Part shown: positions 1 to 64,000 of the stretch, piece by piece
How the letters are laid out: every line of letters begins with the position of its first letter
Numbering within the stretch: position 1 is the stretch's first letter
Source: Brachybacterium aquaticum
GTDB taxonomy: Bacteria; Actinomycetota; Actinomycetes; Actinomycetales; Dermabacteraceae
Direction of reading: 5' to 3'
Assembly: GCF_014204755.1 (NCBI RefSeq)
Contig: NZ_JACHLZ010000001.1
Coordinates: 682,001 to 746,000 of the forward strand
DNA: 64,000 bases
The notes under the pieces: generated by a model
Seen by the model: the letters and a program-made list of their open reading frames with translations, nothing else
Told to the model about the DNA's origin: nothing
Database searches by the model: none
Program-made: the position numbers and the translations under genes

Positions 1-159
1 ATGGACCCGCACCAGATGGCCGTCGGCAGCGAGCTGGTCGAGGTCTCGGCGCACCGTTTCGGTGGTGACCGCGAAGACGGCGGCGAGATCGGTGACGGTC
101 ACACGGCCGCGCTGCTCGAGCAGCTCGAGGATGCGACGTTGGCGTTCACGGGCGTACAT
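1..159 (-). CDS. DeoR-family transcriptional regulator, N-terminus (cut by window edge)
   Basis: Only the first 53 codons are present; the gene runs leftward off the window. The translation begins MYARERQRRILELLEQRGRV and continues into a helix-turn-helix with TVTDLAAVFAVTTETVRRDL at about residues 21-40. This is the classic DeoR/GlpR winged-helix DNA-binding domain, which in the family is followed by a sugar-phosphate-sensing isomerase-like domain not seen here. The ATG was chosen because MYA-x-ERQ is the usual family start. It is divergent from the BCCT transporter gene; whether it controls that gene is unknown. The regulated sugar cannot be named from this fragment. Confidence 0.88.
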   Translation of the reverse strand, partial: MYARERQRRILELLEQRGRVTVTDLAAVFAVTTETVRRDLDQLAADGHLVRVH

Positions 160-236
160 GAGGCACCTGCTTCGTCGGAGGGCGACGGTGCGGGGCACCG
201 CCAGTGGGAGCAGACTACTCCCGGAACCCGCAGAAA

Positions 237-256
237 ACAACACATGCGCAAGTTGT
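237..256. promoter_or_regulatory. Short inverted repeat upstream of the deoR-type gene
   Basis: ACAAC (237-241) and GTTGT (252-256) form a 5-bp inverted repeat with a 10-base spacer, in an A/T-richer patch about 80 bases upstream of the regulator's start. DeoR proteins often bind TTGTT-like repeats and regulate themselves, so an autoregulatory operator is possible. The arms are short and chance is not excluded. Confidence 0.25.
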
Positions 257-388
257 AAGTATGTTGGGTTTCATTCGTGAGTGCGGGGATGTCGAGTCTC
301 CGCGAGTGATCGGCCTGATTGTCGGATTGACGGGACGTCGGTGTGGATCCCACTAGAGTGAGCGGGTCGCCCACACCCAGGAGGATCG

Positions 389-2449
389 ATGACCCCGCCG
401 GATCCGGAGACGCCCATCGACCAGACCAGCCAGGACCGGACCAACCAGGACAGGAACAGTCAGGCCGCCGACGACTACGCGGCCGAGCGGAGGGTCCGCT
501 ACTTCACCCGCCGACGTCAGGCGAAGCGCTCCCTCGACGAGGTGAACTACCCCCATTCGCTCCATCCGGCGCTCGTGCCCGGCGTCTCGGTCGAGGACCA
601 GAAGGTGCGCTACGGCATCGACGTCCCGATCGTCGTGGTCGTGGGCGTGCTGATCGTCGCCTTCGTGATCTGGGGCGTGATCGCCCCGCAGCAGGTGCTA
701 GACGTCTCCGGCGCCGCGCTGTACCGGGTGATGGCGAACCTGGGCTGGTTGTTCAACGTCCTCGCCATCGGGATGGTGATCGTGCTGCTGGTGATCGCCC
801 TGTCCCGCTACGGGAGGATCCCGCTGGGGCTGGACGGTGAGAAGCCCGAGTACAGCACCGCCTCCTGGGCCGCGATGCTCTTCGCCGCCGGCATCGGCAT
901 CGGCATCATCTTCTTCGGCCCCTACGAACCGCTGACCTACTACCTCGACCCCCGCCCCGGCGCCCCCTACGACGCCGGCAGCATGAACGCGATGAAGGGC
1001 GCGATCGCGCAGTCCGCCCTCCACTGGGGCGTGAACGCCTGGGCGATCTACGCGATCGTGGGCCTCTCCGTCGCCTACATCTCCTACCGGCGCGGCAAGG
1101 TGCCGCTGATGAGCTCTATCGTCTCGGGCCTGTGGGGCGGGGACTCGACCTCGGTGCCCAGCCGCATCATCGATGCCCTCGCGATCATCGCGACGCTCTT
1201 CGGCACCGCCGCCTCCCTCGGCATCGGCGCGCTCCAGATCGCCCGCGGTGTCGAGATCGTCGGCGGCCTCGGGCCGACGGGGAACACCGTCGCGATGCTC
1301 ATCATCATGGTGCTGACGATCGGCACGATCGCCTCGGCGGTCTCCGGCGTTGCCAAGGGCATCCGCCGGCTGTCCAACATCAACATGGTGCTCTCGGTGG
1401 GCCTGGCGATCTTCTTCTTCGTCGTCGGCCCCACCGTGTTCCTGGTCAACATCATCCCCGGCGCGATCACCGAGTACTTCGGCACCATGCCGGACATGCT
1501 CGCGGCCAACATGTCCGAGGGCGAGGACATGCAGGCCTTCCTCTCCGCCTGGACCACCTTCTACTGGGCGTGGTGGGTGAGCTGGGCGCCCTTCGTAGGG
1601 GTGTTCGTCGCGAAGATCTCCCGCGGCCGCACCATCCGCCAGTTCGTGCTCGGCGTGCTGCTGATCCCCTCCTCGATCATCGTGCTCGCCTTCGCGATCC
1701 TCGGCGGGACCGCCATCTGGCTGCAGCGCCGGGCGAGCGTCCTGGACGAGAACGGCAACACCGTCGGCATCGCTGATCCCGACGCGGCCATCGCCCCCGA
1801 CGGGACGGTCGACTCCCTGCCGCTGCCGGCGGAGATCTTCTACACCGTGGTGGACCAGCTGCCGGGCGGCGGGATCGTCTCCGCGCTCGTGATCGTTGTG
1901 CTCGCGATCTTCTTCATCACCACCGCCGACTCCGCCTCTCTCGTGAACTCGCAGATGTCCCAGCGCGGCAACCCTGAGCCGAACCGTCTCGTCACCGCCT
2001 TCTGGGTGCTGTGCATGTCCGGGATCGCGGTCGTGATCCTGCTGTTCGGTGGGGAGAACGCGCTGAGCGGACTGCAGAACCTGGTGGTGATCACGGCCCT
2101 GCCCTTCGCGGTGATCCTCGTGCTCATGGCCGTGGCGCTGTGGAAGGAGCTGCGCAATGACCCGATGGCCATCCGCGACCGCTACCAGGAGGCCGCGGTC
2201 GAGCACGCGGTGAAGCAGGGCGTGGCCGAGTACGGGGACCACTTCGCCCTCGCCATCGAGCCCACCGCCCCGGGCAGCGAGTACGCCGCCGGCGGAGAGT
2301 TCGACTCCACCGCCCCCGAGGTCACCGAGTGGTACGCGCGCACCGACGAGGACGGCAACCCGGTCGACTACGACTACGTACGGGGCGTCTACCTCGACGC
2401 TGACGGGAACCCGCTGCCGGAGGCCGACGGGGCCGGGCGGGCTGAGTGA
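389..2449 (+). CDS. BCCT-family glycine betaine/carnitine/choline transporter
   Basis: A 686-residue inner-membrane transporter that imports betaine-type osmolytes. After a hydrophilic N-terminus of about 77 residues come about 12 membrane segments. Family marks are the glycine stretch AAGIGIGIIFFGPYEPLTYY (about 166-185) and the tryptophan box AWTTFYWAWWVSWAPF (about 386-401). BetP-type sodium symporters usually have GMGIG at the glycine motif; here it is GIGIG, so ion coupling cannot be assigned by that motif alone. The C-terminal 100 or so residues are acidic and hydrophilic, as in osmosensing members. The start is set by AGGAGG eight bases upstream of the ATG. A -10-like TAGAGT sits at 354-359. 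The gene stands alone, divergent from the deoR-type gene. Confidence 0.93.
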   Translation: MTPPDPETPIDQTSQDRTNQDRNSQAADDYAAERRVRYFTRRRQAKRSLDEVNYPHSLHPALVPGVSVEDQKVRYGIDVPIVVVVGVLIVAFVIWGVIAPQQVLDVSGAALYRVMANLGWLFNVLAIGMVIVLLVIALSRYGRIPLGLDGEKPEYSTASWAAMLFAAGIGIGIIFFGPYEPLTYYLDPRPGAPYDAGSMNAMKGAIAQSALHWGVNAWAIYAIVGLSVAYISYRRGKVPLMSSIVSGLWGGDSTSVPSRIIDALAIIATLFGTAASLGIGALQIARGVEIVGGLGPTGNTVAMLIIMVLTIGTIASAVSGVAKGIRRLSNINMVLSVGLAIFFFVVGPTVFLVNIIPGAITEYFGTMPDMLAANMSEGEDMQAFLSAWTTFYWAWWVSWAPFVGVFVAKISRGRTIRQFVLGVLLIPSSIIVLAFAILGGTAIWLQRRASVLDENGNTVGIADPDAAIAPDGTVDSLPLPAEIFYTVVDQLPGGGIVSALVIVVLAIFFITTADSASLVNSQMSQRGNPEPNRLVTAFWVLCMSGIAVVILLFGGENALSGLQNLVVITALPFAVILVLMAVALWKELRNDPMAIRDRYQEAAVEHAVKQGVAEYGDHFALAIEPTAPGSEYAAGGEFDSTAPEVTEWYARTDEDGNPVDYDYVRGVYLDADGNPLPEADGAGRAE

Positions 2450-2496
2450 TCGGCCACCTGGGCCCTGTGGAGGGGACGTGCCCGGCGCGGGGCGCA

Positions 2497-2514
2497 TACC
2501 ATCGGAGCACTCCG
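2497..2514 (+). promoter_or_regulatory. Candidate -10 box and dyad before the phosphoribosyltransferase gene
   Basis: TACCAT (2497-2502) fits the actinobacterial TAnnnT -10 box. It is followed at once by the inverted repeat CGGAG-CA-CTCCG (2503-2514), which would lie over the transcription start. The 10-base core GGAGCACTCC also occurs in the dyad at 40383-40400. A leader of about 85 bases would result. Confidence 0.35.
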
Positions 2515-2595
2515 CGCCGAGCACCCCCGGCCGAACCACCCACCGCCCGCGCCCCGCGCCGACCCCATGCGCCGATCACCCAGGAGCAGTGAACG

Positions 2596-3111
2596 ATGAC
2601 CCAGGCCTACCATGCCGATTCCTCCGACCTCGTCGAGAAGGAGGTGCTGACCTGGGAGCTGTTCGGCACCGCCTCCCGTGAGCTGGCCCAGGTCATCGCC
2701 GACTCGGACTTCGACCCCGAGATCATCATCGCCGTCGCCCGCGGCGGCCTGCTGCCCGCCGGCGCGCTGTCCTACGCGCTCGGCGTGAAGCTCTCCGACG
2801 CGATCAACGTCGAGTTCTACACCGACGTCCACGAGACCCTGCCGGACCCGGTGCTGCTCGCCCCGATGCTCGACACCGAGTCGATCAAGGGCAAGCGCCT
2901 GCTGGTCGTCGACGACGTGGCCGACTCCGGCCGCACCCTCGCCCTCGTGCTCGAGCTGCTGCGCGAGCAGGGCGCCGACGCCCGCAGCGCCGTCATCTAC
3001 GGCAAGTCCCGCTCCGTCGTCGACCCCGACTTCGTGTGGCGCCGCACCGACGAGTGGATCGTCTTCCCGTGGTCCGCCGAGCCGCCCGTGGAGCGCTCGA
3101 CCGGAGCCTGA
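2596..3111 (+). CDS. Type I phosphoribosyltransferase, xanthine/guanine (Gpt)-like
   Basis: A 171-residue cytoplasmic enzyme of the PRPP-dependent type I phosphoribosyltransferase fold. The PRPP-binding loop is LLVVDDVADSGRTLALV (about 102-118), and an upstream strand IIIAVARGGLLPAGAL (about 43-58) matches the small XPRT/Gpt-like group that salvages purine bases. The ATG follows CAGGAGCAGTGAACG, which gives a good ribosome binding site. The base specificity is not readable from the motifs, so purine salvage is an inference. The gene is convergent with the DUF808 gene and shares its terminator. Confidence 0.88.
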   Translation: MTQAYHADSSDLVEKEVLTWELFGTASRELAQVIADSDFDPEIIIAVARGGLLPAGALSYALGVKLSDAINVEFYTDVHETLPDPVLLAPMLDTESIKGKRLLVVDDVADSGRTLALVLELLREQGADARSAVIYGKSRSVVDPDFVWRRTDEWIVFPWSAEPPVERSTGA

Positions 3112-3158
3112 GCGCTCGGCCGGCGCCTGAGCCGCCCGCGCGAGAGCGCATCGGACGC

Positions 3159-3207
3159 GAGAACGGCGGCCACCCGAGGATCCCTCCTCGTGGTGGCCGC
3201 CGTTCTC
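3159..3207. terminator. Bidirectional terminator between convergent genes
   Basis: GAGAACGGCGGCCAC (3159-3173) pairs perfectly with GTGGCCGCCGTTCTC (3193-3207). An inner CGAGGA/TCCTCG pair (3175-3180 and 3185-3190) closes a TCCC loop. Lying between two convergent genes, it can serve both strands. There is no T tract, as is common in high-GC actinobacteria. Confidence 0.85.
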
Positions 3208-3258
3208 GTCGTCGGGCGCCGGGTGACCGAGCACCCGGTTAACCGGGAGTCGGGGCGG

Positions 3259-4344
3259 TCAGTGCCCGCCCGCGCGGCCCCCGTCGGCCGATCCCGCGGC
3301 GGCGCCGCCGTCGGCCGGAGTCGCGCCCGAGGTCGCGGGCCCGTCGGCCGCAGCCCCGTCGGCCGCATGAGCCTCGGCCGCATCCCTCTCGCCCGCGTGG
3401 CCCTCGTCCTCGCCGTGATGCCCGAAGGGCAGGAAGTGCACGATCACCGCGACGATGGCGCCGATGATCAGGCCGAACACGAACGAGAAGAAAGTGTTCA
3501 CGAGCCAGCCGAGCACCCCGCCGACGCCGGCGACGCCCGCGGCCAACTCCTCGAGGTGGTGGACGAACCCGTAGGGCTGGGCGAGGCCCAGGTCGTGCGT
3601 GCCGACCAGCAGGATGTGGCCGCCCACCCACAGCATCGCGATCATGCCGACGTAGCTGATCACGTGCATGACGCGGGGCATCGCCCGCACCAGACCCATG
3701 CCGAAGCGCTTCTTGCCCTCGGAGGCGTCCTCGTCCTTCGCCATGGCCAGGCCGATGTCGTCCATCTTCACCAGCAGGCCGACCGTGCCGTAGACGAGCG
3801 CGGTGATGCCGATCGCGATGACCACGAGCACCGCGGCGCGAATCCACACGTTGTCGGTGTCCACCGAGTTCATCGAGATCACCATGATCTCGGCGGAGAG
3901 GATCAGGTCGGTGCGCACGGCGCCGGAGACGACCTTGTCCTCCGCATCGGCGCCCTTGGCCGCGGCGGGCTCCTTGTCCTTGCCCTTGCCGCGCACCAGC
4001 TCCCAGATCTTCTCGGCGCCCTCGAAGCTGAGGTAGAGACCGCCGAGCATGAGTATCGGGGTGAGCAGCCAGGGGGCGAACACGCTCAGCAGCAGCAGGA
4101 CCGGCAGGATGAAGATCAGCTTGTTGCGCAGGGAGCCCTTGGTGATCCGCCAGATGATCGGCAGCTCCCGATTGGGCTTGATGCCCTGGAGGTACTGCGG
4201 TGTGACCGCGGCGTCGTCGATCACCACGCCGAGCGACTTGGAGCCCGCCCTCGCGGAGGCTGCGGCGACGTCGTCGGCGCTCGCCGCGGCCAGGCGCGCG
4301 AGCGCGGCGATGTCATCGAGCAGAGCGGCGAGGCCACCGGCCAT
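3259..4344 (-). CDS. DUF808 (YedI-like) multi-spanning membrane protein
   Basis: A 361-residue integral membrane protein. The N-terminus MAGGLAALLDDIAALARLAA and the following DDAAVTPQYLQGI and LPIIWRITKGSLRNKLI are characteristic of the DUF808/YedI family, whose function is unknown. Several hydrophobic segments lie between about 85 and 300. The start is the ATG preceded by GGAAGGAACCTCA; longer upstream extensions have no ribosome binding site. The last 60 or so residues are a low-complexity Ala/Gly/Asp tail unlike the family core, and its DNA is packed with the GTCGGCCG repeat, suggesting it grew by repeat spread. Confidence 0.85.
   Translation of the reverse strand: MAGGLAALLDDIAALARLAAASADDVAAASARAGSKSLGVVIDDAAVTPQYLQGIKPNRELPIIWRITKGSLRNKLIFILPVLLLLSVFAPWLLTPILMLGGLYLSFEGAEKIWELVRGKGKDKEPAAAKGADAEDKVVSGAVRTDLILSAEIMVISMNSVDTDNVWIRAAVLVVIAIGITALVYGTVGLLVKMDDIGLAMAKDEDASEGKKRFGMGLVRAMPRVMHVISYVGMIAMLWVGGHILLVGTHDLGLAQPYGFVHHLEELAAGVAGVGGVLGWLVNTFFSFVFGLIIGAIVAVIVHFLPFGHHGEDEGHAGERDAAEAHAADGAAADGPATSGATPADGGAAAGSADGGRAGGH
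3281..3366. repeat. Cluster of GTCGGCCG motifs in the DUF808 gene tail
   Basis: CGTCGGCCG occurs four times within 86 bases (from about 3282, 3309, 3342 and 3357), with a related CTCGGCCG just after. They encode a low-complexity Ala/Asp/Gly tail. The motif is the one repeated across the window. Confidence 0.75.
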
Positions 4345-4494
4345 TGAGGTTCCTTCCCCCGGAGAAACTGCCGCGGATGCGACCCGGCTCAGAATAGCGG
4401 CGCACCGCCCCCGTTCCGAGGGGCAGGGATGTGATCCGCGCTGAGGACTCTCCCTCCGCGGCGCTGTCCACCCGCGGCGAACATCCCCGCCCCG

Positions 4495-4514
4495 CCCTCG
4501 ACGACAGTCGAGGG
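4495..4514 (+). promoter_or_regulatory. 20-bp dyad upstream of the NAD(P)-binding oxidoreductase gene
   Basis: CCCTCGAC (4495-4502) and GTCGAGGG (4507-4514) form perfect 8-bp arms around GACA, ending 18 bases before the ATG at 4533. This could be a repressor operator or a hairpin in the leader. No regulator gene is adjacent. Confidence 0.5.
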
Positions 4515-4532
4515 CAGTGGCAGGGTGGAGGC

Positions 4533-5180
4533 ATGGATATCGCACTCATCGGAGGACATGGCAAGGTCGCGCTGCTCGCGGAGCCGCTGCTCGCAGAGGC
4601 GGGTCACACCGTCCACGCGGTGATCCGCAACCCGGAGCACGCGGCAGAGGTCGAGGCCGCCGGCGCCACCCCGGTCGTCTCGGACATCGAGACCCTCGAC
4701 GCCGACGGCTGGGGCGAGCTGCTGCGCGGCAAGGACGCGGTGGTGTGGTCCGCCGGCGCCGGCGGCGGGACTCCTGCCCGCACCGTCGCGGTCGACCTCG
4801 ACGCGGCGATCGCGTCGATGGAGTCCGCGCAGCGCGTGGGCCTGAAGCGCTACGTGATGGTCAGCTACTTCGGCGCCTCGCTCGACCACGGCATCCCGGA
4901 GGACAACTCCTTCCACACCTACGCCGAGGCGAAGGCGAAGGCCGACGCGCACCTGCGCGGCACCGACCTGGACTGGACCATCCTCGGCCCCTCGGGCCTC
5001 ACCCTCGAGGAGCCGACCGGCCGCATCGACCTCGGCGCCGCCGAGGGCAGCACCGTCTCCCGCGGGAACGTCGCCCGCACCATCGTCGCCGCGCTCGCCG
5101 AGCCCGCGACGGTGGGGCAGTTCCTCCAGTTCAACGACGGCGAGCAGGAGATCGGCGAAGCCTTCGCGGCCGTTCGCTGA
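4533..5180 (+). CDS. NAD(P)-binding atypical short-chain dehydrogenase (NmrA/YwnB-like)
   Basis: A 215-residue cytoplasmic protein with an N-terminal Rossmann motif MDIALIGGHGKVALLAEPLL (GGxGxxA-type dinucleotide loop, about 7-12). A later YVMVSYFGAS strand and the tail QFLQFNDGEQEIGEA fit the NAD(P)H-binding atypical SDR family (PF13460 type). These proteins act as reductases or redox sensors, and the substrate cannot be told. The ATG at 4533 was chosen over upstream starts because GGGTGGAG lies just before it and the Rossmann strand begins there. The gene is convergent with the acylphosphatase gene, whose last codon it abuts. Confidence 0.85.
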   Translation: MDIALIGGHGKVALLAEPLLAEAGHTVHAVIRNPEHAAEVEAAGATPVVSDIETLDADGWGELLRGKDAVVWSAGAGGGTPARTVAVDLDAAIASMESAQRVGLKRYVMVSYFGASLDHGIPEDNSFHTYAEAKAKADAHLRGTDLDWTILGPSGLTLEEPTGRIDLGAAEGSTVSRGNVARTIVAALAEPATVGQFLQFNDGEQEIGEAFAAVR

Positions 5181-5492
5181 TCAGCCGGTGACCCGGAAGC
5201 CCTGCGCACCGCGCGGGGTCTCCCGGCGCACGTCGATCCCGTCGACGCGCGCCCACGACGGGCCCTCGCGCAGATGGTCGAGCATCGCCTCGACCTGCGC
5301 GGGGGTCCCTTCCACGTCGGCCTCGACGGTGCCGTCCAGGAGGTTCCGCACGGTGCCGGCAACCCCGATCCGGGCGGCGGCCGCAGCGGCGTCCATCCGG
5401 TAGCCGACGCCCTGCACCCGGCCCCGGACGCGCACGATCCGGCGCACGACCTGCGGGTCGTGCGCCGGATCGGAGTGCTGGGCCTCGTTCAT
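5181..5492 (-). CDS. acyP: Acylphosphatase
   Basis: A 103-residue enzyme that hydrolyses acyl phosphates such as acetyl phosphate or carbamoyl phosphate. The signature GRVQGVGYR places the phosphate-binding Arg at residue 32, and the catalytic Asn is N50 in GTVRNLLDGTVE. Both required residues are present, and the length is normal for the family plus a 15-residue N-terminal extension. A GAGGGG ribosome binding site precedes the ATG. It lies 33 bases downstream of the phosphoketolase gene on the same strand, so the two are probably co-transcribed. This suggests the enzyme may act on the acetyl phosphate that phosphoketolase produces. Confidence 0.93.
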   Translation of the reverse strand: MNEAQHSDPAHDPQVVRRIVRVRGRVQGVGYRMDAAAAAARIGVAGTVRNLLDGTVEADVEGTPAQVEAMLDHLREGPSWARVDGIDVRRETPRGAQGFRVTG

Positions 5493-5525
5493 CGGCCCCT
5501 CGGGTGAGCGGTCACCGTCGGGCGG

Positions 5526-7994
5526 TCACTCGTTGTCGCCACCGGTGTCGGCCAGACCGCCGTCCTCCGCGTCGCCGCCGTCGCCCCACTGCCAGGTGAC
5601 GATCTCCGGGGCGTCCTCGCCGTGCTGGTAGGCGTAGGCGCGGGCCCTGATCCGGGTGTCCTCCATGCGCTGGCGCAGCCCGGCGAAGCGGGTGCCCAGG
5701 CCGTCGACGTGGTCGATCACGTCCATGACCAGGTGGTAGCGGTCGGTGTCGTTGCGCATCAGCATGTCGAAGGGCGTGGTGGTGGTGCCCTCCTCCTTGT
5801 AGCCCCGCACGTGGATGCGGGAGTTGCGGTCGTGACGGTAGGCCAGGCGATGGATCAGCCACGGGTAGCCGTGGTACGCGAACACCACTGGGGTGTCCTC
5901 ACCGAAGTAGCCGTCGAACGCCCGCTGCGACAGGCCGTGCGGGTGCTCGGTGTCGTCCTGCAGGCGCATCAGGTCCACCACGTTGATCACGCGCACGCGG
6001 AGGTCGGGGATCTCCTCGCGCAGGATCTTCGCCGCAGCGAGCACCTCGATGGTGGGGATGTCACCCGCGCAGGCCAGGACCACGTCGGGGTCCTCGCCCT
6101 CCACCGCGGTGCCGGCCCACTCCCAGATGCCGAGGCCGCGGGTGCAGTGCACGACAGCCTCGTCCATGGTCAGCCAGTTGGGATTGGGCTGCTTGCCGGC
6201 CACGACCACGTTCACGTACTGCTTCGAGCGCAGGCAGTGGTCGTAGGTGGACAGCAGGGTGTTGGCGTCCGGCGGCAGGTAGACCCGCACGATCTCGGCC
6301 TTCTTGTTGACCATGTGATCGATGAAGCCGGGGTCCTGGTGGCTGAAGCCGTTGTGGTCCTGGCGCCACACGTGGGAGCTGAGCAGGTAGTTCAGCGAGG
6401 CGATGGGCTGGCGCCACTCGATCTCGTTGGTGACCTTCAGCCACTTGGCGTGCTGGTTGACCATCGAGTCGACGATGTGGATGAACGCCTCGTAGGAGGA
6501 GAACATGCCGTGGCGGCCGGTGAGGAGATAGCCCTCCAACCAGCCCTGGCACTGGTGCTCGGAGAGCATCTCCATGACGCGGCCGGCGCGGGCGAGGTGC
6601 TCGGAGCGGTCGTGGTCCTCGAGCTGCGCGTTCCACTGCTTGTCGGTGACCTCGTAGACCGCCTGGAGGCGGTTGGACGCGGTCTCGTCCGGCCCGAAGA
6701 TGCGGAAGTTCTCGGGGTTGTCCCGCACCACCTCACGCAGCCAGGTGCCCAGCACGCGGGTGGACTCGGAGACGGAGCCGCCGGGTCCGGGCACGTCCAC
6801 GGCGTAGTCGCGGAAGTCCGGCAGACGCAGCGGCTTCATCACCGCACCGCCGTTGGTGGACGGGTTCGCGGACATGCGCTGCAGGCCCTTGGGGGCGATG
6901 CCGGCGACGTCCTCGACGAGCTTCCCGTCCTCGTCGAACAGCTCCTCGGGCTTGTACGAGCGAAGCCACGCGTCGAGGTCGGCGAGGTGCTCGTCGGTGT
7001 CGCGAGCGTTCGCGAGCGGCACCTGGTGCGAGCGCCAGGAGCCCTCGGTCTGCTGGCCGTCGATCTCCTTGGGGCCGGTCCAGCCCTTGGGAGTGCGGAA
7101 GACGATCATCGGCCAGGCCGGCCGCTCGGTCTCCCGGCCCGCCGCGGCGTCCTCGGCGGCCTGCTTCTTGATCGCGGCGATCTGGTCGAGGGCGTCGTCG
7201 AGCACCGCGGCGAAGCGCTTGTGGATCTCCAGCGGGTCCTCGTCGTCGAACCCGCCCTCGAAGAACAGGGGGTTGTGGCCGTAGCCGCGCATGAGCGCGC
7301 CGAGCTCCTCGTCACCGATGCGGGCGAGGACGGTGGGGTTGGCGATCTTGTACCCGTTCAGGTGCAGGATCGGCAGCACGACGCCGTCGTGCTGGGGGTT
7401 GACGAACTTGTTGGAGTGCCAGGAGGCGGCCAGCGGCCCGGACTCGGCCTCGCCGTCGCCCACCACGGTGAACGCGATCTGGTCGGCGTTGTCGAACATG
7501 GCGCCGTAGGCGTGGGAGAGGGCGTAGCCGAGCTCGCCGCCCTCATGGATGGAGCCGGGGGTCTCCGGGGCGACGTGCGAGGGGATGCCGCCGGGGAAGG
7601 AGAACTGCGTGAACAGCCTCTTCATCCCGGTCTCGTCCTCGCTGACGTCCGGGTACACCTCGGAGTAGGTGCCCTCGAGGTAGGTCGACGCGACCAAGCC
7701 CGGACCGCCGTGACCGGGGCCGGTGATGTACATGGCGTTCAGTCCGCGCTGCGCGATCGCGCGGTTGGCGTGGGCGTAGAGGAAGTTCAGGCCTGGGGTG
7801 GTTCCCCAGTGCCCGAGCAGGCGGGGCTTGACGTGCTCGCGCTGCAGCGGCTGGCGCAGCAGCGGGTTGTCCTTGAGGTAGATCTGGCCGACGGAGAGGT
7901 AGTTCGCGGCGCGCCACCAGGCGTGGATCCGCGTGAGATCGGTCTTCGTCGGGGTCTTCGAGGGAGCGCTGGGCCAGCTGGGGACGTCGGACAT
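5526..7994 (-). CDS. xfp: Xylulose-5-phosphate/fructose-6-phosphate phosphoketolase
   Basis: An 822-residue thiamine-diphosphate enzyme that splits xylulose 5-phosphate (and often fructose 6-phosphate) with phosphate to acetyl phosphate plus glyceraldehyde 3-phosphate or erythrose 4-phosphate. Motifs include the N-terminal [20 protein letters not shown], the [14 protein letters not shown] loop, the thiamine diphosphate/Mg segment [17 protein letters not shown], and the C-terminal half [20 protein letters not shown]. The length is normal. The start MSDVPSWPS was preferred over an upstream ATG because GGAAGGTGCC lies directly before it. It appears to head a two-gene operon with acyP. No acetate kinase or phosphotransacetylase gene is in the window. 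Confidence 0.96.
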
Positions 7995-8311
7995 GGCACC
8001 TTCCTGTCTCGCGATGACCACGGGGACCCGCGGCCGCGTCACCGCCACCGTATTGCCGTGACGCAGGCCTCGGAAGGGACTTTCGGAAAATCTCCCCGGC
8101 CCGTCCGGGCCTATGGCGGCGGGCGGTTCAGCAGTGTATCCCGGCGCGCCGGTGAGAGCGGGATGAGGGCCGGATGAGAGCCTCCTCAGGAACCTGACAG
8201 GGCGGGGGAGCGGTCCCTAGGCTCGAAGCAACCGCACCCCGCCGGGAGCGGACGCGAGGCCCCCTCGCAGCCGCCGCGCCCCTCCCAGGCCCGACAGGAA
8301 GGCACACCGTC
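7995..8311. other. Intergenic region between divergent xfp and lipoprotein genes
   Basis: This 317-base stretch holds no gene. It carries the xfp ribosome binding site at its left end and the promoter and repeat elements of the PepSY lipoprotein gene at 8161-8223. I could not place a clear xfp promoter. Confidence 0.7.
8161..8223 (+). promoter_or_regulatory. Promoter with direct and inverted repeats before the PepSY lipoprotein gene
   Basis: CTGACA (8194-8199) and TAGGCT (8218-8223), 18 bases apart, make a plausible promoter. GGATGAG is repeated at 8161-8167 and 8172-8178, an 11-bp period typical of OmpR/PhoB-type response-regulator sites. TCAGG-AA-CCTGA (8186-8197) is an inverted repeat overlapping the -35. 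PepSY lipoproteins are often under two-component control, but no such pair is in the window. Confidence 0.5.
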
Positions 8312-9055
8312 ATGGCACGCACGATCCTCACCCCCCGCACCGCTCGCACCGCCGCCACGGGCCGGGGCGCGCTGCGCTCCGTGGCCCTCGGCGCGCTCGT
8401 CGTCGGCCTCGCCGCCGGCTGCGGCAGCAGCGGCACCACAGAGGCCCCCGCCATCGAAGGCCCCGGCGCCTCCGCAGAGGAGGGTGCCGACGAGAGCACC
8501 GCCGACGACAGCGCGACGGACGAGGCGTCCGACGGGGGCGCCGGCGCGTCCGACGGCGGCGGCGCCTCCGACGACGGCGGTGCCGCTGCTGGTGCTGCGG
8601 GTGCCGCGCTGCCCGAGGACGCCGACCTCGCCACCGAGCAGCTCCCGATCCCCGCGGAGGAGGCCGTGCGCCTCGGCACCGACGCGGTCAGCGGCGGCGT
8701 GCTCACCTCGCTCGAGATCGACCACGACGACGACCAGTGGGAGTGGGAGGTCGAGCTCGTCGTGGACGGCGTCCAGCACGACCTCGACATCGACGCCACC
8801 ACCGGAGAGATCACGGAGCACGATCAGGACGACGACGATGACGACCAGGACCCGGCCGTCGACGTCACCTCCCCGATGCCCTACGCCGAGGCGATCGAGC
8901 TCGCCGTCGGCCAGGAGCCCGGGCGCGTGAGCGGCTGGGACCTCGACTCCGACGACGGCACCATCCGCTACCAGATCGACATCGAGCGCTCCGGCGGCGA
9001 CGACGTGGAGGTGGAGGTCGACGTCGAGACCGGCGAGGTCCGCGTCGAGGACTGA
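8312..9055 (+). CDS. PepSY-domain lipoprotein
   Basis: A 247-residue secreted lipoprotein. The signal peptide ends in the lipobox LAAGC with the lipidated Cys at residue 37. A long Asp/Ser/Gly/Ala-rich linker (about 45-105) is followed by two PepSY-type repeats. The first holds WEWEVELVVDGVQHDLDIDA then TTGEI; the second holds IRYQIDIERSGGDD then VETGEVRVED. PepSY modules bind or inhibit peptidases or sense envelope state; the exact role here is unknown. The protein is strikingly acidic, with a run DQDDDDDDQDP between the repeats. GGAAGG precedes the ATG. Confidence 0.9.
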   Translation: MARTILTPRTARTAATGRGALRSVALGALVVGLAAGCGSSGTTEAPAIEGPGASAEEGADESTADDSATDEASDGGAGASDGGGASDDGGAAAGAAGAALPEDADLATEQLPIPAEEAVRLGTDAVSGGVLTSLEIDHDDDQWEWEVELVVDGVQHDLDIDATTGEITEHDQDDDDDDQDPAVDVTSPMPYAEAIELAVGQEPGRVSGWDLDSDDGTIRYQIDIERSGGDDVEVEVDVETGEVRVED

Positions 9056-9066
9056 CACCCTGTTGC

Positions 9067-9136
9067 GACGCCCCGCCGGCAGTCGTGACGCCCCGCCGGC
9101 AGTCGTGACGCCACGCCGGCAGTCCTGACGCCCCGC
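9067..9136. repeat. 20-bp tandem repeat, 3.5 copies
   Basis: The unit GACGCCCCGCCGGCAGTCGT occurs at 9067-9086 and 9087-9106 without a mismatch. It recurs at 9107-9126 with two changes and as a 10-base partial copy at 9127-9136. It lies between the ends of the convergent lipoprotein and amidohydrolase genes and encodes nothing visible. Confidence 0.9.
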
Positions 9137-9167
9137 TCCTGTGCGGGCCGTCAGCGCGTCCCGGGCC

Positions 9168-10454
9168 TCACCGGGGCGCGATCACCGGCTCCCCGTCGGC
9201 CGCCCGATGCATGACCTCGCGCCCGCACTGCCACACCCGCAGCGAGCGGTGGCGGACATCCAGCGGGTCGCCCTCCCAGAGCACCAGGTCCGCGTCCTTG
9301 CCCTCGGTGAGCGAGCCGAGGCGGTCCTCGAGGCCGAGCACCCGGGCCGGGTGCAGGGTGATCGCGCGCAGCGCGTCCGCGGGCTCCATGCCGTGCTTGA
9401 CCGCGAGCGCGGCCTGGGTGACGAGGAACTCGATCGGCACCACCGGGTGGTCGGTGATGATCGTGACCTCGACCCCGGCGGCGGTGAGCAGGCCCGGGGC
9501 GCGCGGGGTGCGGTGTCGCACCTCGACCTTCGAGCGGGAGACGATCAGCGGTCCGTACAGCACCGGCACCCCCGCCTCCGCGATCCGGTCCGCGATCAGG
9601 TACGACTCGGTGCCGTGGTCCAGGACCAGGCGGTAGCCGAACTCCTCGGCCAGGCGCAGGGCGGTCGCGATGTCGTCGGCCCGATGGGCGTGCTGGCGCC
9701 AGGGGATCTCGCGCTCCAGCACGCGGGTCAGCGCCTCGGAGAAGAGGTCCGCGTCCCGCTCGCCCTCGGGCTTCGCCGCCCAGGCGCGGGCCTTCGCGAA
9801 GGCCTGGCGGATCGTGAGGGCCACGCCGAGTCGGGTCGAGGGGGTCTGCTTCCGCTCCCCGTACACGCGCTTGGGGTTCTCGCCGAGTGCGGACTTCAGC
9901 CCGGAGGGGTGGCGCAGCACCATCTCGTCGACCACCCGGCCGTGGGTGCGCAGCGCGACGGCGAGCCCGCCGATGGGGTTGCCGGAGCCGGGGTTCACGT
10001 TCACGGCGGTGACCCCGCCGATGATCGCGTCGTCGAAGCCGACGTCGGCGGGGTTGATCGCGTCGATCGCGCGGGCTGCCGCCATCACCGGGTCGGTCAT
10101 CTCGTTGGTGTCGTCGCCGGCCCAGCCCTCGCCCTCCTCGTCGACGCCGAGGTGCACGTGCGCGTCGATGAATCCGGGCAGCAGCCAGGCCCCGTCGGCG
10201 TCGATCACGGGGCGGTCCGCGGGGATCTCGAGGTCGGGGCCGAGCCCCGTGATCCGCCCCTCGCGCACCAGGACCGTGCCGTCGAAGGGCTCGCCCTCGA
10301 TCGGCACGACGTGCGCGCCGGTGATCGCGAAGGTCGTGCCCTCCACAGTGCTCCGGTCGGCCGACGTGCTCCTGCCGGCCGACGTGCTCGCGGCGGGGGA
10401 GGGGGAGGCGGGATCGTCGGCGGGGACGGGGCGGTGAACGGGCTCGGGAGTCAT
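9168..10454 (-). CDS. Amidohydrolase-superfamily metal-dependent hydrolase (imidazolonepropionase-like)
   Basis: A 428-residue cytoplasmic hydrolase of the amidohydrolase superfamily. Metal-binding signatures are DAHVHLG (H99 and H101), the strand HAHRADDI in mid-protein, DHGTES, and the final TDHP Asp. The C-terminal LTEGKDADLVLWEGDPL returns to the small beta-sandwich typical of imidazolonepropionase-like and dihydroorotase-like enzymes. The substrate is not identifiable. The first 40 residues are a disordered Ser/Ala/Pro stretch whose DNA includes a GTCGGCCGAC copy. The start is the ATG directly after GGAGG. The gene is divergent from ppk2. Confidence 0.87.
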   Translation of the reverse strand: MTPEPVHRPVPADDPASPSPAASTSAGRSTSADRSTVEGTTFAITGAHVVPIEGEPFDGTVLVREGRITGLGPDLEIPADRPVIDADGAWLLPGFIDAHVHLGVDEEGEGWAGDDTNEMTDPVMAAARAIDAINPADVGFDDAIIGGVTAVNVNPGSGNPIGGLAVALRTHGRVVDEMVLRHPSGLKSALGENPKRVYGERKQTPSTRLGVALTIRQAFAKARAWAAKPEGERDADLFSEALTRVLEREIPWRQHAHRADDIATALRLAEEFGYRLVLDHGTESYLIADRIAEAGVPVLYGPLIVSRSKVEVRHRTPRAPGLLTAAGVEVTIITDHPVVPIEFLVTQAALAVKHGMEPADALRAITLHPARVLGLEDRLGSLTEGKDADLVLWEGDPLDVRHRSLRVWQCGREVMHRAADGEPVIAPR

Positions 10455-10552
10455 CCTCCGACCCTCCTGCGCAGGCGCTCCGCCGTCAAGTCGCCGTCAA
10501 GCCGGAACCGCCCGGGTGAGCGGCGGAGCCGGGCTCGTGGTGGGCGACCCGC

Positions 10553-10566
10553 TACCCTCCTGTGCC
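10553..10566 (+). promoter_or_regulatory. Candidate leaderless -10 box for ppk2
   Basis: TACCCT at 10553-10558 lies eight bases before the ATG at 10567 and there is no purine-rich ribosome binding site, so the mRNA may start at the ATG. Confidence 0.4.
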
Positions 10567-11460
10567 ATGTCGACCTCGAAGAAGAACTCGAAGAAGAAGT
10601 CCGCCGGCGATGCCGAGCAGGCCCCGCGCGGCTTCCTGATCCCCAACGACTGGAAGGGGGACGTGCGCGATCTGGATCCGCGCGCCACCCCCGGGTTCGA
10701 CGGGAAGAAGGCCGAGGGCCAGGAGTTCCTCCTCGCCCGCGACGCCGAGCTCGACGGCCTCCAGGAGCGGCTGTTCGCCGCGGACCACGGCGATGAGAAG
10801 GGCCGCAGCGTCCTCCTGGTCGTCCAGGGCATGGACACCTCCGGCAAGGGCGGGATCATGCGCCACGTGGTCGGCTCGGTGGACCCGCAGGGCGTGGACA
10901 TCTCCGCGTTCAAGGCCCCCACCGACGAGGAGAAGAAGCACGACTTCCTGTGGCGGATCCGCCCGCACGCCCCGCGACCGGGCCAGATCGGCGTGTTCGA
11001 CCGCTCCCACTACGAGGACGTGCTCATCCACCGCGTCCACGGCTGGGCCGACGCCAAGGAGATCCGCTCCCGCTACACCGCCATCAACGCCTTCGAGCGG
11101 GAGCTCGCCGCGGCCGGCACCACCGTGGTGAAGGTGATGCTGCACATCTCCCACGAGGAGCAGGGCCAGCGGCTCATGGAGCGCCTCGAGCGCCCCGACA
11201 AGCACTGGAAGTACAACCCCGGCGACGTCGACGAGCGGGAGCACTGGGACGACTACATGGAGGCGTACACCCGCGCGCTGCGCGCCACCTCGACCGTGGG
11301 CGCGCCCTGGCACGTGATCCCCGCGGACCGCAAGTGGTACGCCCGCATCGCCGTCCAGCAGCTGCTCATCGATGCCCTGATCGAGATCGACCCGCAGTGG
11401 CCCGCGGCCGACTTCGACGTCGAGGAGGAGATCGGCCGTCTCTCCGCGACCATGGAGTGA
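10567..11460 (+). CDS. ppk2: Polyphosphate kinase 2 family protein
   Basis: A 297-residue enzyme that transfers phosphate between polyphosphate and nucleotides. The Walker A motif GMDTSGKGG spans residues 88-96 and the Walker B-like FDRSHYEDVL starts at 144. The lid region RLERPDKHWKYNPGDVDERE is typical of the PPK2 family. The N-terminus is a Lys/Ser-rich tail. The ATG at 10567 was chosen over upstream starts because the -10 box lies between them. Whether it prefers AMP, ADP or GDP cannot be decided from sequence. It starts a same-strand run with tpx, the DUF488 gene and the TauE gene. Confidence 0.92.
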   Translation: MSTSKKNSKKKSAGDAEQAPRGFLIPNDWKGDVRDLDPRATPGFDGKKAEGQEFLLARDAELDGLQERLFAADHGDEKGRSVLLVVQGMDTSGKGGIMRHVVGSVDPQGVDISAFKAPTDEEKKHDFLWRIRPHAPRPGQIGVFDRSHYEDVLIHRVHGWADAKEIRSRYTAINAFERELAAAGTTVVKVMLHISHEEQGQRLMERLERPDKHWKYNPGDVDEREHWDDYMEAYTRALRATSTVGAPWHVIPADRKWYARIAVQQLLIDALIEIDPQWPAADFDVEEEIGRLSATME

Positions 11461-11525
11461 GCGAGGCGACGGGGCTCCCAGGGTCCGGCTTGTGCCGTTC
11501 AGGTGGCCGCACCATGATGGGGGCC

Positions 11526-12023
11526 ATGGCTTCCATCACCGTCAACAACACTCCCGTGACCACTGTGGGCGAGCTGCCCGCGAAGGGCTCGACCCTCCCG
11601 GCCTTCGAGCTCGTGGGCCAGGACATGGCCCCCGTCTCCAGCGCCGACCTCGCCGGCAAGCGCGTGGTGCTGAACATCTTCCCGTCCGTGGACACCGGCA
11701 CCTGCGCGATGTCCGTGCGGAAGTTCAACGAGCTCGCCTCGAGCCTGGAGAACACCGTCGTGGTCTGCGCCTCGAAGGACCTCCCCTTCGCCCAGGCCCG
11801 CTTCTGCGGCGCCGAGGGCCTGGAGAACGTCGTCACCGGCTCCGCCTTCCGCTCCTCCTTCGGTGAGGACCTCGGCGTGACCATGGCCGACGGCCCGCTC
11901 CAGGGTCTGCTCTCCCGCGCCGTCGTGGTCGCCGACGCCGACGGCACCGTGCTGTACACCGAGCAGGTCTCCGAGGTCTCCCAGGAGCCCGACTACGACG
12001 CGGCGGTCGCCGCGCTCTCCTGA
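11526..12023 (+). CDS. tpx: Thiol peroxidase (atypical 2-Cys peroxiredoxin)
   Basis: A 165-residue antioxidant enzyme that reduces hydrogen and alkyl peroxides with thioredoxin. The peroxidatic Cys is C60 in FPSVDTGTCAMSVRKFNE and the resolving Cys is C94 in ARFCGAEG, the Tpx arrangement. C81 in VVVCASKDLPFAQ is the usual third cysteine position. The length is normal. The start MASITVNN was taken at 11526; ATG codons at 11514 and 11517 are in frame but extend beyond the usual N-terminus. A CATGAT box seven bases upstream might make the mRNA leaderless. Confidence 0.95.
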   Translation: MASITVNNTPVTTVGELPAKGSTLPAFELVGQDMAPVSSADLAGKRVVLNIFPSVDTGTCAMSVRKFNELASSLENTVVVCASKDLPFAQARFCGAEGLENVVTGSAFRSSFGEDLGVTMADGPLQGLLSRAVVVADADGTVLYTEQVSEVSQEPDYDAAVAALS

Positions 12024-12043
12024 CGGACCGCGCCCCGCACCAC

Positions 12044-12083
12044 CAGGACCCGGTCCGCGCCCCACGGCGCGTGCCGGGTCCTG
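12044..12083 (+). terminator. Terminator after tpx
   Basis: CAGGACCCGG (12044-12053) pairs perfectly with CCGGGTCCTG (12074-12083), with an inner GCGCC/GGCGC pair. It lies 20 bases after the tpx stop. Confidence 0.85.
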
Positions 12084-12129
12084 TGCATCCCCGCCCCGGC
12101 ATACCCGCCCTGCCCCGGAAGGACCGGCG

Positions 12130-12513
12130 ATGATCGCCCCGACCCTCACCCTCGCGCGCGTCCACGACGTCGTGGACGACGACGGCCCGGCCGACGGGGA
12201 GATCCGCGTCCTCGTGGACCGCTTGTGGCCCCGCGGGGTGAAGAAGGAGCGCCTCGCCCACGACGAGTGGGACAAGGATGTCGCCCCCAGCACGGAGCTG
12301 CGGAAGGCCTTCCACGGTGGCGAGCTGGACTTCGAGGAGTTCTCCGCCCGCTACCGGCGCGAGCTCGAGGACGGCGACGCCGCCCAGGCGCTCCTGGACC
12401 GCGCCGCCGAGGCGGGCGCCGAGCGGATCGTGCTGCTCTACGCCGCGAAGGACACCGCCCAAAATCACGCCCAGGTGCTGCGGGACGTGCTCGCGGAGCT
12501 CGCCGGCGCCTGA
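12130..12513 (+). CDS. DUF488 family protein
   Basis: A 127-residue cytoplasmic protein. IRVLVDRLWPRGVKKERLAH (about 25-44), the WDKDVAPSTELRKAFH stretch and LLYAAKDTAQNHAQVL identify the short DUF488 (YeaO-like) type, whose biochemical function is unknown. GGAAGGACCGGCG precedes the ATG. Confidence 0.85.
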   Translation: MIAPTLTLARVHDVVDDDGPADGEIRVLVDRLWPRGVKKERLAHDEWDKDVAPSTELRKAFHGGELDFEEFSARYRRELEDGDAAQALLDRAAEAGAERIVLLYAAKDTAQNHAQVLRDVLAELAGA

Positions 12514-12618
12514 CCCCGGCCCGCCCCGGCCGTGACTGGGGCCCACGCACGGTCCCCGCAGGGGATCCAGGACCCCTCCCGCCCGCCGGACGACCCGGTT
12601 CGCTCCGCGCCCCGGCGG

Positions 12619-12632
12619 TAGGGTCATCGCTC
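12619..12632 (+). promoter_or_regulatory. Candidate leaderless -10 box for the TauE/SafE gene
   Basis: TAGGGT at 12619-12624 lies eight bases before the GTG at 12633. No ribosome binding site is present between them. Confidence 0.45.
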
Positions 12633-13505
12633 GTGGATCCCCTCTCCCTCGTCGTCCTGCTCGTGATGGGCACCCTCGCCGGCGCCATCAACGCGGCGGT
12701 CGGCTCCGGCTCGCTGCTGACGCTGCCGGTGCTGCTCGCGCTCGGCATCCCGCCGGGCACCGCCGTGCGCACCAACACGCTCGGCATCCTGTTCTCCACC
12801 ATCGGCTCGGTGACCGGCTACCGCAAGGAGATCGCCGCCGAGGGGAGGGCGCTGCGGCCCCTGATCGTCATCACCGCCGTCATGGCGAGCGTCGGTGCGC
12901 TGCTGCTGCTCGTCTCGCCCTCCTCCGCGCTGGACATCGTCGTCCCGATCCTCATCGTGGTGGCGCTGGCGATGGTGATCTTCCAGAAGCCCTTCGTCCG
13001 CGCGATCACCGCCCGCCGGGAGCGACGCGAGGCGGCGGCGGGGGAGACCCCGTCGGCCGACGAGACCCCGTCGGCCGACCCCGCGAGCGATGTCGCGAGC
13101 TACGCGAGCCCCGCCGCCGGCGCCGTCCCGCGCAGCCCCTACCGCGCACCGGGCCTGCTGGCCGCGATGGGCGGCGCCTCGATCTACGGCGGCTACTTCA
13201 CCGCCGCGCAGGGGATCCTCTACCTCGGCATCCTCGGCGTCGCGACCGGCAAGCCCATGGGCGCCGTCAACCACGTCAAGAACCTCGCGAGCCTGATCGT
13301 CAACGCCGCCGCCGCGACGGTGTACGTCATCGCGCACTTCGTGCTGGGCGTGGAGATCCTGTGGATCGCGAGCGCCGCGATCGCGGTCGGCGCGCTGCTG
13401 GGCGGCTACTTCGGCGCGCACCTGGCCAAGCGCATGCCGGAGTGGCTGCTGCGCGGCATCATCGTGCTGGTCGCCGTGGTGGCGCTGGTGCGGCAGTTCG
13501 TCTGA
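12633..13505 (+). CDS. TauE/SafE family membrane permease
   Basis: A 290-residue membrane protein with about eight predicted spans in two halves: VVLLVMGTLAGAINAAVGSG at the N-terminus and GGASIYGGYFTAAQGILYLG starting the second half. This is the TauE/SafE (DUF81) fold, linked in other bacteria to sulfite, sulfonate or organic-anion export; the substrate here is unknown. The central cytoplasmic loop is a low-complexity Pro/Ser/Ala/Asp stretch encoded by two exact GTCGGCCGAC copies (13052 and 13070). The start is a GTG, chosen by topology and by the -10 box. Confidence 0.87.
   Translation: MDPLSLVVLLVMGTLAGAINAAVGSGSLLTLPVLLALGIPPGTAVRTNTLGILFSTIGSVTGYRKEIAAEGRALRPLIVITAVMASVGALLLLVSPSSALDIVVPILIVVALAMVIFQKPFVRAITARRERREAAAGETPSADETPSADPASDVASYASPAAGAVPRSPYRAPGLLAAMGGASIYGGYFTAAQGILYLGILGVATGKPMGAVNHVKNLASLIVNAAAATVYVIAHFVLGVEILWIASAAIAVGALLGGYFGAHLAKRMPEWLLRGIIVLVAVVALVRQFV
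13052..13079. repeat. Two GTCGGCCGAC copies in the TauE loop
   Basis: Exact copies at 13052-13061 and 13070-13079, spaced 18 bases apart, form a 6-residue repeat (TPSADE/TPSADP) in the central loop. Confidence 0.8.
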
Positions 13506-13544
13506 GCACACCGGTTCCGCCGAGGCGTCCGGGCCCGCACCCGC

Positions 13545-14333
13545 TCACGCGAGGAAGGGCAGCACCTCGGCGAGGATCTCGTCCGGCGGGTACAGCGTCG
13601 CGCCGTGATCCCGGCCCGGCAGGGGCACGAACTCGGCGTCGGGCATGAGCCCGGCCGCGCGGCGGGAGTCCTCGAACCGCGGATGGTCCTCCGTCCCGGC
13701 CATCCACAGCGCCGGGACGGTGCACGCCTCGAGCACCTCGTCGGGCACGCCCGGGGTCGCGTCGGTCGCGGCGAGCAGGGCGGCGACCGCCTGGTGGTCC
13801 GCGGAGAGGAAGGCCGTGCGGGTCGCGCGGGCGCGCCGCTCCGTGACCTCGGGGCCGAGGCCCTGCCCGGCGCAGAAGGCCTCCATCCCCTCGCTCGCGA
13901 CCGTGTCGATCACGCCGGGGAAGAACACCGAGTCGATCTGTCTCTGCTGCGGGGAGGCGGAGCCGCCGAGGCTCACCAGGCGCGTGATCCGGCCGGGCAG
14001 CTCGAGAGCGGCGGTCAGCGCGATCCGCGCCCCGAGCGAGTAGCCCATCACGGCCGTGCGGCCGATCCCCTCGGCCTCGAGCACCGCGAGCAGGTCCGCG
14101 ACGAACACCGCCTGGGTGTAGGCGGCCGGGTCGTGGGGCTTCTCGGAGGAGCCGTGGCCGCGCAGGTCCACCCGGATGACGGTGTGCTGCTCGGCGAGCG
14201 GGGCGAGGTAGCCGAGCCCCCGCCAGATCGCGCGGGAGAGCACCGAGCCGTGCAGCAGCACGAGCGGCGGGCCGTCGCCCGCGACGTCGTAGCGCAGTTC
14301 GATGCCGTCGACGGGGGAGGGGATGACGGGCAC
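13545..14333 (-). CDS. Alpha/beta-fold hydrolase
   Basis: A 262-residue serine hydrolase. The oxyanion segment is PLVLLHGSVLSRAIW, the nucleophile elbow GYSLG holds S99, the acid is in MAGTEDHPRFEDS, and the His is in GRDHGATLYPP near the C-terminus. The catalytic triad is therefore complete. It could be an esterase, lactonase or dehalogenase-like enzyme; I cannot choose. The start is a GTG preceded by GGAAGGACCGCC. It is the last of three leftward genes after the isocitrate dehydrogenase and the membrane protein, 47 bases after the latter. Confidence 0.88.
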   Translation of the reverse strand: MPVIPSPVDGIELRYDVAGDGPPLVLLHGSVLSRAIWRGLGYLAPLAEQHTVIRVDLRGHGSSEKPHDPAAYTQAVFVADLLAVLEAEGIGRTAVMGYSLGARIALTAALELPGRITRLVSLGGSASPQQRQIDSVFFPGVIDTVASEGMEAFCAGQGLGPEVTERRARATRTAFLSADHQAVAALLAATDATPGVPDEVLEACTVPALWMAGTEDHPRFEDSRRAAGLMPDAEFVPLPGRDHGATLYPPDEILAEVLPFLA

Positions 14334-14380
14334 GGCGGTCCTTCCGGGAGGGGGCGCGGGATGGTGCGCGGGATGGGGAG

Positions 14381-17760
<3,380 letters not shown>

Positions 17761-17801
17761 TCACTCCCGCAGGTGCGGTCCGGTCGATTCGACCCGTCTC
17801 C

Positions 17802-19049
17802 TCAGTCGGCGCCGTCGCCGGGGACGACCTGCACGTCCCAGGGCTCCGAGAGCACCAGGTGCGTCGCACCCTCGGCATCGACCGTCGCGGCAAAGGCTTG
17901 CGCGCGGTAGGTGCCGGGGGAGAGGGCGCCGTGGCAGGCGCCGTGGGTGGTCCACGCGGTCTCGCCGGTGGTCGCGCCCTCCGCGTCCAGCCACTGCAGG
18001 GGGATGGCCTGGGCATTGCGGGCCCCGGCCGTGATCGTGCCCGTCGCGGGATCGGTCACCACGATGCCCGCGAGCAGCGCCCGGGTGCCGTGGTCGGTCG
18101 AGGTCACCGTCACCCGCGCCCGAGCCCCGTCGCCCACCGAGTCGCGCGGGATCTCGGCGGGGATCGTGGTGGTCGGGTCCTCGGCGCGGACCGCGAGCCC
18201 GTCGCCGTCGCCGACCGGCGCGAGCTCCGTCCCGCAGGCGAGGCTCGAGAGGTCCGCGGGGATCTCCCCATCCGTCGAGGAGACCGCACCGGGCACGGCC
18301 CGCAGCCGTCCCTCCACGACGTCGACCATCACGTCCTCGCTCGCCGTCCAGCCGCTGCGCTCGGCCTGCCGCCCCGACCCCTCCATGCCCCCACCGCTCA
18401 GGCGCAGGAGGTACTGCCCGTCGGGGAGCGGGGCGTCGTCGCAGGTGCCGAGCGTGAGGCGCGCGGTCACGGCCGACGGGGCCCGCGCGGGCCCCTCGTC
18501 GGTGGCGCCGCCGTCGGTCGCATCCTCGTTCCCGTCCTCGGCGCCCGCGGGCACCTCCACCCGGGCGCGCACCACCATCGGGGGCACGGGGGAGTCCGGG
18601 GTGCCGGGCTCGACGTCGGCCCCGTCGGCCGGGAGACCGCGCGCGGTCGGATCGGCCGGTAGCACGAGCGCCTCCGGGGCGAAGCCGCCGTAGGCGGCGC
18701 CGTCCTCGAGGGCGAAGTCGCCCGAGATCGTCACCTCGTTCCCCGCGGCGCTCACCGTGCGCGGGGTCATCGTCCCGCCCTCGCGCGAGGGCACGGGGTC
18801 CTCGCCCTCGCCGGGCCGGCACAGCCATCCCGGATCGACGCTCACTTGCTCCGCGGCGGCGATCGCCGCGGGATCGAGGGTGGGGGCGGCGGCCGACGGG
18901 GTCGCCTGCTCGTCGTTGTCCTGCCGGGCCCCGGGGAACGCGTCGCAGGCGGCGAGGGAGAGGGCGAGCGCGGCCGCGGCGAGCGTAGCGGCCGTGCGGC
19001 GGAGGGGTGCTGTCGCGGGGGCCGGGCGGCGGGAGGGCACGGGCGTCAT
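17802..19049 (-). CDS. Putative lipoprotein of unknown function
   Basis: A 415-residue (or, from a GTG at 19067, 421-residue) exported protein. A signal peptide with AATLAAAALALSLAAC supplies a lipobox, so the Cys should be lipidated on the outer face of the membrane. The mature part is rich in Asp, Gly, Pro and Thr with beta-strand-like segments, and there are paired Cys in GWLCRPGEG, LGTCDDAP, SLACGTEL and HGACHGAL. I recognise no domain. No ribosome binding site precedes either start, so the ATG was preferred as a possible leaderless start. Several GGCCGACGGGG stretches occur in the linkers. Confidence 0.75.
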   Translation of the reverse strand: MTPVPSRRPAPATAPLRRTAATLAAAALALSLAACDAFPGARQDNDEQATPSAAAPTLDPAAIAAAEQVSVDPGWLCRPGEGEDPVPSREGGTMTPRTVSAAGNEVTISGDFALEDGAAYGGFAPEALVLPADPTARGLPADGADVEPGTPDSPVPPMVVRARVEVPAGAEDGNEDATDGGATDEGPARAPSAVTARLTLGTCDDAPLPDGQYLLRLSGGGMEGSGRQAERSGWTASEDVMVDVVEGRLRAVPGAVSSTDGEIPADLSSLACGTELAPVGDGDGLAVRAEDPTTTIPAEIPRDSVGDGARARVTVTSTDHGTRALLAGIVVTDPATGTITAGARNAQAIPLQWLDAEGATTGETAWTTHGACHGALSPGTYRAQAFAATVDAEGATHLVLSEPWDVQVVPGDGAD

Positions 19050-19080
19050 CGTACGAGCAGGGGGCACAGGACGAGGAGGG

Positions 19081-19920
19081 TCACAGCACGAGCAGGGTCA
19101 CGGCCATCACGGCCATGCCGGCGATCAGGGAGTAGATGACCGTGTGGTGCTCGCCGGTCTCCTCGGCCGCCGGCAGCAGCTCGTCCAGGGACACGAACAC
19201 CATCACCCCGGCAACCCCGGCGAGGATCGCGCCCATCGCCCCACCCGACATCAGCGGGGCGAGCAGCAGGTACCCGATCACCGCGCCTACGGGCTCCGCG
19301 AGCCCCGTCATCGTCGCCAGCCAGAACGCCTTGGACCGGGACCCGGTCGCCCGCCGCACCGGCACCGCGACCGCGAGGCCCTCGGGGATGTTGTGCAGGG
19401 CGATCGCGGCGACCACCGGGATCGCGACCTCGGGGGTCTGCAGCGCGGCGACGAAGGTCGCGAAGCCCTCGGGCACGTTGTGCAGGGCGAGCACCAGGGC
19501 GGTGACCGTCCCGGTGCGCAGCAGCCGCGCGCGCAAGGCACGGTCCGAGGCCTGCTCCTCAAGGGTGCGCAGCGCGGCGTGGCCGTGGCTGCCCTCCATG
19601 CGGCCGTGGAACTCGTGGGGGCTGACGGGCTCCGGCACCAGCCGGTCCAGCACGGCGATCAGCGCGATGCCGGCGAAGAACGCACCGGTCGCTATCGCCA
19701 TGCCGCGCCCGGACACCGGGCCGGTCGCCCCGCCCCCGGAGAGCACGGCCGCCCCGGCGGGCATCAGCTCCACGAAGGAGACGTAGAGCATCACCCCGGC
19801 GGAGAGGCCGAGGCCACCGGCGAGCGCTTTCGGGCTCGTGCCGCGACCGAGCACGCCGAGCGCCGCGCCGATGCTGGTGGCACCGCCGGCGAGCAGGGTG
19901 AGGAGGAAGGCGACGAGCAC
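19081..19920 (-). CDS. ZIP-family divalent metal transporter (ZupT-like)
   Basis: A 279-residue membrane protein importing zinc or other divalent cations. The two metal-binding helices carry ALHNVPEGFATFVA and ALHNIPEGLAVAV, the paired HNxPEG motifs that define ZIP/ZupT proteins. A cytoplasmic loop between spans three and four holds a His-containing stretch (HEFHGRMEGSHGHAA) typical of the family. The start is a GTG. It ends 31 bases before the start of the next leftward lipoprotein gene, so the two could share a transcript. Confidence 0.92.
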   Translation of the reverse strand: MLVAFLLTLLAGGATSIGAALGVLGRGTSPKALAGGLGLSAGVMLYVSFVELMPAGAAVLSGGGATGPVSGRGMAIATGAFFAGIALIAVLDRLVPEPVSPHEFHGRMEGSHGHAALRTLEEQASDRALRARLLRTGTVTALVLALHNVPEGFATFVAALQTPEVAIPVVAAIALHNIPEGLAVAVPVRRATGSRSKAFWLATMTGLAEPVGAVIGYLLLAPLMSGGAMGAILAGVAGVMVFVSLDELLPAAEETGEHHTVIYSLIAGMAVMAVTLLVL

Positions 19921-20047
19921 GGGGGAACCCTAGCCCCTCGGACAGCTCGCAGGGCAGGGCGGAGGGCGGGCCGGACGGGGCCGGACGTCGGGCGGGGAGC
20001 CAGGCCGCCCGCCGTGGGCACCTCGGCCCCGCCCCCGCGCCCGCTCC

Positions 20048-20059
20048 TAGACTGGGCGC
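20048..20059 (+). promoter_or_regulatory. Leaderless-type promoter of hisD
   Basis: TAGACT (20048-20053) lies six bases before the ATG at 20060 with no ribosome binding site between, so the predicted mRNA begins at or next to the start codon. Confidence 0.6.
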
Positions 20060-21397
20060 ATGTCCGAGCGCGAACCCTTCCTCACCGTCACCGACCTGCG
20101 TGAGCGCACCCTCAGCGCCGCCGAGCTCGTCGCCGCGCTGCCGCGCGCGGAACTCGACGTCGCCTCCGCCGCCGAGGCCGTGCGCCCCGTGGTCGAGGAC
20201 GTCGCCGCCCGCGGCGCCGAGGCCGTGCTCGACGCCTCCGAGCGCTTCGACGGCGTGCGCCCGGAGCAGCTGCGCGTCCCCGCCGAGGCGCTCGAGAAGG
20301 CCCTCGCCGAGCTGGATCCCGCGATCCGCGCCGCGCTCGAGGAGTCCGCCGCCCGCGTCCGCGCCGTCGACACCGCCCAGGTCCGCTCCGAGGAGCGGGT
20401 CGAGGTCGTGCCCGGGGGCACCGTCACCCAGCGCTGGGTGCCCGTGCGCCGTGTGGGCCTGTACGTCCCGGGCGGCCGCGCCGTGCTCCCCAGCTCCGTC
20501 GTGATGAACGTGGTGCCCGCCCAGGTCGCGGGGGTGGAGCAGATCGTGCTCGCCTCCCCGCCGCAGAAGGAGTTCGGCGGCCTCCCGCACCCCACCGTGC
20601 TCGCCGCCTGCGCCCTGCTCGGCGTCACCGAGGTGATCGCCGCCGGCGGCGCCCAGGCGATCGCGCTGCTCGCCCACGGCGCCGAGGACCTCGGCGACGG
20701 CACCGCGCTGCCCGGCGTCGACCTCATCACCGGCCCTGGCAACGTCTACGTCGCCGCCGCCAAGCGCCTGGTGCGCGGGAAGGTCGGCATCGACTCCGAG
20801 GCCGGGCCCACCGAGATCGCGATCCTCGCCGACGACACGGCGGACCCCGCCTTCGTCGCCGCCGACCTCATCTCCCAGGCCGAGCACGACCCGCTGGCCG
20901 CGAGCGTGCTGGTCACCCCGTCGCCCTCGCTGGTCGACGCGGTCGAGGCCGAGCTCGCCCGCCAGGTCCCCGCCACCCTCCACCACGAGCGGGTCACCGA
21001 GGCGCTGCGCGGACCCCAGAGCGGCGTGGTGCTGGTCGCGGACCTCGAGCAGGGCCTCGCGGCCGTGAACGCCTACGGCGCCGAGCACCTCGAGATCCAG
21101 ACGGCCGACGCCGCCGCGGTCGCCGCCCGCGTCACCGACGCCGGCGCCGTGTTCGTGGGCTCCTACAGCCCTGTCAGCCTCGGCGACTATGCCGCCGGCT
21201 CCAACCACGTGCTGCCCACCGGCGGCACCGCGCGCTTCTCCGGCGGGCTCGGGGTGCAGACCTTCCTGCGCGGCATCCACGTGGTCGAGTACGACCGCGC
21301 CGCGCTCGCCGGTGCGCGCGAGGCCGCGACCACGCTCGCGATCGCCGAGGGTCTGCCCGCGCACGGCGAGGCGATCGACGTGCGCTTCGCGGGCTGA
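20060..21397 (+). CDS. hisD: Histidinol dehydrogenase
   Basis: A 445-residue zinc enzyme catalysing the last two steps of histidine synthesis, histidinol to histidine with two NAD. Zinc ligands Q273 and H276 are in [11 protein letters not shown], the catalytic pair E341-H342 is in [11 protein letters not shown], and the later AGSNHVLPT carries the C-terminal zinc His. The NAD segment is [16 protein letters not shown]. All key residues are present. It is cut off from the rest of the his operon by a degraded glycoside hydrolase gene and a reverse-strand gene, so it must be expressed from its own promoter. Confidence 0.97.
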
Positions 21398-21400
21398 GAC

Positions 21401-21433
21401 CCTCGGGGGCGCCGCCCCCGCTGCTCCCCGAGG
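21401..21433 (+). terminator. Hairpin after hisD
   Basis: CGGGGGC-GCC-GCCCCCG (21404-21420) is a 7-bp stem with a 3-base loop. Alternatively CCTCGGGG (21401-21408) can pair with CCCCGAGG (21426-21433). It starts four bases after the hisD stop and marks the junction with the truncated gene that follows. Confidence 0.5.
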
Positions 21434-21450
21434 CGTCGCCCCCTGGGGCG

Positions 21451-22770
21451 GAGCCGCGCTGGGCGCGCCAGCGCGAGTGCTTCTCACAGGACCCGCAGCT
21501 GACCGCCCGCCTCGTCGGCGCCGCGCTCGAGGGTCTCAAGGGAGGTGAGGGCGAGCCCGCCGTGCAGTCCACGGTCAAGCAGTTCCCCGGCGCCGGCCCG
21601 CAGAAGGACGGCGAGGACGCCCACTTCCCCTACGGGCGGGACCAGATCTACCCGGGAGGGCGGTTCGAGGACCACCTCCTGCCCTTCCGGGTGGCCATCG
21701 AGGGTGGCGCGGACGCGATCATGCCCTACTACGGCAGGCCCGTCGGCCTCACCCGCGACGGCGAGGAGATCGAGGCGGTCGGCTTCGGCTTCAACCGTCA
21801 GATCCTCACCGGCCTGCTGCGCGGCGAGCTCGGCTTCGACGGCGTCATCGTCAGCGACTGGGAGCTGGTCAACGACAACCACGTGGGGGACCAGGTCCTG
21901 CCCGCCCGCGCCTGGGGCGTCGAGGACCTCACCCCCGGTGAGCGCATGGCACGGATCCTGGACGCCGGCGCCGACCAGTTCGGCGGCGAGGAGTGCACCG
22001 AGCTGCTGCTCGAGCTGGTGGCCGAGGGCATCGTCCCGGAGGAGCGGGTCACGGACTCCGCCCGGCGCCTGCTGCAGGTCAAGTTCCGCCTGGGCCTGTT
22101 CGACGACCCCTTCGTCGACGAGTCCGCGGCCACCGCCAGGGTGGGCACCGCCGAGGCTCGTCGGCGCGGGCACGAGGCGCAGGCCGCGAGCGTCGTGATC
22201 CTCGACGACGACGGCGGGGTGCTCCCGCTCGCGCCGAAGCGGTCGCGCGATGGCGAGGGGGACGGGGCGTCGGCCGACGGGACGCGCGGGCTGCGGATCT
22301 ACGCCGAAGGCCTGCCCGATGAGGTCGTGGACGGGCTCGGCACCCGGGTCGAGCACCCGGCCGACGCCGATGTCGCCCTGCTGCGCCTCGGTGCGCCCTT
22401 CCAGCCCCGCGACGATCTCTTCCTCGAGGCCTGGTTCCACCAGGGTGACCTGGAGTTCCCGCCCGGCCTCGCCCACCGGCTCGCGAGGATCCGCCGCCAG
22501 TGCCCGCTCGTCCTCGACGTGGACCTGGACCGTGCGGCAGTGCTCACGGACATCGCCCCGGTCTGCGACGCGCTCACGGGCACCTTCGGGGTCTCCGGCG
22601 CGGCCTGGGCCGACGCGATCACCGGGGTGCTGCCGCCGCGCGGTCGACTGCCGATCGACCTGCCCCGTTCCATGGAGGAGGTGCGACGCTCCCACCCGGA
22701 CGTGCCGGGCACGGAGGACCCGCTGTACCCCGCGGGGCACAGCCTCGACCTTCCGGTGCGGGCGTCCTGA
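21451..22770 (+). pseudogene. 5'-truncated glycoside hydrolase family 3 (beta-glucosidase-like) remnant
   Basis: The reading frame is open and clearly GH3 from about codon CGC-TGG near 21460: RWARQRECFSQDPQLTARLV, then QSTVKQFPGAG, the nucleophile loop GFDGVIVSDWE, and a C-terminal GH3_C-like half. The N-terminal part of the catalytic barrel (about 200 or more residues in complete enzymes) is missing. No start codon lies at the beginning of the homology; the first usable GTG is at 21562, inside the barrel. The nucleophile Asp survives, but the protein would lack most of its substrate pocket. The linker near 22269 carries a GTCGGCCGAC copy. It lies between hisD and hisC and looks like a deletion remnant. 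Confidence 0.75.
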
Positions 22771-22791
22771 CGGCGGCGAGCCGGTCGCGGT

Positions 22792-23229
22792 TCAGCGGGA
22801 GGAGGACTCCTCGCCCGGGGCCGCGACCGGCTCCTGCGTCGCCGGATCCGCGGCCGACGCGGCCTTCGCGGCCCGCTCGCCGCGGGTGAGGAAGGACGCG
22901 ACAGCGCGCCAGCCGAGCATCCCGACCGCGAGCACCACGGCGGTGACGATCACGAAGGACACCTCCGTGCCGGCGGAGAACAGGGTGCGCAGCGCCATCC
23001 CCGCCGCCAGCGTGATCGCCCACACGAACACGCCGTGCGGCCAGATCCGGAAGGGCGCGTTCCAGGCACGGATCGCCAGGTGCCCCAGCAGCACGCCGAC
23101 GGCGAAGTGCCAACCGACCAGAACGATGTTCTGCCAGGTCAGCGGCGTGCCGTGCTGCACGAAGCCGATCGTGACGAAGAGCAGGACGACCAGGAGGTCG
23201 CCGACGAGGGCACCCAGGGAGCGGAACAT
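22792..23229 (-). CDS. DUF3054 family membrane protein
   Basis: A 145-residue protein with about four membrane spans, beginning MFRSLGALVGDLLVVLLFVT. The pattern of GWHFAVGVLLG, APFRIWPHGVFVWAIT, GMALRTLF and SFVIVTAVVLAVGMLGWR is that of DUF3054, an actinobacterial and haloarchaeal membrane family of unknown function. GGAGG precedes the ATG. It is transcribed against the his genes on both sides. Confidence 0.85.
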   Translation of the reverse strand: MFRSLGALVGDLLVVLLFVTIGFVQHGTPLTWQNIVLVGWHFAVGVLLGHLAIRAWNAPFRIWPHGVFVWAITLAAGMALRTLFSAGTEVSFVIVTAVVLAVGMLGWRAVASFLTRGERAAKAASAADPATQEPVAAPGEESSSR

Positions 23230-23425
23230 CCCTCCAATCTACCCACGCTCCCTCCGACCGCCCCGGGAGCGGGCCGTCAGCTGTGAAGGGCGCCACGGCC
23301 CGCCCTGTCGGCCGCCTCGTCGGCCGCGCCGCAGGAGCACCGCAGGCACGCGGCCCGGCCCGTCGGCCGACGTCCTGCCGCGCCCCCCGCGGCGGACGCC
23401 GGGAGCCCGCCCGGCGGGGGCTGAC

Positions 23426-23438
23426 TACCATGGAGGCC
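23426..23438 (+). promoter_or_regulatory. Leaderless-type promoter of hisC
   Basis: TACCAT (23426-23431) lies seven bases before the ATG at 23439. GGAGG between them is only two bases from the ATG, too close for a normal ribosome binding site. The box overlaps an alternative in-frame ATG at 23430, which argues for the later start. Confidence 0.5.
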
Positions 23439-24572
23439 ATGCCGCTGAACCCTGCCCCGAGCCTCGATCGCACCGCGCTGCCCGTCCCGCGCGACGGCAT
23501 CGCCGGCGCCGCCCCGTACGGCGCGCCGCAGCTCGAGGTCGCGCATGCGCTCAACGTCAACGAGAACCCCTACGGCCCCTCCCCGGAGCTCGCCGCGGCG
23601 ATCGGTCGCGCCGCTGCGGACGCGGCCGTGGGCCTGAACCGCTACCCCGACCGCGAGGCGCTGGACCTGCGCCGCGAGCTGGGGGAGTACCTCGCCGCCG
23701 AGTCCGGCGTCCCCGCCCCGCCCGCCGAGGCGGTGTGGGCCGCCAACGGCTCCAACGAGGTCATGCACCAGCTGCTGCTCGCCTACGGCGGTCCCGGCCG
23801 CACGGCGCTCGGCTTCACCCCGCACTACTCGATGTATCCCGAGTACGCCCGCGACACCTACACCGCATGGGTCACCGCCGAGCGCGGCCCCGCCCCCGAG
23901 TTCGCGCTGACGGTCGAGGCGGTCACCGCCGCGATCGAGGAGCACCGCCCGAGCATCGTGGTGCTCACCTCCCCGAACAACCCCACCGGCACCGCGCTCG
24001 ACCTCGACGTCGCCCGCGCCGCCGCCCGCGCCCTCGAGCCGACCCGCGGCCTGCTCGTGGTCGACGAGGCCTACGGCGAGTTCCGCCGCGACGGCGTCCC
24101 CAGCGCCCTCACCCTCCTGCCCGAGCACGCGAACCTCGTCGTCTCCCGCACCATGTCCAAGGCCTTCGCGCTCGCCGGCGCCCGCCTCGGCTACCTCGTC
24201 GCCGACCCCGCGATCGTCGACACCGTCCGCGTGGTGCGTCTGCCCTACCACCTCTCCGCCGTCACCCAGGCCGTGGCCCGCACGGCGCTCGCGCACCGTG
24301 AGGAGCTGCTGGGCAGGGTGGCGCTGCTGCGCAGCGAGCGCGACGCCCTCGCCGCGCACCTGACCGCCCGGGGCCACGACGTCGCCCCGTCCGACGCGAA
24401 CTTCGTCCTCTTCCGCTCCTTCACGGACCGCGACGCCGTCTTCCAGGGACTCCTGGACCGCGGCGTGCTGATCCGCGCCGTCGGCCCCGCCGGCTGGCTG
24501 CGCGTGTCCGTCGGCACCCCGGAGGACAACGCCGCATTCCGCACCGCCCTCGAGGAGGCCGACCCCCGATGA
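23439..24572 (+). CDS. hisC: Histidinol-phosphate aminotransferase
   Basis: A 377-residue PLP enzyme converting imidazole acetol phosphate to histidinol phosphate. Motifs are [55 protein letters not shown], and [18 protein letters not shown] with the PLP Lys. The length is normal. The start at 23439 (MPLNPAP) was chosen from the -10 spacing; 23430 (MEAMPLN) is possible. It heads the main his operon and overlaps hisB by ATGA. Confidence 0.96.
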
Positions 24573-25237
24573 CCGAGACCGCAACGACCGATCCCGCAAC
24601 CCAGCCCGGCACCGCCGCCCAGCCCGGCACCGCGCGTCCGTCGCGCACCGCGACGATCACCCGCGCCACGCGCGAGTCCTCCGTCGAGGTGACCCTCGAC
24701 GTGGACGGCACCGGCCAGGTGGACATCTCCACCACCGTCCCCTTCTTCGACCACATGCTGACGGCGCTGGGCACCCACGCCCGCTTCGACCTGACCGTGA
24801 AGGCGACCGGCGACACCCACATCGACGCCCACCACACCGTCGAGGACACCGCGATCGTGCTCGGCCAGGCGTTGCGCGAGGCGCTCGGCGACAAGCAGGG
24901 CATCGCCCGCTTCGGCGACGCGCTCGTGCCCCTGGACGAGGCACTCGCTCAGGCGGTCGTGGACCTCTCCGGCCGCCCCTACTGCGTCCACACCGGGGAG
25001 AGCGAGGCCCAGGCCCTGCACCTCATCGGCGGCCACTTCACCGGGTCCCTCACCCGTCACGTCTTCGAGTCCATCGCCCACCACGCCGCGATCTGCCTGC
25101 ACATCCGGGTGATCGACGGCCGCGACCCCCACCACATCGTCGAGGCCCAGTTCAAGGCGCTCGCCCGTGCGCTCCGCGCGGCCTGCGCCTTCGACGACCG
25201 CGTCCTCGGCGTCCCGTCCACCAAGGGAGCACTGTGA
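24569..25237 (+). CDS. hisB: Imidazoleglycerol-phosphate dehydratase
   Basis: A 222-residue manganese enzyme of histidine synthesis with the diagnostic [53 protein letters not shown] and [17 protein letters not shown] metal-binding segments. It is the single-function form, with no HisN-like phosphatase fused. About 30 residues of a Thr/Ala/Pro-rich head precede the core. It overlaps hisC by ATGA and the next ORF by GTGA, which implies coupled translation. Confidence 0.96.
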
Positions 25238-25842
25238 GCACCGACGATCGCACCGGCCCCACCCCCGACCCCGACGACATCGACGCCGAGTTCGCGCGCC
25301 TGACCGAGGGGCTCTCGCTCGACGACACCCCGCTGACCGTCGACGACGTCCTGGCCGAGTCCTCCGCCGCCCCGGCTGACGAGGAGGAGGTGCCCACCGT
25401 CGCCGTGGTGGCCACCTCCGTCGCGAGCGCCAAGGCCCTCGCGGGCGTGATCCGTCTGGGCCGCGAGGCGCGGACCGACGGGATCGACATCCCCACCGCC
25501 ACCCGCACCCTCGACACCGCCTCCGGCGCGATCGCCATCGGCCCGCTCTCCGAGCCGGCCGCGCACGACCTCGCCTCCATCACCTCCACCGCCCTGCAGC
25601 GCAACGGCATCGTGGTTTTCTGGCGCCGAGGCGACCGCATGACCGCGACCCGCTACAAGAACGGCGACCGCGGCGAGGACATCTCGCCCGCGATCGTGCT
25701 CGGCGCCGTCGACGACCTCGTCGAGGAGCTGCTGCTCGGCATGACCGCGCTCGACGAGCTCGAGGAGGGCCTGGATCCCTCCAGCCTCACCCGCGCCCAG
25801 GCGCTCGAGTGGATCTCGTCCGGCGGGAAGAAGCGCCCGTGA
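25234..25842 (+). CDS. Conserved protein of unknown function inside the his operon
   Basis: A 202-residue soluble protein with no family I can name. The first 65 residues are acidic and probably disordered ([20 protein letters not shown] onward). The core has [40 protein letters not shown] and [15 protein letters not shown], alternating strands and helices. A helical tail [16 protein letters not shown] follows. GTGA overlaps on both sides place it firmly between hisB and hisH. An ORF at this place is, as far as I recall, common in related Micrococcales, so a role linked to histidine synthesis is possible but unproven. Confidence 0.8.
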
Positions 25843-26588
25843 CCGCGACCCCCGAGACTCCCTCCACCCAGCGCCCGCCGCGCGTGGTCGTCCTCGACCA
25901 CGGCTCCGGCAACGTCCGCTCCGTGGTCCGCGCCCTCGAGGCCGCCGGCGCCGAGGTGCTGCTCACCGCGGATCGCGAGGCGGCCCTCGCGGCCGACGGG
26001 CTGGTCGTCCCCGGCGTCGGCGCCTTCGCCGCCACCGTCCAGCAGATCCTCGACGTGGGCGGGGACCGCATCATCGAGCGGCGCCTCTCCGGCGGCCTGC
26101 CCGTGCTCGGCATCTGCGTGGGCCTGCAGGTCATGTTCGAGTCCGGTACCGAGCACGGCGAGGAGGCCAAGGGGCTGGGCCAGTGGCCCGGCGAGGTCAC
26201 CCGCCTCGAGGCCGACGTCGTCCCCCACATGGGCTGGAACACCGTCGACGCCCCCGCGGAGAGCACCCTGTTCTCCGGCATCGAGGACGAGCGCTTCTAC
26301 TTCGTCCACTCCTACGCCGCCCGGCGCTGGGAGATGGAGCAGATCGGTCCGCTCTCCGCCCCGAAGGTCACCTGGGCCGAGCACGACGGCGACCGCTTCA
26401 TCGCCGCCGTCGAGAACGGCGCCCTGACCGCCACCCAGTTCCACCCCGAGAAGTCCGGCGACGCCGGGGCGCGACTGCTGACCAACTGGCTCGACTCGCT
26501 GCCCCGGCGCGATCTGCCCCGCCGCGCGGATGCCGGCGACGGCGGCAGCGAGGGCGCCTCGGGGACGAGCGAGGGACCCGTCGCATGA
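25839..26588 (+). CDS. hisH: Imidazole glycerol phosphate synthase, glutaminase subunit
   Basis: A 249-residue class I glutamine amidotransferase that feeds ammonia to HisF. The nucleophile C93 is in [12 protein letters not shown] and the His/Glu pair is in [10 protein letters not shown]; the oxyanion strand PGVGAF is also present. The start is a GTG overlapping the previous stop, with GGGAAGAAG before it. The C-terminal 35 residues are a low-complexity Arg/Gly/Ser tail absent from the family core. HisF, its partner, is not in the window. Confidence 0.95.
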
Positions 26589-26743
26589 TCGGCGCCTTCG
26601 TCATGCTGTTCGTCGGCTGCATGTTGCTCGGCGGCGCGTACTCGTTCATCCGCACCAAGAAGCCGTGGTGGTCGATCGCGGCGCTGCTCGTGCTCGGCCT
26701 CGTCTGCGCCGGCCTCGCATTCTGGACGATCCGCAACAGCTGA
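26585..26743 (+). CDS. Small two-helix membrane protein in the his operon
   Basis: A 52-residue protein starting [20 protein letters not shown], a short FIRTKKPWW basic/aromatic loop, then a second hydrophobic helix [20 protein letters not shown]. The two helices make it an integral membrane protein. Its ATG overlaps the hisH stop (ATGA), so it is co-translated with his enzymes. Function unknown. It is easily missed because of its length. Confidence 0.75.
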
Positions 26744-26868
26744 CCCCGTCGGCCGCCCTGCCGGCCCACACACCCTGCCGACCCACGCACTCTGCCGGCC
26801 CCGCCGGCACCCATCCCCGTCGGCCGCCCCGACCCACCCGCCACACCACCCCGCCAGGAGGCACCCCC

Positions 26869-27603
26869 ATGACCGCTCCCGTGCTCGAACTGCTCCCCGC
26901 CGTCGACGTGCAGGGAGGCCAGGCCGTGCGCCTGGTCCAGGGCGAGGCCGGCTCCGAGACCGCCTACGGCGCCCCGCTCGACGCCGCCATGACCTTCCAG
27001 GAGGGCGGCGCGAGCTGGCTGCACCTGGTCGACCTCGACGCCGCCTTCGGCCGCGGCTCCAACGCCGCGCTGCTCGCCGAGGTCGTCGCCGCCGTCGACA
27101 TGAACGTCGAGCTCTCCGGCGGCATCCGCGACGACGAGTCCCTCGCCGCGGCGCTCGCCACCGGCTGCCGACGCGTCAACCTCGGCACCGCCGCCCTCGA
27201 GAACCCCGAGTGGACCGCCGAGATCATCGCCGAGCACGGTGACCGCATCGCGGTGGGCCTGGACGTGCGAGGCACCACCCTCGCCGCCCGCGGTTGGACC
27301 CGCGAGGGCGGCGACCTGTGGGAGACCCTCGAGCGCCTCGACGCCGCCGGCTGCCAGCGCTACGTCGTCACCGACGTCACCAAGGACGGCACCCTGCGCG
27401 GCCCGAACCTCGACCTCCTCGCCGAGGTCTGCTCCCGCACCGACGCGAAGGTCGTCGCCTCCGGCGGCATCTCCTCCCTCGACGACCTGCGCGCCCTGCG
27501 CGAGCTGGTCCCGCAGGGCGTCGAGGGCGCCATCGTGGGCAAGGCCCTGTACTCCCAGGCCTTCACGATGGGCGAGGCGCTCGACGTCGCGGGACGCGCG
27601 TGA
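26869..27603 (+). CDS. priA: Bifunctional HisA/TrpF phosphoribosyl isomerase
   Basis: A 244-residue TIM-barrel isomerase. In actinobacteria this protein (PriA) performs both the HisA step of histidine synthesis and the TrpF step of tryptophan synthesis. Visible parts are [19 protein letters not shown] with the first catalytic Asp (D13), [33 protein letters not shown] with the second Asp, and [16 protein letters not shown]. Dual activity is inferred from the actinobacterial context. AGGAGG precedes the ATG; the 125-base gap upstream is C-rich with two CCCCGTCGGCCGCCC copies. Confidence 0.95.
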
Positions 27604-28484
27604 CCTCCGCAGGCGGGCCGGACGGCACGTCGGCCGACGGACAGGCGCCGACGGACGAGCGCGCGCAGCGGGGTGAGCAGGAACTGCGCGGTGAGCAGGC
27701 GCGGCGCGCGCTGCCTGCGCACTTCCGCGAGAAGTCGCCGCTGACCGACAGCGCCGGGGTGTCCTGGGAGGGCCGCGATTACACGGTCAGCCCCTTCCCC
27801 GGGGACGACGGTTCGACCCCGCCCGCCCTCGCCGGGGCCCTGCGCGCCCACCGCGCGGGCGAGGATCCGCACCGCCGCGCGCTCGTCGCCGCCCTCGCGA
27901 GCTCCCGCGTGCTCGTGCCGATCATGGCGGTCGCCACGGAGCTCGGCACCACCGCCCACGGCCTGACCGGCGACAACGGCGCCGACATGGCGATGGTCTC
28001 GATCACCGCGCCCGACGGGTCCCGCGTGCTGCCGATCTTCTCCTCGGTCGCCGCGCTCGGCGCCTGGCGCTCCGACGCGAGGCCCGTCCCCGTCGTCGCC
28101 CCGCAGGCCGCACAGGCCGCCGTGCAGGAGGGCTGCACCGCGCTCCTGCTGGACGCCGCGATCCCCGCGGAGGAGGGCGGCCCCGTGCTCCTGCCCCGCT
28201 CCGTGCTGTGGGCGCTCGCCCAGGGCCGCGACTGGATCCCTCCGCACGAGGACCCGGAGCTCGCCGCCGAGCTCGAGCGGATCGGCGCCGAGGCCTCCGA
28301 CCAGGTGCTCGGCCTCTCCGCCCGCGCCGGCGAGCAGACCGAGGTGAACCTCCACCTCCGGCTGCGCCCCGGCCTCACCGCACCTCAGGTGCAGGAGGTC
28401 GTCGGCGCCGTCGCCACGCGACTCGGCGCCTCCCCGCTCGTCGCCGAGCGGATCAGCTCGCTGCGGCTCGTGCTGGGCAGCTGA
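27600..28484 (+). CDS. SseB-family protein
   Basis: A 294-residue cytoplasmic protein with an SseB N-terminal-like core: [57 protein letters not shown] and CTALLLDAA. The C-terminal part ([20 protein letters not shown]) resembles the C-terminal domain of the family. The function of SseB-type proteins in actinobacteria is not established. The GTG start overlaps the priA stop in GTGA. A Gln/Arg/Glu-rich disordered head of about 45 residues contains a GTCGGCCGAC copy (27629). Confidence 0.82.
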
Positions 28485-28558
28485 AGAACCCTCGGCGCCG
28501 AGCAGGACGGAGCGCCCGGCACCGCCCCTGCGCGGCGCGCGTCAGGAGCCCGTGCGCG

Positions 28559-28984
28559 TCAGGAGACGCGGCCGGTGTACTTCTCGCCCGGCGCCTTGCC
28601 CGGCTCGTCCGGGAAGGGCAGCGCTTCCGCGAAGGCCAGCTGCAGGGAGCGCAGACCGTCGCGCAGCGAGCGCGCGTGCTCGTTGCCGATCTCGGGCGCG
28701 GCGGCCGTGACCAGGCCCGCGAGCGCCGTGATCAGCTTCCGCGCCTCGGCGAGGTCCTGGTAGTGGCCGGTGTCCTCGTCGTCCGCGAGGCCCACCTTCA
28801 CCGCGGCGGCGCTCATGAGGTGCACGCACGCGGAGGTGATGATCTCGACCGAGGAGACCTCGGCGATGTCGCGCAGCTCCTCGGCACCGGTGGTGTCCTG
28901 CGCGGCGTGGTCGTGGCCCGCGTGGTCGTGGCCCGCGTGGTCCTGATCGGTGCGGTCGGCGTGCGTGTGCTGGGGATCGGTCAT
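28559..28984 (-). CDS. DUF1844 family protein with His-rich head
   Basis: A 141-residue cytoplasmic protein. The core IAEVSSVEIITSACVHLMSA and VKVGLADD then YQDLAEARKLITALAGL fits DUF1844, a small helical family often found beside infC in actinobacteria; function unknown. The first 32 residues are rich in His and Asp, with DHAGHDHAGHDHA repeated, and could bind metal ions. AAGGACG precedes the ATG. Confidence 0.83.
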   Translation of the reverse strand: MTDPQHTHADRTDQDHAGHDHAGHDHAAQDTTGAEELRDIAEVSSVEIITSACVHLMSAAAVKVGLADDEDTGHYQDLAEARKLITALAGLVTAAAPEIGNEHARSLRDGLRSLQLAFAEALPFPDEPGKAPGEKYTGRVS

Positions 28985-29084
28985 GGAGTTCGTCCTTCGT
29001 GGTCGGTCGCGGTCCCGGTCGGGACGCGATGGTGCGGGGTGCTGTCGAGGGGTGGTGGGGGCAGGAGCCGGTGAGCGGACGCGG

Positions 29085-29981
29085 TCAGCCCGCGAGGTCC
29101 ACGACGCCGTCGCCGCCGGGCAGCGAGAGGCGGAATGCGGTCGGCTCGGCACCGATCGGGACGTCGAAGACGGCGTGGAAGTCGGCGGACTCGCCGGTCC
29201 CCACGATCCCGTTGTACCTGCTGCTGGCGAGGTGACGCTGGGAGGCCGCGCCGTCCACGGGATGCCGCTCGCCGTCGGCCGTCTCGAGCTCGAGACCGTC
29301 GTTCACGATCACCGGCTGGTCGCCCTCGTTCGTGATCGTGAACGAGACGATCACGAACTCGCCCTCGGGGTCGACGGTGGAGCCGCTGTCGCCGACGCTG
29401 CGCACCCCCATCGCGGTGCCGGTCGCCTCCACCTGCACGTCGCCGACCGTGGCGCTACCGGTCCCGGCCGGGGCCTCGGAGGCGGCGGGCGCGTCGGACG
29501 CCGCAGGCGCCTCGCCGTCGTCGGCCGACAGGGACCGGACCGCGAGGATCCCCCCGCCGATCGCCACGACCAGCAACAGCACCGCGACGACCGCGATCCC
29601 CGCGATCAGCGGGCCGCGCGAGCGTGCGGGCGGTGCCGGATCGGGCTGCTTCGCCGGCCGACGGTTCGGGCGCGCGGGGCGCGGGGGAGGGGTCGGGAAC
29701 CCCTCCGGCACGGGACGCAGCACCGCGCGAGGAGTGGTCGAGGTCGGCACACCGGTCGCGGGATGGGTGCCGGTGGGGGCGGGGTCCGACGGGGCTGCGG
29801 GGTCCGACGGGGCTGCGGCATCGGCCGGTGGCGCCTCGCCGTAGTCGTAGGAGTGCGCGGTGCCGTCGGAGTGCGCGGAGCGGGCCGGGGCGGCGGCCGT
29901 ATCCTGGGGATCGCTCGGGCTCCTGAGGTCGCCGTCGGTGCTCGGGCCGCCCTCGTCGGGCGCCTCGCGGTCGGTCTGCAC
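29085..29981 (-). CDS. Membrane-anchored DUF4352-type protein
   Basis: A 298-residue protein with a long Pro/Ala/Asp-rich cytoplasmic head (about 1-120), one membrane helix GPLIAGIAVVAVLLLVVAIG (about 125-145), an Ala/Pro/Asp linker, and an exported beta domain. That domain carries EFVIVSFTITNEGDQPVIV and FDVPIGAEPTAFRLSLPGG, the pattern of the immunoglobulin-like DUF4352 (telokinin-like) fold. Role unknown. The start is a GTG preceded by CGAGGAG; an upstream ATG at 30026 has no such site. It is divergent from infC. Confidence 0.78.
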   Translation of the reverse strand: MQTDREAPDEGGPSTDGDLRSPSDPQDTAAAPARSAHSDGTAHSYDYGEAPPADAAAPSDPAAPSDPAPTGTHPATGVPTSTTPRAVLRPVPEGFPTPPPRPARPNRRPAKQPDPAPPARSRGPLIAGIAVVAVLLLVVAIGGGILAVRSLSADDGEAPAASDAPAASEAPAGTGSATVGDVQVEATGTAMGVRSVGDSGSTVDPEGEFVIVSFTITNEGDQPVIVNDGLELETADGERHPVDGAASQRHLASSRYNGIVGTGESADFHAVFDVPIGAEPTAFRLSLPGGDGVVDLAG

Positions 29982-30027
29982 CTGGACTCCTCGTGGTTCG
30001 CTACCTGCCGGCGCGACGCACATCACC

Positions 30028-30055
30028 TGGACGGACGTCGAGCTCCTGCTAGGAT
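30028..30055 (+). promoter_or_regulatory. Promoter of the infC operon
   Basis: TGGACG (30028-30033) and TAGGAT (30050-30055), 16 bases apart, give a plausible promoter. The mRNA would carry a leader of about 215 bases before infC. Confidence 0.5.
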
Positions 30056-30213
30056 AGACGACTGGAACAGGTCGAAACCCTCGTCATACGTTCCTCAAGT
30101 GGAGTCCCTCCCACCTCGTGGCCTCGAGCCGCCGGGTCAGTATCGCAGCCGGGTCCTCGGAGCCGGCGAGTGGGCCGCCGTGCCCGCCCTGCGCTGATGC
30201 GCATGCACCTTGG

Positions 30214-30237
30214 GGCCTCCGCATGATTGCGGGGGCC
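30214..30237 (+). promoter_or_regulatory. Leader hairpin upstream of infC (possible attenuator)
   Basis: GGCCTCCGC (30214-30222) pairs with GCGGGGGCC (30229-30237) through 9 bp with one G-U, loop ATGATT, followed by the pyrimidine-rich TTCGTCGTCTTCC. It looks like an intrinsic terminator in the leader of the infC-rpmI-rplT operon, which in other bacteria is regulated by L20 binding to its leader. Confidence 0.55.
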
Positions 30238-30276
30238 TTCGTCGTCTTCCGACTCGAAACAAGGTGAGGAGCCAAC

Positions 30277-30903
30277 ATCAGCGAACAGCGCATCAACGGT
30301 CAGATCAGGGTCCCCAAGGTCCTCCTGGTCGGGCCCGCCGGCGAGCAGGTCGGCGAGGTCCGTGTCGAGGACGCCCTGCGTCTCGCCCAGGAAGCAGATC
30401 TCGACCTGGTCGAGGTCGCGCCCGGTGCGAACCCGCCGGTCGCCCGTCTCATGGATTACGGCAAGTACAAGTACGAAGCCAACCTGAAGGCCCGTGAGGC
30501 GCGGAAGAACCAGGCGAATACGGTCCAGAAGGAAATCCGTATGGGCCTGAAGATCGACAAGCACGACTACGAGACCAAGCGCCGCAACGTTGAGAAGTTC
30601 CTCTCCGGCGGCGACAAGGTCAAGGTCATCATCCGCTTCCGCGGCCGCGAGCAGTCGCGCCCGGAGATGGGTGTGCGCCTCCTCAACCGTCTGGCTGAGG
30701 ACGTCTCGGAGTTCGGCTTCGTCGAGTCGCACCCGCGGCAGGACGGCCGCAACATGGTGATGGTCTTCGGACCCCACAAGAAGAAGGCCCAGGCCATGGC
30801 CGAGGCCCGCAAGCGCAAGACCGATGCCGAGAAGGCCGCTGCCCGCGGCGCGGACGAGACGTCCGCTCCCGAGGCCGAGGCCGAGACCGGCTCCGAGTCC
30901 TGA
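30277..30903 (+). CDS. infC: Translation initiation factor IF-3 (ATC start)
   Basis: A 208-residue factor that binds the 30S subunit and proofreads the start codon. The N-domain begins [20 protein letters not shown], the linker is [20 protein letters not shown], and the C-domain has [20 protein letters not shown] and [13 protein letters not shown]. The frame has a TGA at 30265-30267, and the first codon after AAGGTGAGGAG that fits is ATC at 30277. No ATG, GTG or TTG occurs in frame until 30451, deep inside the N-domain. A rare start codon lets IF-3 repress its own synthesis. The last 30 residues are an Ala/Glu tail. Confidence 0.93.
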
Positions 30904-30928
30904 GAACGTAACAAGGAGAACAAGGCAG

Positions 30929-31123
30929 ATGCCGAAGAACAAGACCCACTCGGGGACCAAGAAGCGCGTCCGCGTGACCGGCTCGGGCAAGCTCATGCGC
31001 GAGAAGGCCAACGCCCGCCACCTGCTGGAGCACAAGTCCTCCACCCGCAAGCGCCGCCTCGGTTCCGACACCAACGTCGACAAGGCCGACACCAAGCGCA
31101 TCAAGAAGCTGCTGGGCCGCTGA
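30929..31123 (+). CDS. rpmI: 50S ribosomal protein L35
   Basis: A 64-residue basic ribosomal protein with the usual start [20 protein letters not shown] and the [18 protein letters not shown] segment. It lies 25 bases after infC with AAGGAGAACAAGGCAG before the ATG, in the standard infC-rpmI-rplT order. Confidence 0.97.
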
Positions 31124-31181
31124 TCGCCCTCGCGGGAGCACGTCTCCCGCGCCCCTGAACTAACGACTGAAGGAGTATCAC

Positions 31182-31562
31182 GTGGCACGCGTGAAGCGGG
31201 CGGTCAACGCCCAGAAGAAGCGTCGGGAGATCCTCGAGCAGGCCAGCGGTTACCGCGGCCAGCGCTCCCGCCTGTACCGCAAGGCGAAGGAGCAGGTCCT
31301 GCACTCGCAGACCTACAACTTCCGCGATCGCAAGAAGCGCAAGGGCGACTTCCGCCAGCTGTGGATCCAGCGCATCAACGCTGCGTCCCGCGCCAACGGC
31401 CTGACCTACAACCGCTTCATCCAGGGCCTCGGCCTGGCGGGTGTCGAGGTCGACCGTCGCATGCTCGCCGAGCTCGCCGTCAACGACGCGCCGGCCTTCG
31501 CCGCCCTGGTCGAGGTCGCCAAGAACGCCCTCCCCAAGGACGTCAACGCCCCCGCGGCCTGA
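31182..31562 (+). CDS. rplT: 50S ribosomal protein L20
   Basis: A 126-residue ribosomal protein needed early in 50S assembly: [55 protein letters not shown]. The start is a GTG preceded by GAAGGAG. L20 represses this operon in other bacteria by binding its mRNA. The end carries a short Ala/Pro tail. Confidence 0.97.
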
Positions 31563-31581
31563 CATCGCAGCAGCACCCGCG

Positions 31582-32493
31582 ATGACCGAGCGCCCGGATC
31601 AGTCCCCCCTCACCTCGCCCCGCTCCGAGCGGGTGAGGAAGGCGGCGGCACTGACCGGGCGCTCGGCGCGTCGCAAGCAGGGACGCTTCCGCGTCGAGGG
31701 CCCGCAGGCCGTCCGCTCCCTGCTCACCCACCGCGCCGACCTCGCCCTCGAGGTCTTCCTCACCGTGCGCGCCCGCGCCGACCACCCCGAGCTCGCCTCC
31801 CTCGCCGCCGAGGCCGGAGCGCCGCTGCGCGAGGTCGACGAGCAGATCCTGCGCGCCATGGTCCGCGACAGCGGTGACGGCGGCGGCGATCAGGGCGGTG
31901 CCGATGCCTCTCCGGGGGCTGCTGTCGGGGGAGCGTTGGTCTCCCCGCAGGGCGCGATCGCGCTGGCCACCTTTTCCGCCGAGGACCCGGCCGCCGCGCT
32001 GGGTGCCGTCCGCGCCCTGCCCGCGGACGGACCGGTCACCGTCGTCGTCCTCCACGAGGTGCGCGACCCCGGCAACGTCGGCACCATGATCCGCACCGCC
32101 GACGCCGCCGGCGCCGACCTCGTGCTGCTCACCCGCACGAGCGCCGACCCGTACTCGCCGAAGGCGGTGCGCGCCTCCGTCGGCAGCCTCTTCCACCTCC
32201 CGGTCCTCACCGGCGCCGAGATCGACGCGCTCCTGCCCGCCCTCGCCGCCGCCGACGTCACCGCGGCCGCGACCAGCGGCTACGCGGACAGCGACCTCTT
32301 CGACACTGCGCTTCCCGCGCGCCTCGCCTGGATCCTCGGCAACGAGGCCCACGGCCTGGACGAGGCGACCCTCGCCGCAGCGCCCCTGACCGTGCGGATC
32401 CCGCTGGCCGGGCACGCCGAATCCCTGAACGTCCACACCGCCGCGACCGTCTGCCTCTTCGAGACGCTCCGCCGCCGACGCCTGGAGGCATGA
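31582..32493 (+). CDS. TrmH/SpoU-family rRNA or tRNA 2'-O-methyltransferase
   Basis: A 303-residue SAM-dependent RNA methyltransferase of the knotted SPOUT class. An N-terminal substrate-binding domain (GRFRVEGPQAVRSLLTHRAD) is followed by motif 1 VRDPGNVGTMIRTADAAGAD, motif 2 WILGNEAHGLDEAT and motif 3 RIPLAGHAESLNVHTAATV. Such a gene commonly follows rplT in actinobacteria; the modified nucleotide is not known here. An insertion of Gly/Asp-rich sequence lies between the two domains. It overlaps the next gene by ATGA. Confidence 0.9.
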   Translation: MTERPDQSPLTSPRSERVRKAAALTGRSARRKQGRFRVEGPQAVRSLLTHRADLALEVFLTVRARADHPELASLAAEAGAPLREVDEQILRAMVRDSGDGGGDQGGADASPGAAVGGALVSPQGAIALATFSAEDPAAALGAVRALPADGPVTVVVLHEVRDPGNVGTMIRTADAAGADLVLLTRTSADPYSPKAVRASVGSLFHLPVLTGAEIDALLPALAAADVTAAATSGYADSDLFDTALPARLAWILGNEAHGLDEATLAAAPLTVRIPLAGHAESLNVHTAATVCLFETLRRRRLEA

Positions 32494-34628
32494 CCGAAGG
32501 CATGACCACGCCGACCGTTCCCGCCACCACCGCATCTGACCGCGGGACCGGGATCCTCCCGCGGCTGCTCCTGCCCGCCCTGCTGCTCCTCACCCTCGCC
32601 GCCGCGCTCCTCGGCATGGCCGCCACCGGCGCTCTCGCCCCGGCCCAGCTGATCCCTGCGAGCCCCCTGGTGACCTGGGGCCTGCCCGTGGTCCGCGCCC
32701 TGCACCACCTGGGCATGCTGCTCGCGATCGGCGCGGGCGGCGTCGCCGTCCTGCTGCTGCCCGGACCCTCCCGCCGCGAGACCACCGCGCTGGACCCGGT
32801 GCGCCGCGCGACCGTGCGCCTCGCCGCGGCCGGGGCGCTGCTGTGGGCGCTCGCCTCGCTCGCCCAGGTCCCCCTCGGAGGGCTCGAGGCCGCCGGTCCC
32901 GGCTCCGGACTGAACCTGTGGGACGTCGCGCTGGGCGGGGAGCTCGGCCGCCTGCAGCTCGTCGTCGCCGTGCTCGCCGGTCTCGCGGCGCTCTTCCACG
33001 GCCTCGCCCTCGCCGTCCGCACCACGGTGCTCGCCTGCTGGGCCCTCGCGTTCTCCGGCATCGGTGCGCTCACGCTGGGCCTCGCGGGCCACGCCGGCGC
33101 CAGCCTCGACCACGTCAACGCCGTCAACGCCATGGCCCTGCACATCGTGGCGGTGTCCGTGTGGGCGGGCGGGCTGCTGGTCATCGGCCTGCTCGGTCCG
33201 CGCCTGGACGACGAGCGCCACCGCGCCGTCGTCGCCCGCTTCTCACCGTGGGCGCTCGCGGCCGTCGTGGTCCTCGCCCTCTCGGGCCTGCTCAGCGCCT
33301 CGATCCGCCTGGACAGCTGGGCGGACCTGGTCACGACCGGGTACGGCCGCGTCGTGCTCGCCAAGACCGTCGGCCTCCTCGCCCTCGCCGTGCTCGGCGC
33401 CCTGCAGCGCCGCCGCCTCGGGGACCGGCTGCGCTTCCGCCACCTCGCGCTCACCGAGGGGATCCTCCTCGCCGCCGTGATCGGAGCGTCGATCGCGCTC
33501 GGCCGCTCGGCCCCGCCCGTGCCGCAGGAGGTCCCCGTCGTCGGCGACCTGCGCGTGCTGTCACTGGCCGGCCACCTCCCGCCCGAGCGCGAGTTCGGCC
33601 CGGGCGCTCTGTTCACCGTGGTCCAGCCCGACTGGGTCTCCCTCGGGATCGCTGCGGCGATGGCGGGGCTCTACCTCGTCGGCGTGCGCAGGCTGACCCG
33701 CCGCGGCGACGCCTGGCCGTGGGTGCGGACGCTCAGCTGGATCGCCGGCTGCCTCGCCTTCGCCTGGGTCATGAACGGGGGCGCTGCGGCCTGGGGCCTG
33801 TTCCGCTTCGACGCCCACATGGTCCAGCACATGGCGATGATGATGATCGCCCCGCCGCTGTGGGTGCTCGGCGCGCCGGTGACCCTGCTGTCCCGCGCGG
33901 TCGCCCCGCGCACCGACGGCTCCCGCGGCGTGCGCGAATGGGTGCTCGCGGCGCTGCACTCCGGATACTCCCGGGTGATCTCCTCCCCGCCGGTGGCCGG
34001 GCTGTTCTTCGCCGGCTCGCTCGTGGTCTTCTACTTCACGCCGCTGTTCGAGCTGGCGATGTACCACCACGCCGGGCACGTGCTGATGACCGTGCACTTC
34101 CTCGCCTCGGGGTACCTGTTCGCGTGGGTGCTGATCGGCATCGACCCCGCGCCCCGGCCGATCAACCCGGTGATGAAGCTGCTCACGCTGCTGGTCACCC
34201 TCGCGTTCCACGCCTTCTTCGGGGTGGCGCTGTACTCGGCGACCTGGCTGATCGCCGAGAACTGGTACACGGACCTGGGCATGTACGACCCGGACCGGCT
34301 GATGCTCATCCAGGAGCGCGGCGCGTCGATCATGTGGGCGATCTCGGAGGTCCCCACCGTCGGCTACGCGATCATCGTCGCGGTGCTGTGGATGCGCTCC
34401 GAGGACCGCCGCGCCCGCCAGTACGACCGCAAGGCCGAGCGCGACGGCGGGGCGGAGCTCGCCGCGTACAACGCGTACCTCGCGAGCCTGCAGGGCGGGG
34501 GAGCGGCGGTCGGGGAGTCGCGGCCGACGGGCCCGGTCGGGGACGGGGCGGCGTCGGACGGGGCGGTGTCGAACGTGGCGGTGTCGGACGAGTCGTCGTC
34601 GGACGACGAGGCGACCCCGCCTCGCTGA
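32490..34628 (+). CDS. CopD-CtaG fusion, copper handling / cytochrome oxidase assembly protein
   Basis: A 712-residue membrane protein with about 15 spans. The first half (to about 340) is a CopD-like copper-import domain, with the conserved VRALHHLGMLLAIGAGG and AMALHIVAVSVWAGGLLVIG helices. The second half is a CtaG (caa3) domain carrying the His helices FRFDAHMVQHMAMMMIAPPL and YHHAGHVLMTVHFLASGYLF, plus HAFFGVAL. In actinobacteria such fusions are linked to copper supply for cytochrome c oxidase. The C-terminal 70 residues are a Gly/Ser/Asp-rich tail. The ATG at 32490 overlaps the preceding stop; 32502 is an alternative start. Confidence 0.88.
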   Translation: MTEGMTTPTVPATTASDRGTGILPRLLLPALLLLTLAAALLGMAATGALAPAQLIPASPLVTWGLPVVRALHHLGMLLAIGAGGVAVLLLPGPSRRETTALDPVRRATVRLAAAGALLWALASLAQVPLGGLEAAGPGSGLNLWDVALGGELGRLQLVVAVLAGLAALFHGLALAVRTTVLACWALAFSGIGALTLGLAGHAGASLDHVNAVNAMALHIVAVSVWAGGLLVIGLLGPRLDDERHRAVVARFSPWALAAVVVLALSGLLSASIRLDSWADLVTTGYGRVVLAKTVGLLALAVLGALQRRRLGDRLRFRHLALTEGILLAAVIGASIALGRSAPPVPQEVPVVGDLRVLSLAGHLPPEREFGPGALFTVVQPDWVSLGIAAAMAGLYLVGVRRLTRRGDAWPWVRTLSWIAGCLAFAWVMNGGAAAWGLFRFDAHMVQHMAMMMIAPPLWVLGAPVTLLSRAVAPRTDGSRGVREWVLAALHSGYSRVISSPPVAGLFFAGSLVVFYFTPLFELAMYHHAGHVLMTVHFLASGYLFAWVLIGIDPAPRPINPVMKLLTLLVTLAFHAFFGVALYSATWLIAENWYTDLGMYDPDRLMLIQERGASIMWAISEVPTVGYAIIVAVLWMRSEDRRARQYDRKAERDGGAELAAYNAYLASLQGGGAAVGESRPTGPVGDGAASDGAVSNVAVSDESSSDDEATPPR

Positions 34629-34656
34629 TCCCGCGCACCTCGCTGATACCGCGCCC
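34621..34656. repeat. 18-bp tandem duplication at the end of the CopD-CtaG gene
   Basis: CTCGCTGATCCCGCGCAC (34621-34638) is followed at once by CTCGCTGATACCGCGCCC (34639-34656). The first copy contains the stop codon, so the duplication is harmless. Confidence 0.7.
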
Positions 34657-34676
34657 CCGCGGCGAGCTCCCCGTCG

Positions 34677-36332
34677 CTAGAACGGCGGCGGGTCGCCCGG
34701 CGGCTGGAGGGACCCGTCCCGCCCGAGTCGCCAGCCGTCCTCCCCGTTCGGGCCCGGAATCGGATCACTGGGAGAGAGGCCCTGCTCGAGAGCCTCGCAG
34801 AGCCGACGGGCATTGTCGACCCGGGCGAGGCGAAGCGCCTCGAACTGCTCCCATGCCTCGGTCATCTCCTCGACGACCTGGGGTGTGGCGAGGTCGCGGC
34901 TGTCCTCCTGCCGCGCCATCAGGTGCTCCGAGGTCATCCACCAGGTGGTGCCCGACTCGTCGTCCCGCACGGGGTCGAGCCGGCCGAGGGTCTTCAGCCG
35001 GTGGTGCTGGCGGCACAGCGCATGGAGGTTCTCCACCGAGGTGGGGCCGCCGGCGGCGGGATCCTCGTGGTCGAACTCCTCGATGTGGTCGAACTCGGTG
35101 AGCTCCCGGGTGGGGCGGCCGCAGCCGGGGACGGCGCAGGTGGGCTGGCGCTGACGCAGATGCTCGCGCTGGGCGGGGCTCGGGCGGTACCGCTGCGCGG
35201 GCTGGGGGAGGAACCTCCCGGTGGCCGGATCGGTGAGGATCCGGTACCAGACGTCCTCGCGGCCAGCGAGCTCGCGGGCCATCTCGGCAGGCAGTGGGGT
35301 GGTGCCGTCCAGCATCCCCGGGGCGTCGGACTCGCCGAGCATCGTCATGAACGGGACCGTCACGGTGATCCGGAAGCGGGGCTCGGGCACCTCGACGCCG
35401 TCGGTGTCCAGGGCCGCGGCGAGCAGCAGGTCGAAGCGGAGCGCGGAGAGGGTGGGCAGCACGCCGCTCGCGCTGATCAGCCCGCCCGGATCGCCGGGGA
35501 CCTCGGTGCCGTCGTAGAGCGCGTCGCGCTGGGCGTCCTGCAGGCAGTGGGCCGCGCGGTCCAGGCGCTCGGCGAGGTCGAGGATCTCGGGCAGCGGTCC
35601 GATGATGCGCAGGCAACCGGTGCCGTCCGGGCGCGGCGGGTCCATGACGACCCGCCGACGGGCCGCCGGGGTGGCCCGCTCGGGCAGGGGGGTGCGGCTG
35701 ATCGCGGAGGTGATGAGGTGGCCGAACTCCCGGGAGAAGGACTCCGGGGTGATGTCCAGCGCGACCTTTCCGAGCGCCTCGTCGACCCCGCGCACGGCAT
35801 CGTCCTCGAGGTCGGAGGTGCGCTCGAGGACCTTCTCGAACCAGCCCACCGGCAGGTCGCCCCGCTCGAGCCGCTCGAGGGTGCGGGGCAGGAGGGTGCC
35901 GACCCGGTGGGTCTCACGGAGGATGCGGGCCGCCTGCGTCCTCGCGCAGCGCAGGGCGAGCGACACGTTCAGCTCGTCCATCGCCGCCTCGTCCTTGTCC
36001 CAGTCGGGGCCGAGCGGGTCCTGGGTGGTCTCCAGCAGGGTCCGGTAGCGGGCGGCGAGACGGCGGGAGTCCTCACGGCCGCTGTCCCAGAGCTGGGTGA
36101 GCTTCTGTCCGGTGCGGCGGGAGCGCTCGGCCCCGGCCCTCCGGACGCGATCCTGGGTCACGGAGCGGCGGCGACGCCTCCGCTGGGCTGCGCGCTCGGC
36201 CGCGGCGGCGGCCTTCCTGTCCGGGGGCGCGAGGAGGAATGGCGAGTCGTCGTCAGCGGTGTCACCCAATGCCCTCGCCCCCTCGCGCGGTGCTGCGGGC
36301 CCCTCGCCCGCGTCCTCGAATGTGTGATCCAT
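34677..36332 (-). CDS. DUF222 / HNH endonuclease family protein
   Basis: A 551-residue protein. The N-terminal two thirds match the helical DUF222 (13E12 repeat) family: DELNVSLALRCARTQAARIL, LERGDLPVGWFEKVLERT, DPPRPDGTGCLRIIGPLPEI. The C-terminus is an HNH nuclease domain: CAVPGCGRPTRELTEFDHI, then ENLHALCRQHHRLKTLG. These genes are multicopy in many actinobacteria and are thought to be selfish or phage-related, but no terminal repeats or mobility genes are seen here. The ATG overlaps a TAGAAT box, so the exact start is uncertain. Confidence 0.85.
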   Translation of the reverse strand: MDHTFEDAGEGPAAPREGARALGDTADDDSPFLLAPPDRKAAAAAERAAQRRRRRRSVTQDRVRRAGAERSRRTGQKLTQLWDSGREDSRRLAARYRTLLETTQDPLGPDWDKDEAAMDELNVSLALRCARTQAARILRETHRVGTLLPRTLERLERGDLPVGWFEKVLERTSDLEDDAVRGVDEALGKVALDITPESFSREFGHLITSAISRTPLPERATPAARRRVVMDPPRPDGTGCLRIIGPLPEILDLAERLDRAAHCLQDAQRDALYDGTEVPGDPGGLISASGVLPTLSALRFDLLLAAALDTDGVEVPEPRFRITVTVPFMTMLGESDAPGMLDGTTPLPAEMARELAGREDVWYRILTDPATGRFLPQPAQRYRPSPAQREHLRQRQPTCAVPGCGRPTRELTEFDHIEEFDHEDPAAGGPTSVENLHALCRQHHRLKTLGRLDPVRDDESGTTWWMTSEHLMARQEDSRDLATPQVVEEMTEAWEQFEALRLARVDNARRLCEALEQGLSPSDPIPGPNGEDGWRLGRDGSLQPPGDPPPF

Positions 36333-36459
36333 TCTACGGAGCAGGGGTGACAGCCGAAAGGTGTGTGGATAACTCCGAATGGGCTGCGAACTGCGGCGAT
36401 GGAAGCGCGTGCAGGTGTTCGATTCGATCGGCCGACGGGCCATTGCACCCCCGGACGCG

Positions 36460-36498
36460 CCGACGGCGGCGACCGCGCAGTGCGGTCGCCGCCGTCGG
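36460..36498 (-). terminator. Very strong terminator of the mycothiol operon
   Basis: CCGACGGCGGCGACCGC (36460-36476) pairs without a mismatch with GCGGTCGCCGCCGTCGG (36482-36498), a 17-bp stem with the 5-base loop GCAGT. It lies 54 bases beyond the stop of the leftward MBL gene, and may also insulate the HNH gene start. Confidence 0.9.
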
Positions 36499-36551
36499 GC
36501 GGGGGAGTCCTGCCGAGCGCTCAGCCCGGAGAGACCGTCAATGCCGGCCCC

Positions 36552-37172
36552 TCAGAGCCAGTCCCCCTGGGCGTTGCGCTTCTCGGCACCGATGGTGGTG
36601 TCCGGGCCGTGGCCGGTGTGCACCACGGTGTCGTCCGGCAGTGCGAACAGGCGCTCGCGGATCGACTCCTCGATGGTCTCCCGGGAGGAGAAGGAGCGGC
36701 CGGTCGCGCCGGGACCGCCCTGGAACAGGGTGTCGCCGGTGAACACGGCGCCCAGCTCCTCGGAGTAGAAGCAGGTCGAGCCGGGGGAGTGGCCCGGGGT
36801 GTGCAGGGCCTCGAGGCTGACGCCCGCGATGGTGAACATGTCGCCGTCGGCGATGTCGTCGTCCCAGGGGAGGTCGCCGTGGGTGAGCTGCCAGACCTCG
36901 CGCTCGGCGGGGTTCAGCAGGATCGGGGCCTCGAGCGCCTCGGACAGCTCCGGGGCGAAGCGGACGTGGTCGTCGTGTCCGTGGGTGAGCAGGATGCCCA
37001 CGCACTCGCGCTCGCCGACCAGGTCCTCGATGGCCTGCACGTCGTGCGGGGCATCGAAGACGACGCACTGCTCGTCGTCGCCGAGCACCCACACGTTGTT
37101 CTCGACCTCGTGGGTCTCCCCGTCCAGGGAGAAGGTGCCGGAGGTGGTGCCGTGGGTGAGGCGGGCGGTCAT
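36552..37172 (-). CDS. MBL-fold metallohydrolase paired with mycothiol formaldehyde dehydrogenase
   Basis: A 206-residue zinc hydrolase of the glyoxalase II-like metallo-beta-lactamase fold. Metal ligands are in [10 protein letters not shown] (H64, H66, D68, H69), [18 protein letters not shown] and [15 protein letters not shown]. In actinobacteria this gene follows the S-(hydroxymethyl)mycothiol dehydrogenase, and its likely role is hydrolysis of the S-formylmycothiol product. Its ATG overlaps the preceding TGA (ATGA), so the two are translated together. Confidence 0.9.
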
Positions 37173-38269
37173 CGCTTCACCTCGACGACGGTGCGCAGGG
37201 TGTTGCCGTCGTGCAGCGCGTCGAGCGCCGCGTCGGTGCCGGCGAGGTCGGTGCGGCCGGTGACGAAGCGCTCCAGCGGCAGGCGGCCCTGCAGGTAGAG
37301 GTCGATCAAATCGGGGAAGTCGCGCTCGGGCAGGCAGTCGCCGTACCAGGAGGACTTCAGCGCGCCGCCGCGGCCGAACACGTCGGCCAGCGGCAGGGTG
37401 ATCTCGACGCCCGGGCGGGGCACGCCCACGAGCACCACGCGGCCGGCGAGGTCGCGGGCGTAGAAGGCGGCCTCGTAGGTCTGCGGGATGCCGACCGCGT
37501 CGACCACCACGTCGGCGCCGAAGCCGCCGGTGAGCTCCTGGACCTTGTCGGCGACCTGCTGCGGGGAGAGGCCCTTGGTGAGCAGGGTGTGGGTGGCGCC
37601 GAGCTCCTCGGCGGCGGCGAGCTTCTTCTCGTCCACGTCCAGGCCGATGATGGTGGTGGCGCCGGCGAGCTTCGCGCCCGCGATCGCGGCGCAGCCCACG
37701 CCGCCCAGGCCGATCACGGCGAGGGACTCGCCGCGCTGGACCTGGCCGGTGTTCATGGCGGCGCCGAGGCCGGCCATGACGCCGCAGCCGAGCAGACCCG
37801 CGACCTCGGCCGGGGCGTCCTCGGAGACCTTCGTGCACTGGCCCTCGTGGACCAGGGTCTTCTCGGCGAAGGAGCCGATGCCGAGGGCCGCGGTGAGCTC
37901 GGTGCCGTCGGTGAGAGTCATCTTCTGCGAGGCGTTGTGGGTCGCGAAGCAGTACTGCGGCACACCCTTCTTGCAGGCGCGGCACTCGCCGCACACCGCG
38001 CGCCAGTTCAGCACGACGTAGTCGCCGACCTCGACGTGCGTGACGGCCTCGCCGACCACGGACACGCGGCCCGCGGACTCGTGGCCGAGCAGGAACGGGA
38101 ACTCGTCGTTGATGCCGCCGTCGCGGTAGGCGAGGTCGGTGTGGCACACGCCGGTCGCCTCGATGTCGACGATGACGTCGTGGGGACCGGGGTCGGGGAT
38201 GACGATGTCGAGCAGCTCGGCGGGCTGCTTCGCGGCCCGGGCGACGACGCCCTTGACGGTGATGGGCAT
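37169..38269 (-). CDS. mscR: S-(hydroxymethyl)mycothiol dehydrogenase
   Basis: A 366-residue zinc-dependent class III-type alcohol dehydrogenase that oxidises the formaldehyde-mycothiol adduct with NAD and may also reduce S-nitrosomycothiol. Catalytic zinc ligands are C42 ([14 protein letters not shown]) and H63 (LLGHESAG). Structural zinc Cys are in [20 protein letters not shown]. The dinucleotide loop is [12 protein letters not shown]. The mycothiol assignment rests on family resemblance and the coupled MBL partner. AAGGAGG precedes the ATG. Confidence 0.92.
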
Positions 38270-38302
38270 GCTGGCCTCCTTCGAGGGGTGGGGGTCGTGG
38301 CC

Positions 38303-38331
38303 AGCCTAACGAGTGGAGGCTGACCGCGAAT
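38303..38331 (-). promoter_or_regulatory. Candidate promoter of mscR
   Basis: On the minus strand TAGGCT (38308-38303) lies 16 bases after TTCGCG (near 38330-38325), and the predicted transcript has a leader of about 30 bases with the AAGGAGG site. Confidence 0.4.
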
Positions 38332-38378
38332 CGAGGTCCCACCTTCGAGCGCCCTGATGCACGGACTACGGCCTCCGC

Positions 38379-40322
38379 TCAGTGCCTGTCGGCGAGCTTC
38401 CCGTCCCGCACCGACTGATGCTCGGGGTTGAAGGCCCTCCCCGGAGCCCTGTAGTCGCCGCCGACGGGCTCACTCTTCCCTGTCGAGTCCGCGATGGCAT
38501 TGTGGCCCTCGAGATTGCTGATCGCGGCGTCCGCATCCGAGGACCGTTGCACCACCATGGAGAGCGCTTCAGCGGTCCCGGCATCGTCAGGGACAAGTTT
38601 CAGGGCCCGGGCATGATCGCGGACCACCGATGCCTCGTCCTCGGTGAGGAGGATGCTCGTGCGGTCGCCCGGGGATTCGAGGCCGTAGGACGATGTCGCC
38701 GCGCGGGAGCCGCCCGAGGTGTCCAGGGTGACGACGTAGGTGGACTCTCTCCCGCTCGCATCCGAGCGGACGACACTGGTCATCGACGAATCGCCGTGAG
38801 GGAGCCATTGCGCCGCGCTCTCCTGGTGCCCGTCCGGGTACGTGCGCGTGATCGACTGCTGCGTGAACATGTTGCTCGACAGCTCGGAACTTGCCGGACC
38901 GGTGGTGACGCCGCCGGCGACGTCGACGGTCCTGGTCCTCTGGTTCTCGACGTATGTCGTGAGCACACCGTCACCGGTGTTGCTCGGGTACTTGCCGTTC
39001 GTCAGGGCTTCCTGGTAGGCCCTGCGTCCGGAGGCGGTGTCCTCGAACGTGGCAGTCTCGAAGGTCGAGCCGTCCCGGGAGTCGGACTGGGCGATGTGCA
39101 GATTGAGGTCATCGGTGCCGAGCCGCGCGGTGACCGTGCTGTTCATCGCGGACGTCGGTCCCGTCGTGACGGTGAGGTTCCCGTCGGAGTCACGGCCGAC
39201 GCTCGTGGTCGTCCCCTCCCCGTTCGACTTCTGGGCACCGATGGAGAACAGCCCGTCTCCGACGACCCCGATGCCGACGTCCGCGCCTCCGGACGTGGCT
39301 CGCTCGCTGGAGAAGGACACGGAAGCCCCCGGCGGGATCGATGACGGATCGTGGGGCGTGATCGCGAGCACCTCGGCGATGGAGGTCCCCTCGGGGACCG
39401 TCACCTCGTACTCGGTGGAGCGTGAGCTCCCGCTGTTCACACCGACGTCTCCGGAGAAGTTGACCCCCTTGGCGGCGAGCTCTGCCTTCGCCTCCTCGGA
39501 GAGCTCCGAGGTGACGGTGTACGTGACCGTCCCGTCCCCGTTCTCCCTGAAGGAGCCCGAGGTCTTCACGTCGAGCGAGTACGAGGCCTCGACAGGGCCC
39601 GCCTTGCCCTCCTCATCGACCAGAGGAGCGGAGATCTGGACCGTGCCGCTCCGGTTCCCGTCTTCGTCCACGGAGGTCTCGATGCTCCCGTGATCTCCCT
39701 CCAGCTTCGACGAGAGGGTGCGGACGCCTTCTCCCGGCGTCGCGTCGAACTCATCCTCCGGGCTGTCATAGTCGCCGTCGTACTTGTCGACCTTCTTCTC
39801 GACCGGCTCCAGACCGAAGAGATCGTTGATGAGGTCCTGGATGCCCTGGTCCGCCCCCGCCCCCTTCGAACCCCCCGGATCCAGCGCCGCGAGCAGGGGA
39901 TTCCCCGAGCCCGGACCACCAGCGCCCCCTGGCGCCACGGCCTCCGCCAGGGTCCGTGCCCAGCCCACCGCCTCGGAGAGCGGGCCCGCTGCAGTGGTGA
40001 ACCAGGAGGACAGGTCCGGCAGCCCGAGCCTGTCGCCGAGGCTGCGGCCCCCGCCGGACCCGTCCGACGAGGCCGCGTCCTGCTCCTGCGCGTGCTCGGC
40101 GAGCTCCCTTCCGCGGGCGGTGACGTCCTCGGCCGCCTGCGTGAGGAGCCTGTCCACCTCAGCCCAGCGAGCGCGCAGCGCGTCGGCGTCGGGACCCACC
40201 CAGGTCACCGACATGACCGCGGAGGTCAGGGTCGAGGAGTGCTGCAGCATCTCGCGCCCGCACCGTCGGAAGGCCGTCGCCTGCTCGCGCAGCGCTGCCG
40301 TGTCCGCACCCTGGAAACCCAT
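38379..40322 (-). CDS. Large WXG100-type protein, candidate type VII secretion substrate
   Basis: A 647-residue protein with no signal peptide. The first 95 residues are two predicted helices separated by a WxG turn (SVTWVGPDADALRARWAEVD), the ESAT-6/WXG100 fold. A Gly/Ala/Pro linker and a short helical region follow (to about 190). The bulk (about 200-560) is Ser/Thr/Asp/Gly-rich and beta-strand-like, for example YEVTVPEGTSIAEVLAITPH then DPSSIPPGASVSFSSERATS and TTTSVGRDSDGNLTVTTGPT. The end is helical with HNAIADSTGKSEP. I know no named domain for the large part. No ESX ATPase or immunity-like gene is adjacent. It resembles a secreted or surface actinobacterial family of unknown role. Confidence 0.72.
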   Translation of the reverse strand: MGFQGADTAALREQATAFRRCGREMLQHSSTLTSAVMSVTWVGPDADALRARWAEVDRLLTQAAEDVTARGRELAEHAQEQDAASSDGSGGGRSLGDRLGLPDLSSWFTTAAGPLSEAVGWARTLAEAVAPGGAGGPGSGNPLLAALDPGGSKGAGADQGIQDLINDLFGLEPVEKKVDKYDGDYDSPEDEFDATPGEGVRTLSSKLEGDHGSIETSVDEDGNRSGTVQISAPLVDEEGKAGPVEASYSLDVKTSGSFRENGDGTVTYTVTSELSEEAKAELAAKGVNFSGDVGVNSGSSRSTEYEVTVPEGTSIAEVLAITPHDPSSIPPGASVSFSSERATSGGADVGIGVVGDGLFSIGAQKSNGEGTTTSVGRDSDGNLTVTTGPTSAMNSTVTARLGTDDLNLHIAQSDSRDGSTFETATFEDTASGRRAYQEALTNGKYPSNTGDGVLTTYVENQRTRTVDVAGGVTTGPASSELSSNMFTQQSITRTYPDGHQESAAQWLPHGDSSMTSVVRSDASGRESTYVVTLDTSGGSRAATSSYGLESPGDRTSILLTEDEASVVRDHARALKLVPDDAGTAEALSMVVQRSSDADAAISNLEGHNAIADSTGKSEPVGGDYRAPGRAFNPEHQSVRDGKLADRH

Positions 40323-40354
40323 CGATCCTGCCCCTCATCTGTCGTGTTCCCTCG

Positions 40355-40400
40355 AGCGTAGGGGCCGACGGGGGATCGCGACATGGGGAGCACTCCCCAT
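40355..40400 (-). promoter_or_regulatory. Promoter and 18-bp dyad of the WXG100-type gene
   Basis: On the minus strand TACGCT (40360-40355) lies 17 bases after TGTCGC (40383-40378). Touching the -35 is the perfect dyad ATGGGGAG-CA-CTCCCCAT (40383-40400), a likely regulator site. GGGGCAGGATCG precedes the ATG. Confidence 0.5.
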
Positions 40401-40506
40401 CCGCCCGCCCGCCCTCGTCGGCCGACGGCCTTCCCATCGGCCGACATGCCGCTCGCCGACCCCCGCCATCCACCGACCCCCGGCCGCCCGCCGCCGCGCC
40501 CTCTCC

Positions 40507-40512
40507 TAGAAT
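40507..40512 (+). promoter_or_regulatory. Candidate -10 box of pheST
   Basis: TAGAAT at 40507-40512 fits the -10 consensus and predicts a leader of about 80 bases before the pheS GTG. I see no phenylalanine-rich leader peptide and no T-box-like terminator in it. Confidence 0.5.
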
Positions 40513-40600
40513 GGTCCGCGGTGCCCGCAACCGGGACGCTCCGACTGCGGACCGTTCCCCCGCGCGCACCCCCGTGCACTCCAGGACGAAAGCGAATCCC

Positions 40601-41707
40601 GTGTCCGACACATCCCCCGCGCCCGGCGCGCCCGAGATCGACGAGGAGTCGATCAGCGCCGCCGTCGAGGCCGCCCTCGCCGCGATCGCCGCGGCCCCCG
40701 ACACCGCCGCCCTCAAGCAGGTGCGCATCGACCACGTGGGCGACACCAGCGTGCTCACCACCGCGAACCGCGCGATCAAGGACCTGCCCAAGGAGCAGAA
40801 GGCCGCCGCCGGCAAGCTCGTCGGCCAGGGCAAGGGCCGCGTCCAGCAGGCGCTCGGCGCCCGCCAGGCCGAGCTCGCCGCCGCCGAGGAGGAGGCGACG
40901 CTCGCCGCGGAGACCGTCGACGTCACCCTGCCCACCGACCGTCGGCCGCGCGGTGCTGCGCACCCGCTGAGCACGCTGGCCGAGCGGATCGAGGACTTCT
41001 TCGCGGGGCTCGGCTGGGAGATCGCCGAGGGGCCGGAGGCGGAGTCCTCCTGGCTGAACTTCGACGCGCTGAACGCGGATGCGGAGCACCCCTCCCGCTC
41101 GCTGCAGGACACCCTGTACCTCGCGCCCGAGGACTCCGGGATGCTGCTGCGCACCCAGACCTCGCCGGTGCAGATCCGCGCCATGCTCGAGCGCGGCGCG
41201 CCCCTGTACGTCGCCTGCCCGGGCACCGTGTACCGGGCCGACGAGATGGACGCGACGCACTCGCCGATGTTCAACCAGGTCGAGGGCCTCGCCATCGACA
41301 AGGGCCTGACCATGGCGAACCTCGTCGGCACCCTCGACGCCTTCGCCGCGCACGTCTTCGGCGGCGCGCCGATCACGCGCCTGCGCCCCAACCACTTCCC
41401 CTTCACCGAGCCCAGCGCCGAGATGGACTTCCGCTGCTTCGCCTGCGATGCGCGGCTGGGCCTGGACCACGACGCGGACCCGGACTGCCGGGTCTGCGGC
41501 GGCACCGGCTGGATCGAGATGGGCGGCTGCGGCATGGTCCACCCGAACGTGCTGCGCGCGGCCGGGGTGGACCCCGAGGAGTACCAGGGCTTCGCCTTCG
41601 GCCTCGGCATCGAGCGCATCCTCATGCTCCGCAACGGCGTGGCGGACATGCGCGACATGGTGGAGGGCGACGTCCGCTTCTCCCAGCACTACGGGACGGA
41701 GATCTGA
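40601..41707 (+). CDS. pheS: Phenylalanyl-tRNA synthetase alpha subunit
   Basis: A 368-residue class II synthetase subunit holding the catalytic site. The N-terminal coiled coil (about 20-95) is followed by HPLSTLAERIEDFFAGLGWE, TSPVQIRAMLERGAPLYVAC, motif 2 PGTVYRADEMDATHSPMFNQ and motif 3 GFAFGLGIERILMLRNGVAD. Four Cys (CFAC and CRVC) lie in the insert after MDFR and may bind zinc. The GTG start has AGGACGAAAG upstream. pheT starts one base after its stop. Confidence 0.96.
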   Translation: MSDTSPAPGAPEIDEESISAAVEAALAAIAAAPDTAALKQVRIDHVGDTSVLTTANRAIKDLPKEQKAAAGKLVGQGKGRVQQALGARQAELAAAEEEATLAAETVDVTLPTDRRPRGAAHPLSTLAERIEDFFAGLGWEIAEGPEAESSWLNFDALNADAEHPSRSLQDTLYLAPEDSGMLLRTQTSPVQIRAMLERGAPLYVACPGTVYRADEMDATHSPMFNQVEGLAIDKGLTMANLVGTLDAFAAHVFGGAPITRLRPNHFPFTEPSAEMDFRCFACDARLGLDHDADPDCRVCGGTGWIEMGGCGMVHPNVLRAAGVDPEEYQGFAFGLGIERILMLRNGVADMRDMVEGDVRFSQHYGTEI

Positions 41708-41708
41708 C

Positions 41709-44330
41709 ATGCCCCGCATTCCCCTGACCTGGCTCGCCGAGCACGCGGCGCTGTCCGCGGACGCGTCCGCCCTGCAGGTCGCCACCGACCTCTCCCGCGT
41801 GGGGCTCGAGGAGGAGGCGATCTTCGGCGCGCAGGTGACCGGCCCGCTGGTCGTCGGCCGCGTGCTCGACCTCGTCAAGGAGCCGCAGAAGAACGGCAAG
41901 ACCATCAACTGGGTGCGTGTGGACGTCGGCCCCGAGCACAACGAGGCCGCCGACAACCCCAAGGACCCCCAGCCCGGCGAGGAGCGCCCGAGCCGCGGCA
42001 TCATCTGCGGCGCGCACAACTTCGAGGTCGGCGACCTCGTGGTCGTCTCCCTGCCCGGCACCGTGCTGCCCGGCGACTTCGCGATCGCGGCCCGCAAGAC
42101 CTACGGCCACACCTCGGACGGCATGATCTGTTCCGGCGAGGAGCTCGGGCTCGGCCCGGACCCGGACGGCGAGGACGGCATCATCGTGCTCGGCCGCGGC
42201 CACGCGAAGGGCCTCACCGGCGAGCCGGGCGACGACGCGATCGCGCTGCTGGGCCTGGCCGACGAGGTCGTCGAGATCAACGTGACCCCGGACCGCGGGT
42301 ACTGCTTCTCGATGCGCGGCGTCGCCCGCGAGTACTCGCACGCTACCGGCGCCGCGTTCACCGACCCGGTCCCCGGCGTGGAGATCACCGCGACCGACCG
42401 CGGCGGGATCCCGGTCCAGCTGCGCGACCAGGCGCCGCTGAACGGCGTGGAGGGCTGCACCCGCTTCGTCGCCCTCGAGGTGCAGGGCGTGGACCCCGAG
42501 GCGCAGACCCCGCGCTGGATGGCCCGCCGCCTCACCCTCGCCGGAATGCGCCCGATCTCGCTGATCGTCGACGTCACCAACTACGTGATGCTCGACCTCG
42601 GCCAGCCGCTGCACGCCTATGACGCGAAGAAGCTCGTCGGCCCGATCGTGGTGCGCCGCGCCCAGCAGGGCGAGAAGCTCACCACCCTCGACGACGTCGA
42701 GCGCACCCTCGACCCCGAGGACCTACTGATCACCGACGCGGGAGGCGAGAGCGGCGACCGCGTGCTCGGGCTCGCGGGCGTGATGGGCGGCGAGGACACC
42801 GAGGTGTCGGCCTCGACCACGAACATCGTGCTCGAGGCGGCGACCTTCGACCCGGTCTCGGTCGCGCGCACCGCGCGCCGCCACCGCCTGCCCTCGGAGG
42901 CGTCCAAGCGCTTCGAGCGCGGTGTGGACCCGCAGCTGCCGCTCGCGGCCGTGCACCGCGCCGCCCAGCTGATCGTCGAGTTCGGCGGCGGCACCATCGA
43001 GCACCGCATCACCGACGAGGGCTCCGTCGCGGAGCCCGCGCCGATCACGATCGCGATCGGCGACGCCGAGCGTCTCGTCGGCATCCCCTACACCGCCGAG
43101 CAGGTGCGCGGGAGCCTCGAGGCCATCGGCTGCGAGGTCGCGGGCGGTCCGGCCGACGGGGATGCTGCCGCCGAGGACACCCTCGTCGTCACCCCGCCGA
43201 GCTGGCGGCCGGACCTCACGATCCGCGAGGACCTCGTCGAGGAGATCGCGCGCCTGGTCGGCTACGAGCAGATCCCCTCGATCCTGCCGCCGGCCGTCGG
43301 CGGGCACGGCCTGACCGTCGCGCAGCGCTCGCGCCGTGCGGCCCGACGGGCGCTCGCCGAGGCGGGCCTCGTGGAGGTCGCCTCCGCACCGTTCGTCGCC
43401 GAGTCCGTCCACGACCGCCTGCGTTACGGGAAGGACGACGCGCGCCGCGAGGCCGTGCGGATCCTGAACCCGCTGGCCGAGGACGAGCCGCTGCTGCGCA
43501 CCGAGCTGCTGCAGACCCTCCTGCCCGTGGCCCGGCGCAACCTCGGCCGCGGCGAGGAGTCGGTGGCGGTCTTCCAGCGCGCCTCCGTGTTCCGCGCCCG
43601 CACCGCGGGCGGTGCCGCGCCGGTGCCCGCCCCCGCCGCGCGTCCCTCGGACCAGGACCTCGAGGCGATCCTCGGCGCGCTGCCCGCGCAGACCGGCGCG
43701 CTCGCCGCGGTCGTCGGCGGGGCCTCCGGCCCCGACTCCTGGCAGGGCGAGCCCGCCCCGTGGGGTTGGGCCGACGCGCTCGACCTCGCCCGCCGGGCGG
43801 CCGCCGCCGTCGGCGCGGAGCTCGAGGTGCGCCAGGTGGAGCGGGCCCCGTTCCATCCCGGCCGCGCCGGGGAGCTGCGGGTCGCGACGGCCGACGGGGA
43901 CAGCCTCGTCGTGGGCGCCGCGGGCGAGCTGCACCCCGCGGTGATCAAGGAGTTCGCGCTCCCGGCCCGCACCGCGGCCTTCGAGCTCGATCTCGAGGCC
44001 GTGATCGGGGCGGCGCCGGCGGTGGTCCGCGCCGTGCCGGTGCCGACCTTCCCGCCGGCCAAGGAGGACTTCGCCTTCGTGGTCGAGGACTCCGTGCCCG
44101 CCTCCGCGGTCGAGGCCGCGATCGTGGTGGGCGCCGGCGACCTCGCCGAGAACGTCCACCTGTTCGACGTCTTCACCGGCGAGCAGATCGGCGCGGGGAA
44201 GAAGTCGCTGGCCTTCGCGGTGCGGCTGCGCTCGACCGAGGGGACCCTCGGGGCCGACGAGATCGGCGCGGCGCGCAAGCGCATCATCGCCGCGGTCGAG
44301 ACCGCCGTGGGCGGGGAGCTGCGGGCCTGA
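41709..44330 (+). CDS. pheT: Phenylalanyl-tRNA synthetase beta subunit
   Basis: An 873-residue subunit. In order: B1 helices (MPRIPLTWLAEHAAL), an OB-fold tRNA-binding EMAP-like domain (about 40-160, IICGAHNFEVGDLVVVSLPG), the B3/B4 editing domain (about 215-390, with FVALEVQGV and YVMLDLGQPLHAYD), the B5 domain, the inactive class II-like domain, and the C-terminal ferredoxin-fold anticodon-binding domain (PVPTFPPAKEDFAFVVEDSV). It is somewhat longer than usual because of a Pro/Glu-rich insertion near residue 85 and a Gly/Ala insertion near 650. Confidence 0.96.
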   Translation: MPRIPLTWLAEHAALSADASALQVATDLSRVGLEEEAIFGAQVTGPLVVGRVLDLVKEPQKNGKTINWVRVDVGPEHNEAADNPKDPQPGEERPSRGIICGAHNFEVGDLVVVSLPGTVLPGDFAIAARKTYGHTSDGMICSGEELGLGPDPDGEDGIIVLGRGHAKGLTGEPGDDAIALLGLADEVVEINVTPDRGYCFSMRGVAREYSHATGAAFTDPVPGVEITATDRGGIPVQLRDQAPLNGVEGCTRFVALEVQGVDPEAQTPRWMARRLTLAGMRPISLIVDVTNYVMLDLGQPLHAYDAKKLVGPIVVRRAQQGEKLTTLDDVERTLDPEDLLITDAGGESGDRVLGLAGVMGGEDTEVSASTTNIVLEAATFDPVSVARTARRHRLPSEASKRFERGVDPQLPLAAVHRAAQLIVEFGGGTIEHRITDEGSVAEPAPITIAIGDAERLVGIPYTAEQVRGSLEAIGCEVAGGPADGDAAAEDTLVVTPPSWRPDLTIREDLVEEIARLVGYEQIPSILPPAVGGHGLTVAQRSRRAARRALAEAGLVEVASAPFVAESVHDRLRYGKDDARREAVRILNPLAEDEPLLRTELLQTLLPVARRNLGRGEESVAVFQRASVFRARTAGGAAPVPAPAARPSDQDLEAILGALPAQTGALAAVVGGASGPDSWQGEPAPWGWADALDLARRAAAAVGAELEVRQVERAPFHPGRAGELRVATADGDSLVVGAAGELHPAVIKEFALPARTAAFELDLEAVIGAAPAVVRAVPVPTFPPAKEDFAFVVEDSVPASAVEAAIVVGAGDLAENVHLFDVFTGEQIGAGKKSLAFAVRLRSTEGTLGADEIGAARKRIIAAVETAVGGELRA

Positions 44331-44344
44331 GCCCAGGTGATCCA

Positions 44345-44386
44345 CGCGGAGGGGGCGTCGCTCGTCGGAGCGGCGCCCCCTCCGCG
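44345..44386 (+). terminator. Terminator of pheST
   Basis: CGCGGAGGGGGCG (44345-44357) pairs perfectly with CGCCCCCTCCGCG (44374-44386), with a smaller GCTC/GAGC pair inside the loop. It lies 14 bases after the pheT stop. Confidence 0.9.
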
Positions 44387-44437
44387 CATTCCGCCCCGTG
44401 CGTTCCGCTTTTCCCGCGCGCGGCGGACAGGGCTCGG

Positions 44438-44449
44438 TAACGTGGGCGC
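44438..44449 (+). promoter_or_regulatory. Leaderless-type promoter of the DUF4870 gene
   Basis: TAACGT (44438-44443) lies six bases before the GTG at 44450, and the same GGGCGC spacer is found between the hisD -10 box and its start. Confidence 0.55.
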
Positions 44450-45019
44450 GTGACCTCTCAGAACGGACAGCCCGCGCCCCACGGACAGCCCGCCCGGCAG
44501 GCCCAGGCCTACCCGCAGGGCCAGACGTACCCGCAGGGCCAGACGTACCCGCGGAACCAGCCCTATCCGCAGAACCAGCCGTACATGCAGGTCGCCCCGC
44601 CGCGCAACGGCACCATCGCCTGGGCGCTCGGCTTCCTCGCCTACATCCCGATCCCCTTCCTCGGGCTGATCATCGCGGGAATCACCCAGACCATCGTCGG
44701 TCTGAAGCAGCGCAAGCACGGCGGGCTCGCAGCCGAGAACGGGGTGCGCGCCGCGAACTGGGGCCTGACCCAGCTGTGCTGGCCCGTGCTCATGGTGCTC
44801 GTCATCGTGACCGGTCTCCTGACGGGCACTCCCTCGCCGACCGGTGAGGGCGTGCTGTTTCACCCCGTCATGGACACGATCGCGATGGGCACGGTCTCGC
44901 TCTATCTGGTCGTCGGCCTCCTCGAGGCGATCTACGCGATCGTCGGCACGGTCCAGGCGAGCCGGGGCCGCCGCGTGCTACTGCCCGTGATCCCCTTCCT
45001 GCGCACCCCGCGCGGCTGA
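44450..45019 (+). CDS. DUF4870-type small membrane protein
   Basis: A 189-residue membrane protein. The first 50 residues are a Gln/Pro/Tyr-rich cytoplasmic tail with YPQGQ and YP-x-NQP repeats. Three or four spans follow: GTIAWALGFLAYIPIPFLGL, LCWPVLMVLVIVTGLLT and SLYLVVGLLEAIYAIVG. The layout matches the DUF4870 family of unknown function. The C-terminus GRRVLLPVIPFLRTPRG is typical of that family. Confidence 0.82.
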   Translation: MTSQNGQPAPHGQPARQAQAYPQGQTYPQGQTYPRNQPYPQNQPYMQVAPPRNGTIAWALGFLAYIPIPFLGLIIAGITQTIVGLKQRKHGGLAAENGVRAANWGLTQLCWPVLMVLVIVTGLLTGTPSPTGEGVLFHPVMDTIAMGTVSLYLVVGLLEAIYAIVGTVQASRGRRVLLPVIPFLRTPRG

Positions 45020-45077
45020 ACGCCAGGGCCACGACGTTCCGGCCGTCACACCTCGCGTCTCATCGGCCGACGCGAAT

Positions 45078-45112
45078 GGCTGTTCATGCAGTCCTGTGTA
45101 TAGACTTTCTGC
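45078..45112 (+). promoter_or_regulatory. argC promoter with candidate ARG operator
   Basis: TAGACT (45101-45106) lies six bases before the ATG at 45113, so the mRNA is probably leaderless. TGTTCATGCAG (45081-45091) and TTTCTGCATGG (45106-45116) flank the box and resemble half-sites of the arginine repressor operator (TGCAT/TTCAT type). ArgR is encoded in this operon. Confidence 0.5.
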
Positions 45113-46234
45113 ATGGCTTCCGAGACCGCCCCGACCACCGGCCCGACCGACACCGACGCGCAGACGCGTCGCCCGCGCGTCGCCGTCGTCGGCGCCTCCG
45201 GCTACGCCGGGGGAGAGACCCTGCGCCTGCTGTCCGGCCACCCCGGCGTCGAGGTCGCGACCGTCACCGCGCACTCCAGCGCCGGCAAGCGCCTCTCCGA
45301 GGTCGCCCCGCACATCGACCTCGGCCACGACCCGGTGCTGCAGGAGACGAGCGTGGAGACCCTCAGCGGCCACGACGTCGTCGTCCTCGCCCTCCCGCAC
45401 GGGGAGTCCGGCCGGATCGCCGCGGCACTGCGCGAGGAGTACCCGGACGTGCTCGTGCTCGACCTCGCGGCGGACCACCGCCTCGAGAGCGCCGAGGACT
45501 GGGCGGAGTACTACCGCAGCGAGCACTCCGGCACCTGGACCTACGGCATGCCCGAGCTCCCGCTCGCGGACGGCACCCGCCAGCGCGAGCTGCTGCGCAC
45601 CGCGCGCGAGATCGCGGTGCCCGGCTGCAACGCGACCGCCGTGTCCCTCGCCCTCGCCCCGCTCGTGCGGAAGGGTCTCATCGACCACCAGGTGCTGAAC
45701 GCCGTGCTGCCGGTCGGCTACTCCGGCGCCGGCCGCAGCGCCAAGCAGCACCTGCTGTTCTCCGAGGCCTCCGGCACCGCCGCGCCCTACGCCGTCGGCG
45801 GCTCCCACCGCCACGTCCCCGAGGTGCTGCAGAACCTTCGCCGCGCCAGCGGGCTCACCCGCGAGGACGGACTGCGCCTCACCTTCACGCCCGTGCTGGT
45901 CCCGATCAGCCGCGGCATCCTCGCCGTGTGCACCGCCCCGGTCACCGACGGCACCACCACCGAGGACCTGCTGGCCGCGCTGAACGAGGACTACGGCGAC
46001 GAGCACTTCGTGACCGTCCTGCCCGAGGGGGTCTTCCCCGCCACCGGCGAGGTCACCGGCGCCAACACGATCCGGATCGGCGCGGCCGTGGACCGCCACA
46101 GCGGCCAGGCCACCGTCATCTCCGCGATCGACAACCTGGTCAAGGGCACCGCGGGCGCCGCGCTGCAGTCGATGAACCTCGCCCTCGGCCTGCCCGAGAC
46201 GGTGGGGCTCACCCGCACCGCGCTCGCCCCCTGA
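45113..46234 (+). CDS. argC: N-acetyl-gamma-glutamyl-phosphate reductase
   Basis: A 373-residue NADPH enzyme, third step of arginine synthesis. The Rossmann motif VAVVGASGYAGGETLRLL (about 23-40) is followed by the catalytic C172 in AVPGCNATAVSLAL, the conserved GYSGAGRSAKQH segment, and the HRHVPEV His. The length is normal with a 20-residue Thr/Pro head. It is the first gene of the arg operon; the next gene lies 116 bases downstream after a C-rich gap. Confidence 0.97.
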   Translation: MASETAPTTGPTDTDAQTRRPRVAVVGASGYAGGETLRLLSGHPGVEVATVTAHSSAGKRLSEVAPHIDLGHDPVLQETSVETLSGHDVVVLALPHGESGRIAAALREEYPDVLVLDLAADHRLESAEDWAEYYRSEHSGTWTYGMPELPLADGTRQRELLRTAREIAVPGCNATAVSLALAPLVRKGLIDHQVLNAVLPVGYSGAGRSAKQHLLFSEASGTAAPYAVGGSHRHVPEVLQNLRRASGLTREDGLRLTFTPVLVPISRGILAVCTAPVTDGTTTEDLLAALNEDYGDEHFVTVLPEGVFPATGEVTGANTIRIGAAVDRHSGQATVISAIDNLVKGTAGAALQSMNLALGLPETVGLTRTALAP

Positions 46235-46350
46235 GCCGCCCGGCCCCCGCCCGACGGTTCCCGGGCCGCCCGGCTCCCCGCCCACCGGCTCCCGCCCGTC
46301 GGCCGCCACTCGCCCACAGCCCTCCCTCCGCACCCCCGAGGAGAACCCCC

Positions 46351-47520
46351 GTGTCGATCACCCGCCCCCGCGGCTTCCGCGCCGTCGGCCTCGCCGCCGG
46401 CATCAAGGCCTCCGGCAAGGAGGACCTCGCCCTGGTCGTCAACGACGGCCCGCGCGACGTCGCCGCCGCCGTGTTCACCACCAACCGCGTCCAGGCCGCG
46501 CCCGTGCTCTGGTCCCGCCAGGCCGTCGCCGACGGTCGCGCCCGCGCGGTGGTGCTGAACTCCGGCGGCGCCAACGCCTGCACCGGCCCCGAGGGCTTCC
46601 AGGACACCCACCGCACCGCCGAGCACCTCGCCGAGCTGCTCGACGTCGCCGCCCAGGACGTGCTCGTGTGCTCCACGGGCCTGATCGGCGAGCGGCTCCC
46701 GATGGAGCCGCTGCTGGCCGGGGTCACCGCCGCGACCCAGCAGCTCGCCGCGAGCGAGGCGGCCGACGCCTCCGCGTCCCGCGCGATCATGACCACCGAC
46801 TCCGTCCCGAAGACGGCGCAGGTCACCACCGAATCGGGCGTCGTCGTCGGCGGCATCGCCAAGGGCGCGGGCATGCTCGCCCCGCAGCTGGCGACCATGC
46901 TGGTCGTGCTCACCACCGACGCGGACGTGGACGCCGAGATCGCGCAGCAGGCGCTGCGCGAGGCGACCCGCACCACCTTCGACCGGGTCGACTCCGATGC
47001 GTGCATGTCCACCAACGACACCGTCATCCTCCTGGCCTCCGGCGCGAGCGGCGTGACCCTGCCGGCCCCGGAGCTCGCCGAGGCCGTGCGCGCCGTCAGC
47101 GCCGACCTCGCCCGCCAGCTCGTCGCCGACGCCGAGGGCGCCAGCCATGACGTGCACGTCGTGGTCCGCTACGCCAGCAGCGAGGACGCGGCCCTGGCCG
47201 TCGCCCGCGAGATCGCCCGCTCCAACCTCGTCAAGGCCGCGATCTTCGGCAACGACCCCAACTGGGGCCGGATCGTCGCGGCGGCCGGCTGCGTCCCCGA
47301 GTCCGTGGCGCCCTACGACGTCGCCGACCTCTCCGTCACCGTCAACGGCGTGGAGGTGTGCCGCGGCGGCGGCGCCCACCGCGACCGGTCCGAGGTGGAC
47401 ATGACCCCGCGCGAGACCCTCATCGAGGTCGACCTCGGCGCCGGGGCTGCGACCGCGGACATCTGGACCAACGACCTCACCCACGACTACGTCGAAGAGA
47501 ACAGCGCGTACTCCTCATGA
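46351..47520 (+). CDS. argJ: Glutamate N-acetyltransferase / amino-acid N-acetyltransferase
   Basis: A 389-residue enzyme that recycles the acetyl group from N-acetylornithine to glutamate. The precursor cuts itself before T182 in [20 protein letters not shown] to give two chains. Other parts are [30 protein letters not shown] and the C-terminal [15 protein letters not shown]. The family usually has KGSGM; here it is KGAGM. The GTG start follows CGAGGAGAACCCCC. Overlaps argB by ATGA. Because argJ recycles acetate, argA need not be present, and no argA or argE is in the window. Confidence 0.96.
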
Positions 47521-48495
47521 CCGCAGATCCCAAGAACGCAGGCTCCAGCACTGCCGACTCGAAGCCCGCGACCTCCAAGAACCCGCTCACCGAGCTGACG
47601 CCCGCCCAGGCCGACGCCCACGCGAAGTCCGAGATCCTCATCGAGGCGCTGCCCTGGATGCAGCGCTTCAAGGACAAGATCGTCGTGGTGAAGTACGGCG
47701 GCAACGCCATGATCGACGAGGACCTGCGCCGCGCCTTCGCGGCGGACATGGTCTTCATGCGCCACGCCGGGATCCACGTGGTCGTGGTCCACGGCGGCGG
47801 CCCGCAGATCAACGCCATGCTGAACCGCGTCGGCATCGAGTCCGAGTTCCGCGGCGGCCTGCGCGTCACCGATGACGACACCATGGACGTGGTGCGGATG
47901 GTCCTGGTCGGCCAGGTCGGGCGAGAGCTCGTGGGCCTGATCAACAGCCACGGCCCCTACGCGATCGGCATGTCCGGCGAGGACGCGCGGCTGTTCGCCG
48001 CCCGCCGCCGCGGCGCCGTGGTGGACGGGCAGGACGTCGACCTCGGCAACGTGGGCGCCGTCACCCAGGTGCGGCCCGAGTCGATCCAGGACCTGCTGGA
48101 CGCCGGCCGGATCCCGGTCGTCTCCTCGATCGCGCCCGAGATCGACGAGGACGGAAAGCCGACGGGAGCGGTGCTGAACATCAACGCCGACCTCGCCGCC
48201 GGTGCCCTCGCCGCGGGCCTGGACGCCGAGAAGCTCGTGGTCCTCACCGACATCGAGGGCCTGTACCGCGACTTCCCCGACCGCGGCTCGCTCATCCCGG
48301 AGATCTCCGCGAGCGAGCTGCGCGGCATGCTCCCCACGCTCACCGCAGGGATGATCCCCAAGGCCGAGTCGCTGCTGGACGCGGTCGACGCCGGCGTGCG
48401 CACCGCCGCCATGATCGACGGCCGCATCGAGCACGCCGTGCTGCTGGAGGTCTTCACCGACAAGGGCGTGGGCACGATGGTCAGGAGGGACGACT

Positions 48496-48503
<8 letters not shown>
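47517..48503 (+). CDS. argB: N-acetylglutamate kinase
   Basis: A 328-residue amino-acid kinase, second step of arginine synthesis and usually the arginine-feedback point. Motifs are [60 protein letters not shown] and [11 protein letters not shown]. An N-terminal extension with a helix (about 20-45) is of the kind that mediates hexamer formation in arginine-sensitive members, so feedback inhibition is likely. It overlaps argD by eight bases. Confidence 0.96.
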
Positions 48504-54318
<5,815 letters not shown>

Positions 54319-54328
54319 GCCGGCAGCC

Positions 54329-54384
54329 GTCGGCCGACGGGCACAGGCCCGTCGGCCGGCGGCCCACCCGCCCCGTCGGCCGAC
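54329..54384. repeat. Cluster of GTCGGCCGAC palindromes between argH and tyrS
   Basis: Exact copies lie at 54329-54338 and 54375-54384, with a near copy CCCGTCGGCCGGC between (from about 54349). The extended form CCGTCGGCCGACGG is seen at both ends. It could double as an arg-operon terminator because 54326-54342 can pair with the later copies. Confidence 0.75.
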
Positions 54385-54448
54385 GGATGGTGGACAATGG
54401 CGCACGTGCCCGACCGGGCACCCACCCCGACTCGGAAGGACCCGATCG

Positions 54449-55717
54449 ATGCATTCCGTCCTGGACGACCTCGACTGGCGAGGACTCGTCGTGCAGACCA
54501 CCGGGCGCGAGGCGCTCGGCAGCGCTCTGGCGGACGGACCGATCAGCCTCTATTGCGGCTTCGACCCCACCGCCTCCTCGCTCCACGTCGGCCACCTCAC
54601 CCAGGTGCTGACCATGCGCCGCTTCCAGCTCGCCGGGCACAAGCCTTTCGCCCTGGTGGGCGGAGCGACCGGCCTCATCGGCGACCCGCGCATGTCGGGG
54701 GAGCGGGTGCTGAACGACGAGAGCGTCGTGGCCGGCTGGGTCGGCTCCCTGCGCGACCAGATCTCCCGCTTCCTCGACCTCGAGGGCGAGTTCGGCGTGC
54801 AGATGGTCAACAACCTCGACTGGATCGGGCAGATGGGCGCACTGCAATTCCTGCGCGACATCGGCAAGCACTACCGCATGGGCACGATGCTCGCCAAGGA
54901 GACCGTGGCCCGTCGCCTGCAGAGCGACGAGGGGATCAGCTACACCGAGTTCAGCTACCAGGTGCTCCAGGGCATCGACTTCCTCGAGCTGCACCGCCGT
55001 CACGGGGTCTCCCTGCAGTACGGGGGCAACGATCAGTGGGGCAACCTGCTCTCCGGCGTGGACCTCATCCACAAGGTCGAGGGGCATGACGTGCATGCCA
55101 TGACCACGCCCCTGGTCACCAAGGCCGACGGCACGAAGTTCGGCAAGAGCGAGAGCGGGGCCGTGTGGCTCGACCCGGAGCTCACGAGCCCGTACGCCTT
55201 CCACCAGTTCTGGCTGAACGCCGCGGACGCGGACGTCGTGAACTACCTGCGGTACTTCACCTTCCGCACCCGGGAGGAGATCGACGAGCTGGCCGAGGCG
55301 ACGGCCGCCGCCTCGCACGAGCGGGCGGCCCAGAAGGCGCTGGCCGACGACCTGACGACCCTGGTCCACGGGCAGCAGGCCACCGAGCAGGCCAAGGCCG
55401 CCGCCGCCGTGCTCTTCGGGCGCGGGGACGTGCGCGCCCTGGACGAGCAGACCGTCGGGGCGATCGCCCGCGAGCTGCCCTTCGCCGAGGTCACCGGCAC
55501 CACGTCGCTCGTCGACGCGTTCGTGAGTGCCGGCATCGCCCAGTCCAAGGGCGCCGCGCGCCGTGACGCCGAGGGCGGGGGACTCTCCGTGAACGGCGAG
55601 AAGGTCTCGGCCGACGACCTCCTGCGGGAGATCGGTGAGCTCGACGCCCTCCCCGGTGGTCATCTCCTGCTGCGGCGCGGCCGGAAGAACGCCGCCATGG
55701 TGCGACGCGCCGGCTGA
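54449..55717 (+). CDS. tyrS: Tyrosyl-tRNA synthetase
   Basis: A 422-residue class I synthetase. The HIGH-type motif is HVGH (46-49) in DPTASSLHVGHL, the tyrosine pocket has GGNDQWGNLLSGVDLIHK, and the KMSKS-type motif is KFGKS (about 230-234). The C-terminus is an S4-like RNA-binding domain (about 355-420, GLSVNGEKVSADDL). GGAAGGACCCGATCG precedes the ATG; a GACAAT box at about 54393-54398 may be the -10. It closes the arginine region and is followed by a strong terminator. Confidence 0.96.
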   Translation: MHSVLDDLDWRGLVVQTTGREALGSALADGPISLYCGFDPTASSLHVGHLTQVLTMRRFQLAGHKPFALVGGATGLIGDPRMSGERVLNDESVVAGWVGSLRDQISRFLDLEGEFGVQMVNNLDWIGQMGALQFLRDIGKHYRMGTMLAKETVARRLQSDEGISYTEFSYQVLQGIDFLELHRRHGVSLQYGGNDQWGNLLSGVDLIHKVEGHDVHAMTTPLVTKADGTKFGKSESGAVWLDPELTSPYAFHQFWLNAADADVVNYLRYFTFRTREEIDELAEATAAASHERAAQKALADDLTTLVHGQQATEQAKAAAAVLFGRGDVRALDEQTVGAIARELPFAEVTGTTSLVDAFVSAGIAQSKGAARRDAEGGGLSVNGEKVSADDLLREIGELDALPGGHLLLRRGRKNAAMVRRAG

Positions 55718-55824
55718 CCCCGCGAGGGATCGACGCGCACTCCCGTACGTCATTCACCGCCGTACGGCGCGCACCGCGAGACGACCCGCACCTCCTACCA
55801 CGCACCGGAGGGAGCATCCGCACC

Positions 55825-55862
55825 GGAGCCCCGCCCCCGACCTCTGTCGGGTGCGGGGCTCC
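55825..55862 (+). terminator. Terminator after tyrS
   Basis: GGAGCCCCGC (55825-55834) pairs with GCGGGGCTCC (55853-55862), with an inner CCCGA/TCGGG pair (55836-55840 and 55847-55851). Confidence 0.9.
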
Positions 55863-55893
55863 TCGCCGTCCGGAGCCAGGGGAGGGCCGGCTA

Positions 55894-55933
55894 CCGGGAT
55901 CGTGCGGGATTGGTCGCCGGGATCGTGCGGGAT
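55894..55933. repeat. 17-bp direct repeat upstream of the rRNA promoters
   Basis: CCGGGATCGTGCGGGAT occurs at 55894-55910 and again, without a mismatch, at 55917-55933, a 23-base period. It lies about 200 bases before rRNA promoter P1, where upstream activator sites often lie. Confidence 0.8.
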
Positions 55934-56134
55934 CGATGGGGCTCTCAGACCGACGGAGGACTCGCGGATAGTGGCTCCCGCGACCGATTGTCAAGCCGAC
56001 GATAAGGGTTGGTGAGGCCCCTCTCAGACGTGGGTCACAACCGGGTGAACGAGCGCTTTCCGGAGGCCAGAAAAGCCCGACTGACCTGCAGAAACGGTGT
56101 TCCTCGAAGATGAACGGGGGCTGAATCGAGCGGC

Positions 56135-56163
56135 TTGACGGCCCCCTCGGCGACCCGTAATGT
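56135..56163 (+). promoter_or_regulatory. rRNA promoter P1
   Basis: TTGACG (56135-56140) and TAATGT (56158-56163) with a 17-base spacer make the best consensus promoter in the window. Confidence 0.8.
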
Positions 56164-56351
56164 CTTCCCTTGTCAGCAGCGAGGACGCAGACGCGAAGGG
56201 CCGAGAGCCTCCCCCGGGAGGAGCGAGGAACGGGGCGTCGAGGAGTCGCTGAGGATGCGCTCGATCGGGAGACCGGACGAGCGGCCGTGAGACCAGGTCA
56301 CGGACGGATCGCGCAGCGATCCGGATGAGACCGGGAACACACGGAGCGGAG

Positions 56352-56381
56352 TTGGACCGGGCCGCGAAGAACTGCTAGAGT
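56352..56381 (+). promoter_or_regulatory. rRNA promoter P2
   Basis: TTGGAC (56352-56357) and TAGAGT (56376-56381) with an 18-base spacer, about 240 bases before the 16S gene. Confidence 0.65.
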
Positions 56382-56513
56382 AGTGACTCGCGCCGGGACG
56401 ACGAAGCGAAAAGTAGTCGTCGGACGGGACCTCCCGCCGGCACAGAGCCTCCGACTCGACCCGCAGCGGCGGGATGATGACGATGTGCGCGTGTTGCTTG
56501 ATATCTCAATAGT

Positions 56514-56530
56514 GTGTCTGTTTATCGATG
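56514..56530 (+). other. Pre-16S processing stem, left arm
   Basis: GTGTCTGTTTATCGATG pairs along its full 17 bases (14 Watson-Crick, 3 G-U) with CATCGATGAATAGGCAC at 58215-58231, after the 16S 3' end. This is where RNase III should release pre-16S rRNA. Confidence 0.75.
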
Positions 56531-56621
56531 CCATTATTTTTGAATGGCAAATCATAACGGATGATACAGCAGTTTAATGCTGGTTGTTTGTTTATTTTGT
56601 CAGGTTATAGTTTTTCATGAT

Positions 56622-61561
<4,940 letters not shown>

Positions 61562-61593
61562 AACAACTCATCTTTTTGTGTTGTTGCTGCTTG

Positions 61594-61631
61594 TGTTCGC
61601 GTCCACTGTGCGGTTCTCGAGAAACAACCCC
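61594..61631 (+). other. Pre-23S processing stem, right arm
   Basis: Fully complementary to 58418-58455 as described there; it lies in the 23S-5S spacer (61562-61676). Confidence 0.85.
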
Positions 61632-61676
61632 AGCATCACGTCAGTGTGGTGTGTGGGCTGGTTGTGTCTCAAAGAG

Positions 61677-61795
61677 TTACGGCGGTCATAGCGTCGAGGA
61701 AACGCCCGGTTCCATTCCGAACCCGGAAGCTAAGCTCGATCGCGCCGATGGTACTGCACTCGGGAGGGTGTGGGAGAGTAGGTCGCCGCCGGACA
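61677..61795 (+). rRNA. rrf: 5S ribosomal RNA
   Basis: About 119 bases. The terminal helix pairs TTACGGCGGTCAT with GGTCGCCGCCGGAC; the middle has GGTTCCATTCCGAACCCGGA and the conserved GGGAGAGTAGG loop. It follows the 23S gene after about 115 bases. Confidence 0.95.
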
Positions 61796-61803
61796 TCTTC
61801 ACT

Positions 61804-61863
61804 GGGAGTGGAGGAGTGCTTGAACCCCTGAAATGGGTGTTCGCCTCCTCCACTCCCTTTTTT
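61804..61863 (+). terminator. Rho-independent terminator of the rRNA operon
   Basis: GGGAGTGGAGGAG (61804-61816) pairs perfectly with CTCCTCCACTCCC (61845-61857) and is followed by six T. An inner AACCC/GGGTGTT pairing tightens the loop. It is the only terminator in the window with a clear T tract. Confidence 0.95.
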
Positions 61864-61963
61864 CATGCCTGATTTCTGACGGATCGACGGGGCTGCGTTC
61901 AGGGGCAGCGTTCACCGGATCACCTCTGGGACCCACAAGGCGGTCAGTCCCGCAGTGCCCCGG

Positions 61964-61969
61964 TAGACT
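61964..61969 (+). promoter_or_regulatory. Candidate -10 box of the polyprenyl synthase gene
   Basis: TAGACT at 61964-61969 fits the -10 consensus. The transcript would start near 61977 and carry a leader of about 115 bases. Confidence 0.45.
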
Positions 61970-62093
61970 TCGGAATCGTGCCGCCCGCACCGGGGCGACG
62001 CCGGCGCCTGCGCCGCGCGGCTCTCCCAGGAGGAGCGCACCTCACGCATGGCGGGCCGCTCTGCGGCGTCCCGCCCCGACGACCAGGAGAGTC

Positions 62094-63101
62094 ATGCCGT
62101 CCACGCTGCCGGGCGTCCCCGACATCGACGACGAGCTCGCGACTAGCATCGTCGAGCGCCTCGGCACCATCGAGGGCCGGCTGCGCGACTCCGTCGCGAC
62201 CTCCGACGACATGGTCCGCTGGACTGCCCGCCACCTCATGGATGCCGGCGGCAAGCGCGTGCGCCCCATGCTGGTGCTGCTCGCCGCCTCCCTCGGTGAC
62301 ATCGACGCCGAGGGCGTCGTGGACGCCGCGGTGCTCGTCGAGCTGACGCACCTCGCCAGTCTCTACCACGACGACGTCATGGACTCCGCGCCGACCAGGC
62401 GCGGCACCGAGAGTGCCCACTCCTTGTGGGGAAACAACGTCGCGATCCTGACCGGTGACTTCCTCTTCGCCCGTGCGAGCGCGCTCAGCGCCAGCATCAG
62501 CGTCGACGCGGTGCGTCTGCACTCGGAGACGTTCGAGCGGCTCTGCCTCGGTCAGCTGCACGAGACCGTTGGCCCCACCGAGTCCGACGACCGCTTCGAG
62601 CACTACATCTCCGTCCTGTCGGACAAGACGGCCTCCCTCCTCGCCCTCGCCGGTGAGCTCGGTGCCTCTCTGTCGGGCGCGCCCGAGGGCACTGCCGACA
62701 TCATGCGCCGCTACGGGGAGAAGGTCGGCGTGGCCTTCCAGCTCGCCGACGACGTCCTCGACCTCGAGAGCGACGCCGCGACGAGCGGCAAGACCCCCGG
62801 CATCGACCTGCGCGAGGGCGTGCCCACCATGCCCACCCTCCTCGTGCGCCGCCGTGCGGCCGAGGAGAAGGACGAGCGGAGCCTCGACATCGTGCGCCGT
62901 CTCGAGGGGGACCTCTCCGACGACGACGTCCTCGCCGAGGTCGTCGAGCTGCTCCGTGCAGATCCTGCGCTGGAAGAGACGCGGGCCCTCGCACAGCGCA
63001 CCGCCGACGAAGCGGTCGCGGTGCTCGAGGAGCTCCCCGCCGGCTCCGTGAGGGACGCCCTCATCGGGTTCACCCGCTCCCTGGTGCAGCGCCGACGCTG
63101 A
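62094..63101 (+). CDS. Polyprenyl diphosphate synthase
   Basis: A 335-residue trans-isoprenyl chain-elongating enzyme, probably making the side chain of menaquinone (heptaprenyl/octaprenyl class). The first aspartate-rich motif is D93-D94-x-x-D97 in ASLYHDDVMDSAPTRRG and the second is in FQLADDVLDLES at about 216-227; GGKRVRPMLVLLAA and the chain-length region before the first motif (ELTHLASLYHDD) are present. Residues two and five before DDxxD are small or mid-sized, in line with a long product. AGGAG precedes the ATG. The product length is inference. Confidence 0.93.
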   Translation: MPSTLPGVPDIDDELATSIVERLGTIEGRLRDSVATSDDMVRWTARHLMDAGGKRVRPMLVLLAASLGDIDAEGVVDAAVLVELTHLASLYHDDVMDSAPTRRGTESAHSLWGNNVAILTGDFLFARASALSASISVDAVRLHSETFERLCLGQLHETVGPTESDDRFEHYISVLSDKTASLLALAGELGASLSGAPEGTADIMRRYGEKVGVAFQLADDVLDLESDAATSGKTPGIDLREGVPTMPTLLVRRRAAEEKDERSLDIVRRLEGDLSDDDVLAEVVELLRADPALEETRALAQRTADEAVAVLEELPAGSVRDALIGFTRSLVQRRR

Positions 63102-63263
63102 ACGCCTTCTCGGGAGGCGACGGTCCATCGGCGCCCGCAGCGTCGGTGCGCCGGTATCCGTCGAGATGAACGTGCGGTGACATCCTCCCGGGCAAGAGGC
63201 CCGTGAACTGCGGCGTCACCATTGCGTGACCCGCGACTCGTGGTGACGCGCGCGACGGGACGG

Positions 63264-63279
63264 TACCCTGACACGTGTC
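63264..63279 (+). promoter_or_regulatory. Candidate -10 box and palindrome before the last gene
   Basis: TACCCT (63264-63269) is followed directly by the perfect 10-bp palindrome GACACGTGTC (63270-63279), which would lie over the transcription start. A leader of about 105 bases follows. Confidence 0.4.
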
Positions 63280-63382
63280 GCGCACGCGGCCGGATCGACC
63301 TCGGGGGTCATCCCCGTCCGGGATGCAGCAGGTCCACCAGCGCGAGCGCGAAGAAGCTGCTCGACACCCCGGGGGTACCACT

Positions 63383-64000
63383 ATGTCTGTCCCGTCCCGA
63401 CCGAAGCGACGCCGACGCAGTCGCGCCACGGTCGTCACGACGGCCGTGCTCTCCGTGGTCGCGCTCGTCCTGACGGGCTTCGCCGTGAACTACGAGGGCC
63501 TGGACTCCTCGGACATCGACGTCTCCAACGGCGGCGTCTGGGTGAGCAGCGCCGAGGATTCGATGATTGGCCGCCTCAACGTCGACGCCGGGGAGCTGGA
63601 CGCACGCCTGTCCTCCACGGGCCAGGACCTCGACATCATCCAGTCCGGGTACCACGTCTTCGAGACCGGCCCCCGCGGCATGACTCCGATCAACACCGCG
63701 TCGATCACCCGCAACGGCCTGGTCGAGCTGCCGCCGGACTCCCGCGTCGCCATCGGTGGTGACCGTGTCGCGATCGCGTCCCCGGACGGCAAGGTCTGGG
63801 TCCTCTCCCCGGAGGAGGCCGCCGCATTCAGCCCCTCCGCGGTGGAGCCGAACGTCGAGACGGGCAACGGCATCGCCCCCATCGCCGTGAGCCCGACCGG
63901 CACCGTCTTCGTCCTCGAGGACAGCTCGCTGCACACCCTCAGGCGCCAGGTGGACAGCCGCAAAACCACCGTCGATCGGACGGTCGAGATCGCGGGCCTG
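63383..64000 (+). CDS. Membrane-anchored extracellular protein, N-terminus (cut by window edge)
   Basis: 206 codons are present with no stop before the window ends. The basic head SVPSRPKRRRRSRATVVTT is followed by one membrane helix AVLSVVALVLTGFAVNYEGL, so the rest is outside the cell. The exported part contains repeated GGVWVSSAEDSMIGRLNVDA and GDRVAIASPDGKVWVLSPEE-type strands, like blades of a beta-propeller. Large actinobacterial proteins of this layout often continue into fibronectin type III or immunoglobulin-like repeats, which cannot be seen here. GGGGG lies before the ATG. Confidence 0.7.
   Translation, partial: MSVPSRPKRRRRSRATVVTTAVLSVVALVLTGFAVNYEGLDSSDIDVSNGGVWVSSAEDSMIGRLNVDAGELDARLSSTGQDLDIIQSGYHVFETGPRGMTPINTASITRNGLVELPPDSRVAIGGDRVAIASPDGKVWVLSPEEAAAFSPSAVEPNVETGNGIAPIAVSPTGTVFVLEDSSLHTLRRQVDSRKTTVDRTVEIAGL

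What the first reader, a model, noticed from the sequence alone, without database searches (positions are those of the whole stretch)
38379..40322. Orphan 647-residue WXG100-type protein with an uncharacterised beta-rich body
The N-terminus is a WXG100 hairpin (WVG at residues 41-43) but the remaining 550 residues match no domain I can name. There is no signal peptide and no ESX machinery, partner or immunity gene next to it. It may be a type VII substrate encoded away from its system and so a new effector, adhesin or contact-dependent factor.
Basis: partly seen in the sequence, partly recalled or inferred. Interest (0 to 1): 0.62.

Follow-up and report, generated by a model that had tools for sequence, protein, structure and literature searches.

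The report
Type VII-secreted beta-barrel protein, Brachybacterium
This gene encodes a protein that a Brachybacterium cell very probably exports through a little-studied variant of the type VII secretion machine; its main part is predicted to be a large beta-barrel of a shape known from Gram-negative outer membranes, and it carries a promoter signal shared with the secretion machine's own small proteins and many other scattered export candidates.

Summary
The ORF is real (window 38379-40322, minus strand, 647 aa). Residues 1-88 are a WXG100 hairpin, related to S. aureus EsxA (E 2e-7) and 37% identical to a WXG100 protein of this genome's own type VII locus. That locus starts at the window's right edge (Ig/fn3 protein from ~63383; FtsK-type ATPase 43 kb away) and resembles published T7SSd. 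So the 'orphan' has a machine. Two AlphaFold models, the better with pLDDT 87, give residues ~203-534 as a meander barrel closest to autotransporter/porin barrels (Z 17-18), although its composition lacks an outer-membrane aromatic girdle and the host has no outer membrane. The gene occurs in 10 of 38 Brachybacterium genomes, always between pheS and adh; 21 checked genomes have that site empty. Alleles are 22-66% identical in the body; the adh neighbour is 76-93%. New here: a 16-bp palindrome, TGGGGA-N4-TCCCCA, usually 23 bp before a -10 box, upstream of this gene, its orthologues, three WXG100 promoters of the type VII locus and most dispersed WXG-fusion paralogues, which suggests a substrate regulon. 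Likely a T7SSd substrate acting outside the cell; secretion, target and membrane insertion are unproven.

The parts
38379..40322 (-). CDS, 647 aa, WXG100 domain plus linker plus beta-barrel body
   Evidence: orthologues
40059..40322 (-). WXG100 helical hairpin, residues 1-88 (W41-V-G43 in the loop between helices 8-38 and 46-86)
   Evidence: profile hit to EsxA 2vs0 E=1.8e-7; 37% identity, E=3e-17, to the WXG100 protein of the type VII locus; model
39717..40058 (-). Low-confidence, probably flexible linker, residues 89-202
   Evidence: pLDDT under 50 over 86-202; most variable part of the alignment
38721..39716 (-). Beta body, residues 203-534: long antiparallel meander strands, predicted barrel
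   Evidence: model of another allele
38382..38720 (-). C-terminal segment, residues 535-647, short helices
   Evidence: diverges in step with the body, not a swapped toxin domain
40384..40399 (-). Palindrome TGGGGAGTGCTCCCCA, shared promoter element (on the + strand TGGGGAGCACTCCCCA)
40355..40360 (-). -10-like hexamer TACGCT, 23 bp downstream of the palindrome
37169..38269 (-). Marker on one side of the syntenic site: zinc-type alcohol dehydrogenase (adh)
36552..37172 (-). MBL-fold hydrolase gene behind adh
40601..41707 (+). Marker on the other side: pheS, divergent
63383..64000 (+). Start of the type VII locus: N-terminal part of the 2.1-kaa Ig/fn3 (TsdI-like) protein, which runs off the window

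Best explanation
The protein is a substrate of the Brachybacterium T7SSd-like type VII secretion system. Its N-terminal WXG100 hairpin is the targeting module, probably paired with one of the small WXG100 proteins of the locus and recognised by the FtsK-type ATPase. A flexible linker joins it to a barrel-shaped beta body that acts outside the cell. A palindrome (TGGGGA-N4-TCCCCA) sits at about -51 to -36 of its promoter, the position of an activator site, so this gene, the WXG100 genes of the type VII locus and most other dispersed substrates are probably expressed together. Fast divergence and repeated gain, loss or allele replacement at one chromosomal site suggest a role in interactions with other cells, most likely as a cell-surface or membrane-acting effector. 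Shown by computation: WXG100 domain, type VII locus, synteny, shared promoter element. Inferred: secretion, pairing, direction of regulation, barrel fold (two predictions), and function.
For: WXG100 profile match to EsxA and 37% identity to the WXG100 protein of the locus. Closed genome with an FHA-FtsK-FtsK ATPase, kinase, PP2C and Ig/fn3 protein, as in T7SSd (PMC11217815). The ATPase is in all 38 Brachybacterium genomes. No Sec signal. Promoter: 50 of 54 WXG genes score 11-15 of 15 for the palindrome, while in-gene controls reach 10 at most; -10 at +23 in 40 of 50. The full pattern is in 36 of 38 genus genomes and in none of the reversed controls of 98 genomes. 6 of 7 full sites in the own genome precede WXG genes, three of them in the type VII locus. 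Same N-terminus fused to nuclease, lipase-like and calpain domains in paralogues. Body model pLDDT 87, pTM 0.79, Z 17-18 to autotransporter barrels. Presence scattered on the adh tree, at least 5 changes.
Against: No secretion or expression data. No small WXG100 partner gene beside it. No immunity gene in any of the Brachybacterium loci read, which weakens a kin-directed toxin. A barrel of the outer-membrane kind has no obvious membrane to sit in for a monoderm, and its composition (4-7% aromatics against 14-18% in E. coli porins, polar waist on the hydrophobic face) is not that of an outer-membrane protein. Alignment depth behind the models is only 9-12 sequences.
Confidence: 0.66

Rival explanations
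1. Pore former: the barrel inserts into a membrane of a neighbouring cell (or of the producer) as a monomeric or oligomeric pore. This is a sub-reading of the best explanation.
For: 12-strand meander barrel similar to NalP/EspP/BrkA translocators and CymA/OmpG; significant alternation of polar and apolar residues in the strands, combined p about 1e-9; long S/T/G-rich hairpins; a membrane-depolarising type VII toxin, TspA, is known (abstract of PMC9484751).
Against: No aromatic girdle; interfacial hydropathy like a soluble Ig control, not like porins; polar residues in the middle of the apolar face; no immunity gene.
Confidence: 0.25
2. Soluble or wall-bound barrel: an adhesin, ligand binder or surface protein without membrane insertion. 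This is a sub-reading of the best explanation.
For: Soluble-like composition; exported lipoprotein-type genes share the promoter element (LppM family, DUF4352); the Ig/fn3 protein of the locus suggests surface display.
Against: The wide gap between the divergence of this gene and that of its neighbour is more typical of antagonism; no anchoring motif seen.
Confidence: 0.35
3. [quoted passage not shown]
For: Same N-terminal domain is fused to nuclease, lipase-like and calpain domains in other genes of the genus.
Against: C-terminal 110 residues diverge in parallel with the body, match no toxin family and no immunity gene follows in the Brachybacterium loci read.
Confidence: 0.07
4. The barrel is a modelling artefact: long amphipathic hairpins folded by AlphaFold into the nearest known barrel, the real fold being an elongated sheet or sandwich.
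For: Shallow alignment; spread of the five models 68-87 pLDDT; Foldseek TM-scores only 0.3-0.45; polar waist in strands.
Against: Two models of different alleles agree; best model pLDDT 87, pTM 0.79; Z 17-18 over 201-227 residues, well above the tool's stated background.
Confidence: 0.25
5. Cytoplasmic or vestigial protein, not secreted.
For: One of ten orthologues (in a 74%-complete MAG) is broken.
Against: Nine intact orthologues, conserved promoter, WXG100 targeting domain.
Confidence: 0.05

Closest known systems
WXG100 (EsxA/EsxB, PF06013) family
   Same: N-terminal 88 residues: helical hairpin with W-x-G in the loop; profile hit to S. aureus EsxA 2vs0 E=1.8e-7
   Different: Fused to a 560-residue linker, beta body and C-terminal segment; WXG100 proteins themselves are about 100 residues; PF06013 is not reached by the single sequence
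T7SSd of Actinomycetota (Garrett, Higginson and Palmer 2024, PMC11217815)
   Same: FHA-bearing FtsK-type ATPase, membrane Ser/Thr kinase, large Ig-like envelope protein, WXG100 proteins; no EccB found in the genome
   Different: Locus here also carries MoxR, DUF58, TgpA-transglutaminase, PP2C and further FHA proteins; TsdH not identified; the T7SSd candidate substrates named in that paper are Rhs or LXG-like and encoded at the locus, here candidate substrates are dispersed
LXG polymorphic toxins of T7SSb
   Same: N-terminal helical targeting domain plus large variable cargo; patchy and fast evolving
   Different: WXG100-type, not LXG; no small partner or immunity gene adjacent; no toxin domain; fixed syntenic site
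Autotransporter translocator and monomeric porin barrels (NalP, EspP, BrkA, CymA, OmpG)
   Same: Predicted 12-strand antiparallel meander barrel, Z 17-18, rmsd 3.3-3.6 over 201-227 residues
   Different: No sequence relation (6-12% identity; no PDB profile hit); Gram-positive monoderm host; type VII instead of Sec; no aromatic girdle
PFNA gene cluster of bifidobacteria (PMC8430577)
   Same: FN3 protein, AAA-ATPase, DUF58, transglutaminase, kinase, PP2C and FHA genes also head the type VII locus here
   Different: The PFNA paper does not mention secretion (0 occurrences); here these genes are contiguous with the ATPase and WXG100 genes

Membership tests
WXG100 domain | Two-helix hairpin with W-x-G in the turn and family-level sequence similarity | tested here: met
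   helices 8-38 and 46-86 with W41-V-G43 between them; profile A3 to EsxA E=1.8e-7; Pfam WXG100 matched by 13 of 39 paralogues
Type VII substrate | Secretion depends on the EccC/EssC-type ATPase | not testable with these tools
   needs a deletion mutant and secretome
Type VII substrate | Type VII ATPase encoded in the same genome, no Sec signal on the protein | tested here: met
   two-FtsK-domain ATPase at C1:765278-769741 similar to EccC (4nh0, E=1e-65) and YukB (5e-59); no signal peptide or TM helix
T7SSd system | ATPase with N-terminal FHA, kinase TsdD, Ig-like TsdI, WXG100 TsdA | tested here: met
   FHA at residues 110-196 of the ATPase; kinase with one TM-like helix; Big_9 and fn3 repeats; WXG100 genes right behind the ATPase
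T7SSd system | TsdH (single-TM protein); TsdI with C-terminal TM helix; ATPase phylogeny in the T7SSd clade | tested here: inconclusive
   TsdH not identified; no C-terminal TM in the 2090-aa protein by a simple hydropathy scan; no tree with published T7SSd sequences was made
LXG polymorphic toxin | Variable C-terminal toxin domain with adjacent immunity gene | tested here: not met
   no toxin family; C-terminus not swapped; next gene is adh in all Brachybacterium loci read
Transmembrane beta-barrel (outer-membrane type) | Closed meander barrel fold | tested here: inconclusive
   predicted with pLDDT 87, Z 17-18, but prediction only
Transmembrane beta-barrel (outer-membrane type) | Lipid-facing hydrophobic belt with aromatic girdles | tested here: not met
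   aromatics 4-7% against 14-18% in OmpG, FadL, OmpX, OmpF; interfacial score like the soluble Ig control
PE/PPE proteins | PE or PPE N-terminal domain | tested here: not met
   PPE hit only E=0.66, 10.4 bits against a cut-off of 26

The most novel reading that the evidence does not exclude
A type VII-exported, autotransporter-like architecture in a monoderm bacterium: an N-terminal WXG100 module, a flexible linker and a 12-strand membrane-inserting barrel, delivered into foreign membranes and deployed with a dispersed arsenal of WXG-fusion effectors through one dedicated promoter signal and an unidentified regulator.
Probability: 0.2. Interest if true: 0.87.

Novelty: new variant of a known kind. 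Interest (0 to 1): 0.66.

Why it matters
T7SSd substrates are almost unknown. The shared promoter element gives a sequence rule that finds candidate substrates scattered over the chromosome, away from the secretion locus, and points to a dedicated regulator, which makes 'what does T7SSd export?' directly testable. If the barrel is real, it would be a type VII cargo fold for which I found no precedent in the papers searched, and a beta-barrel in a bacterium without an outer membrane would raise the question of whose membrane, if any, it enters.

Tried and rejected
Domain libraries: Pfam, NCBIfam and PADLOC give nothing above cut-off for the protein. phmmer and profile search of solved structures found no relative of the body. 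No relative in viral contigs, so no phage origin was found. Genome contigs with the single protein found none; with four aligned bodies it found three Brachybacterium records only. A sample of 396 genomes of the phylum gave no further body homologue; in the order only three genomes outside the genus, two of them with two copies each, had credible long matches. Polymorphic-toxin reading set aside (no toxin domain, no C-terminal swap, no immunity gene). Outer-membrane-porin reading in the strict sense set aside on composition. A literal search for the palindrome in the open-access literature found no paper; other spellings of the motif cannot be excluded. The generic sigma-70 scan found no promoter or terminator at the gene.

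Full report
Observation. The ORF is at 38379-40322 on the minus strand, 647 aa, with W41-V-G43. Neither Pfam nor NCBIfam names any part of it above cut-off. It has no signal peptide or membrane helix by a simple hydropathy scan. The neighbours are pheS (divergent) and an adh-MBL pair. The closest named relatives are in Brachybacterium, and the window lies in a closed 3.45-Mb chromosome.

The N-terminus. Residues 1-88 are a WXG100 hairpin: a profile of the orthologues plus one small WXG100 protein finds S. aureus EsxA at E=1.8e-7, and the domain is 37% identical (E=3e-17, a single comparison) to the 89-aa WXG100 protein encoded in this genome's own type VII locus. The AlphaFold model has helices 8-38 and 46-86 with W41 in the loop, though at modest confidence there.

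The machine. The genome has one ATPase with an N-terminal FHA domain and two FtsK/SpoIIIE domains that pass the family cut-off (C1:765278-769741), similar to EccC and YukB, followed by small WXG100 genes, among them two near-identical tandem pairs. Upstream of it run an Ig/fn3 protein of 2.1 kaa, MoxR, DUF58, TgpA-transglutaminase, RDD-FHA, PP2C, FHA and kinase genes. The first of these begins at about 63383 of the window, about 23 kb from the finding; the ATPase is 43 kb away. No EccB was found. The set matches the published T7SSd (ATPase with FHA, kinase, Ig-like envelope protein, WXG100; PMC11217815), with TsdH unidentified. The first genes are also those of the bifidobacterial PFNA cluster (PMC8430577). 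The ATPase is in all 38 Brachybacterium genomes searched. Outside the genus, genomes with a close ATPase more often hold the WXG N-terminal domain (6 of 13 against 5 of 47, Fisher p=0.009; relatedness not corrected for).

Orthologues and the site. Full-length or near-full-length relatives exist in 9 other Brachybacterium genomes of 38 (one of the nine broken, in an incomplete MAG), all between pheS and adh. Of 30 genomes whose adh locus was fetched, 21 have pheS directly next to adh: the site is empty. Flanks of empty and occupied sites align up to near the gene. On an adh tree the presence is scattered and needs at least 5 changes on well-supported branches; this is a one-gene tree, so only indicative. 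Bodies are 22-66% identical between alleles, whereas adh is 76-93% identical to the window's copy. G012 and G027, sisters on the adh tree, carry alleles with bodies only 30% identical. Outside the genus, three Micrococcales genomes in two other families have related bodies; where the start could be read they have the same WXG-plus-body architecture, and in one genome two copies lie in tandem.

The body. Residues about 203-534 are long antiparallel strands. The body of another allele alone, with 12 sequences, gives mean pLDDT 87 and pTM 0.79. VIA-align places both near transmembrane beta-barrels: CymA Z 16.6 for the window protein, and BrkA, EspP, NalP and CymA at Z 17-18 for the second model, 201-243 residues, rmsd 3-5. 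Foldseek's best is EspP, E=1.1e-4, TM 0.36-0.43. Strand residues alternate apolar and polar (combined p about 1e-9), but so do soluble sheets. Aromatics are 4-7% against 14-18% in four E. coli outer-membrane proteins, interfacial scores match a soluble Ig control, and the apolar face has a polar waist. Brachybacterium has no outer membrane (general knowledge, not tested). I therefore take the barrel fold as likely and membrane insertion as open.

The promoter. Comparing occupied sites showed a palindrome upstream of the gene. Scored over 54 WXG-domain genes (orthologues, dispersed paralogues, type VII locus), 50 reach 11 or more of 15 and 47 reach 13 or more; the best in-gene control is 10. 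A TANNNT hexamer begins 23 bp after the palindrome in 40 of 50, and 24 bp after it in 4 more. In the own genome, 13 perfect and 4 one-mismatch palindromes occur against 3 for the reversed pattern. Of 7 sites with palindrome, T and -10 at the fixed spacing, 6 precede WXG genes: this one (window 40355-40399), three in the type VII locus, and two dispersed paralogues. The full pattern is in 36 of 38 genus genomes and in no reversed control of 98 genomes. Outside the genus it is in 6 of 60, five of them with a close ATPase (Fisher p=0.001), one directly between the ATPase gene and a WXG100 gene. Its position (about -51 to -36 if the hexamer is the -10) is that of an activator site; that is inference. 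The regulator is unknown and no held paper contains the literal motif. I noticed the palindrome by eye after aligning loci, so its discovery was not blind; the genome-wide and reversed-pattern controls came afterwards. Not every WXG gene of the genome has it: the gene at C1:2164072 shows no good site.

Family context. Among 39 N-terminal relatives, two carry an endonuclease domain, one a lipase-like domain and two a calpain protease, which supports the domain as a targeting module for varied cargo. This protein's own C-terminus is not a swapped toxin and no immunity gene accompanies it.

Verdict. A new family of T7SSd-type candidate substrate with a predicted barrel body, and a new promoter-defined candidate regulon; secretion, regulation and function remain to be shown experimentally.

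Noticed in passing
G000 C1:167602, 1320921, 2761635, 251893, 2364033, 3041901 (loci L154, L161, L164, L155, L163, L165): Perfect palindromes upstream of non-WXG genes: an LppM-domain lipoprotein, another lipoprotein, a DUF4352 protein and three uncharacterised genes; the site at 251893 (downstream gene 169 aa) appears to recur in many genus genomes by its shared flank TCGGCA and may be a conserved regulon member.
   Followed up: partly
L025:4199-5074 (C1:391780 region): Paralogue of 291 aa whose C-terminus is a glycine-zipper-like hydrophobic stretch; two uncharacterised genes follow in the same direction, possible chaperone or immunity genes.
   Followed up: no
L022:16119-16726 and 17041-17648: Near-identical tandem duplication of the WXG100 gene pair in the type VII locus, each copy with its own palindrome promoter.
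   Followed up: partly
L022:10279-10550: First ~90 residues of the ATPase look ubiquitin-like by eye, before the FHA domain; T7SSd is described as lacking a ubiquitin-like protein, so it may be fused here. Not tested.
   Followed up: no
L060:7447 to L022:9342 (C1:745446-764341): The bifidobacterial PFNA genes (fn3, aaa, duf58, transglutaminase, kinase) are contiguous with the type VII genes, suggesting that PFNA and T7SSd are parts of one system.
   Followed up: partly
L142:6446-8245 and 8353-10167: Two WXG-plus-beta-body genes in tandem in another Micrococcales family, near a CBM2-like secreted protein gene; the second has the palindrome promoter at the same spacing, the first does not.
   Followed up: partly
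39-protein paralogue panel, alignment A5 (loci L002-L097): WXG N-terminal domain fused to other C-termini; Pfam finds endonuclease NS_2, PGAP1/lipase-like and calpain domains in five of them, most others match nothing.
   Followed up: partly
L063:6971-8275: Orthologue in a 74%-complete MAG is broken by a frame change and internal deletion.
   Followed up: no
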